In this document: positions 1 through 38,735 of the stretch, in pieces
Layout of the letters: each line of letters starts with the position of its first letter
Position numbering within the stretch: the stretch's first letter is position 1
Source: Sulfurimicrobium sp.
Lineage (GTDB): Bacteria; Pseudomonadota; Gammaproteobacteria; Burkholderiales; Sulfuricellaceae
NCBI GenBank assembly: GCA_030690835.1
Contig: JAUYFW010000315.1
Coordinates: 1-38,735, forward strand
Length of the DNA stretch: 38,735 nt
Reading direction: 5' to 3'
Position numbers and translations under genes: made by a program
The notes under the pieces: model-generated
Told to the model about the DNA's origin: nothing
The model's input: the letters and a program-made list of their open reading frames with translations, nothing else
Database searches by the model: none

Positions 1-43
1 ATTTCTTCATGCACTATGCGCTCACCCATTTGGTGAGTCCGCT

Positions 44-205
44 ACAGGCTGAATTGCACGGATTTTGCGGCGCATGGCGGCGTTGTAACTCCTTGGAATG
101 GAATGACCATTCCGCGTCGTTACGCCTTGCCCCGCACCCCAAGTGGGGTAAGCAGGCATTTCGCCGCCAGGCGAAAGCTCGCAAAATCCGCACACTTCAG
201 CCTGT
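44..205. repeat. Inverted-repeat element with internal hairpins
   Basis: Left arm acaggctgaattgcacggattttgcg (44-69) is complementary to cgcaaaatccgcacacttcagcctgt (180-205) apart from about 5 central nt. Internal hairpins: ggaatgg/ccattcc (95-113), acccc/ggggt (136-149), tttcgcc/ggcgaaa (159-176). A further hairpin ctcacc/ggtgag lies just outside the left arm. Confidence 0.7.
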
Positions 206-435
206 CCAACTGAGGTTTCAAGGATAATGTTTCAGCCTACGCTTAAGGGTGTTGCTCCTCAATGACTTAAACCATGTAATTCCATATGGGTTGATTACTT
301 CAACCAGAACTTCGCGACTTGCTGCGGGGTCATTACGTGCGGTTTTCTCGATTTTGCGAAACTGCTTCGTGATTTTGTTGTCTTTATTGTTTAGAGGCCT
401 ACCATCCGAATGGACATTAAAAGGAGGATAAGGTC

Positions 436-567
436 ATGGCAAAGAAACTCAAGGCAAGAACTGGAAAGGATAGGCGTACATTAAAATTGGGCCGGTTTGC
501 TGACTGGATGGAGCGTCGCAGCTCCGTCCAGCGCCGCAAGCCCCAATCTCACAATAACTTCTTCTGA
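436..567 (+). CDS. Small basic hypothetical protein, 43 aa (MAKKLKARTGKDRRTLKLGRFADWMERRSSVQRRKPQSHNNFF)
   Basis: ATG..TGA ORF with a strong Shine-Dalgarno (aaaggaggataaggtcATG). Below the length cutoff of the ORF track. Confidence 0.5.
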   Translation: MAKKLKARTGKDRRTLKLGRFADWMERRSSVQRRKPQSHNNFF

Positions 568-579
568 ATCGGATGTAAG

Positions 580-918
580 GTGCGTTACGTGCCCAGTTTT
601 CCCCCGCCTGTTTCTCCGCTAGATACGGAAGGCGTGAAGCCAGTTAGTCAGGCCCGGCCTGTTCGGCCCGTCACCAAGTCAGCTATCCCGCCGATAGTGT
701 TTGCACATTATCGGCGTGCGGTGGAAGCGGGGGTGGAGGAACGAGATGCGCGGGCGCCGGTGGAGCTCCGCTCCGAGCTGGACCGGCGTAGCGTCTGCAG
801 GCGTATCGGCAAGGAGCGCGATAAATTGCTGCTGCTGGATTCCCGCGCGGAGTTGGAGCGTAGGCGAAACAACCGTCGGCAGGCGGATTTTCGGACAAGC
901 ATAGACGAAGAGATTTAA
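580..918 (+). CDS. Hypothetical protein, 112 aa, Arg/Glu-rich C-terminal half
   Basis: GTG-start ORF in the gap before recO, co-directional with its neighbours; no family recognised. Confidence 0.45.
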   Translation: MRYVPSFPPPVSPLDTEGVKPVSQARPVRPVTKSAIPPIVFAHYRRAVEAGVEERDARAPVELRSELDRRSVCRRIGKERDKLLLLDSRAELERRRNNRRQADFRTSIDEEI

Positions 919-965
919 CTCCGAGCTGTCGAACGGAGCCGTCTGCATCGCTCTATGGTCAGGTT

Positions 966-1763
966 GTGCTGCATGAGGTTGATCGCGCGGTTGAGACGCG
1001 ACATAATTGCATGCCATTCTGGCATAAGCTCTGGTTAAACGTGGTCGCCCAAAAACTCCGGCTGGAAAACCAGCCTGCCTTCGTGCTGCATTCCTATCCC
1101 TACCGCGAGACCAGCCTGATCGTCGAGGTGTTCAGCCAGAACTTCGGCCGTCTGCCGCTGGTGGCGCGCGGGGCACGCCGGCCCAAGTCGGCGGTGCGCG
1201 GCTTGCTGATGGCTTTCCAGCCGCTGCAGTTGAACTGGTTCGGCAAAACCGAGCTGCGCACCCTCCACAGCGCGGAGTGGCAGGGTGGGCAGCCGCAACT
1301 GCAGGGTATGGCACTGATGTGCGGTTTCTATCTTAACGAGTTGCTGCTCAAGCTGTTGCAGCGCGACGATCCCCACGAACAGTTGTTTCTTTATTATCAG
1401 GAAACGCTGCAACTGCTGAGCGCCAGCAGCGACGTTGCGGCTATTCTGCGGCGTTTCGAGAAGCGCCTGCTGCAGGAGCTGGGCTATGCACTGACACTCG
1501 ATCGCGAGGCGGAAACGAATGCGCCGGTAATGGCGGGAGAAGACTACTGTTACGTGATCGAGCGCGGCCCGGTGCGGCAATCCGCAGGGCAAAACGGTGT
1601 AGAATTGCGCGGCAAAACCCTGCTCGATCTGGCGGCCGACGATTACAGCGACCCGGTTACGCTGCAGCAGGGAAAGATGCTGATGCGCACGTTGCTCAAC
1701 CACTATCTGGGCGACCAGCCGCTCCATACGCGGCAATTATTGAAGGATTTACAGCAAATATGA
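966..1763 (+). CDS. recO: DNA repair protein RecO (true start possibly GTG at 1041)
   Basis: Protein contains [38 protein letters not shown], typical RecO N-terminus; next to pdxJ. Confidence 0.92.
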
Positions 1764-2485
1764 TTCAGTTGGGCGTCAACATCGACCACGTCGCCACTTT
1801 GCGCCAGGCGCGCGGCACGCTTTATCCCAGCCCGGTGCAGGCGGCGCTGATGGCGGAATCCGCCGGGGCGGACGTGATCACCCTGCATTTGCGCGAGGAT
1901 CGCCGCCACATTCAGGATGCGGACGTGGAAATCCTGCGCCAGTCGTTGCAGACGCGCATGAATCTGGAAATGGCGGTGACCGACGAGATGGTGCAAATCG
2001 CGCTGCGCGTTCTTCCCCAGGATGTGTGCCTGGTGCCGGAAAAGCGCGCGGAGCTGACTACCGAGGGCGGGCTGGATGTGGCAGCCCATTTCGCCAAGGT
2101 CAGCGAGGCCTGTGCTGTGCTTGGCGCGGCAGGGATTCGCGTGTCGCTGTTCATCGATGCCGATCGCAGGCAACTGGACGCGGCGCAGGCCGTTGGTGCA
2201 CCGGTGGTGGAAATCCACACCGGACATTACGCCGATGCAAGCAGCGGTGCCGAGCAGCACAAGGAATTCGAGCGCATTGCCGATGCCGTGGCCTACGGGC
2301 AGTCCATCGGCTTGCAGGTCAATGCCGGACACGGCTTGCACTACCATAACGTGCAGCCCATCGCCGCGCTGCCGGGCATGGCCGAACTCAACATCGGCCA
2401 CGCCATCGTTGCCCATGCGCTGTTCGTGGGCTGGGAGAACGCGGTGCGGGAAATGAAATCCCTGATGCTGGCGGCCCGGGCCTAA
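1760..2485 (+). CDS. pdxJ: Pyridoxine 5'-phosphate synthase
   Basis: [29 protein letters not shown]...; overlaps the recO stop by 4 bp. Confidence 0.96.
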
Positions 2486-2863
2486 GTGATCTACGGCATC
2501 GGCACCGACATTGTATCCACCAGCCGCATCGCGGCGGTCTGGGAGCGGCATGGCGAGGCTTTTGCACGGCGTATCCTGGCGCCACAGGAGTGGGAAGGTT
2601 TCGTCGCCAACACTCAGCCAGCGCGCTTTCTCGCCAAGCGTTTCGCCGCCAAGGAGGCTTTCGCCAAAGCCCTCGGCACGGGAATCCGCGCTCCGGCAAC
2701 CTGGCACAATATCCGCGTGGCTCATGATGAACTGGGCAAACCTTTATTGGCTTTCGATCCTGAACTGGCGGAGCTGCTCGGTCGCCATGCCATCCGCCGC
2801 CACCATCTTTCCATCAGCGATGAGAAGGATATGGCGGCGGCTTTCGTGATTTTGGAAAAGTAA
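2486..2863 (+). CDS. acpS: Holo-[acyl-carrier-protein] synthase
   Basis: IYGIGTDIVSTSRI...FLAKRFAAKEAFAKALGTGI motifs; GTG start immediately after pdxJ. Confidence 0.96.
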   Translation: MIYGIGTDIVSTSRIAAVWERHGEAFARRILAPQEWEGFVANTQPARFLAKRFAAKEAFAKALGTGIRAPATWHNIRVAHDELGKPLLAFDPELAELLGRHAIRRHHLSISDEKDMAAAFVILEK

Positions 2864-2887
2864 GGCCTGGAAAAGTAAGGAGAGAGC

Positions 2888-3964
2888 ATGTCTTTGGGTC
2901 CGGTGATGCTGGATGTGGTGGGAGAGGCGCTGAGCGATGATGATCGCAGGCGATTGAAGCATCCGCTGGTAGGCGGAGTGATCCTGTTCAGCCGCAACTA
3001 CGAATCGCCGGAACAGTTGCGCCTGCTCACCGCCGAAATCCACGCCCTGCGCACGCCGCCGTTACTGATTGCGGTGGATCATGAAGGGGGCAGAGTGCAG
3101 CGCTTCAAGGAGGGGTTCACCCGCCTGCCGCCGATGCGAGAGCTGGGAATGATCTGGGATGAACACCCCGGCCGCGCCAAGTCGCTCGCGCAGCAGACCG
3201 GCCAAGTGCTTGCCGCCGAACTGCGCGCTCACGGGGTGGATTTCAGCTTCACCCCGGTGCTGGATGTCGATTACGGCGCCAGCGGCGTGATCGGCAGCCG
3301 CGCTTTTCACCGCAAGCCGCAGGCGATTGCCGACTTGGCGCACACTCTGATGCTGGGCTTGAAGCAGGGGGGCATGGCGGCGGTGGGGAAGCATTTTCCC
3401 GGCCATGGCTTCGTGCGCGCCGATTCCCACCTTGAAGTGCCGGTGGACGAGCGCTCCTTTGCCGATATCGAGGCGGAAGACCTGGTGCCGTTCCGCCAAA
3501 TGATCGATTTCGGCATGGCCGCCATCATGCCCGCCCATGTGATTTATCCCCGGGTAGACCCGAATCCGGCGGGATTTTCCAGCATCTGGCTGAAGGATAT
3601 CCTGCGCAAGCGGATGGGCTTCGAGGGCGTGATTTTCAGCGACGATCTCTCCATGGCCGGGGCGCATGTGGCCGGCGGGCCGGTGCAACGGGCGGAGGCG
3701 GCGCTGAAGGCGGGCTGCGACATGGTGCTGCTGTGCAACAAGCCGGATGACGCGGACGAACTGCTGGCCGGCCTGCGCTACGATATGCCGGCGGTGGGCG
3801 TGTTGCGCCTGTTGCGCATGCACGGCAAGCCCCATCCGCTTTCCCTGGCGAAATTGCACGAAGACGCCCATTTCCTCAAAGCGATCCATGCCGTGGGCAG
3901 CATCGGCATCCACGAGGGCAATCTGCCGCTGGATGACCCTGGCAATAGTTGCGGGCATGGATAA
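2888..3964 (+). CDS. nagZ: Beta-N-acetylhexosaminidase (GH3)
   Basis: MLDVVGEAL..., [17 protein letters not shown] motifs of NagZ. Confidence 0.95.
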
Positions 3965-4046
3965 AACCTCTAACCCCCCTCGGTCCCCCCTTGTCAGGGG
4001 GGAAGGCCAATGCTCCTCCCCTGACAAGGGGATGCCGGGAGGGGTT
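3965..4046. repeat. GC-rich imperfect palindromic repeat, copy 1
   Basis: aacctctaacccccctcggtccccccttgtcaggggggaaggccaatgctcctcccctgacaaggggatgccgggaggggtt; nearly identical to copy 2 at 4398-4477. Confidence 0.85.
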
Positions 4047-4496
4047 GAGCACTTTCTGCCTTACAACAAGAACCTCACCGTACTAGCCCGAGAAAACCGG
4101 AAAAATCCCACCCAAGCCGAAATCCGTATGTGGCATGAAGTACTGCGCATGCGCCAGCTTGCTTGTTATAAATTTCTCCGCCAGAAACCCATCACGAATT
4201 TTATTGTTGATTTTTACTGTTCCGAATTAAAGCTCGTGATCGAGATTGATGGCGACGATCATGCCGAGAAGGCCGGGTACGATCGTAAACGTAGCGATGT
4301 TTTGAATGGATATGGCTTGACCGTCGTTCGCTATGCCAATAACGAGGTTTTGGAAAACATCGAGGGTGTTTATGAGGATTTGGTGCTTCAGATTCAAAAC
4401 CTAACCCCCCTCAGTCCCCCCTTGTCAGAGGGGAAGACCAATGCTCCTCCCCTGACAAGGGGAGGCCGGGAGGGGTTTGCCGAGATTGATAAATGA
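4032..4496 (+). CDS. DUF559 endonuclease-domain protein (Vsr/PD-(D/E)XK-like)
   Basis: RKNPTQAEIRMWHEVLRMRQLACYKFLRQKPITNFIVDFYCSELKLVIEIDGDDH is typical of DUF559. In-frame ATG at 4032; the longer ORF from 3747 only reads antiphase through nagZ. Confidence 0.85.
   Translation: MPGGVEHFLPYNKNLTVLARENRKNPTQAEIRMWHEVLRMRQLACYKFLRQKPITNFIVDFYCSELKLVIEIDGDDHAEKAGYDRKRSDVLNGYGLTVVRYANNEVLENIEGVYEDLVLQIQNLTPLSPPLSEGKTNAPPLTRGGREGFAEIDK
4398..4477. repeat. GC-rich imperfect palindromic repeat, copy 2 (inside the 3' end of the DUF559 gene)
   Basis: aacctaacccccctcagtccccccttgtcagaggggaagaccaatgctcctcccctgacaaggggaggccgggaggggtt. Confidence 0.85.
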
Positions 4497-5119
4497 GCCT
4501 CGCTTCCTGTCGCCAGTGCCCACGTCTGGCCAGCTTTCTTGACGAAGTCAAAGTCGCGCATCCCGGCTATTACGCTCGCCCGGTCGTGCCCTTTGGCGAC
4601 GATAATCCGCGCATGCTGATCGTCGGACTGGCGCCCGGCATGCATGGCGCCAATCGCACCGGCCGCCCCTTTACCGGCGACCATGCCGGGATTCTGCTGT
4701 ACCAGACCCTGCACCGTTTCGGTTTTGCCTCCGGGCCGGAATCTGTCAGCGCCGATGATGGTCTGCGCCTGCTGGACTGCCGTATTACCAATGCAGTGAA
4801 ATGCCTGCCGCCACAGAACAAGCCGGAAACCGCCGAAATCCGCCAGTGCAATAATTACCTGCGCAGCGAACTGGCGGCCTTGCCGGAAGGCACCGCCGTG
4901 CTGGCGCTGGGCAATGTCGCACATCAGGCGGTGTTGCTGGCGCAGGGCTTGAAGATCAAGGCTTACCCGTTTGGGCATGGCACGCACTATCGTCTGCCCA
5001 GCGGGCTGAGTTTTTATTCCAGCTACCATTGCAGCCGCTACAATACGCAGACCCGGCGGCTCACCGCAGAGATGTTCGAGGCGGTTTTCGCCGACATTCG
5101 CCATTACCTTGACGAGTAA
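4493..5119 (+). CDS. Uracil-DNA glycosylase, family 5-like (UdgB)
   Basis: Motif [19 protein letters not shown] and [13 protein letters not shown]-terminal Cys pair typical of Fe-S UDGs. Confidence 0.85.
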
Positions 5120-6918
5120 TGTTCGACAGTAAGCCATTTCTCGCCGGTTTGCCCCATCTCCCCGGGGTGTACCGCATGTTCAACGCGGCGGGGGAGGTGA
5201 TCTATGTCGGCAAGGCGCGCGATCTGAAAAAGCGCGTGACGTCCTATTTCCAGAAAACCGACCACATTCCGCGCACGCGCCTGATGGTGTCGCAGATTGC
5301 CAGCATCGAGACCACGGTGACGCGCAGCGAGGCCGAAGCGCTGCTGCTGGAAAATAATCTCATCAAGTCGCTTGCGCCGCGCTTCAATATCCTGTTTCGC
5401 GACGACAAGTCCTATCCCTTCATCGTTCTCACCGGGCACCGCTTCCCCCGGCTTGGCTACTACCGTGGCGTGCAGCACAAGGGCAGCCAGTATTTCGGCC
5501 CCTTTCCCAATGCCGGCGCGGTCAAGGAGAGCATACAACTGCTGCAGAAGGTGTTCCGCCTGCGTACTTGCGAGGACAGCGTGTTCGGCAACCGCTCACG
5601 CCCCTGTCTGTTGCACCAGATCCAGCGCTGCACCGCACCCTGCGTGGGTTTGATCGATGCGGAAAGCTACCGCGCCGATGTGCATAATGCCGCGTTGTTC
5701 ATGCAGGGCAAGGATCAACAGGTGATGGAGGCCATCTCCGAAAAAATGCAGGCAGCGGCGGAGCAGTTCCGTTATGAGGAAGCCGCGTTGTACCGCGACC
5801 AGATCGGGGCCTTGCGCCGCGTGCAGGAAAAGCAGTACGTCAGCAGCGGCAGCGGGGCGGATGCGGATATCGTCGCCTGTTATGAACAGCAGGGCATGGT
5901 GTGCGTCAACCTGGTGATGGTGCGGGGCGGACGGCATTTGGGTGACAAGAGTTTTTTCCCCGCCAATGCCGGCCAGTATGATACCGCAGCGGCGCTGGAA
6001 GCGTTCCTGGAACAGCACTACCTCAACCAGCCGGTGCCGCGCCAGATTTTTGTCAGCGAGGCGCTTGACGGCGAAGCGCTGGAGACGTTGCTGAGCGAGC
6101 AGGCGCGGCACAAGGTTCAGATCAGCTGGCGCATCACCGGCGAGCGCCGGGTGTGGGTCGAAATGGCACTCACCAACGCACGCCTGGCCGTGGCGCAGCG
6201 CCTCAGCCAGCAAGCCAATCAGGAGGCGCGTCTGGCAGCCTTGCAGCAGGCATTTGACTTGTCCGACAGCCTGCAGCGCATCGAGTGTTTCGATATCAGC
6301 CATACCATGGGCGAGGCAACCGTGGCCTCGTGCGTGGTGTTCGACCAGGGCGACATGCGCAACAGTGAATATCGCCGCTACAACATCAGCGGCATTACGC
6401 CGGGCGACGATTTCGCCGCCATGCGCGACGCGCTGCAACGGCGCTACAGCAAGATCGCGGCGGGCGAGGGCAAGATGCCGGACCTGATCCTGATCGACGG
6501 CGGCAAGGGGCAGCTCGGCATTGCGCTGGAGGTGCTGGCCGACCTCGGCTTGAACGAGGTGGCGGTGGTGGGCGTGGCCAAGGGTGAAGCGCGCAAACCT
6601 GGCCTGGAGCAGCTTATTTTCCCTGAGCGCGACAAACCGTTACAATTGCCCAAGGATAGCCCGGCCCTGCACCTGATTCAGCAAATCCGCGACGAAGCCC
6701 ACCGATTTGCCATCAGTGGCCACCGGGCCAAGCGTGGCAAGGTGCGAACCCATTCCTCCCTGGAGGATATTGGTGGTATCGGTGCCAAGCGCAGGCAACG
6801 CCTGCTGACCCGCTTCGGCGGTTTGAAAGGGGTCATTGCGGCCAATGTTGACGAGTTGACGCAAGTGGAAGGGATCAGCCGGGCGCTGGCGGAAAAGATT
6901 TACCAGGAACTGCATTAG
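5119..6918 (+). CDS. uvrC: Excinuclease ABC subunit C
   Basis: [31 protein letters not shown] (GIY-YIG) and C-terminal HhH region. Confidence 0.97.
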
Positions 6919-6924
6919 GCCGAC

Positions 6925-7497
6925 ATGCCACTAAATATACCAAATCTTCTTACCTGGCTCAGGATTCTCCTGATACCGGTGTTCGTTTCCATGTTTTATC
7001 TGCCGCAGGATTGGTTTTCCGCGCATGAAGTCAATTACATTGCCACGCTGATTTTTGTTGCTGCCGCGCTGACTGACTGGCTGGATGGCTACCTGGCGCG
7101 GGCTTTGAACCAGACTTCCGCGTTCGGCGCTTTTCTCGACCCCGTTGCCGACAAGCTCATGGTGGCTGCCGCACTCGTATTGCTGGTCAAGCTGCAGCGC
7201 GTGGATGCAGGCATCGCCCTCATCATCATCGGCCGCGAAATCGCGATTTCCGCCCTGCGCGAGTGGATGGCCGGGCTCGGCAAGAGCAAGAACGTGGCGG
7301 TATCCTTCGTCGGCAAGCTCAAAACCACTGCACAGATGGCCGCGATCCCCCTTTTGCTCTATCACGACAAGATTGGCGGCCAGATTGATTCCCAGGCTGC
7401 CGGCACCATTTTGATTTACGTCGCGGCGGTTTTGACTTTGTGGTCAATGGGTTATTACCTGAAGAAGGCCTGGCCTCAGATTGCGGAGCAAAATTGA
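6925..7497 (+). CDS. pgsA: CDP-diacylglycerol--glycerol-3-phosphate 3-phosphatidyltransferase
   Basis: NIPNLLTWLRILLIPVF; CDP-alcohol phosphotransferase motif DWLDGYLAR...GAFLDPVADK. Confidence 0.95.
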   Translation: MPLNIPNLLTWLRILLIPVFVSMFYLPQDWFSAHEVNYIATLIFVAAALTDWLDGYLARALNQTSAFGAFLDPVADKLMVAAALVLLVKLQRVDAGIALIIIGREIAISALREWMAGLGKSKNVAVSFVGKLKTTAQMAAIPLLLYHDKIGGQIDSQAAGTILIYVAAVLTLWSMGYYLKKAWPQIAEQN

Positions 7498-7510
7498 ATG
7501 GCCAGGATGC

Positions 7511-7538
7511 TTGACATCAGGCGCTAGATCATTAAAAT
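7511..7538 (+). promoter_or_regulatory. Sigma70-type promoter for the tRNA-Gly gene
   Basis: ttgaca (7511-7516), 16-bp spacer, taaaat (7533-7538), ending 15 bp before the tRNA. Confidence 0.7.
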
Positions 7539-7553
7539 GGCGGCTTCTCAAAT

Positions 7554-7629
<76 letters not shown>

Positions 7630-7635
7630 GCATTC

Positions 7636-7663
7636 AAGGGAAAGCGCAAAGCTTTCCCTTTTT
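7636..7663 (+). terminator. Rho-independent terminator after tRNA-Gly
   Basis: aagggaaagc-gcaaa-gctttccctt followed by ttt. Confidence 0.7.
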
Positions 7664-7690
7664 AGTTCCAGCAGTTTGCCAGGTTACACT

Positions 7691-7764
7691 GGCGGGGTAG
7701 CAAAGAGGTTATGCAGCGGCCTGCAAAGCCGTTTAGAGCGGTTCGATTCCGCTCCCCGCCTCCA
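7691..7764 (+). tRNA. tRNA-Cys(GCA)
   Basis: ggcgggg/ccccgcc acceptor stem, anticodon loop ctgcaaa, encoded CCA. Confidence 0.95.
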
Positions 7765-7772
7765 AATTCCCA

Positions 7773-7859
7773 GCCCGGGTGGCGAAATTGGTAGACGCAA
7801 CGGACTTAAAATCCGTCCTCCGCAAGGAAGTACCGGTTCGATTCCGGTCTCGGGCACCA
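7773..7859 (+). tRNA. tRNA-Leu(TAA)
   Basis: gcccggg/ctcgggc acceptor stem, anticodon loop cttaaaa, long variable arm, encoded CCA. Confidence 0.95.
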
Positions 7860-8065
7860 CTCGCAGGCCAATTACCTGTGTCAGTTATTTCCCTCCCTCT
7901 GTTTTTACAATTTCGAAGTAACATGAAATGTATTTGTATTGCGTCCGCACCGTGCGGATTGTAGGTCAACTTCGTTAAGTTAAAAAATTTAATCATGGCT
8001 TCATGAAGAGCGCCACTGCTGATTTTCTCCAGTACAATCGCTGCTTTTGAATTAGGTGTTTCTTG

Positions 8066-8683
8066 ATGCTGGAAGGGAAAGACCTCGCCTGTGTGCGGGG
8101 CGAGCGCACATTGTTCAGTCATCTGAACTTTACCTTGCACGAGGGCGAGTTGCTGCTGGTGCAGGGAGCCAATGGAAGCGGCAAAACCAGCTTGCTGCGC
8201 ATGGTGTGTGGCCTCCTGGCGCCCGAGTTCGGTGAAATTCTGTGGCGCGGCGAAGAGATTGGCGCGGCGCGCGAGACCTACCATGCCGAGATGGCCTATT
8301 TTGGCCATGCGCCGGCGGTCAAGGAGGATCTGAGCGCCGCCGAGAATCTCGATTTTTCCTGTCGTCTGGCGGGAGTTCCGGTGGATGGCGATGAGGTGAA
8401 AGGTGCGCTGGGGCACCTCGGTTTGGGGCATTGTTTGAACCTGCCGACGAAATCTCTGTCTCAAGGGCAGCGTCGGCGTGTTGCGCTTGCCCGTCTGATG
8501 CTGGTCAAGGCCAGATTGTGGATACTTGATGAGCCGTTGACGGCGCTCGACCAGGCCGCCCTGCAACTGGTGCAGACTTTGATCGGCGAGCATTTGCGCC
8601 AGGGTGGCATGGCTTTGATGACCACGCATCAGCCGGTCATGATCACGGGCATAGTGCCCAAAACCTTGCAATTGACGCCATGA
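8066..8683 (+). CDS. ccmA: Heme exporter ATP-binding protein CcmA
   Basis: ABC ATPase: Walker A GANGSGKTSLLR, signature LSQGQRRRVALARL; first gene of the ccm operon. Confidence 0.95.
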   Translation: MLEGKDLACVRGERTLFSHLNFTLHEGELLLVQGANGSGKTSLLRMVCGLLAPEFGEILWRGEEIGAARETYHAEMAYFGHAPAVKEDLSAAENLDFSCRLAGVPVDGDEVKGALGHLGLGHCLNLPTKSLSQGQRRRVALARLMLVKARLWILDEPLTALDQAALQLVQTLIGEHLRQGGMALMTTHQPVMITGIVPKTLQLTP

Positions 8684-9354
8684 ACATGCTGCAAATTGTC
8701 TTTGTACTGCTGCGGCGTGAGTTGATGCTGGCCATGAGGCGGCGCGGGGATGTGCTTACCGTGCTGTTTTTTTTCGTCATCGTCGCCAGCCTGTTTCCGC
8801 TCGGTGTCGGACCGGATACCAAACTGCTGCGCCTGATGGGCGGCGGCGTGGTATGGGTGGCGGCGCTGCTGGCGGCCATGCTTTCGCTTGGCCGGATGTT
8901 CGCCAGCGACTATGCAGACGGCACGCTGGAACAACTGGTTTTGACGCCGACACCCCCGGTGGTCTGGATAACCGGTAAGATACTGGCCCACTGGCTGGTG
9001 AGCGGGGTGCCGCTGATCCTCGTGGCGCCGGTGCTGGGCGTTCAGTTCGGCCTGTCGAGCGAGGCGCTGGGCGTGCTGGTGTTTTCGCTGCTGCTCGGGA
9101 CGCCGGTGCTGTCGCTGATCGGTGCCATTGGTGCGGCGTTGACCCTGGGTTTGCGTGGCGGCGGGGTGCTGGTGTCGCTGTTGGTGTTGCCGCTCTACAT
9201 CCCGGTGCTGATTTTTGGTGCCGGCGCGGTGGATGGTGCGATGTCGGGCCTGGGCTCGGAAGCCCACCTGTCGTTGCTGGGCGGTATTTTGATTTTGGCT
9301 TTCATGCTGACGCCCTGGGCGGTGTCGGCGGCGTTGCGGATTTCGATTGAATGA
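8680..9354 (+). CDS. ccmB: Heme exporter protein CcmB
   Basis: Multi-TM protein with YADGTLEQLVLTPTPP; position in operon. Confidence 0.95.
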   Translation: MNMLQIVFVLLRRELMLAMRRRGDVLTVLFFFVIVASLFPLGVGPDTKLLRLMGGGVVWVAALLAAMLSLGRMFASDYADGTLEQLVLTPTPPVVWITGKILAHWLVSGVPLILVAPVLGVQFGLSSEALGVLVFSLLLGTPVLSLIGAIGAALTLGLRGGGVLVSLLVLPLYIPVLIFGAGAVDGAMSGLGSEAHLSLLGGILILAFMLTPWAVSAALRISIE

Positions 9355-10097
9355 TGAACAGCATTAACTGGTATAAATATTCCTCTCCGGCGACTTTCTA
9401 TGTCCTTGCCGGGAAGATGATCCCATGGTTTTACGCGGCGGCAGCCTTGCTCTGCGTGGCTGGACTGTATATCGGGTTTTTTCTCGCGCCCACCGATTTC
9501 CAGCAAAGCGAGGCCTATCGCATCATCTTCATCCACGTGCCGGCCTCCTGGATGTCGATGTTCATTTATGTGGTGATGGCCGTCTGGGCGGCGATCGGGC
9601 TGGCCTTCAACACGCGATTGTCGTTCATGATGGCGAGCGCTTTGGCGCCTACCGGGGCCATGCTGACTTTCGTGGCGTTGTGGACGGGGGCCTTGTGGGG
9701 CAAGCCGACCTGGGGCGCGTGGTGGGTGTGGGATGCGCGTCTGACTTCTGAACTGATCCTGTTCTTTCTCTATATCGGCTTCATGGCGCTGCAGGCGGCG
9801 ATCGACGATCCGCGCCGCGCCGACCGCGCCGGCGCCCTGATTGCACTGGTGGGCGTGGTTAACGTGCCGATCATCTATTTTTCCGTCAGATGGTGGAACA
9901 CCTTGCATCAGGGCGCTTCGGTGAGCGTGAGCAAGGCGCCGAGCATGGCCTCTATCATGCTGGCAGGCATGCTGGTGATGGCATTCGCCGTGTGGATGTA
10001 TGCCATTGCGGCGGCACTTTCGCGGGCGCGCAGTATTATTTTGGAGCGTGAACGAAATAGTCAGTGGGTGGCCCAATTGCTGGAGGCCAAGGTATGA
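9351..10097 (+). CDS. ccmC: Heme exporter protein CcmC
   Basis: HVPASWMSMFIY...TWGAWWVWDARLTSELILFFLYIG (WWD domain). Confidence 0.96.
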   Translation: MMNSINWYKYSSPATFYVLAGKMIPWFYAAAALLCVAGLYIGFFLAPTDFQQSEAYRIIFIHVPASWMSMFIYVVMAVWAAIGLAFNTRLSFMMASALAPTGAMLTFVALWTGALWGKPTWGAWWVWDARLTSELILFFLYIGFMALQAAIDDPRRADRAGALIALVGVVNVPIIYFSVRWWNTLHQGASVSVSKAPSMASIMLAGMLVMAFAVWMYAIAAALSRARSIILERERNSQWVAQLLEAKV

Positions 10098-10300
10098 ACT
10101 GGAATAGCTGGTCGGAATTCTTTCACATGGGCGGCTATGCCCTTTACGTGTGGGGTTCCTATGCGGTGACGGCCGCCTTGATCGCCGGCGAGATTCTGTT
10201 GTTGAGAGCGCGGCGGAATAATGCGCTGAAACTGGCACGGCGCACGGTGAAATATGGCAAGGTTGAAAAGGATGAAGGTAACAATGAAAGCACGACATAA
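10094..10300 (+). CDS. ccmD: Heme exporter protein CcmD
   Basis: [34 protein letters not shown]; in-frame ATG at 10094 overlapping the ccmC stop. Confidence 0.9.
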
Positions 10301-10745
10301 GAAGCTCATTTTGATTGCCGTGGTGGTGATGGCGCTGGGCGCGGTGGCGGCGCTGGTGCTCAACGCTTTCCAGAGTAATCTGGTGTTTTTCTTCTCCCCG
10401 ACTCAGGTCGTCAACGGCGAGGCGCCGCAAGAACGTGCTTTCCGTATTGGCGGGCTGGTCGAGAGCGGCAGCTTGCGCCGCGAGCCTGACGGTGTGACGG
10501 CGCATTTCCGTGTCACCGATACGGCGCAGACCGTTTCGGTCACCTACAAAGGCCTCCTTCCTGACCTGTTCAAGGAAGGCAAGGGCGTGGTGGCGGAAGG
10601 GCGCATGAACAGCAGCGGCGTGTTCATGGCCGAGCAGGTGCTGGCCAAGCATGATGAAAACTACATGCCGCCCGAAGCGGCCAGCGCGCTGGAACAGGCG
10701 CAAAAAGCACAGAAAACAGTAATCAAACCGCAAGAAGGTAAATAA
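10284..10745 (+). CDS. ccmE: Cytochrome c-type biogenesis heme chaperone CcmE
   Basis: [15 protein letters not shown]...; heme-binding region [12 protein letters not shown]. Confidence 0.95.
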
Positions 10746-12670
10746 TGATTCCAGAACTTGGCCATTTCGCGTTAATTCTCGCGCTGCTGCTGGCGCTTGT
10801 CCAAGGCATCCTGCCCCTGGTGGGAGCCGCACGCAACAATCCGGCGTGGATGGCGGTCGCCAAACCGGCCGCCCGCGCCCAGTTTTTGTTTGTCGCCATC
10901 GCCTTTGGGTGTCTGGCCTATTCGTTTCTGACCCTCGATTTTTCGGTCACGAACGTGACCCGGAATTCCCATTCCCGCCTCCCCGAAATTTACCGCTTCA
11001 CGGCCACCTGGGGCTCGCATGAAGGCTCGATGCTGCTGTGGACCTTTATTCTCGCCTTGTGGACCGTGGCGGTGACCCTGTTCAGCCGCCATCTGTCCGA
11101 GGACATGGTGGCGCGGGTGGTCGGCGTGATGGGCCTGGTTAGCTTCGGTTTCCTGCTGTTCATGCTGGCCACCTCCAATCCCTTCCTGCGCATGCCGATG
11201 GCCATGGATGGTTCCGATCTTAACCCGATGCTGCAGGACCCCGGCATGGTGGTTCATCCGCCGATTTTATACATGGGCTATGTCGGATTTTCCGTGGCTT
11301 TCGCTTTCGCCATCGCGGCGCTGCTTTCCGGCAAGCTGGATGCCAGCTGGGCGCGCTGGTCGCGCCCCTGGACCACGGCGGCATGGTCGTTCCTGACGAT
11401 AGGCATCATGATGGGCAGTTGGTGGGCCTATTACGAGCTGGGCTGGGGCGGCTGGTGGTTCTGGGATCCGGTGGAGAACGCCTCGCTGATGCCTTGGCTG
11501 GTGGGTACGGCGCTGATCCATTCCCTGGCGGTGACCGAGAAGCGCGGCAGCTTTAGGGCGTGGACGGTGTTTCTCGCCATCGGCGCATTTTCCCTGAGTC
11601 TGCTCGGCACCTTCCTGGTGCGCTCTGGCGTGCTGTCGTCGGTGCACTCCTTCGCCACCGATCCGACACGCGGCCTGTTCATTCTCATTTTCCTCGCCGT
11701 GGTAATCGGCGGCTCGCTGCTGCTGTTTGCCATGCGCGCCTCGCAGGTCGGCCTGGGCGGCCGCTTCGCGCTGGTGTCGCGCGAATCGTTCCTGATGGTG
11801 AATAACATCCTGCTCCTGACGGCGACCGGATCGGTGTTGTTGGGGACGCTATACCCGCTGTTTCTCGATGCGCTCGGGCTGGGCAAGATTTCGGTCGGGC
11901 CGCCTTATTTCAATTCCGTATTCGTTCCCCTGGTAGCGCCGCTGATATTCCTTAGTGGCGTTGGCCCGCTGGCGCGGTGGAAACAGGCCAGCGTGCCTGA
12001 ATTGGCCGCACGGCTAAAATGGGGTTTCGGCGCCAGCGTTGTGGTGGCATTGCTGCTGCCATTTACACTGGGGGAGTGGAAGCCGATGGTTTCCCTGGGC
12101 TATTTGCTGTCCCTGTGGATCGCAGTTACCGTTGCCATCGGCGTGCGTGGCCGCATGCGGACGGGTGCGGGCTGGTCGGCGAACTTCTACGGCATGAATC
12201 TCGCTCACCTTGGCGTGGCGGTCACCGTGATCGGCGTCACCATGGTGTCGGCCTACCAGACCGAGCGCAACGTGCGCATGGAGGTGGGCGATACCGTGAC
12301 GGTAAAGGACTACACCTTCCGCTTCGATGGGGTGAAAGATATTGAAGGCCCCAATTACAGGGGCGCGCGCGGCACACTGGAGGTGAGCCGGAACGGCAAG
12401 CCGGTTTCCACCCTGCACCCGGAAAAACGCATTTACACTGCCTCCGGCATGCCTTTCACCGAATCGGCGATCGACTACGGTTTGACGCGCGACCTGTATA
12501 CCGCGCTGGGCGAATCCCTGGATGGCGGTGCCTGGAGCGTGCGGCTGTTCCATAAACCCTTCGTGGTATGGATCTGGATCGGCGCGGTGCTGATGGCTCT
12601 GGGCGGTTTGCTGGCGATCAGCGACCGGCGCTATCGCGCCTCGCGCAAGAAGGGGAGGGCTGAAGCATGA
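10745..12670 (+). CDS. ccmF: Heme lyase subunit CcmF
   Basis: WGSHEGSMLLWTFIL, WWFWDPVENASLMPWL. Confidence 0.97.
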   Translation: MIPELGHFALILALLLALVQGILPLVGAARNNPAWMAVAKPAARAQFLFVAIAFGCLAYSFLTLDFSVTNVTRNSHSRLPEIYRFTATWGSHEGSMLLWTFILALWTVAVTLFSRHLSEDMVARVVGVMGLVSFGFLLFMLATSNPFLRMPMAMDGSDLNPMLQDPGMVVHPPILYMGYVGFSVAFAFAIAALLSGKLDASWARWSRPWTTAAWSFLTIGIMMGSWWAYYELGWGGWWFWDPVENASLMPWLVGTALIHSLAVTEKRGSFRAWTVFLAIGAFSLSLLGTFLVRSGVLSSVHSFATDPTRGLFILIFLAVVIGGSLLLFAMRASQVGLGGRFALVSRESFLMVNNILLLTATGSVLLGTLYPLFLDALGLGKISVGPPYFNSVFVPLVAPLIFLSGVGPLARWKQASVPELAARLKWGFGASVVVALLLPFTLGEWKPMVSLGYLLSLWIAVTVAIGVRGRMRTGAGWSANFYGMNLAHLGVAVTVIGVTMVSAYQTERNVRMEVGDTVTVKDYTFRFDGVKDIEGPNYRGARGTLEVSRNGKPVSTLHPEKRIYTASGMPFTESAIDYGLTRDLYTALGESLDGGAWSVRLFHKPFVVWIWIGAVLMALGGLLAISDRRYRASRKKGRAEA

Positions 12671-13191
12671 AGCGTTTCCTGATTCCCCTGGGCATTTTTA
12701 TCGTGCTGGTGGTCTTTCTCGGCATCGGCCTCAAGCTCAATCCACGCGAAGTGCCTTCGCCGCTGATCGGCAAGCCGGCGCCCGATTTCAAGCTTGCCCT
12801 GCTATCCGACCCGGCCAGGCAGTTGAGCCCGGCGGACCTGCGCGGCAAGGTCTGGCTGTTCAATGTGTGGGCCTCATGGTGCGCTTCCTGCCGGCAGGAG
12901 CACGATCTGTTGCTCGGTCTGGCGAGGCAGGGCGGCGTGCCGATCTATGGCATGGACTACAAGGACCAGCCCGGCGATGCGCAGGCCGTGCTGAATCGCT
13001 ACGGGAATCCCTATGTGGAGACCGTCGTCGACCTCGATGGGCGGACGGGCATCAATTATGGTGTGTATGGGGTTCCCGAGACTTATCTCATCGACAAAAA
13101 CGGCATCATCCGCTACAAGCATACCGGACCCGTGACTCAGGAAATTCTGGACAAGAAAATTCTTCCCCTGGCGAAGGAGTTGCAGCAATGA
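12667..13191 (+). CDS. ccmG: Thiol:disulfide interchange protein CcmG/DsbE
   Basis: Thioredoxin fold with FNVWASWCASCRQEH; operon position. Confidence 0.94.
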   Translation: MKRFLIPLGIFIVLVVFLGIGLKLNPREVPSPLIGKPAPDFKLALLSDPARQLSPADLRGKVWLFNVWASWCASCRQEHDLLLGLARQGGVPIYGMDYKDQPGDAQAVLNRYGNPYVETVVDLDGRTGINYGVYGVPETYLIDKNGIIRYKHTGPVTQEILDKKILPLAKELQQ

Positions 13192-13652
13192 GACCGTGGA
13201 TGATGATATTTGTACTATGGTTGCCGTTTGCCGCCCTGGCTGGCGAAGCCCAACCGATGGCCGAAGACCCCGTGCTGGAGCAGCGCATGATCAAGCTTTC
13301 CGAGGATTTGCGCTGCCTGGTGTGCCAGAACGAATCGCTGGCGGGCTCCCATGCCGAGTTGGCGCAGGATCTGCGCCAGGAAATCCGCGAACAGATGCGC
13401 GCCGGCAAGAGCGACGGGCAGGTCATCGACTACCTCACCCAGCGCTACGGCGATTTCGTGCTTTACAAGCCGCCGGTCAAACCGCTGACCTGGCTATTGT
13501 GGTTTGGCCCGTTCGCGCTGCTGATCGGCGCGGCCGGTGGTCTCTATGCCTATATAAAGCGACGCGGCAACAGTCTGGTCGACGAACCCTTATCCGAAGA
13601 AGAGAAAAAACGCGTGGCGGCTCTTCTGGGTAACAACGGAAATAAATCATGA
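13188..13652 (+). CDS. ccmH: Cytochrome c-type biogenesis protein CcmH
   Basis: In-frame ATG at 13188 within the 12867-13652 ORF; LRCLVCQNESLAGSHAELAQDLRQEIREQM. Confidence 0.94.
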   Translation: MRPWMMIFVLWLPFAALAGEAQPMAEDPVLEQRMIKLSEDLRCLVCQNESLAGSHAELAQDLRQEIREQMRAGKSDGQVIDYLTQRYGDFVLYKPPVKPLTWLLWFGPFALLIGAAGGLYAYIKRRGNSLVDEPLSEEEKKRVAALLGNNGNKS

Positions 13653-14932
13653 GCAATTTCTGGACGATTTCGCTGTTCTGGGCGTTTTTTCTGCTTTTTA
13701 TCGTAGTGGCCCTGGCGTTTGTCCTGCCGCCATTGCTGCGGCGCAATGCCAAACTGGGGCAAGTGGATAGAAAAGAGGCCAATGTCGCCATCTATTACGA
13801 TCAACTGGCCGAATTGAAGGCGGATCTCGATAGCGGCGAACTGGATGCGGCGCAATATGAGGATGCCCGGCGCGAAATCGAAAAACGCCTGAGCGAGGAT
13901 GTGCCGCTGGAACCCGCTCCTGTCGCGGCCGCCCCGGCAGGTCGCTGGCTGGGGTATGCGCTGGCCGGAGCGATTCCGGCGCTGGCGATCGCAATGTATG
14001 TGGGCCTGGGGAATCCCGAAGCACTGCTCATGTCACGCGACAAGGCTCCCGCCACGGTGGAGCAAGGTCAGCACGATGCGGCTCCCATGATCGCAGCCCT
14101 GGAAGCCAAGCTGAAGGCGAAGCCGGACGATGCCGCCGGCTGGTACATGCTGGCGCGCTCTTATGCCACGATTGGAAATTACGGGGAAGCGGCACGCGCC
14201 TATGCCAAAGCCAGCGAGCTGTTTCCCGACGATGCACGCCTGCTGGCGGACTACGCCGACGCGCTCGCCATGGCGCAGGGACAGAGTCTGCAGGGCAAGC
14301 CGCTGGAACTGATCAATAAGGCGCTAAAGTTAAATCCGAATGATGAGAAAGCGTTGAATCTGGCCGGAACGGCTGCCTATGAGAAGAAGAACTTTGCCAT
14401 GGCGGCTGAATATTGGCGGCGACTGCTGAAACTCCTTCCGCCTGGCACCGATGCCTCCAGGGGGATTGCCGCTGCGGTGGCAGAGGCCGAGAAGGCCGCG
14501 GGTGGTGTTCCCGCCCTGGATAACCTGTCCAGCCTTGATGGGAAAAGTAGTGGCGAAGGAAAAGTCGGCCAAGCGTTGAAGGGCTCTATGGCAGGCGTTT
14601 CCGGCACCGTGTCGGTACGCAAGGACCTGGCCGGAAAAATCGACCCTGCAGATACGGTATTCATTTTTGCGCAACTGCCGCAAGGCCCAAAAATGCCACT
14701 GGCCAGCTTGAGGATTAACGCCAAACAGCTTCCTTATCACTTCACGCTGGATGATTCCGTGGCGATGTCGCCGAACGACAAGCTTTCGAATCATCCCGAA
14801 GTGACAATCAGCGCGCGCGTGTCGAAATCAGGTCAGGCAATGGCCCAGAGCGGCGACTTGCAGGGAAAGGTTGGACCCATCAAGCTGGGACAGAAAGACG
14901 TGATGATCACCATCGATTCCGTGGTGCCCTGA
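13649..14932 (+). CDS. ccmI: Cytochrome c-type biogenesis protein CcmI (TPR)
   Basis: N-terminal TM helices, LVLPPLLRR-like region, TPR segment, C-terminal CcmI periplasmic domain. Confidence 0.9.
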   Translation: MSNFWTISLFWAFFLLFIVVALAFVLPPLLRRNAKLGQVDRKEANVAIYYDQLAELKADLDSGELDAAQYEDARREIEKRLSEDVPLEPAPVAAAPAGRWLGYALAGAIPALAIAMYVGLGNPEALLMSRDKAPATVEQGQHDAAPMIAALEAKLKAKPDDAAGWYMLARSYATIGNYGEAARAYAKASELFPDDARLLADYADALAMAQGQSLQGKPLELINKALKLNPNDEKALNLAGTAAYEKKNFAMAAEYWRRLLKLLPPGTDASRGIAAAVAEAEKAAGGVPALDNLSSLDGKSSGEGKVGQALKGSMAGVSGTVSVRKDLAGKIDPADTVFIFAQLPQGPKMPLASLRINAKQLPYHFTLDDSVAMSPNDKLSNHPEVTISARVSKSGQAMAQSGDLQGKVGPIKLGQKDVMITIDSVVP

Positions 14933-15008
14933 TAACGGGCTCCTGATAATTCAGGATCCCTGATGATTCGGGCCGGGTAAGCTTGATGGAACATGCATGA
15001 AACCGCCA

Positions 15009-15281
15009 TCAATCTCCCAGGTGGTGCGTCTCTTCTCCCGGTAATCCTGTGTCGGGGTCGATCCAGTCGGCTATGCCGAGTTCCGCTTCCGCTTCTTCGA
15101 GTGTTTCGCCTGGTTCGTAGTCCGAATCGTCGTTGTATTCCATGTCATCGATAGCGCCCAGCAGGGTGGGGAACGGGCCGAACACCTTGTCGGTGGTTCT
15201 GTCCTGCCAGAAAAACCCATCCGGACGTTCAATGATGCGGGTCAAATCGTATTCGGGGGGGGCGGGGATGCGCTCAGCCAT
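15009..15281 (-). CDS. Small acidic hypothetical protein, 90 aa
   Basis: MAERIPAPPEYDLTRIIERPDGFFWQDRTTDKVFGPFPTLLGAIDDMEYND...; tctcctc-like SD upstream (ggaggta on minus strand). Confidence 0.7.
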   Translation of the reverse strand: MAERIPAPPEYDLTRIIERPDGFFWQDRTTDKVFGPFPTLLGAIDDMEYNDDSDYEPGETLEEAEAELGIADWIDPDTGLPGEETHHLGD

Positions 15282-15454
15282 GTCGATACCTCCTCAGTAT
15301 GGAACACCTCTTGGAGGAAATTATAGTCCCAAATTCGCGGCCGCGTACTAGCAGTATTTGGGTTAAACTGATTTGTCCTGGCAATTGTGATATCTGCTGG
15401 CTGGGGAGCTGAATCCGCCCCCCCCAAGCCGGTACTTAAGTAAACCTTAAATTT

Positions 15455-16465
15455 ATGTCGCTTAAAAACCTCTCGATCGCCCTGATACTGACATTGTCTG
15501 CCGAGTTGCTTTGGCGGCAGCCGCTGGCGGATGCCACTTCCTTTTCCGAACGGCCCGAGGTGCAGCAGTTCGTGGCGGACATGGCGAGCAAGCATGGTTT
15601 CGATATGGATAGCCTGACCAGTCTGTTCGCACGCATCACGCCGCGCCCCAGTGTCGCGAAAACCATGACCGGGCAGGTGGTCAAGCCGCCTTCCTGGGCG
15701 CGTTATCGCGGCAATTTCGTCAATCCATGGCGTATTTCGCACGGCGTCAGCTTCTGGAACGAAAATGCCGAGGCTCTAATGCGAGCGCGGCGTATCTACG
15801 GCGTGCCAGAGGAGGTGATCGTCGCCATTATCGGCGTGGAAACCCGTTATGGCAGCTATCCCTTGCCTTACCCCGTGCTCGATACGCTGGCCACGCTGGC
15901 ATTCGATTATCCGCGACGCGGCGAATTTTTTCGCGGGGAACTGGAGCAGTACCTGCTGCTAATGCGGGAAGAAGGCCGAGATCCCCTATCCCTGCGGGGC
16001 TCATTCGCCGGCGCGATGGGGATTCCGCAGTTCATGCCCAGCAGCTACCGAACCTATGCGGTGGATTTTGACGGCGACGGCCATCGCGATTTATGGGACA
16101 ACACCACGGACGCCATCGGCAGCGTGGCCAATTACCTCAAGACTTATGGCTGGGAGGCCGGCCAGCCGATCGCCATGCGCGCCTATCTTCAGCCGGACGC
16201 CGCCAGCGACCTGCTCACCGGGACACTGAAGCCGGAGCACAGTGTTGAGGAACTAGCGGCGCGCGGCGTCAAGCCCGCCGGATTCTTGGCGCCTGCGACA
16301 CACGCCGCGCTGCTGGCTGTGGATGTCGAGGATGGCCGGGAGTATTGGCTCGGGATGAGCAATTTTTACGCGATTACGCGCTATAACCGCAACCTGTTCT
16401 ACGCTCTGGCGGTTTATCAGTTGAGCCACGAAATCAGGCTTGCGCGCATGGTGTCGCTCAACTAG
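15455..16465 (+). CDS. mltB: Lytic murein transglycosylase B
   Basis: IIGVETRYGSYPLPYPVLDTLATLAFDYPRR..., SFAGAMGIPQFMPSSYR. Confidence 0.93.
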   Translation: MSLKNLSIALILTLSAELLWRQPLADATSFSERPEVQQFVADMASKHGFDMDSLTSLFARITPRPSVAKTMTGQVVKPPSWARYRGNFVNPWRISHGVSFWNENAEALMRARRIYGVPEEVIVAIIGVETRYGSYPLPYPVLDTLATLAFDYPRRGEFFRGELEQYLLLMREEGRDPLSLRGSFAGAMGIPQFMPSSYRTYAVDFDGDGHRDLWDNTTDAIGSVANYLKTYGWEAGQPIAMRAYLQPDAASDLLTGTLKPEHSVEELAARGVKPAGFLAPATHAALLAVDVEDGREYWLGMSNFYAITRYNRNLFYALAVYQLSHEIRLARMVSLN

Positions 16466-16476
16466 CGGGAATTCAC

Positions 16477-17919
16477 ATGATGCTTAAATCACTCGTTCAT
16501 GGATGCGGCCTGCTAGCGCTGATGGCTGGAGCGCTGGTTCAGGCTGCGCCCAGAGGGGAAATAGTCAGTGCCCTCAAGGATCAGCAGGAAGTGGCGGTCA
16601 CCATCTATAACGAGAATCTTGCCTTGGTGAAGGATCAGCGCCGGGTCGCCTTGGACAGGGGAACAAACCGTCTGGCTTGGCGTGACGTGAGCGCGCGTAT
16701 CATGCCGGAAACCGCCTTGCTGCGCAGCCTTGGCAGTGGCGATGGCGTGACGCTGCTGGAGCAGAATTTCGATTTCGATTTGCTTACGCCGCAGAAGCTG
16801 CTGGACAAATATGTCGGCCAGAACGTCACGGTCATCAAGACCAACCCCGCTACCGGGGCTGAAAGCAGCGAGGTCGCCACGGTCCTGGGCAGCAATGGCG
16901 GCGTGGTGCTGAAATTCGCCGACCGCATTGAAACCGGCATGCCGGGCCGCATTGCCTTTAAAGCCGTGCCCGATAACCTGCGTGACCGGCCGACGCTGGT
17001 GATTACGCTGCACAGTCCCGCCGCGGGCGTCCAGCCGATGGAATTGAGCTACCTCACGGGTGGCTTGTCGTGGCGCGCCGATTATGTTGCGGAATTGAGC
17101 CCCAAGGACGATAGCCTTGACCTCAACGGCTGGGTTACGCTTACCAATGTCAGCGGCGGCAGTTATCCCGACGCCAAATTGCAGTTGGTGGCCGGCGACA
17201 TCAACCGGGTGCGGCGCGAGATGGATTTTGCCCAGGAGGGGCGGGTGATGAAGGCGATGCCCATGGCGGCGCCCGCGATGGCCGAGGAAGGACTGATCGA
17301 GTATCACCTCTATACCTTGGAGCGGCCCACCACCATTGCCGAGCAGCAGACCAAGCAGGTCGCCTTGCTTTCCGCCAGCCATATTCCAACCAGTAAGGAA
17401 CTGCTGCTGCAGGGGCGCGATTATTACTATCGCAGCAGTTACGGCGATCTGGGGCAAAAAATGAAGGTCGGCGTGTATGTCGAATTCGAGAACAAGGGAG
17501 GGGGGTTGGGCGTGCCGTTGCCCAAAGGCGTGATCCGGGTTTATAAAAAGGATTCGCAGGGTAACGCCCAGTTCGTCGGGGAAGACCGCATCGACCATAC
17601 GCCGCGTAACGAGAAAGTGCGCCTGAAACTGGGCGAAGCGTTCGATGTCACGGCTGACAAGAAGCAGACCGATTTTCAGAAGCTTGGCGGCAGTGGGCGC
17701 TACAATTCTATTTACGAGAGCGCCTACCAGGTCGAACTGAAGAACGCCAAGGACGAAGCGGTCACGGTAAAGGTGATGGAGCCCGTGCCTGGCGACTGGG
17801 AAATTCTGAGCGAAAGCCAGCCGCACAAGAAGCAAGCCAGCAATACCGTGGTGTGGCGTGTGACTGTTCCGGCGGGTGGCAGGGCCATGTTGAATTACCG
17901 GGTGAAAGTGCGGCTTTAG
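16477..17919 (+). CDS. DUF4139 domain-containing exported protein
   Basis: Signal peptide, VTIYNENLALVKDQR start and LTGGLSWRADYVAEL as in DUF4139 proteins. Confidence 0.8.
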   Translation: MMLKSLVHGCGLLALMAGALVQAAPRGEIVSALKDQQEVAVTIYNENLALVKDQRRVALDRGTNRLAWRDVSARIMPETALLRSLGSGDGVTLLEQNFDFDLLTPQKLLDKYVGQNVTVIKTNPATGAESSEVATVLGSNGGVVLKFADRIETGMPGRIAFKAVPDNLRDRPTLVITLHSPAAGVQPMELSYLTGGLSWRADYVAELSPKDDSLDLNGWVTLTNVSGGSYPDAKLQLVAGDINRVRREMDFAQEGRVMKAMPMAAPAMAEEGLIEYHLYTLERPTTIAEQQTKQVALLSASHIPTSKELLLQGRDYYYRSSYGDLGQKMKVGVYVEFENKGGGLGVPLPKGVIRVYKKDSQGNAQFVGEDRIDHTPRNEKVRLKLGEAFDVTADKKQTDFQKLGGSGRYNSIYESAYQVELKNAKDEAVTVKVMEPVPGDWEILSESQPHKKQASNTVVWRVTVPAGGRAMLNYRVKVRL

Positions 17920-18115
17920 GGCCAATACTGTTTAATTAAGCAACTAGCCCATGTAGGTTGGGTTAGCGGCTTTATCGCGTAACCCAACAAACCCAAACAC
18001 TCAACACAGGTGTTTAGAAGGTAGATTGGGTCTGTTGGGTTACGGCGCCAAAAGCCGCGCCTAACCCAACCTACATGTCGGAATCTCCCTTAAATAAACA
18101 GTATTGGCTTTAGGG
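17914..18115. mobile_element. MITE-like element (17922-18107) with flanking CTTTAGGG direct repeats
   Basis: TIRs ccaatactgtttaattaag (17922-17940) and cttaaataaacagtattgg (18089-18107), 18/19 complementary. Direct repeats ctttaggg at 17914-17921 and 18108-18115 (11-bp ggctttagggc if TIR overlap is counted). Inner arms atgtaggttgggttag...aacccaaca / tgttgggtta...ctaacccaacctacat. Confidence 0.8.
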
Positions 18116-18119
18116 CTCG

Positions 18120-19751
18120 TTATTTGCAATGGTTGATCAGGCTGTTAGTCGAGGCGTCGAAGGCGGTTGACGATTGTTGTCGGGCCAACTCGGGCAGGAT
18201 CTTGCTGGCCAACTGCTTGCCCAGCTCCACCCCCCATTGGTCGAACGAGTTGAGGTTCCAGATAATTCCCTGGACGAAAACCTTGTGTTCATACAGGGCG
18301 ATCAGCGCGCCCAGCGTGTGTGGCGTGAGTTTGCGGAACAGCAGGGTGTTGGTGGGCTTGTTGCCGGGAAAAACCTTGTGCGGCAGCAGGCGTTCCAGCG
18401 CTGCGCCACTCATGCCGGCTTGCTCCAGTTCCGCCCGTGCTTCCGCCTCGTTCTTGCCCTGCATCAGCGCCTGCGTCTGGGCAAAGCAATTGGCAAGCAG
18501 GATGCGGTGGTGGTCGCCGATGGGGTTGAGGCTCTCGACGGGCGCAAGGAAATCCGCGGGGATCAGCTTGGTGCCCTGGTGGATGAGCTGGTAGAAGGCG
18601 TGCTGGCCGTTGGTTCCGGGTTCTCCCCAGATTACCGCTCCGGTCTGGTAATCGACCGCTTCGCCCTCGCGGGAAATGCCTTTGCCGTTGCTTTCCATGT
18701 CCAGTTGCTGCAGGTAGGCCGGCAGGCGGTGCAGATACTGGTCGTAGGGCAGCACGACATGGCTCTGGGCGTCGAGGAAGTTGTTGTACCACACTCCCAG
18801 CAGGCCGAGGATGACTGGCATGTTGTTTTCGAAAGCGCTGGTACGGAAGTGTTCATCCATTTCGAACGCGCCGTCGAGCAGCGCCTCGAAGTGATTCATG
18901 CCGAGGTAGAGCGCGATCGACAGTCCAATCGCCGACCATAGCGAATAACGTCCGCCTACCCAGTCCCAGAATTCGAACATATTTGCGGTATCGATGCCGA
19001 ATTTGGCGACTTCGGCGGCGTTGGTGGAGACGGCGACGAAGTGCCTGGCGATGGCTGCTTCATCCTGTGCCGCGCGCAACAACCACTCGCGCGCGGTGCG
19101 CGCATTGGTCAGCGTTTCCTGTGTGGTAAAGGTTTTGGACGCGACGACAAACAAGGTGGATTCAGGATTGAGGCGTTTGAGCGTTTCCGCGATATGGGTG
19201 CCATCCACGTTGGAGACGAAATGTACGTTGAGGCCGGATTTTTCATAATGCCTGAGGGCTTCGGTGACCATCACCGGCCCGAGATCCGAGCCGCCAATGC
19301 CGATGTTGACGATATCGGTAATCGTTTTGCCACTGTATCCCAGCCATGTGCCGTTGCGTACCCGCTCGGAGAATTCGCGCATGTGTGCCAGCACGCGTTT
19401 CACATCGGGCATGACATCCTTGCCATCAAGCAGCAGCGGTTTGTTGGAGCGGTTGCGCAGGGCGGTGTGCAGCACGGCGCGTCCCTCAGTGAAGTTGATG
19501 GCTTCGCCCGCGAACATTTTTTCAATCCAGTCGGCCAGCTTTACTTCCCGGGCTAACTGCATCAGGAGCGAAAGTGTTTCCGCCGTAATGAGATTTTTCG
19601 AATAATCGAGCAGTATTTCCCCCTGTTTGAGGGAGAAGCGGGCAAAGCGCTGCTCGTCGTCACGAAACAGGTCGCGCAGATGTTGCCGCGAGAGGCTTTT
19701 CTGGTGCGCTTGAAGAGCTTGCCAGGAAGGGGAACGGGTGAGCTTGGACAT
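18120..19751 (-). CDS. pgi: Glucose-6-phosphate isomerase
   Basis: [54 protein letters not shown]. Confidence 0.97.
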
Positions 19752-19766
19752 ATTTCGGCTAAAAAG

Positions 19767-21953
19767 TTATTTGATCGGACTCAGGATGATCCCCGCCAAA
19801 GGTGGCACGGTGATGACAAGGGACTGCTCGAACCCCATCCAGGGCTGGTTCTCGCTTTCCATTCCCACACCGTTACCGGTGTTGCTGCCACCGTAGTAGG
19901 CGGAGTCGCTGTTGAAAATTTCGCGGTATGCGCCGGCCTTGGGTACGCCAATGCGGTAGCCTTGGCGCGGTACTGGGGTGAAATTGAGGACCACCACCAC
20001 CATGCTGCCATCGTGGCCCCAGCGCAAATAGGACAGCACCGACTGATCGGCGTCGTGACAATCCACCCAGGAGAATCCCGTTACTTCGAAATCCTGCTGA
20101 TACAGGGCGGGCAGTTCGCGGTAAAGACGGTTGAGGTCGCGATTGAGGCTCTGCATGCCCTTGTGCCAGTGGATCTCCAGCAGTTGCCAGTCAAGTTCAC
20201 CGCCTACGCGCCACTCGCGTCCCTGGGCGATTTCGTTGCCCATGAAATTGAGCTTCTTGCCGGGATAGGTCATCTGGTAGGTGAGCAGCGCTCTCAGGTT
20301 GGCGAATTTCTGCCAGGCGTCGCCGGGCATCTTGTCGAGCAGCGAGCCCTTGCCGTGGACGACTTCGTCATGGGAGAAAGGCAGCACGAAGTTTTCGGTA
20401 TAGGCGTAAAGCTGGCCGAAGGTCAGTTCGTTGTGGTGGAAGCGGCGGTGGATCGGCTCGTGGCGGATGTATTCGAGGGTGTCGTTCATCCAGCCCATGT
20501 TCCACTTCATGGAGAAACCCAGCCCGCCGAGATAGACGGGCCTGGAAACCATGGGCCAGGAGGTGGATTCCTCGGCAAATGTCAGTGCGCCGGGGAATTC
20601 GTCATGCACCATGATGTTGAGGCTGCGCAGGAACTCGATCGCATCCAGATTTTCCCGGCCGCCGTACTTGTTGGGAATCCACTCGCCTTCATTGCGCGAG
20701 TAATCGAGATAAAGCATGGACGCCACGGCATCGACGCGCAGGCCGTCGAGGTGAAATTCATGCAGCCAGCAATGGGCGCTGGAGAGCAGGAAACTCTGCA
20801 CTTCGTGGCGTCCGTAGTTGAAAATGTGCGTGCCCCAGTCCTGGTGGAAGCCGAGGCGCGGATCCTCGTGCTCGTACAGGGCGGTACCGTCGAATTTTGC
20901 CAGGGCCCAGGCATCCTGGGGAAAGTGCGCTGGTACCCAGTCGAGAATGACGCCGATGCCGGCTTGATGGCAGGCGTCCACGAAAAAGCGGAAATCGTCC
21001 GGCGTGCCGAAGCGTGAAGTAGGCGCAAAATAACCGGTGGCCTGATAGCCCCAGGATTCGTCCAGGGGGTGCTCGGATACCGGCATCAGTTCGATGTGGG
21101 TGTAGGCCATATCCAGCACATAGGGCACCAGGCTTTCTGCCAGTTCGCGCCAGTTGTAAACACGGTTGTCGGGGTGACGCCGCCAGGAGCCGGGGTGAAT
21201 CTCATAGATGTTGAAAGGGGCATGCAGCCAGTCGAGCTTGCCGCGCTGCTCCATCCAGGCCTGATCGCCCCACACGTGTTGCTGTGGCGCAGGCACTTTT
21301 GCGGCGGTGCCAGGGCGCAACTCGTACTCTTGGGCATAGGGATCGGTTTTGACCACGATCTGGCCGCTATGGCGGTTGCGCAGTTCGAACTTGTAAAGAT
21401 TGCCGGCCGGAAATTCGGGTATGAATAGTTCCCATACGCCACTCGGACCCAGGCTGCGCATGGGGTGTGTTCTTCCATCCCAGCGATTAAAATCTCCCAC
21501 CACGCTGACGCGCTCCGCGTTGGGTGCCCAGACGGCAAAGCGGATGCCGCATACGCCCATGTTTTCGGCAGGTTGCGCACCCAGCATGCGATAGCCCTGA
21601 TAGAGGCGTCCTTCGCCGTACAGGTGCAGATCCAGGTCGCTGATCAGGGTCGGGAACGCGAAGGTGTCGTAGAATTCGTGGTAAGCGCCGCTGCGCGGTA
21701 CCCTCAGGCGATAAGGCAGAGGCGGCTTGGTCGCGCCATGCCAGAAAAACACGCCATCGGGGTGAATTTTATCCAGTGCCACCCAGTCGTTGCCTAGCTG
21801 GATTTCGGCTTGTTGCTCGAAAGGCAGGAATAACCGAACCGACCATTCCTCGCCTTCCTGATGTAGTCCCAAAAAGGAGAATGGATCGTGGTGCCGGGCC
21901 TTGAGCAACGCTTTCAAATTTTTGTTGACTTTGGCGCTGAGGTTGGGTTTCAT
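19767..21953 (-). CDS. glgB: 1,4-alpha-glucan branching enzyme (GH13)
   Basis: [71 protein letters not shown]. Confidence 0.97.
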
Positions 21954-22036
21954 AGAGACATCACTGCGGCATTGGGAATGTATGAAGAATATGCCAGAAG
22001 GCGGCTTTAGGCAAACTCACATGCGGTGCCAAGGGG

Positions 22037-22042
22037 TATAAT
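22037..22042 (+). promoter_or_regulatory. Candidate -10 box (tataat) upstream of glgC
   Basis: Perfect TATAAT about 36 bp before the start; no convincing -35 box. Confidence 0.4.
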
Positions 22043-22077
22043 TTAGGAAACTTTTTTAGTAAGTCCGGGAGAACTTC

Positions 22078-23355
22078 TTGAATTCGTCTAGCACCCCTCG
22101 CTTCATCAGTTTGTTGACCAAGAATACCGTTGCCCTGATACTCGCCGGCGGTCGCGGGAGCAGGCTGAAAGATCTGACGGATTGGCGCGCCAAACCCGCC
22201 GTGCCGTTTGGCGGCAAATTCCGCATCATCGATTTCCCGCTTTCCAATTGCGTCAATTCCGGTATCCGCCGCATCGGCGTTGTCACCCAGTACAAGGCTC
22301 ACAGCCTGTTGCAGCACCTGCATCGCGGCTGGAGTTTTTTGCGTGGCGAATTCAACGAGTTTGTCGAGTTGCTTCCCGCCCAGCAGCGCATCCAGGAAAG
22401 CTGGTACAAGGGCACGGCGGATGCGGTGTTTCAGAATCTTGACATTCTGCGCGGCTATAAATCCGAATATGTGCTGATCCTCGGGGGTGACCATATCTAC
22501 AAGCAGGATTATGGCGAAATGCTGGCGTTCCACTCCGCTCATGCGGCCGACTTGACCGTGGCCTGCATGGAAATGCCGGTTGAAGAGGCATCGGCATTTG
22601 GGGTCATGACGGTGGATGAGCACCAGCGCGTGGTCAAATTTACCGAGAAGCCGGAAGTTCCGGATGAGATTCCCGGCAAGCCTGGGCGCGTCATGGTGAG
22701 CATGGGCATTTATGTATTCAACTCGGCGTTTCTCTACGAGCAGTTGATCCGCGATTCGGACGATCCGCACTCGACTCACGATTTCGGCAAGGACATCATC
22801 CCCTATCTGGTCGATCGCTATCGCGTATTTGCCCATCCATTCGAGGCAAGCTGTGTCGGCGGGGTTGGTGCCGAACCCTACTGGCGTGACGTCGGTACGA
22901 TCGACGCCTATTGGGAAGCCAATATGGAGATGACCAAGATCACGCCCTACCTCAATTTGTACGATGAGGAATGGCCGATCTGGACATACCAGGAGCAGTT
23001 GCCGCCAGCCAAATTTGTTTTTGACGACGAATCCAGGCGCGGCATGGCGGTGGATTCCCTGGTCTCCGGAGGGTGCATCATCAGTGGTGCGGCGGTTCGC
23101 CGTTCTCTTCTGTTCTCCAATGTTCGCGTGCATAGCTATTCCGACATCGAGGATTCGGTAATCCTGCCGAACGTGGATATCGGCCGCTATGTGACGCTGA
23201 AAAAAGTGGTGCTGGACAAGGGTTGCATCATCCCGGAAGGCATGACGATCGGCCTGGATCCCGTGGAAGACGCCAAGCGCTTTTGCGTTACCGAGAAAGG
23301 TATTACCCTCGTTACTCCGGAAATGCTGGGGCAGCACGTTCATCAAGTGCGGTAA
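22078..23355 (+). CDS. glgC: Glucose-1-phosphate adenylyltransferase (TTG start)
   Basis: [51 protein letters not shown]. Confidence 0.97.
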
Positions 23356-23374
23356 TTATCTTTCCAAATCAATG

Positions 23375-23398
23375 TTCCCGGCCCATTGGGCCCGGGAA
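23375..23398 (+). promoter_or_regulatory. GC-rich intergenic hairpin between glgC and the GH57 gene
   Basis: ttcccggccc-att-gggcccgggaa; no following T-run. Confidence 0.5.
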
Positions 23399-23417
23399 TG
23401 CCAACTCTTAAGTCTTC

Positions 23418-25160
23418 ATGAATACCAAAAAAAAGCTCAGCCTGATCCTTTGCTGGCACATGCACCAGCCGGATTACCGCCATCATGTCACGGGAGAGTT
23501 TGCGTTACCCTGGACCTACCTGCATGCCATCAAGGATTACACCGACATGGCATATCATCTGGAGCAGGCGCCCCAGGCGCGGGCGGTGGTGAATTTTGTA
23601 CCCATCCTGCTCGACCAACTGGAGGACTACACCGAACAGTTCCGTAGCGGCAAGCTGCGTGATCCGCTGTTGCGCCTGCTGGCGGCCAAGGATCTGGAAC
23701 ATTTGACGCTGGAACAGCGCAAGCTGGTGCTCGATAGCTGTTTTCGCAGCCACCACAGCAAGATGGTCGAGCCCTATCCCGCCTACAAGCGGCTGCATGA
23801 CCTGTTCAAGCTGCATGAGGGGCAGGGGGCGGAGCATCTGCACTATCTCTCCAGCCAGTATCTGGCCGATCTGCTGGTGTGGTACCACCTTGCCTGGACC
23901 GGCGAGAGCGTGCGGCGCGAGCACGAACTGGTGGTTGCCATGATGGCCAAGGGCTGCTTGTTTACCTACAAGGAACGCCAGCAACTCATCGCCCTCATCG
24001 GCGAGCTGATTGCGGGCATTATCCCGCGCTACCGCAAGCTGGCGGAAGATGGCCAGGTCGAGCTTTCCTCGACGCCCTATTACCACCCTATTGCACCGCT
24101 GTTGCTGGATTTCAAGAGCGCGCGCGAAAGCGTTCCGGAGATCGAACTGCCGTTGTCCCCACATTATCCGGGAGGCGCGCAGCGCGTGTCATTTCACATC
24201 TCCGAAGGGCTGAAGTTGCACGAGCGGTATTTCGGTACACGGCCGCAAGGGATGTGGCCGGCGGAAGGGGGCGTATCGCAGGCCGCAGCGCTACTGATGG
24301 CGCAAAACGGCTGCCGTTGGATTGCTACCGGGCAGAAAGTGCTGACTAATAGTCTGCATCATGCTTCTCAGGGAGCGTCGCTGGCAGACCCGTTAAACTA
24401 TCTATACCGTCCCTATCGAGTCAGCGACGGGCAAAACGAAATCGCCTGTTTCTTCCGTGATGACCGCCTTGCGGACAAGATCGGCTTCGAGTATGCCAAG
24501 TGGTTTGGGCGCGATGCCGTGCTGAATTTCGTTCATTCCCTGGAGGAAATCTGCCAGCAGAGCAGCGGCCATGAAAACCCGGTGGTGAGCGTCATACTCG
24601 ATGGTGAAAACGCCTGGGAATACTATCCCTACAATGGCTATTATTTCCTCTCCGAAATGTACGCGATGCTGCAAGACCATCCCTACATCGAGCTGACGAC
24701 CTTTCGTGATTACCTTGATGGCTGCAGCGATGAAGCGCAGCACTCGCGGCCATCCAGCCCTTGTACGACGATGCGCGATTTGCCGCATCTCGTGGCGGGC
24801 AGCTGGGTATATGGAAACTTCACCACCTGGATCGGTTGCCCGGAAAAAAATCGCGCCTGGGACCTATTGTGCCAGGCCAAGCAGAGTTATGATCTCGTCA
24901 TGGCGGGCGGTCGCCTCGGCCCTGTGCAAAAGGACAAGGCTGAGCGTCAACTTGCGCTGTGCGAGGGCTCGGACTGGTTCTGGTGGTTTGGCGACTATAA
25001 CCCGGGCGATAGCGTAAAAAGCTTTGACAAGCTGTACCGGGAGAATCTGGCTGATTTGTACCGCTTGCTGGTGCTGGTTCCTCCGCGGGAACTGGATACT
25101 CCGATCAGTCAGGGGGGCGGGTATGCCGAGGCCGGTGGCGCGATGAGAAGAAATACCTAA
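23418..25160 (+). CDS. Glycoside hydrolase family 57 protein (alpha-amylase/glucanotransferase type)
   Basis: LILCWHMHQPDYRHHVTGEFALPWTYLHAIKDY..., MWPAEGGVSQAA, VSVILDGENAWEYY. Confidence 0.9.
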   Translation: MNTKKKLSLILCWHMHQPDYRHHVTGEFALPWTYLHAIKDYTDMAYHLEQAPQARAVVNFVPILLDQLEDYTEQFRSGKLRDPLLRLLAAKDLEHLTLEQRKLVLDSCFRSHHSKMVEPYPAYKRLHDLFKLHEGQGAEHLHYLSSQYLADLLVWYHLAWTGESVRREHELVVAMMAKGCLFTYKERQQLIALIGELIAGIIPRYRKLAEDGQVELSSTPYYHPIAPLLLDFKSARESVPEIELPLSPHYPGGAQRVSFHISEGLKLHERYFGTRPQGMWPAEGGVSQAAALLMAQNGCRWIATGQKVLTNSLHHASQGASLADPLNYLYRPYRVSDGQNEIACFFRDDRLADKIGFEYAKWFGRDAVLNFVHSLEEICQQSSGHENPVVSVILDGENAWEYYPYNGYYFLSEMYAMLQDHPYIELTTFRDYLDGCSDEAQHSRPSSPCTTMRDLPHLVAGSWVYGNFTTWIGCPEKNRAWDLLCQAKQSYDLVMAGGRLGPVQKDKAERQLALCEGSDWFWWFGDYNPGDSVKSFDKLYRENLADLYRLLVLVPPRELDTPISQGGGYAEAGGAMRRNT

Positions 25161-25187
25161 ATTTGAGTTTTTTTGAGTTTCCGGAAT

Positions 25188-27209
25188 ATGACCAAACAAA
25201 TTGCATTATTACTCGGCGTCCACGCCCATCAACCTGTCGGCAACTTCGCGGAAGTGCTGCACGACGCTCACATGCGTTGTTACCGACCGTTCATCCATAC
25301 CCTTTACCGCTATCCCGCATTTCCTTTTGCGGTGCATTTTTCCGGTTGGCTGTTGGACTACATGTTGCAGCATTATCCGGAAGACATGGCGATGCTCAAG
25401 GAAATGGTGCGACGCGGTCAGGTGGAACTGGTGGGTGCAGGGGATACCGAACCGGTTCTGGCGATTATTCCGAATCGGGATCGCATCGGTCAGGTGCTGA
25501 CTTTATCCGACAAGCTGGAAAAGAAATTCGGTCAGCGTCCCCACGGGGCATGGCTTACCGAACGGGTGTGGGAAGCTACCGTGGTACCCGCGCTGGCGGA
25601 CGCGGGCATCCGTTACGTTACCGTGGACGATTACCATTTTCTCTGCACCGGCAAAAAGACAGAGGAACTCAACGGTTTTTACACGACAGAGGAAGATGGC
25701 CGGCGGCTCGATCTGTTCCCGATTTCCGAGGCGTTGCGCTATCGTTTTCCTTTTTCGCCCGCAGCCGAAGCCGTGCAATATCTGGAAAGCCTGGCAGGAG
25801 AAGGGGAAGAAGCCGCGGTCTATTTCGACGATATCGAGAAGTTCGGCATCTGGCCGGAAACATACGAATGGGTTTACGAGAAAGGCTGGCTGGAAGACTT
25901 CATTCGCGGCGTGCTGGCTTCGCCCCTGATCAAACCCATGAAATACTGCGATTACCACGCCCAGGCGCACACGCGCGGCATCGTGTACCTGCCCACCACG
26001 TCGTATATCGAAATGAACGAGTGGACACTGCCTGCCCAGGCGGCCAACGATTATGCCGATCTGCTCCATGCATCGAAGGAGCAAGGACACTTCGAGCGCG
26101 ACAAGGCATTTCTGCGCGGCGGCATCTGGAAAAATTTCCTTACCCGCTACCCCGAATCGAACTGGATGCACAAGCGCATGCTGCAACTATCGCAGCGTCA
26201 TGAAGCGCTCCCGGAAAAGAAAAAAACCAAGGCGATGCGCGAAATGCTTTATGAGGCGCAGGCAAACGACGCTTACTGGCATGGTTTGTTTGGCGGCCTG
26301 TATCTGCCGCATCTGCGGCGTGCCGTTTACCATGCCATTGTGGCGCTGGAGGGCATGCTGGACAAGGTTGCGGAGCGTCCGGCCAAGATCGTCGAAGACC
26401 TGGACTTTGACGGCAAGAGCGAAATCTTTCTCCACAACGATGAAATTCAGGCGGTAGTGCGTCAGGATGGCAGCGCCGCAATCTGCGAATTCGACACCTA
26501 TGGCCTGCGCCATAATTTCGGCGATACGCTGGCACGCCAGGCCGAGCACTATCACCGTAAAATTCACCTCAATCAGCGTTCGCGGCATGATGGCGAGGGG
26601 ATTGCCAACCCTCATGAGCGCGTAAGCTTCAAGCATGAAATTACGCCCGCGGATCTGGCGCTGGATGATGGTCAGCGCATGTTGTTCCTGGATAGCCTGG
26701 TAAGCGGCGATAGAGAAACCCCATTGCGCGGCTATGTGCTGCGCCCGGGTGACGACAAGGCTGCCCATGGCAGCTTCAGTTGCGAACAGGGAAAATTGTT
26801 GATCGACAAGCGTGTCGCCGTTTCCGGTTCGCGCTTGCGGGTAAGCTATCATTTCAATGGTGCGATGGATGGCAAGTTCCGCACCGAGATCAACCTCGCG
26901 ATGCCGAGTTGCGATGGCCCCGCCGGGCGCTTTGTTTATAACAACCAGATTCCCGGCGGCTTTGGCCAGATGCTGGGATTTGAGGCGGCGAAGAAGCTGG
27001 AATTGCAGGATGAAGTGCTGGGCGGGGCTTTGCTTCTGCATCTCAGCGCGCCAGCCCGGATACAGAGTCGGCCCCATTTCACCGTATCGCAATCCGAAGC
27101 GGGCTTCGAGAAAATCATGCAGGCGGTGACTTTGACTCTGACCTGGCCCTTGTCGCACCAGATGAGGGAACTGACGGTGGATATCGAGGTGCGCAAACTT
27201 GGTGCCTGA
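25188..27209 (+). CDS. Glycoside hydrolase family 57 protein with DUF1925/DUF1926-type C-terminus (4-alpha-glucanotransferase/alpha-amylase)
   Basis: IALLLGVHAHQPVGNF, GAWLTERVWEATVVPALADAGIRYVTVDDYHF; in-frame ATG at 25188. Confidence 0.88.
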   Translation: MTKQIALLLGVHAHQPVGNFAEVLHDAHMRCYRPFIHTLYRYPAFPFAVHFSGWLLDYMLQHYPEDMAMLKEMVRRGQVELVGAGDTEPVLAIIPNRDRIGQVLTLSDKLEKKFGQRPHGAWLTERVWEATVVPALADAGIRYVTVDDYHFLCTGKKTEELNGFYTTEEDGRRLDLFPISEALRYRFPFSPAAEAVQYLESLAGEGEEAAVYFDDIEKFGIWPETYEWVYEKGWLEDFIRGVLASPLIKPMKYCDYHAQAHTRGIVYLPTTSYIEMNEWTLPAQAANDYADLLHASKEQGHFERDKAFLRGGIWKNFLTRYPESNWMHKRMLQLSQRHEALPEKKKTKAMREMLYEAQANDAYWHGLFGGLYLPHLRRAVYHAIVALEGMLDKVAERPAKIVEDLDFDGKSEIFLHNDEIQAVVRQDGSAAICEFDTYGLRHNFGDTLARQAEHYHRKIHLNQRSRHDGEGIANPHERVSFKHEITPADLALDDGQRMLFLDSLVSGDRETPLRGYVLRPGDDKAAHGSFSCEQGKLLIDKRVAVSGSRLRVSYHFNGAMDGKFRTEINLAMPSCDGPAGRFVYNNQIPGGFGQMLGFEAAKKLELQDEVLGGALLLHLSAPARIQSRPHFTVSQSEAGFEKIMQAVTLTLTWPLSHQMRELTVDIEVRKLGA

Positions 27210-27256
27210 TGTTTCTCGGGCTACAATCACGCCTTTTCCGCAATGAAGCGCACGCC

Positions 27257-27745
27257 ATGAATGAACAGAAAGTAGGCAGGAACAAGGCTGTATACGTCAC
27301 TTACTCAATCATAGATCAGTCCGGTTTGGTGTATGAACAATATGATATGCCGGTGGGCTATGTTCATGGCGGCAACAGCCCGCTGTTCGAAAAAATCGAA
27401 GCAGCGCTGGAAGGCCACAAAATCGGAGACCGGGTCGAAGTGACGCTCAATCCGCAGGAGGGGTTTGGCGAACAAGACCCGGAACTGAGTTTTACCGACG
27501 ATATCGACAATGTTCCGCCGGAATATCGCCGTATCGGCGCGGAAGTCGAATTCCAGAACGAGCGCGGCGAGGCCATGCAGTTTCGGGTGAGCCGGATTGC
27601 CGACGGAAAGCTCACGGTGGATGCCAATCATCCCCTGGCTGGGCAGACCGTTACTTTCGTGGTGATCGTGGAAAACATTCGCGACGCCAGCATGGACGAG
27701 ATAGTCAGCGGCTTGCCGGCGGATCAGAGCCACCAGCTTCATTAG
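27257..27745 (+). CDS. FKBP-type peptidyl-prolyl cis-trans isomerase (SlyD-like)
   Basis: AVYVTYSIIDQSGLVYEQYDMPVGYVHGGNSPLFEKIEAALEGHKIGDRVEVTLNPQEGFGEQDPEL. Confidence 0.88.
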   Translation: MNEQKVGRNKAVYVTYSIIDQSGLVYEQYDMPVGYVHGGNSPLFEKIEAALEGHKIGDRVEVTLNPQEGFGEQDPELSFTDDIDNVPPEYRRIGAEVEFQNERGEAMQFRVSRIADGKLTVDANHPLAGQTVTFVVIVENIRDASMDEIVSGLPADQSHQLH

Positions 27746-27749
27746 GCGT

Positions 27750-27768
27750 TATAGGGGTTTCCCCTATA
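27750..27768. promoter_or_regulatory. Perfect 8+3+8 palindrome tatagggg-ttt-cccctata, candidate regulator site
   Basis: Centre about 44 bp upstream of the start point predicted from tatgct (27791-27796); no T-tract. Confidence 0.5.
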
Positions 27769-27827
27769 GCCGTATCCTCTAGAACTGGGCTATGCTTAAT
27801 TTAAATCGTCTAAAAAGGGTACAAAGC

Positions 27828-27965
27828 ATGGGTTTCATCGCATTCTATATCGTTGCCATAGCGATTCTGGTCGCGCATTTTACCGGCTGGCTGGCACGGC
27901 ATAACATGGAATGGCTGGTGCTGGTACTGGCTGCGGCGGTGTTTCCGGCAGTGATTTTCCTCTAG
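27828..27965 (+). CDS. 45-aa predicted membrane protein (MGFIAFYIVAIAILVAHFTGWLARHNMEWLVLVLAAAVFPAVIFL)
   Basis: ATG..TAG ORF missing from the track; two hydrophobic segments; aaaaaggg SD-like sequence and -10-like box upstream. Confidence 0.55.
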   Translation: MGFIAFYIVAIAILVAHFTGWLARHNMEWLVLVLAAAVFPAVIFL

Positions 27966-28094
27966 TAGTCAGTCAACAAGGGTCGTAAGGGTATGTAGGT
28001 TGGGCTCTTGTACTCGGGTGACTTGGCCGGGTGTCAGCCCGCATGTCGGCATGAATGCCGACCTACAGTTTCACGTTTCAACATGACTGACTAC
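27965..28094. repeat. Inverted-repeat (MITE-like) element with 11-bp perfect ends
   Basis: gtagtcagtca (27965-27975) / tgactgactac (28084-28094); internal tgtaggt...acctaca and gtcggcat/atgccgac hairpins. Confidence 0.65.
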
Positions 28095-28104
28095 CTTGAC
28101 GCCA

Positions 28105-28857
28105 TTATCTCTTTTGCCGAGGCGCAGCAGCCTTAGCCCTGGAGGGGCGGCGGTAAAGCAGGAATACCGTGGGCCGCTTGTTGCAGTCCGGCTGATTTTT
28201 TTTCCACTCGCTGATGCGTTTCGTCATCACAAATTCGGATGGCAGCGTCAGATCCGAGGCGACACATAGCTCCGTCTCCGCTTCGCAGGTTTGCACCAGA
28301 TCCTGAAGTAACTGGTTATTCCGGTAGGGCGTCTCGATGAAAATCTGCGCCTGATCCAGGCGTTGTGACGCCTGCTCGATTTCAGCGATCCTTTTTACCC
28401 GTTCCGTTTTTTCTGCCGGCAGATAGCCGAGGAAGGCAAAGCTCTGGCCGTTGAGTCCCGATGCCATCAAGGCGAGGAGGATGGAGGAGGGGCCCACCAG
28501 GGGTATGACGCGAATATTGCGGCTGTGAGCGAGGCGAACCAGGTTGGCACCCGGATCGGCTACTGCCGGGCAGCCAGCTTCCGACAACAGGCCGACATCT
28601 TCTCCCGCCAGCAAAGGCTGCAGCAAGGCTTCGAGATCCTCGGGATGAGTGTGCTCGTCCAGCGTGAGCATGCGGATTTCCTGCAAGGGGATGGCCGTGC
28701 CGGTCTGTTTGAGGAACTGGCGCGCTGTTTTAGGGTGTTCGACGACAAATGTGAGCAGTGTGGCAGCCAGGCGCCTTGCCTGTTCGGGAATGACGGCGTT
28801 GAGATCGCCGCCCTCGCCAAGGGGGACGGGGATGAGATAGAGCGAGCCTGTTCCCAT
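28105..28857 (-). CDS. SAM-dependent tetrapyrrole-methylase-fold methyltransferase (RsmI-like paralogue)
   Basis: GSLYLIPVPLGEGG, GLLSEAGCPAVADPGANLVRLAH, PLVGPSSILLALMASGLNGQSFAFLGYLP. Confidence 0.85.
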   Translation of the reverse strand: MGTGSLYLIPVPLGEGGDLNAVIPEQARRLAATLLTFVVEHPKTARQFLKQTGTAIPLQEIRMLTLDEHTHPEDLEALLQPLLAGEDVGLLSEAGCPAVADPGANLVRLAHSRNIRVIPLVGPSSILLALMASGLNGQSFAFLGYLPAEKTERVKRIAEIEQASQRLDQAQIFIETPYRNNQLLQDLVQTCEAETELCVASDLTLPSEFVMTKRISEWKKNQPDCNKRPTVFLLYRRPSRAKAAAPRQKR

Positions 28858-28892
28858 GGGTTAACGTGACACTCGCGAAGCGAGTCCTAAGT

Positions 28893-28930
28893 TCCCCTCT
28901 CCCGCTTGCGGGGGAGGGCCGGGGTGGGGG
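28893..28930. repeat. GC-rich REP-like palindrome
   Basis: tcccctctcccgc-ttgc-gggggagggccggggtgggg. Confidence 0.6.
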
Positions 28931-28932
28931 AA

Positions 28933-28983
28933 AACGGTCATGGTGAGTCTCATTATCTGGGGTTACTCCTTGTCATGACCGTT
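28933..28983. repeat. Inverted repeat adjoining the maf stop codon
   Basis: aacggtcatg (28933-28942) / catgaccgtt (28974-28983), perfect 10-bp arms. Confidence 0.6.
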
Positions 28984-29557
28984 AGATGACCGCAAAGCTT
29001 TCGTTATGCAGCATGTCGATCAGGGCGATCAGCGGCAGGCCAATCAGGGCATTCGGATCGTCGCCTTCCATCCTGGCAATGAGCGCGATGCCGAGTCCCT
29101 CTGATTTGGCACTGCCGGCGCAGTTGTAGGGCTGTTCCTTGACAAGGTAATGCTCGATCTGAGCATCTGTGAGGTCACGGAAGGTCACTGTGAATGGAAC
29201 CAGACGGTTTTGCACGCTGCCGCTTCGACTGTTGTAAAGGCACAGTGCGGTATTGAACACGACGCGCTTGCCGCGCATCATGCGCAGTTGTCTGGTGGCA
29301 TTTTCGTGAGTATGGGGCTTGCCGAGTTGCTGTCCATCCAGCGTTGCCACTTGATCGGAGCCGATAATCAGAGCATCCGGGAAACGCGCCGCACCCACGC
29401 GTGCCTTGGCTTCGGCCAGACGTGTTGCGGTTTGTTCGGGAGACTCAGCAGGCAGCGGCGTTTCATCGACTTCCGGCGCGAACACGGTGAACGGAATTTT
29501 TAGCCGCTCAAGCAGTTCGCGCCGGTATGGCGAGGTGGAGGCGAGAACAAGTTCCAT
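28982..29557 (-). CDS. maf: Maf/YceF-family nucleotide pyrophosphatase
   Basis: [50 protein letters not shown]. Confidence 0.93.
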
Positions 29558-31419
29558 TATTCGGGCTGAATCTCGATCAGGGCCTCATCCGGCGTTACGG
29601 TGTCGCCCTTGGCCACAAACACGCCGATAACCGTACCACTGATGGAAGCCTGGACTTCGTTTTCCATCTTCATCGCTTCAATGACCAGTACGGCATCGCC
29701 AGCCTTGACCTTCTGTCCTGTTTTTACCAGTACGTCGACGATGGTGCCGGGCATGGCGGTGGTGACGTGGCCTTGATGGGAGGGGCGTGGTCGTTTTCCG
29801 CCAACGGATTTTTTATCGCTGCTGCTCTTGGCCTTGCCGCCGCCGGTGGCGACGCCACCGGGGCCACCGTAGACTTCGATTTCGGCCAGCGTCTCCACCA
29901 GCACTTCTTCCGCTACGCCATCCACGGAAACGTAGAACGGACGTGCATCCTCGCCAGGGCGCCCGGATCCGGTGACGTGAATGTGGTAGGTTTCACCATG
30001 CAGCGTGACATTGAACTCGTTGGCTGCGTAGAACGGACCGCAGGCCATGTTGGTGCCCATCGGCAACAACTGTTCCGGCTTGAGCGCGTTGGCGGCGCGT
30101 TCCTGCAGAAAGTTGCGGCCCAGTTCCGGAAACATGGCATAGGTCAGGACGTCTTCCTCGGTTTTGGCCAGGCTTTCGATTTCTCCGCGCAGCTTGTCCA
30201 TCTCGTCTTCCAGCATGTCAGCCGGGCGGCAGGTGATGATTTCCTGATTGCCGATAGCAAGGCTGCGTACTTCTGAATTAACCGAGCCGGGCGCTTTGCC
30301 GTAGCGGCCCATGAAGTAGTTTTTTACTTCGGTGGTGACCGACTGGTAGCGCTCGCCGGTGAGTACGTTGAGTACGGCCTGGGTGCCGACGATTTGCGAT
30401 GTCGGCGTGACCAGGGGAGGAAAGCCAAGGTCTTCGCGCACGCGGGGGATTTCCAGCAGCACTTCATCCATGCGGTTGAGCGCGCCCTGTTCCTTCAACT
30501 GGTTGGAAAGGTTGGAAATCATTCCGCCCGGCACCTGGTTAACCAGCACGCGGGTATCCACACCGGTGAATGCGCTTTCATACTGCCAGTATTTCTTGCG
30601 CACTTCGCGGAAATAGGCGGTGATTTCCTGCAGCGCAGCCAGATCGAGGCCGGTATCGTATTCGGTGCCAGCCAGGGCGGCGACGATGCTCTCGGTGGAG
30701 GAGTGGCTGGCGCCTTCGCCGAAGGAAGAGTTGCAGGTGTCGAGGATGGTCGCGCCATTTTCCACGCCCCTGAGGAAGCACATCGCGGACAGGCCGGAGG
30801 TGGCATGGCTGTGCAGGTGAATCGGTATGCTGATGGCGGCTTTCAGTTCCTTGACCAGTTCAGCGGTGCTGCTGGGGGTCAACAAGCCGGCCATATCCTT
30901 GATGGCCACGGTGTCGCAGCCCATGGCTTCGAATTCCCTGGCCATGGCGACGAAATAGGGGATGTCATGCACCGGGCTGGTGGTGTAGCAGATGGCGCCC
31001 TCGGCGCTCTTGCCGGCCTTCTTCACGGCTTCGATGGATACCTTCATGTTGCGCAGGTCGTTCAGGGCATCGAACACGCGGAACACGTCGACACCGTTGT
31101 CGGCTGATTTCTGCACGAAAGCGCGCACCACGTCGTCGGAGTAGTGGCGATAGCCGAGCAGGTTCTGGCCGCGCAACAGCATCTGCAGGCGCGTGTTGGG
31201 CAGCGCCTTGCGCAGTTTTTTGAGGCGAACCCACGGATCTTCGCGCAGGAAACGCACGCAGGCATCAAAAGTGGCGCCGCCCCAGGCTTCCAGCGACCAG
31301 AAGCCGATGTTGTCGAGTTTTGCGCAAATGGGCAGCATGTCCTCGGTGCGCATACGGGTTGCGATCAAGGACTGGTGACCGTCACGTAAAACCAGTTCGC
31401 TGATGAAAACTTTAGCCAT
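29557..31419 (-). CDS. Pyruvate carboxylase subunit B / oxaloacetate decarboxylase alpha subunit
   Basis: [19 protein letters not shown], carboxyltransferase region, C-terminal biotinyl motif [11 protein letters not shown]. Confidence 0.92.
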
Positions 31420-31442
31420 GCTCTTGATTCCTAAAATTGATT

Positions 31443-32861
31443 TTACAGGCCTAGGTGAGCCGCGATTGCCGCCGAAATGGCGGCCGCCAATATTTCCTTG
31501 GGGGGGCGCACAACGTAATTGGTCAGTTCGGGATGTGCTTCAACGAAACTGGTGTCAAATTGCCCACGACGGAAATCCGGATGCTGCAAGATTTCCTGGT
31601 AATAAGGGATCGTCGTTTTGACGCCATAAACCACCATGTCGTCCAGTGCGCGGCGACCGCGTTCCACCACGCCTTCCCATGTCAGGTTCCATACCGTGAG
31701 CTTGGCGCACATGGAATCGTAGTAGGGCGGGATGACATAGCCGGTATACATGGCGGCATCGGTGCGCACCCCTGGGCCACCGGGGGCGTAGTAGCGGGTA
31801 ATCCTGCCGAAGCTGGGCAGGAAGCCGTTTTTGGGGTCTTCCGCGTTGATGCGGAACTCCATGGCAAAGCCGCGATAGTGAATGTCTTCCTGCTTGTATT
31901 GCAGCGGCAGGCCACTGGCCACGCGGATCTGTTCCTGCACGATGTCGATGCCGGTAATGGTTTCCGTCACCGTGTGCTCAACCTGCAGGCGGGTATTCAT
32001 TTCCATGAAATAGAACTGGTTGTCGGAGTCGAGCAAAAATTCCACCGTGCCGGCGTTTGCATAGCCGACCGCCTTTGCAGCCTCTACCGCCAGGTCGCCG
32101 ATGTAGCGGCGCTGCGCTTCGGTGAGCTGAGGAGAAGGAGCTATTTCAATCAGTTTCTGGTTGCGGCGCTGAATCGAGCAGTCGCGTTCGAACAGGTGGA
32201 CGGCATTGCCGAAGCTGTCGCCGATGATCTGCACTTCTATATGCTTGGGATTGACGACGCATTTTTCCAGGAATACTTCCGGCTTGCCGAAGGCCTTGCT
32301 GGCTTCGGAAACCACCCGGTCGTAGTTGGGGATCAGTTCCGCCTCGCTGTTGCAGCGCCGGATACCGCGTCCGCCGCCACCATTGGTGGCTTTCAACATG
32401 ACCGGATAGCCGATCTTGTTGGCCAGTTCGCGCGCTTCCTCGACGCTTTCCAGGTTGTGTTCGCTGCCCGATATCACCGGGATGCCGGCGGCGATCATGG
32501 CCTTGCGCGCCTGAATCTTGTCGCCCATTTGCTGGATGACTTTGGCGGAGGGGCCAATGAAGGTAATGCCGCGTTTTGCGCAGATTTCCGCCAGCACCGG
32601 ATTTTCCGAGAGGAAGCCATAGCCGGGATGCAGCGCGTCGCAGCCGGCGGCGACCGCCAGGTTTACGATGTTGTGTGCGTTGAGATAGCCAATAACCGGG
32701 TCGGAGCCGATGTTATAGGCTTCGTCGGCCTTTTTGACGTGCAGCGCGTGGCGGTCCGCATCGCTATAGATGGCCACCGACTTGATGCGCATTTCCGAGC
32801 AGGCGCGCACAATACGGACGGCAATCTCGCCGCGGTTGGCAATAAGAATTTTTTTGATCAC
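31443..32861 (-). CDS. Biotin carboxylase subunit (pyruvate carboxylase subunit A / AccC-like)
   Basis: MIKKILIANRGEIAVRIVRACSEM, HPGYGFLSENPVLAEIC, FLEMNTRLQVEH-type motif (FYFMEMNTRLQVEHTVTE). Confidence 0.93.
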   Translation of the reverse strand: MIKKILIANRGEIAVRIVRACSEMRIKSVAIYSDADRHALHVKKADEAYNIGSDPVIGYLNAHNIVNLAVAAGCDALHPGYGFLSENPVLAEICAKRGITFIGPSAKVIQQMGDKIQARKAMIAAGIPVISGSEHNLESVEEARELANKIGYPVMLKATNGGGGRGIRRCNSEAELIPNYDRVVSEASKAFGKPEVFLEKCVVNPKHIEVQIIGDSFGNAVHLFERDCSIQRRNQKLIEIAPSPQLTEAQRRYIGDLAVEAAKAVGYANAGTVEFLLDSDNQFYFMEMNTRLQVEHTVTETITGIDIVQEQIRVASGLPLQYKQEDIHYRGFAMEFRINAEDPKNGFLPSFGRITRYYAPGGPGVRTDAAMYTGYVIPPYYDSMCAKLTVWNLTWEGVVERGRRALDDMVVYGVKTTIPYYQEILQHPDFRRGQFDTSFVEAHPELTNYVVRPPKEILAAAISAAIAAHLGL

Positions 32862-32978
32862 GTGAAAACCCGAATCTCAATTATTTTTGGCGGGCGCTAA
32901 ATCTGATGTTTAGTCCCTCCAGCGTAAACCCCGATCCGGCAGCCGTGGCCGTTCGTGGATGAAACTCTTAAAGGCTTT

Positions 32979-33007
32979 TTGACATAAAAGCCGAAAAATT
33001 ATATCAT
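32979..33007 (+). promoter_or_regulatory. Near-consensus sigma70 promoter of yceD-rpmF
   Basis: ttgaca (32979-32984), 17-bp spacer, tatcat (33002-33007). Confidence 0.8.
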
Positions 33008-33016
33008 GCGCGGCTT

Positions 33017-33520
33017 ATGTCTGAACAGGCTGTGGTCGATAACCTTGAATTTGCGCGGCACGGAGCGGTGTTGCAGGGCGAGCTCGCCATCGCGCAGCTT
33101 GACCGGTTGCAGGCGCTTCTGTTCTCCAGTCAAGGTTCATTGAATTATACCCTGTCAGGTAAAACCGGAGCAAAAGGCGAGAGCCTGCTGGAGTGCTGCA
33201 TTGACGGCAGGCTTGTTTTGCAATGTCAGCGGTGTCTTGAGGCGATGGAGTATTCGCTTCATGTCGTATCCACCCTGAAGGTGGTAAAAGGCCTGACGCA
33301 ATTCGACGATGTTGGTGATGAAGATGAGGCCGTGGATTCGATTCCTGCCAGTGCGGCAATGAACGTGACGGCTTTGCTCGAAGAAGAAATTTTGTTGAAT
33401 TTGCCGATTTCGCCCCTGCACGCGCTTGGCGCTTGCCGGGAGCAGAAGGGGGCAAAATCGGTGAAAGATGAAAGAACGAATCCTTTCGGGGCCTTGGCGG
33501 CACTGAAAGGAAAATTGTAA
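33017..33520 (+). CDS. yceD: DUF177 / YceD family protein (23S rRNA accumulation protein)
   Basis: DNLEFARHGAVLQGEL, LVLQCQRCLEAMEY, position before rpmF. Confidence 0.9.
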   Translation: MSEQAVVDNLEFARHGAVLQGELAIAQLDRLQALLFSSQGSLNYTLSGKTGAKGESLLECCIDGRLVLQCQRCLEAMEYSLHVVSTLKVVKGLTQFDDVGDEDEAVDSIPASAAMNVTALLEEEILLNLPISPLHALGACREQKGAKSVKDERTNPFGALAALKGKL

Positions 33521-33535
33521 TTTAAGGAGTTTGAA

Positions 33536-33715
33536 ATGGCCGTCCAACAGAACAAAAAATCCCCTTCCAAGCGTGGTATGCACCGCGCACACGATTTTCT
33601 GACCAACCCGGCTCTGGCAGTCGAGCCGACCACCGGCGAAGCGCATCTGCGTCACCACGTAAGCCCGAGCGGCTTTTACCGTGGCCGCAAAGTTGCTCGC
33701 GCCAAAGGCGAGTAA
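33536..33715 (+). CDS. rpmF: 50S ribosomal protein L32
   Basis: [59 protein letters not shown]; missed by the ORF track (59 aa); SD aaggag. Confidence 0.97.
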
Positions 33716-33728
33716 CACAAGCGCACCC

Positions 33729-33754
33729 ATTGCGGTCGGGTTCCCGACTGCAAT
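33729..33754 (+). promoter_or_regulatory. Hairpin adjoining the plsX start codon
   Basis: attgcggtcggg-tt-cccgactgcaat, 11/12 complementary, ending 4 nt before ATG 33759. Confidence 0.6.
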
Positions 33755-33758
33755 CTAA

Positions 33759-34781
33759 ATGGAAATTACCGTTGCGATTGACGCTATGGGCGGCGACCAT
33801 GGCGCACACGTCACCGTGCCCGCCGCTTTGGAGATCCTGAGCCGGGACGCTGACGTCAATATTGTCCTGGTAGGGCTCGTCGAGGTTATTGAGGCCGAGT
33901 TGCGTGTTCACCGCACCGCGGTGAGTTCGCGCCTGCGTATTCACCCCGCCAGCGAGGTGGTGACCATGGATGATCCGCCGGCCTTGGCGTTACGCAACAA
34001 AAAAGACTCTTCGATGCGCGTGGCCGTCAATCTGGTCAAAAGCGGCGAGGCCAACGCTTGTGTTTCCGCCGGAAATACCGGTGCGCTCATGGCGATTTCC
34101 CGTTTTGTCCTCAAGATGTTACCCGGCATCGATCGCCCGGCCATCGCCTCCGTATTGCCTACGCTCAATGGTCATACCCATGTGCTGGATCTGGGCGCCA
34201 ACGTGGATTGCAGCGCCGAGCATCTGCTCCAGTTCGGCATCATGGGCGCCATGCTGGTCGCGGCTGTGGAGCATAAGGAACGGCCTAGCGTCGGCCTGCT
34301 CAACATCGGGGAAGAAGACATCAAGGGCAACGAAGTGGTAAAGCGCGCCGCCGAATTGCTGCGCGCCAGTGGATTGAATTTCTATGGCAACGTGGAAGGC
34401 AACGATATCTACAAAGGCACCACGGATGTGGTGGTTTGCGATGGATTCGTTGGCAATGTCGCACTGAAAGCTTCCGAGGGCCTTGCCAAAATGATTGGTG
34501 AATTGCTCAAGCAGGAATTCAAACGCAATTTTCTGACCAAGCTCGCCGGACTCATGGCCACGCCGGTCATGAATGCCTTCAAGAGACGTGTCGATCCACG
34601 CCGTTACAACGGTGCCAGTTTGCTTGGCTTACGCGGCATTGTGGTGAAAAGTCACGGTGGCGCGGACATTTTTGCCTTCGAGCATGCCATCGAGACGGCC
34701 GTGGAAGAAGTACGCAATGGCGTGCTGCGCCGCATTACCGAACAGATGTCATTGTTGCACCCAGAACAAGGAGTTGCCTGA
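33759..34781 (+). CDS. plsX: Phosphate acyltransferase PlsX
   Basis: [22 protein letters not shown]...[10 protein letters not shown]...[11 protein letters not shown]. Confidence 0.97.
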
Positions 34782-35741
34782 ATGTATTCCCGGATCACCG
34801 GCACCGGCAGTTATTTGCCACGGAAAGTGCTGACCAATCACGATCTGGAGCGCATGGTGGATACCTCTCACGACTGGATCGTTAGCCGGACGGGTATCGA
34901 GCAGCGTCATATTGCGGCAGATGACGAGTCCACCAGCGATCTCGCCCTGTACGCCAGCCGGCGCGCCATCGAGGCGGCCGGAATCGACCCGCAGCAGATT
35001 GATCTGATCATCGTTGGCACCACCACTCCCGACCGTGTATTTCCCAGTACCGCCTGCCTATTGCAGGACAAGCTCGGCATCAAGAGCCGCGGGCCGGCAT
35101 TCGACATCCAGGCGGTGTGCAGCGGTTTCGTTTATGCCCTGTCCACCGCCGATCAATTCATTCGTGGCGGGCAGAGCAAGTGCGCCCTGGTGGTCGGTGC
35201 GGAAACCATGTCCCGCATCGTGGACTGGACCGATCGCAATACCTGCGTGCTGTTCGGAGATGGCGCCGGTGCGGTTATTCTGCAGGCGAGTGAAACCGAG
35301 GGCATTATTTCCACTCATCTGCACGCTGACGGCGGCTACAAGGATTTGCTGGCGGTAGATGGCGGCGGCTGCGGCGTGGATCGTGCCGGAACGCCACGCA
35401 TGGTGATGGATGGCACGGCTGTATTCAAGTTTGCCGTCGGCGTCCTGGATTCCATTGTGGAAGAAACGCTCAACGCCAACGGCATGGAAAAATCCGATAT
35501 TGACTGGCTGGTGCCCCATCAGGCCAATGTCCGCATTATCCAGGCGACCGCCAAGAAGCTTGGCCTGCCCATGGAACGCGTGGTGTTGACGGTGAATGCG
35601 CATGGCAACACTTCCGCGGCTTCGATTCCACTGGCCCTGGATACTGCGGTTCGCGAGGGCAAGATCAAGTCCGGCGAAATAATTCTGATGGAAGGCGTGG
35701 GCGGCGGTTTTACCTGGGGTTCGGTGTTACTGCGCTGGTAA
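34782..35741 (+). CDS. fabH: 3-oxoacyl-ACP synthase III
   Basis: [45 protein letters not shown]. Confidence 0.97.
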
Positions 35742-35743
35742 AG

Positions 35744-35814
35744 CAGCTTTCAGCTGTCAGCGGTCAGCTTTTTCGGTGGGGCCGTTTTTGCTGATGGCTG
35801 AAAGCTGATAGCTG
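35744..35814. repeat. Inverted repeat built from heptads (NNTCAGC / GCTGANN)
   Basis: cagctttcagctgtcagcggtcagc (35744-35768) vs gctgatggctgaaagctgatagctg (35790-35814). Confidence 0.7.
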
Positions 35815-35835
35815 ATTGCTACAAAAAGGATTTAT

Positions 35836-36768
35836 ATGAAATTGGCATTTGTTTTTCCCGGCCAGGGTTCCCAGTCGCTCGGGATGATGCAAGGTTTCGA
35901 TACCTTGCCGGTAGTGCGCGAAACTTTTGAAGAAGCTGGCGCGGTGCTCAAGCAGGATTTGTGGCAACTGGTCACATCCGGCCCGCTGGAAGCGCTGAAT
36001 CAGACCATCAATACCCAGCCGGCGATGCTTGCGGCCGGCGTGGCGGTGTATCGCGCCTGGTTGCAGGCGGGCGGCAATCAGCCGGCGTTCATGGCTGGTC
36101 ACAGTCTGGGTGAATATAGCGCGCTGGTGGCATCCGGTGCCCTGTCTTTTGCCGACGCGCTGCCGTTGGTGCGCTATCGCGCCGAGGTGATGCAGGAGGC
36201 TGTGGCCGAAGGGGTGGGCGGCATGGCGGCGATTCTCGGCCTGGACGATGACGCAGTACGTGCCGTGTGCGCCGAGGCGGCCCAGGGTGAAGTGCTGGAA
36301 GCGGTCAATTTCAACTCGCCCGGTCAGGTCGTGATCGCCGGCCACAAAGCCGCCGTGGAGCGCGGCATGGAACTGGCCAAGGCCAGGGGCGCCAAGCGCG
36401 CGCTTCCGCTGCCGGTTTCGGTACCTTCGCATTGCAGCCTGATGAAACCGGCGGCGGAAAAGCTCGCGCACTACCTGCAAGCAGTAAAATTTAACGTGCC
36501 GCAAGTGGCGGTGCTGCACAATGCGGATGTGAAAAGTTACAGCGGCGAGGCGGAAATCAGGGATGCGCTGGTGCGCCAGCTCTATCAGCCGGTGCGCTGG
36601 GTCGAAACGATTCAGGCTCTCGCCGCAGCCGGTGTGACCCACGTCGCCGAGTGCGGTCCCGGCAAGGTGCTGGCCGGTCTGAACAAGCGTATCGTGGCGG
36701 AGTTGCAGGGCCTGGCGCTGACCGATGCGGCCGCGCTGGAACAGGCCAAATCACTGGGGGGGAATTAG
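35836..36768 (+). CDS. fabD: Malonyl-CoA:ACP transacylase
   Basis: LAFVFPGQGSQSLGMM, GHSLGEYSALVASGAL. Confidence 0.97.
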   Translation: MKLAFVFPGQGSQSLGMMQGFDTLPVVRETFEEAGAVLKQDLWQLVTSGPLEALNQTINTQPAMLAAGVAVYRAWLQAGGNQPAFMAGHSLGEYSALVASGALSFADALPLVRYRAEVMQEAVAEGVGGMAAILGLDDDAVRAVCAEAAQGEVLEAVNFNSPGQVVIAGHKAAVERGMELAKARGAKRALPLPVSVPSHCSLMKPAAEKLAHYLQAVKFNVPQVAVLHNADVKSYSGEAEIRDALVRQLYQPVRWVETIQALAAAGVTHVAECGPGKVLAGLNKRIVAELQGLALTDAAALEQAKSLGGN

Positions 36769-36769
36769 C

Positions 36770-37510
36770 ATGCTGCAAGGACAAGTTGCACTGGTCACCG
36801 GCGCGAGCCGAGGGATTGGCCAGGCCGTGGCGCTGGATTTGGGCAAAAACGGGGCGACCGTAATCGGAACCGCCACCAGCGCAAGCGGCGCGGAAAAAAT
36901 CACGGCTTACCTGCAAGAGGCCGGCGTCAAGGGCGCCGGTTTTGCCCTGGACGTCAACGACAAGGCGCAAGTGGCTGCCGTGCTGGAAGCCATTCAGAAG
37001 CAGTTCGGCGACATTGCCATCCTGGTCAACAATGCCGGCATCACCCGCGACAATCTCCTGATGCGCATGAAGGAAGAGGAGTGGGACGCGATCATGGAGA
37101 CCAATCTCAAATCGGTGTTCCGCATGAGCCAGGCCGTGTTGCGGGCGATGATGAAGGCACGTTATGGCCGCATCATCAGCATCGCCTCGGTGGTCGGCAC
37201 CATGGGCAACGCCGGCCAAACCAATTACGCGGCGGCCAAGGCGGGCATCATCGGCTTTTCCAAGTCGCTGGCACGCGAAGTGGGAAGTCGCAACATCACC
37301 GTCAACTGCGTGGCGCCGGGCTTTATCGATACCGACATGACGCGGGCGCTATCCGAGGATCAGCGCAACGGTCTGCTGACGCACATCCCCCTGGCGCGTC
37401 TTGGGACGGTGGATGACATCGCGGCGACGGTCACCTTCCTGGCTTCCCCGCGGGCGGGTTACATCACTGGCGCCACTTTGCATGTCAATGGTGGTATGTA
37501 TATGGATTGA
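36770..37510 (+). CDS. fabG: 3-oxoacyl-ACP reductase
   Basis: QVALVTGASRGIGQAVAL, NNAGITRDNLLMRM, QTNYAAAKAGIIGFSKSLA; in-frame ATG at 36770 after ggggggaa. Confidence 0.97.
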   Translation: MLQGQVALVTGASRGIGQAVALDLGKNGATVIGTATSASGAEKITAYLQEAGVKGAGFALDVNDKAQVAAVLEAIQKQFGDIAILVNNAGITRDNLLMRMKEEEWDAIMETNLKSVFRMSQAVLRAMMKARYGRIISIASVVGTMGNAGQTNYAAAKAGIIGFSKSLAREVGSRNITVNCVAPGFIDTDMTRALSEDQRNGLLTHIPLARLGTVDDIAATVTFLASPRAGYITGATLHVNGGMYMD

Positions 37511-37580
37511 ACCCGGATTATCCATTAGGCGGCGCTTTGCGCCTGCGCAAGTGCTGGCGGCCTAATGGATAATCCGGGTT
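37510..37580. repeat. Perfect 21-bp-arm palindromic element (copy A)
   Basis: aacccggattatccattaggc (37510-37530) / gcctaatggataatccgggtt (37560-37580). Confidence 0.85.
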
Positions 37581-37674
37581 ATGCGGCTTCTCCCGCCATT
37601 GGTGCGGCGGGGAAACTCTGTTAAAATGCGGCGAATTTTTCGCATGAACTGTCAAACGAAAGGGTAGAAATAAC

Positions 37675-37911
37675 ATGAGCGATATCGAACTGCGCGTTAA
37701 GAAAATTGTGGCCGAGCAACTGGGCGTGAACGAAGCTGAAGTCAAGATCGAATCTTCCTTCGTGGACGATCTCGGCGCGGACTCCCTCGACACCGTGGAA
37801 CTGGTGATGGCGCTGGAAGAAGAATTCGACTGCGAAATCCCGGATGAAGAAGCCGAAAAGATCACCACCGTGAAACAGGCTGTTGATTACATCAACGCCC
37901 ATCCCAAGTAA
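37675..37911 (+). CDS. acpP: Acyl carrier protein
   Basis: [51 protein letters not shown]. Confidence 0.98.
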
Positions 37912-37947
37912 GTAAAAACAATTTTCAATGTTTAGTGTTGAATGTTT

Positions 37948-38063
37948 AACCCGGATTATCCATTGGAATGCACGGCGCATGTAGGAGCGCCGCCCCCGGC
38001 GCGAATCGCGGCGAGGGCGCCGCTCCTACAGCGGTGTTTTGGCCCTAATGGATAATCTGGGTT
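37948..38063. repeat. Palindromic element (copy B), same ends as copy A
   Basis: aacccggattatccatt (37948-37964) / aatggataatctgggtt (38047-38063). Confidence 0.8.
37980..38030. repeat. Innermost GC-rich palindrome tgtaggagcg...cgctcctaca
   Basis: tgtaggagcgccgccccc... / gagggcgccgctcctaca. Confidence 0.75.
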
Positions 38064-38182
38064 TAATGAATGTCGCCGCGAAATACGCGTCGGTATTGAG
38101 TCACGCGCGAAGCGCATGCCGCCATTCAACATTAAAAATTCAAAATTAAAAACCGCCTTTTAAAACCGGTAACGGAGTCACC

Positions 38183-38735
38183 TTGGCTAAACGCAGAGTT
38201 GTCATCACCGGCCTGGGAGCGGTATCCCCGGTCGGTATAGGTGTCGGCGAGACATGGACCAACATCGTCGCTGGTAAGTCCGGCATCACCAGGATCACCC
38301 GCTTCGATGCTTCCGCATTTGCTTCCCAGGTCGCGGGAGAGGTAAAGAACTTCGACGTCACTCAGTTCCTTTCTGCCAAGGAAGCACGCCGCATGGATGT
38401 TTTCATCCATTACGGCATGGTGGCGGGCATGGAGGCGTTCAGGGACTGTGGTCTGGAAGTGACGCCGGAAAACGCTGAACGTATCGGGGTCAATATCGGC
38501 TCGGGCATCGGCGGCTTGCCGATGATCGAGGAAACTCACACCACCTACCTGGAAAGCGGACCGCGCAAGATTTCGCCGTTCTTCATTCCGGGCACGATCA
38601 TCAACATGATCTCGGGCAACCTGTCGATCATGTTCGGCCTGAAAGGGCCCAATATCGCTGTGGTGACTGCCTGTACCACCGGGCTGCACGCGATTGGCAT
38701 CGGCGCCCGAACCATTGCTTACGGTGATGCGGACG
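38183..38735 (+). CDS. fabF: 3-oxoacyl-ACP synthase II, truncated at window end (TTG start)
   Basis: KRRVVITGLGAVSPVGIGVGETWTNIVAGKSGI...VTACTTGLHAIGIGAR; ggag SD before TTG. Confidence 0.93.
   Translation, partial: MAKRRVVITGLGAVSPVGIGVGETWTNIVAGKSGITRITRFDASAFASQVAGEVKNFDVTQFLSAKEARRMDVFIHYGMVAGMEAFRDCGLEVTPENAERIGVNIGSGIGGLPMIEETHTTYLESGPRKISPFFIPGTIINMISGNLSIMFGLKGPNIAVVTACTTGLHAIGIGARTIAYGDAD

Follow-up and report, generated by a model that had tools for sequence, protein, structure and literature searches.

A probable IS4-type MITE carrying a REPIN between the convergent DUF4139 and pgi genes of a Sulfurimicrobium genome

We have examined a window of 38,735 nucleotides (contig JAUYFW010000315.1, positions 1 to 38,735) from a Sulfurimicrobium sp. 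genome, here G000, which is a metagenome bin of 374 contigs with an estimated contamination of 6.4%. In this window a gene for a DUF4139 protein (PF13598; 16477..17919, + strand) converges on pgi, which encodes glucose-6-phosphate isomerase (PF00342; 18120..19751, − strand), and between the two genes lies an element of 184 bp (17923-18106, + strand). The element opens with the terminal inverted repeat CAATACTGTTTAATTAAG (17923..17940, + strand) and closes with CTTAAATAAACAGTATTG (18089..18106, − strand); the repeats are 18 nt long, with 17 of the 18 positions paired and the mismatch at position 13, and perfect 10-bp direct repeats, GCTTTAGGGC / GCTTTAGGGC, flank the whole (17913..17922 and 18107..18116). 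Inward of the ends follow a left inner arm, CAACTAGCC (17941..17949, + strand), which is common to the copies on contigs C263 and C248 and has a diverged form in G009 (L052), and a right inner arm, TCGGAATCTCC (18078..18088, + strand). The centre, with CAT/ATG borders (17950..18077, + strand), is taken up by a palindrome running from GTAG to CTAC (17953-18074), whose first half (17953..17989, + strand) consists of a GTAG tag and a GTTGGGTTA..TAACCCAAC hairpin and whose second half (18033..18074, − strand) is the inverted counterpart. As single-stranded DNA the element reaches a folding energy of −56.5 kcal/mol, whereas its shuffles give −19.2 (z −12.9). No open reading frame for a transposase is present, and with its terminal inverted repeats and its size, which falls within 70-400 bp, it has the make-up of a MITE. 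The initial annotation, made from the letters alone, had described near-perfect inverted repeats, direct repeats and a probably non-autonomous element without a transposase gene, and in these respects it was right. Elsewhere in the window, three consecutive tRNA genes lie on the + strand at 7554-7856.

The same annotation left the length of the target duplication at 6, 8 or 10 bp. Because other copies with the same ends, and a related IS, have exact 10-bp repeats, the duplication at the window element is fixed at 10 bp, and the base that had been counted as the 19th of the inverted repeat thus belongs to the duplication, as its outer base. The lengths of 6 and 8 bp are set aside by the copies on C263 and C218, by three copies in genome G010 and by seven paired IS insertions. 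With copy ends set at CAATACTG, the C263 copy has the exact duplication GGGTTAAAGA, the inner C218 copy GCTTAAACCC, and the three G010 copies GGAATATCCT, GGGCTAAATA and GGGATTGAGG; altogether, six exact 10-bp pairs were found among MITE copies in G000 and G010, and others, such as those at C248 and at C70 of G008, have one mismatch.

At least seven further copies or remnants with the ends of the window element are present in the same genome. The copies on C370, C263 and C248 are 98-99% alike and lie at unrelated sites, with the duplications GCTTTAGGGC (exact), GGGTTAAAGA (exact) and GGRTTAATCC (one mismatch), respectively. An inverted repeat unique in the genome, with no direct repeats around any other copy, would have spoken against the initial annotation; the repeat occurs at about 15 places, and duplications surround other copies. 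Composites of MITE and REPIN, as we term the central palindrome below, are found in genomes of genera g1, g2 and g3, and the composite thus recurs in three genera, the g3 copy being one-sided. IS4-type copies found without a REPIN carry other hairpins in its place, as on C122, where a different inverted repeat lies inside. We note also a 112-bp IS4-type MITE on C218 (12640-12804; L031, L222) that has the exact duplication GCTTAAACCC, adjoins a REPIN-MITE remnant and, where a REPIN would be expected, contains a hairpin of the GTTCGCCCTGAGCTTGTCGAA type; C148 of G007 (L187) has an element like it. A search of plasmids for the element gave no match, and the exact 19-nt end had two matches in a public genome collection, which is near chance expectation for 257 Gb. 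One of the two, in a bin of Deltaproteobacteria (L029, minus strand of 2167-2185), may be a chance match; a GTCATTCCCGCG hairpin separates this end from an imperfect inverted counterpart about 130 bp away, and there is no duplication.

Once the element and one duplication are removed, the two convergent stop codons lie 6 bp apart, as had been predicted. The DUF4139 stop TAG (17917-17919) lies inside the left copy of the duplication, and the gene therefore retains its own stop; the earlier statement that the duplication re-creates a stop codon was too strong. The stop codon of pgi is at 18120-18122. Relatives had been proposed as the place to look for an empty site. The two flanks, joined and used as a query, recovered the corresponding convergent DUF4139-pgi junction in the congener G003, which lacks the element there, at 72% identity, a divergence at which the exact duplication target is unreadable. 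In G001, G002, G004 and G005 the two genes are about 1.1-1.2 kb apart, with another gene 3' of the DUF4139 gene wherever downstream DNA was read. A copy of the MITE in G014 likewise has a corresponding site without the element, in G013.

We present evidence that the element shares its ends with an IS of the IS4 family in the same genome. This IS ends in the same 12 bases as the window element, CAATACTGTTTA, which are the first 12 bases of its left inverted repeat; past these 12 bases the ends of MITE and IS differ. On C40, C119, C267 and C288 the sequence CAATACTGTTTAG is followed by a transposase gene, with both ends present on C288 and left ends only on the other three; in the sister genome G007 there are eleven left ends of this kind, each at the end of a contig or close to it. 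The transposase of the C288 copy matches Nterm_IS4 (PF13006, E 4.5e-19) and DDE_Tnp_1 (PF01609, E 6e-5, just over the cut-off) and scores 105 of 115 bits, below the cut-off, with the NCBIfam IS4 model; this copy is internally deleted, contig ends truncate the others, and no intact transposase was read. In the C288 open reading frame, YHRRWTVEQSFDELK has exactly the Y(2)R(3)E(6)K spacing of the YREK motif that defines the IS4 family (PMC2266710), and the IS end CAATACTGTTTAGTTTAT fits the -AATR--------WTW pattern listed for subgroup IS4 (Table 1 of PMC2266710). A three-fold in-frame repeat around LLTHAAIRR accompanies the internal deletion of the C288 transposase (L109).

The contigs break within the IS, and left and right flanks were therefore paired by the 10-mers adjoining them. 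Exact 10-mers joined seven IS insertions across contigs, one in G000 (TGTTTAACCC) and six in G007 (GACTTAAGTG, CAGTTAACCT, CGGTTAAAGT, GGGTTAAGAC, GGCTTAAGTC and CCTTTAACCC). Of 28 duplications or single flanks from IS and MITE copies, 27 have T at position 5 and 27 have A at position 6. All but one are centred on TA, most often within a TTAA core, and GCTTTAGGGC of the window fits the pattern. By its ends and the length of its duplications the partner IS matches subgroup IS4, and the early suggestion of an IS4-like mobiliser is supported by the profile matches, the YREK spacing, the 12 shared bases and the TTAA-centred 10-bp duplications. In G008 and G010, MITE copies are present, but searches of those genomes gave no close match to the 43-residue N-terminus of the IS. 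Separately, we note that the REPs contain GGGTTA, a target favoured by this IS, and that at the end of C17 in G007 (L072) an IS4 copy is inserted into a REP hairpin at GGGTTACGGT.

The central palindrome is a repeat in its own right. The initial annotation had noticed a second palindrome inside the element, which is indeed there, and had missed its independence, as it occurs both alone and inside other MITEs. Most of the 61 matches obtained in a genome search with the element cover the inner part only, and at more than a dozen sites in G000 the palindrome stands alone, with unrelated flanks and the constant borders CATGTAGG..CCTACATG. In each half the GTAG tag sits at the foot of the GTTGGGTTA/TAACCCAAC hairpin and the two REPs are inverted, an arrangement that reads as a head-to-head dimer of GTAG-tagged REPs, that is, a REPIN. 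Exact matches to the 13-mer GTAGGTTGGGTTA number 46 in G000, where the reversed control has 0. Several g2 genomes have the 13-mer often and other members of g1 seldom, and the 19 genomes of other families that were searched do not have it. We looked for a cognate RAYT and found none, the Y1 transposase loci of G000 having no such REP nearby. On C78 of G008 (L164, 4349) a RAYT gene is followed, about 100 bp downstream, by half a REPIN, the sole REP remnant seen beside a RAYT; homologues of this RAYT, 78-82% identical, come from genomes in which such REPs are few or absent.

In this family, REPINs are found between inverted repeats at a rate far above chance expectation; MITE ends account for much of this, and a weaker excess remains without them. 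An inverted-repeat score computed from both flanks of 64 REPIN copies across the bacterial family had a mean of 8.30, against a maximum of 7.55 in 20000 draws of permuted pairings. When IS4-type, GTAACTACTCAGGTCT-type and orthologous copies were left out, 9 of the remaining 45 scored 9 or more, with 2.1 expected, and the excess in this reduced set also held against control positions close by (p 0.003 by Fisher's test at score 9, p 0.03 by the Mann-Whitney test). A second type of MITE, with the ends GTAACTACTCAGGTCT and 8-bp duplications, has a REPIN in its middle in four copies and other hairpins in the rest, among sites on C2, C64, C161, C259 and C79 of G000 and C232 of G016; its duplications include ATAATCCA at C161 and CCCGGACC at the REPIN-free copy on C79. 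Its ends and length recall, as we presume, those of IS66, and a search for an autonomous partner IS found none. A REPIN also occupies the middle of MITEs with the ends GGTGCGATTCAAACTGATGTGA, which are unrelated to the IS4 type, and one REPIN copy (L140) sits in a third type of end.

Taking together what is observed directly, namely the ends, the duplications, the IS partner, the sister copies, the empty junction and the independence of the REPIN, we propose that the element is very probably a transposase-free MITE that is bounded by the ends of the resident IS4-family IS, is moved in trans and has a REPIN inside. Because ends and target are shared, we infer that the IS4 transposase would act in trans on the terminal CAATACTGTTTA and drive the spread of the element. 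Insertion would take place at TA/TTAA-centred sites, here at GCTTTAGGGC on the DUF4139 stop codon, with duplication of 10 bp. The REPIN, which also exists alone, occupies the middle of the MITE, which it presumably entered rather than having been there from the start, and the composite may now move as one unit, so that the REPIN would gain a second route of spread.

On a quite different account the element is not mobile but is under selection as a 3' hairpin or as a bidirectional terminator of the two convergent genes. This account could appeal to its position and to a very stable fold: as RNA, element and flanks fold at −101.6 kcal/mol (z −11.2). Yet the target duplication, the near-identical copies elsewhere, a terminator scan that finds nothing inside the element and the congener G003, which is without it, make this account very improbable; an inserted element could nevertheless serve as an RNA hairpin after insertion. 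How the REPIN came to lie in the MITE is a separate matter, which concerns the origin of the composite and not the identity of the outer MITE. Tentatively, we consider it possible that REPINs actively insert at the centre of inverted repeats, at the tips of hairpins or cruciforms, with a RAYT-type single-strand transposase as the probable agent and the MITE as one target among several. The flank scores, with an excess that persists without MITE and orthologous copies, and the unrelated MITE ends that enclose REPINs argue in this direction, as does the tree of REPIN cores, in which those within IS4-type ends are spread over more than one clade and the starred branches force at least six changes. 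Although only 15 of its 61 inner branches are well supported and gene conversion between REPINs may have acted, this tree suggests repeated entry or exchange. Against active insertion, the excess outside MITEs is modest, searches of G000 turned up the window's arms only together with a REPIN, and neither the Y1 genes of G000 nor the REP-poor genomes that harbour RAYT homologues point to a cognate enzyme.

The inner arms of several composites, moreover, can be aligned across G000, G008, G014 and G009, which suggests one old composite and favours later exchange of REPIN sequence over entry at the centre. A single ancestral MITE-REPIN composite might accordingly have spread through the family, its solo REPINs being decayed composites that have lost their ends, which is the reading given for QMITE2 of Coxiella (PMC5896051). 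Remnants of ends on some REPIN copies (C95, C80) agree with such decay, but most solo copies are clean, with constant borders and no trace of IS4-type ends, the same REPIN lies inside other types of MITE, and the G010 composites differ in their arms and REPIN subfamily; we think this history somewhat unlikely. Doubtful, in our view, is the wider proposition that REPINs settle preferentially and repeatedly in the middle of MITEs or inverted repeats, including MITEs of unrelated transposase families, and in this way gain a double mobility; if it is true, a REPIN would combine its own single-strand route with cut-and-paste by way of its host MITE.

A MITE with a GTAG REP inside and REP dimers within palindromes are kinds already known. 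QMITE2 of Coxiella burnetii is a MITE of 150-190 bp with terminal inverted repeats, direct repeats of 7-11 nt and a GTAG REP inside; it lies mostly where genes end, at their 3' side, and short copies that consist of the REP alone occur at other sites (PMC5896051). The window element is likewise a MITE with terminal inverted repeats and direct repeats around GTAG REP sequence, with REP-only copies elsewhere; unlike QMITE2 it carries a REP dimer and has TTAA-centred 10-bp duplications, its genome holds an IS4-family partner, and the same REPIN lies in other MITE types. A 2013 study of Anabaena variabilis and Halothiobacillus neapolitanus described longer palindromes with GTAG or CGTC REP dimers at their centre, found none that was free of REPs and did not identify the palindrome (PMC3733652); the layout is the same, whereas here the palindrome would be a pair of IS4-type MITE ends with target duplications. 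Members of subgroup IS4 have ends with -AATR and WTW at positions 14-16, the YREK motif and direct repeats of 10-13 bp (PMC2266710), whereas the window element is without a transposase and has only the terminal 12 bases in common with the resident IS. REPINs are two inverted REPs with GTAG tags, present in many copies (PMC3116915); those described here share this layout and abundance, with the differences that no cognate RAYT is assigned and that MITEs enclose some of the copies.

New here are the identification of an IS4 partner, a target and duplication of settled length, the recurrence in three genera, and evidence for the REPIN as a separate unit that is found in other MITEs too. Two literatures are thereby joined, that on REP dimers in unexplained palindromes and that on MITEs containing REPs, and it can now be tested whether REPINs choose hairpins to insert into and whether MITEs carry them along. 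The arrangement may further account for the finding that some 'truncated MITEs' consist of a plain REP.
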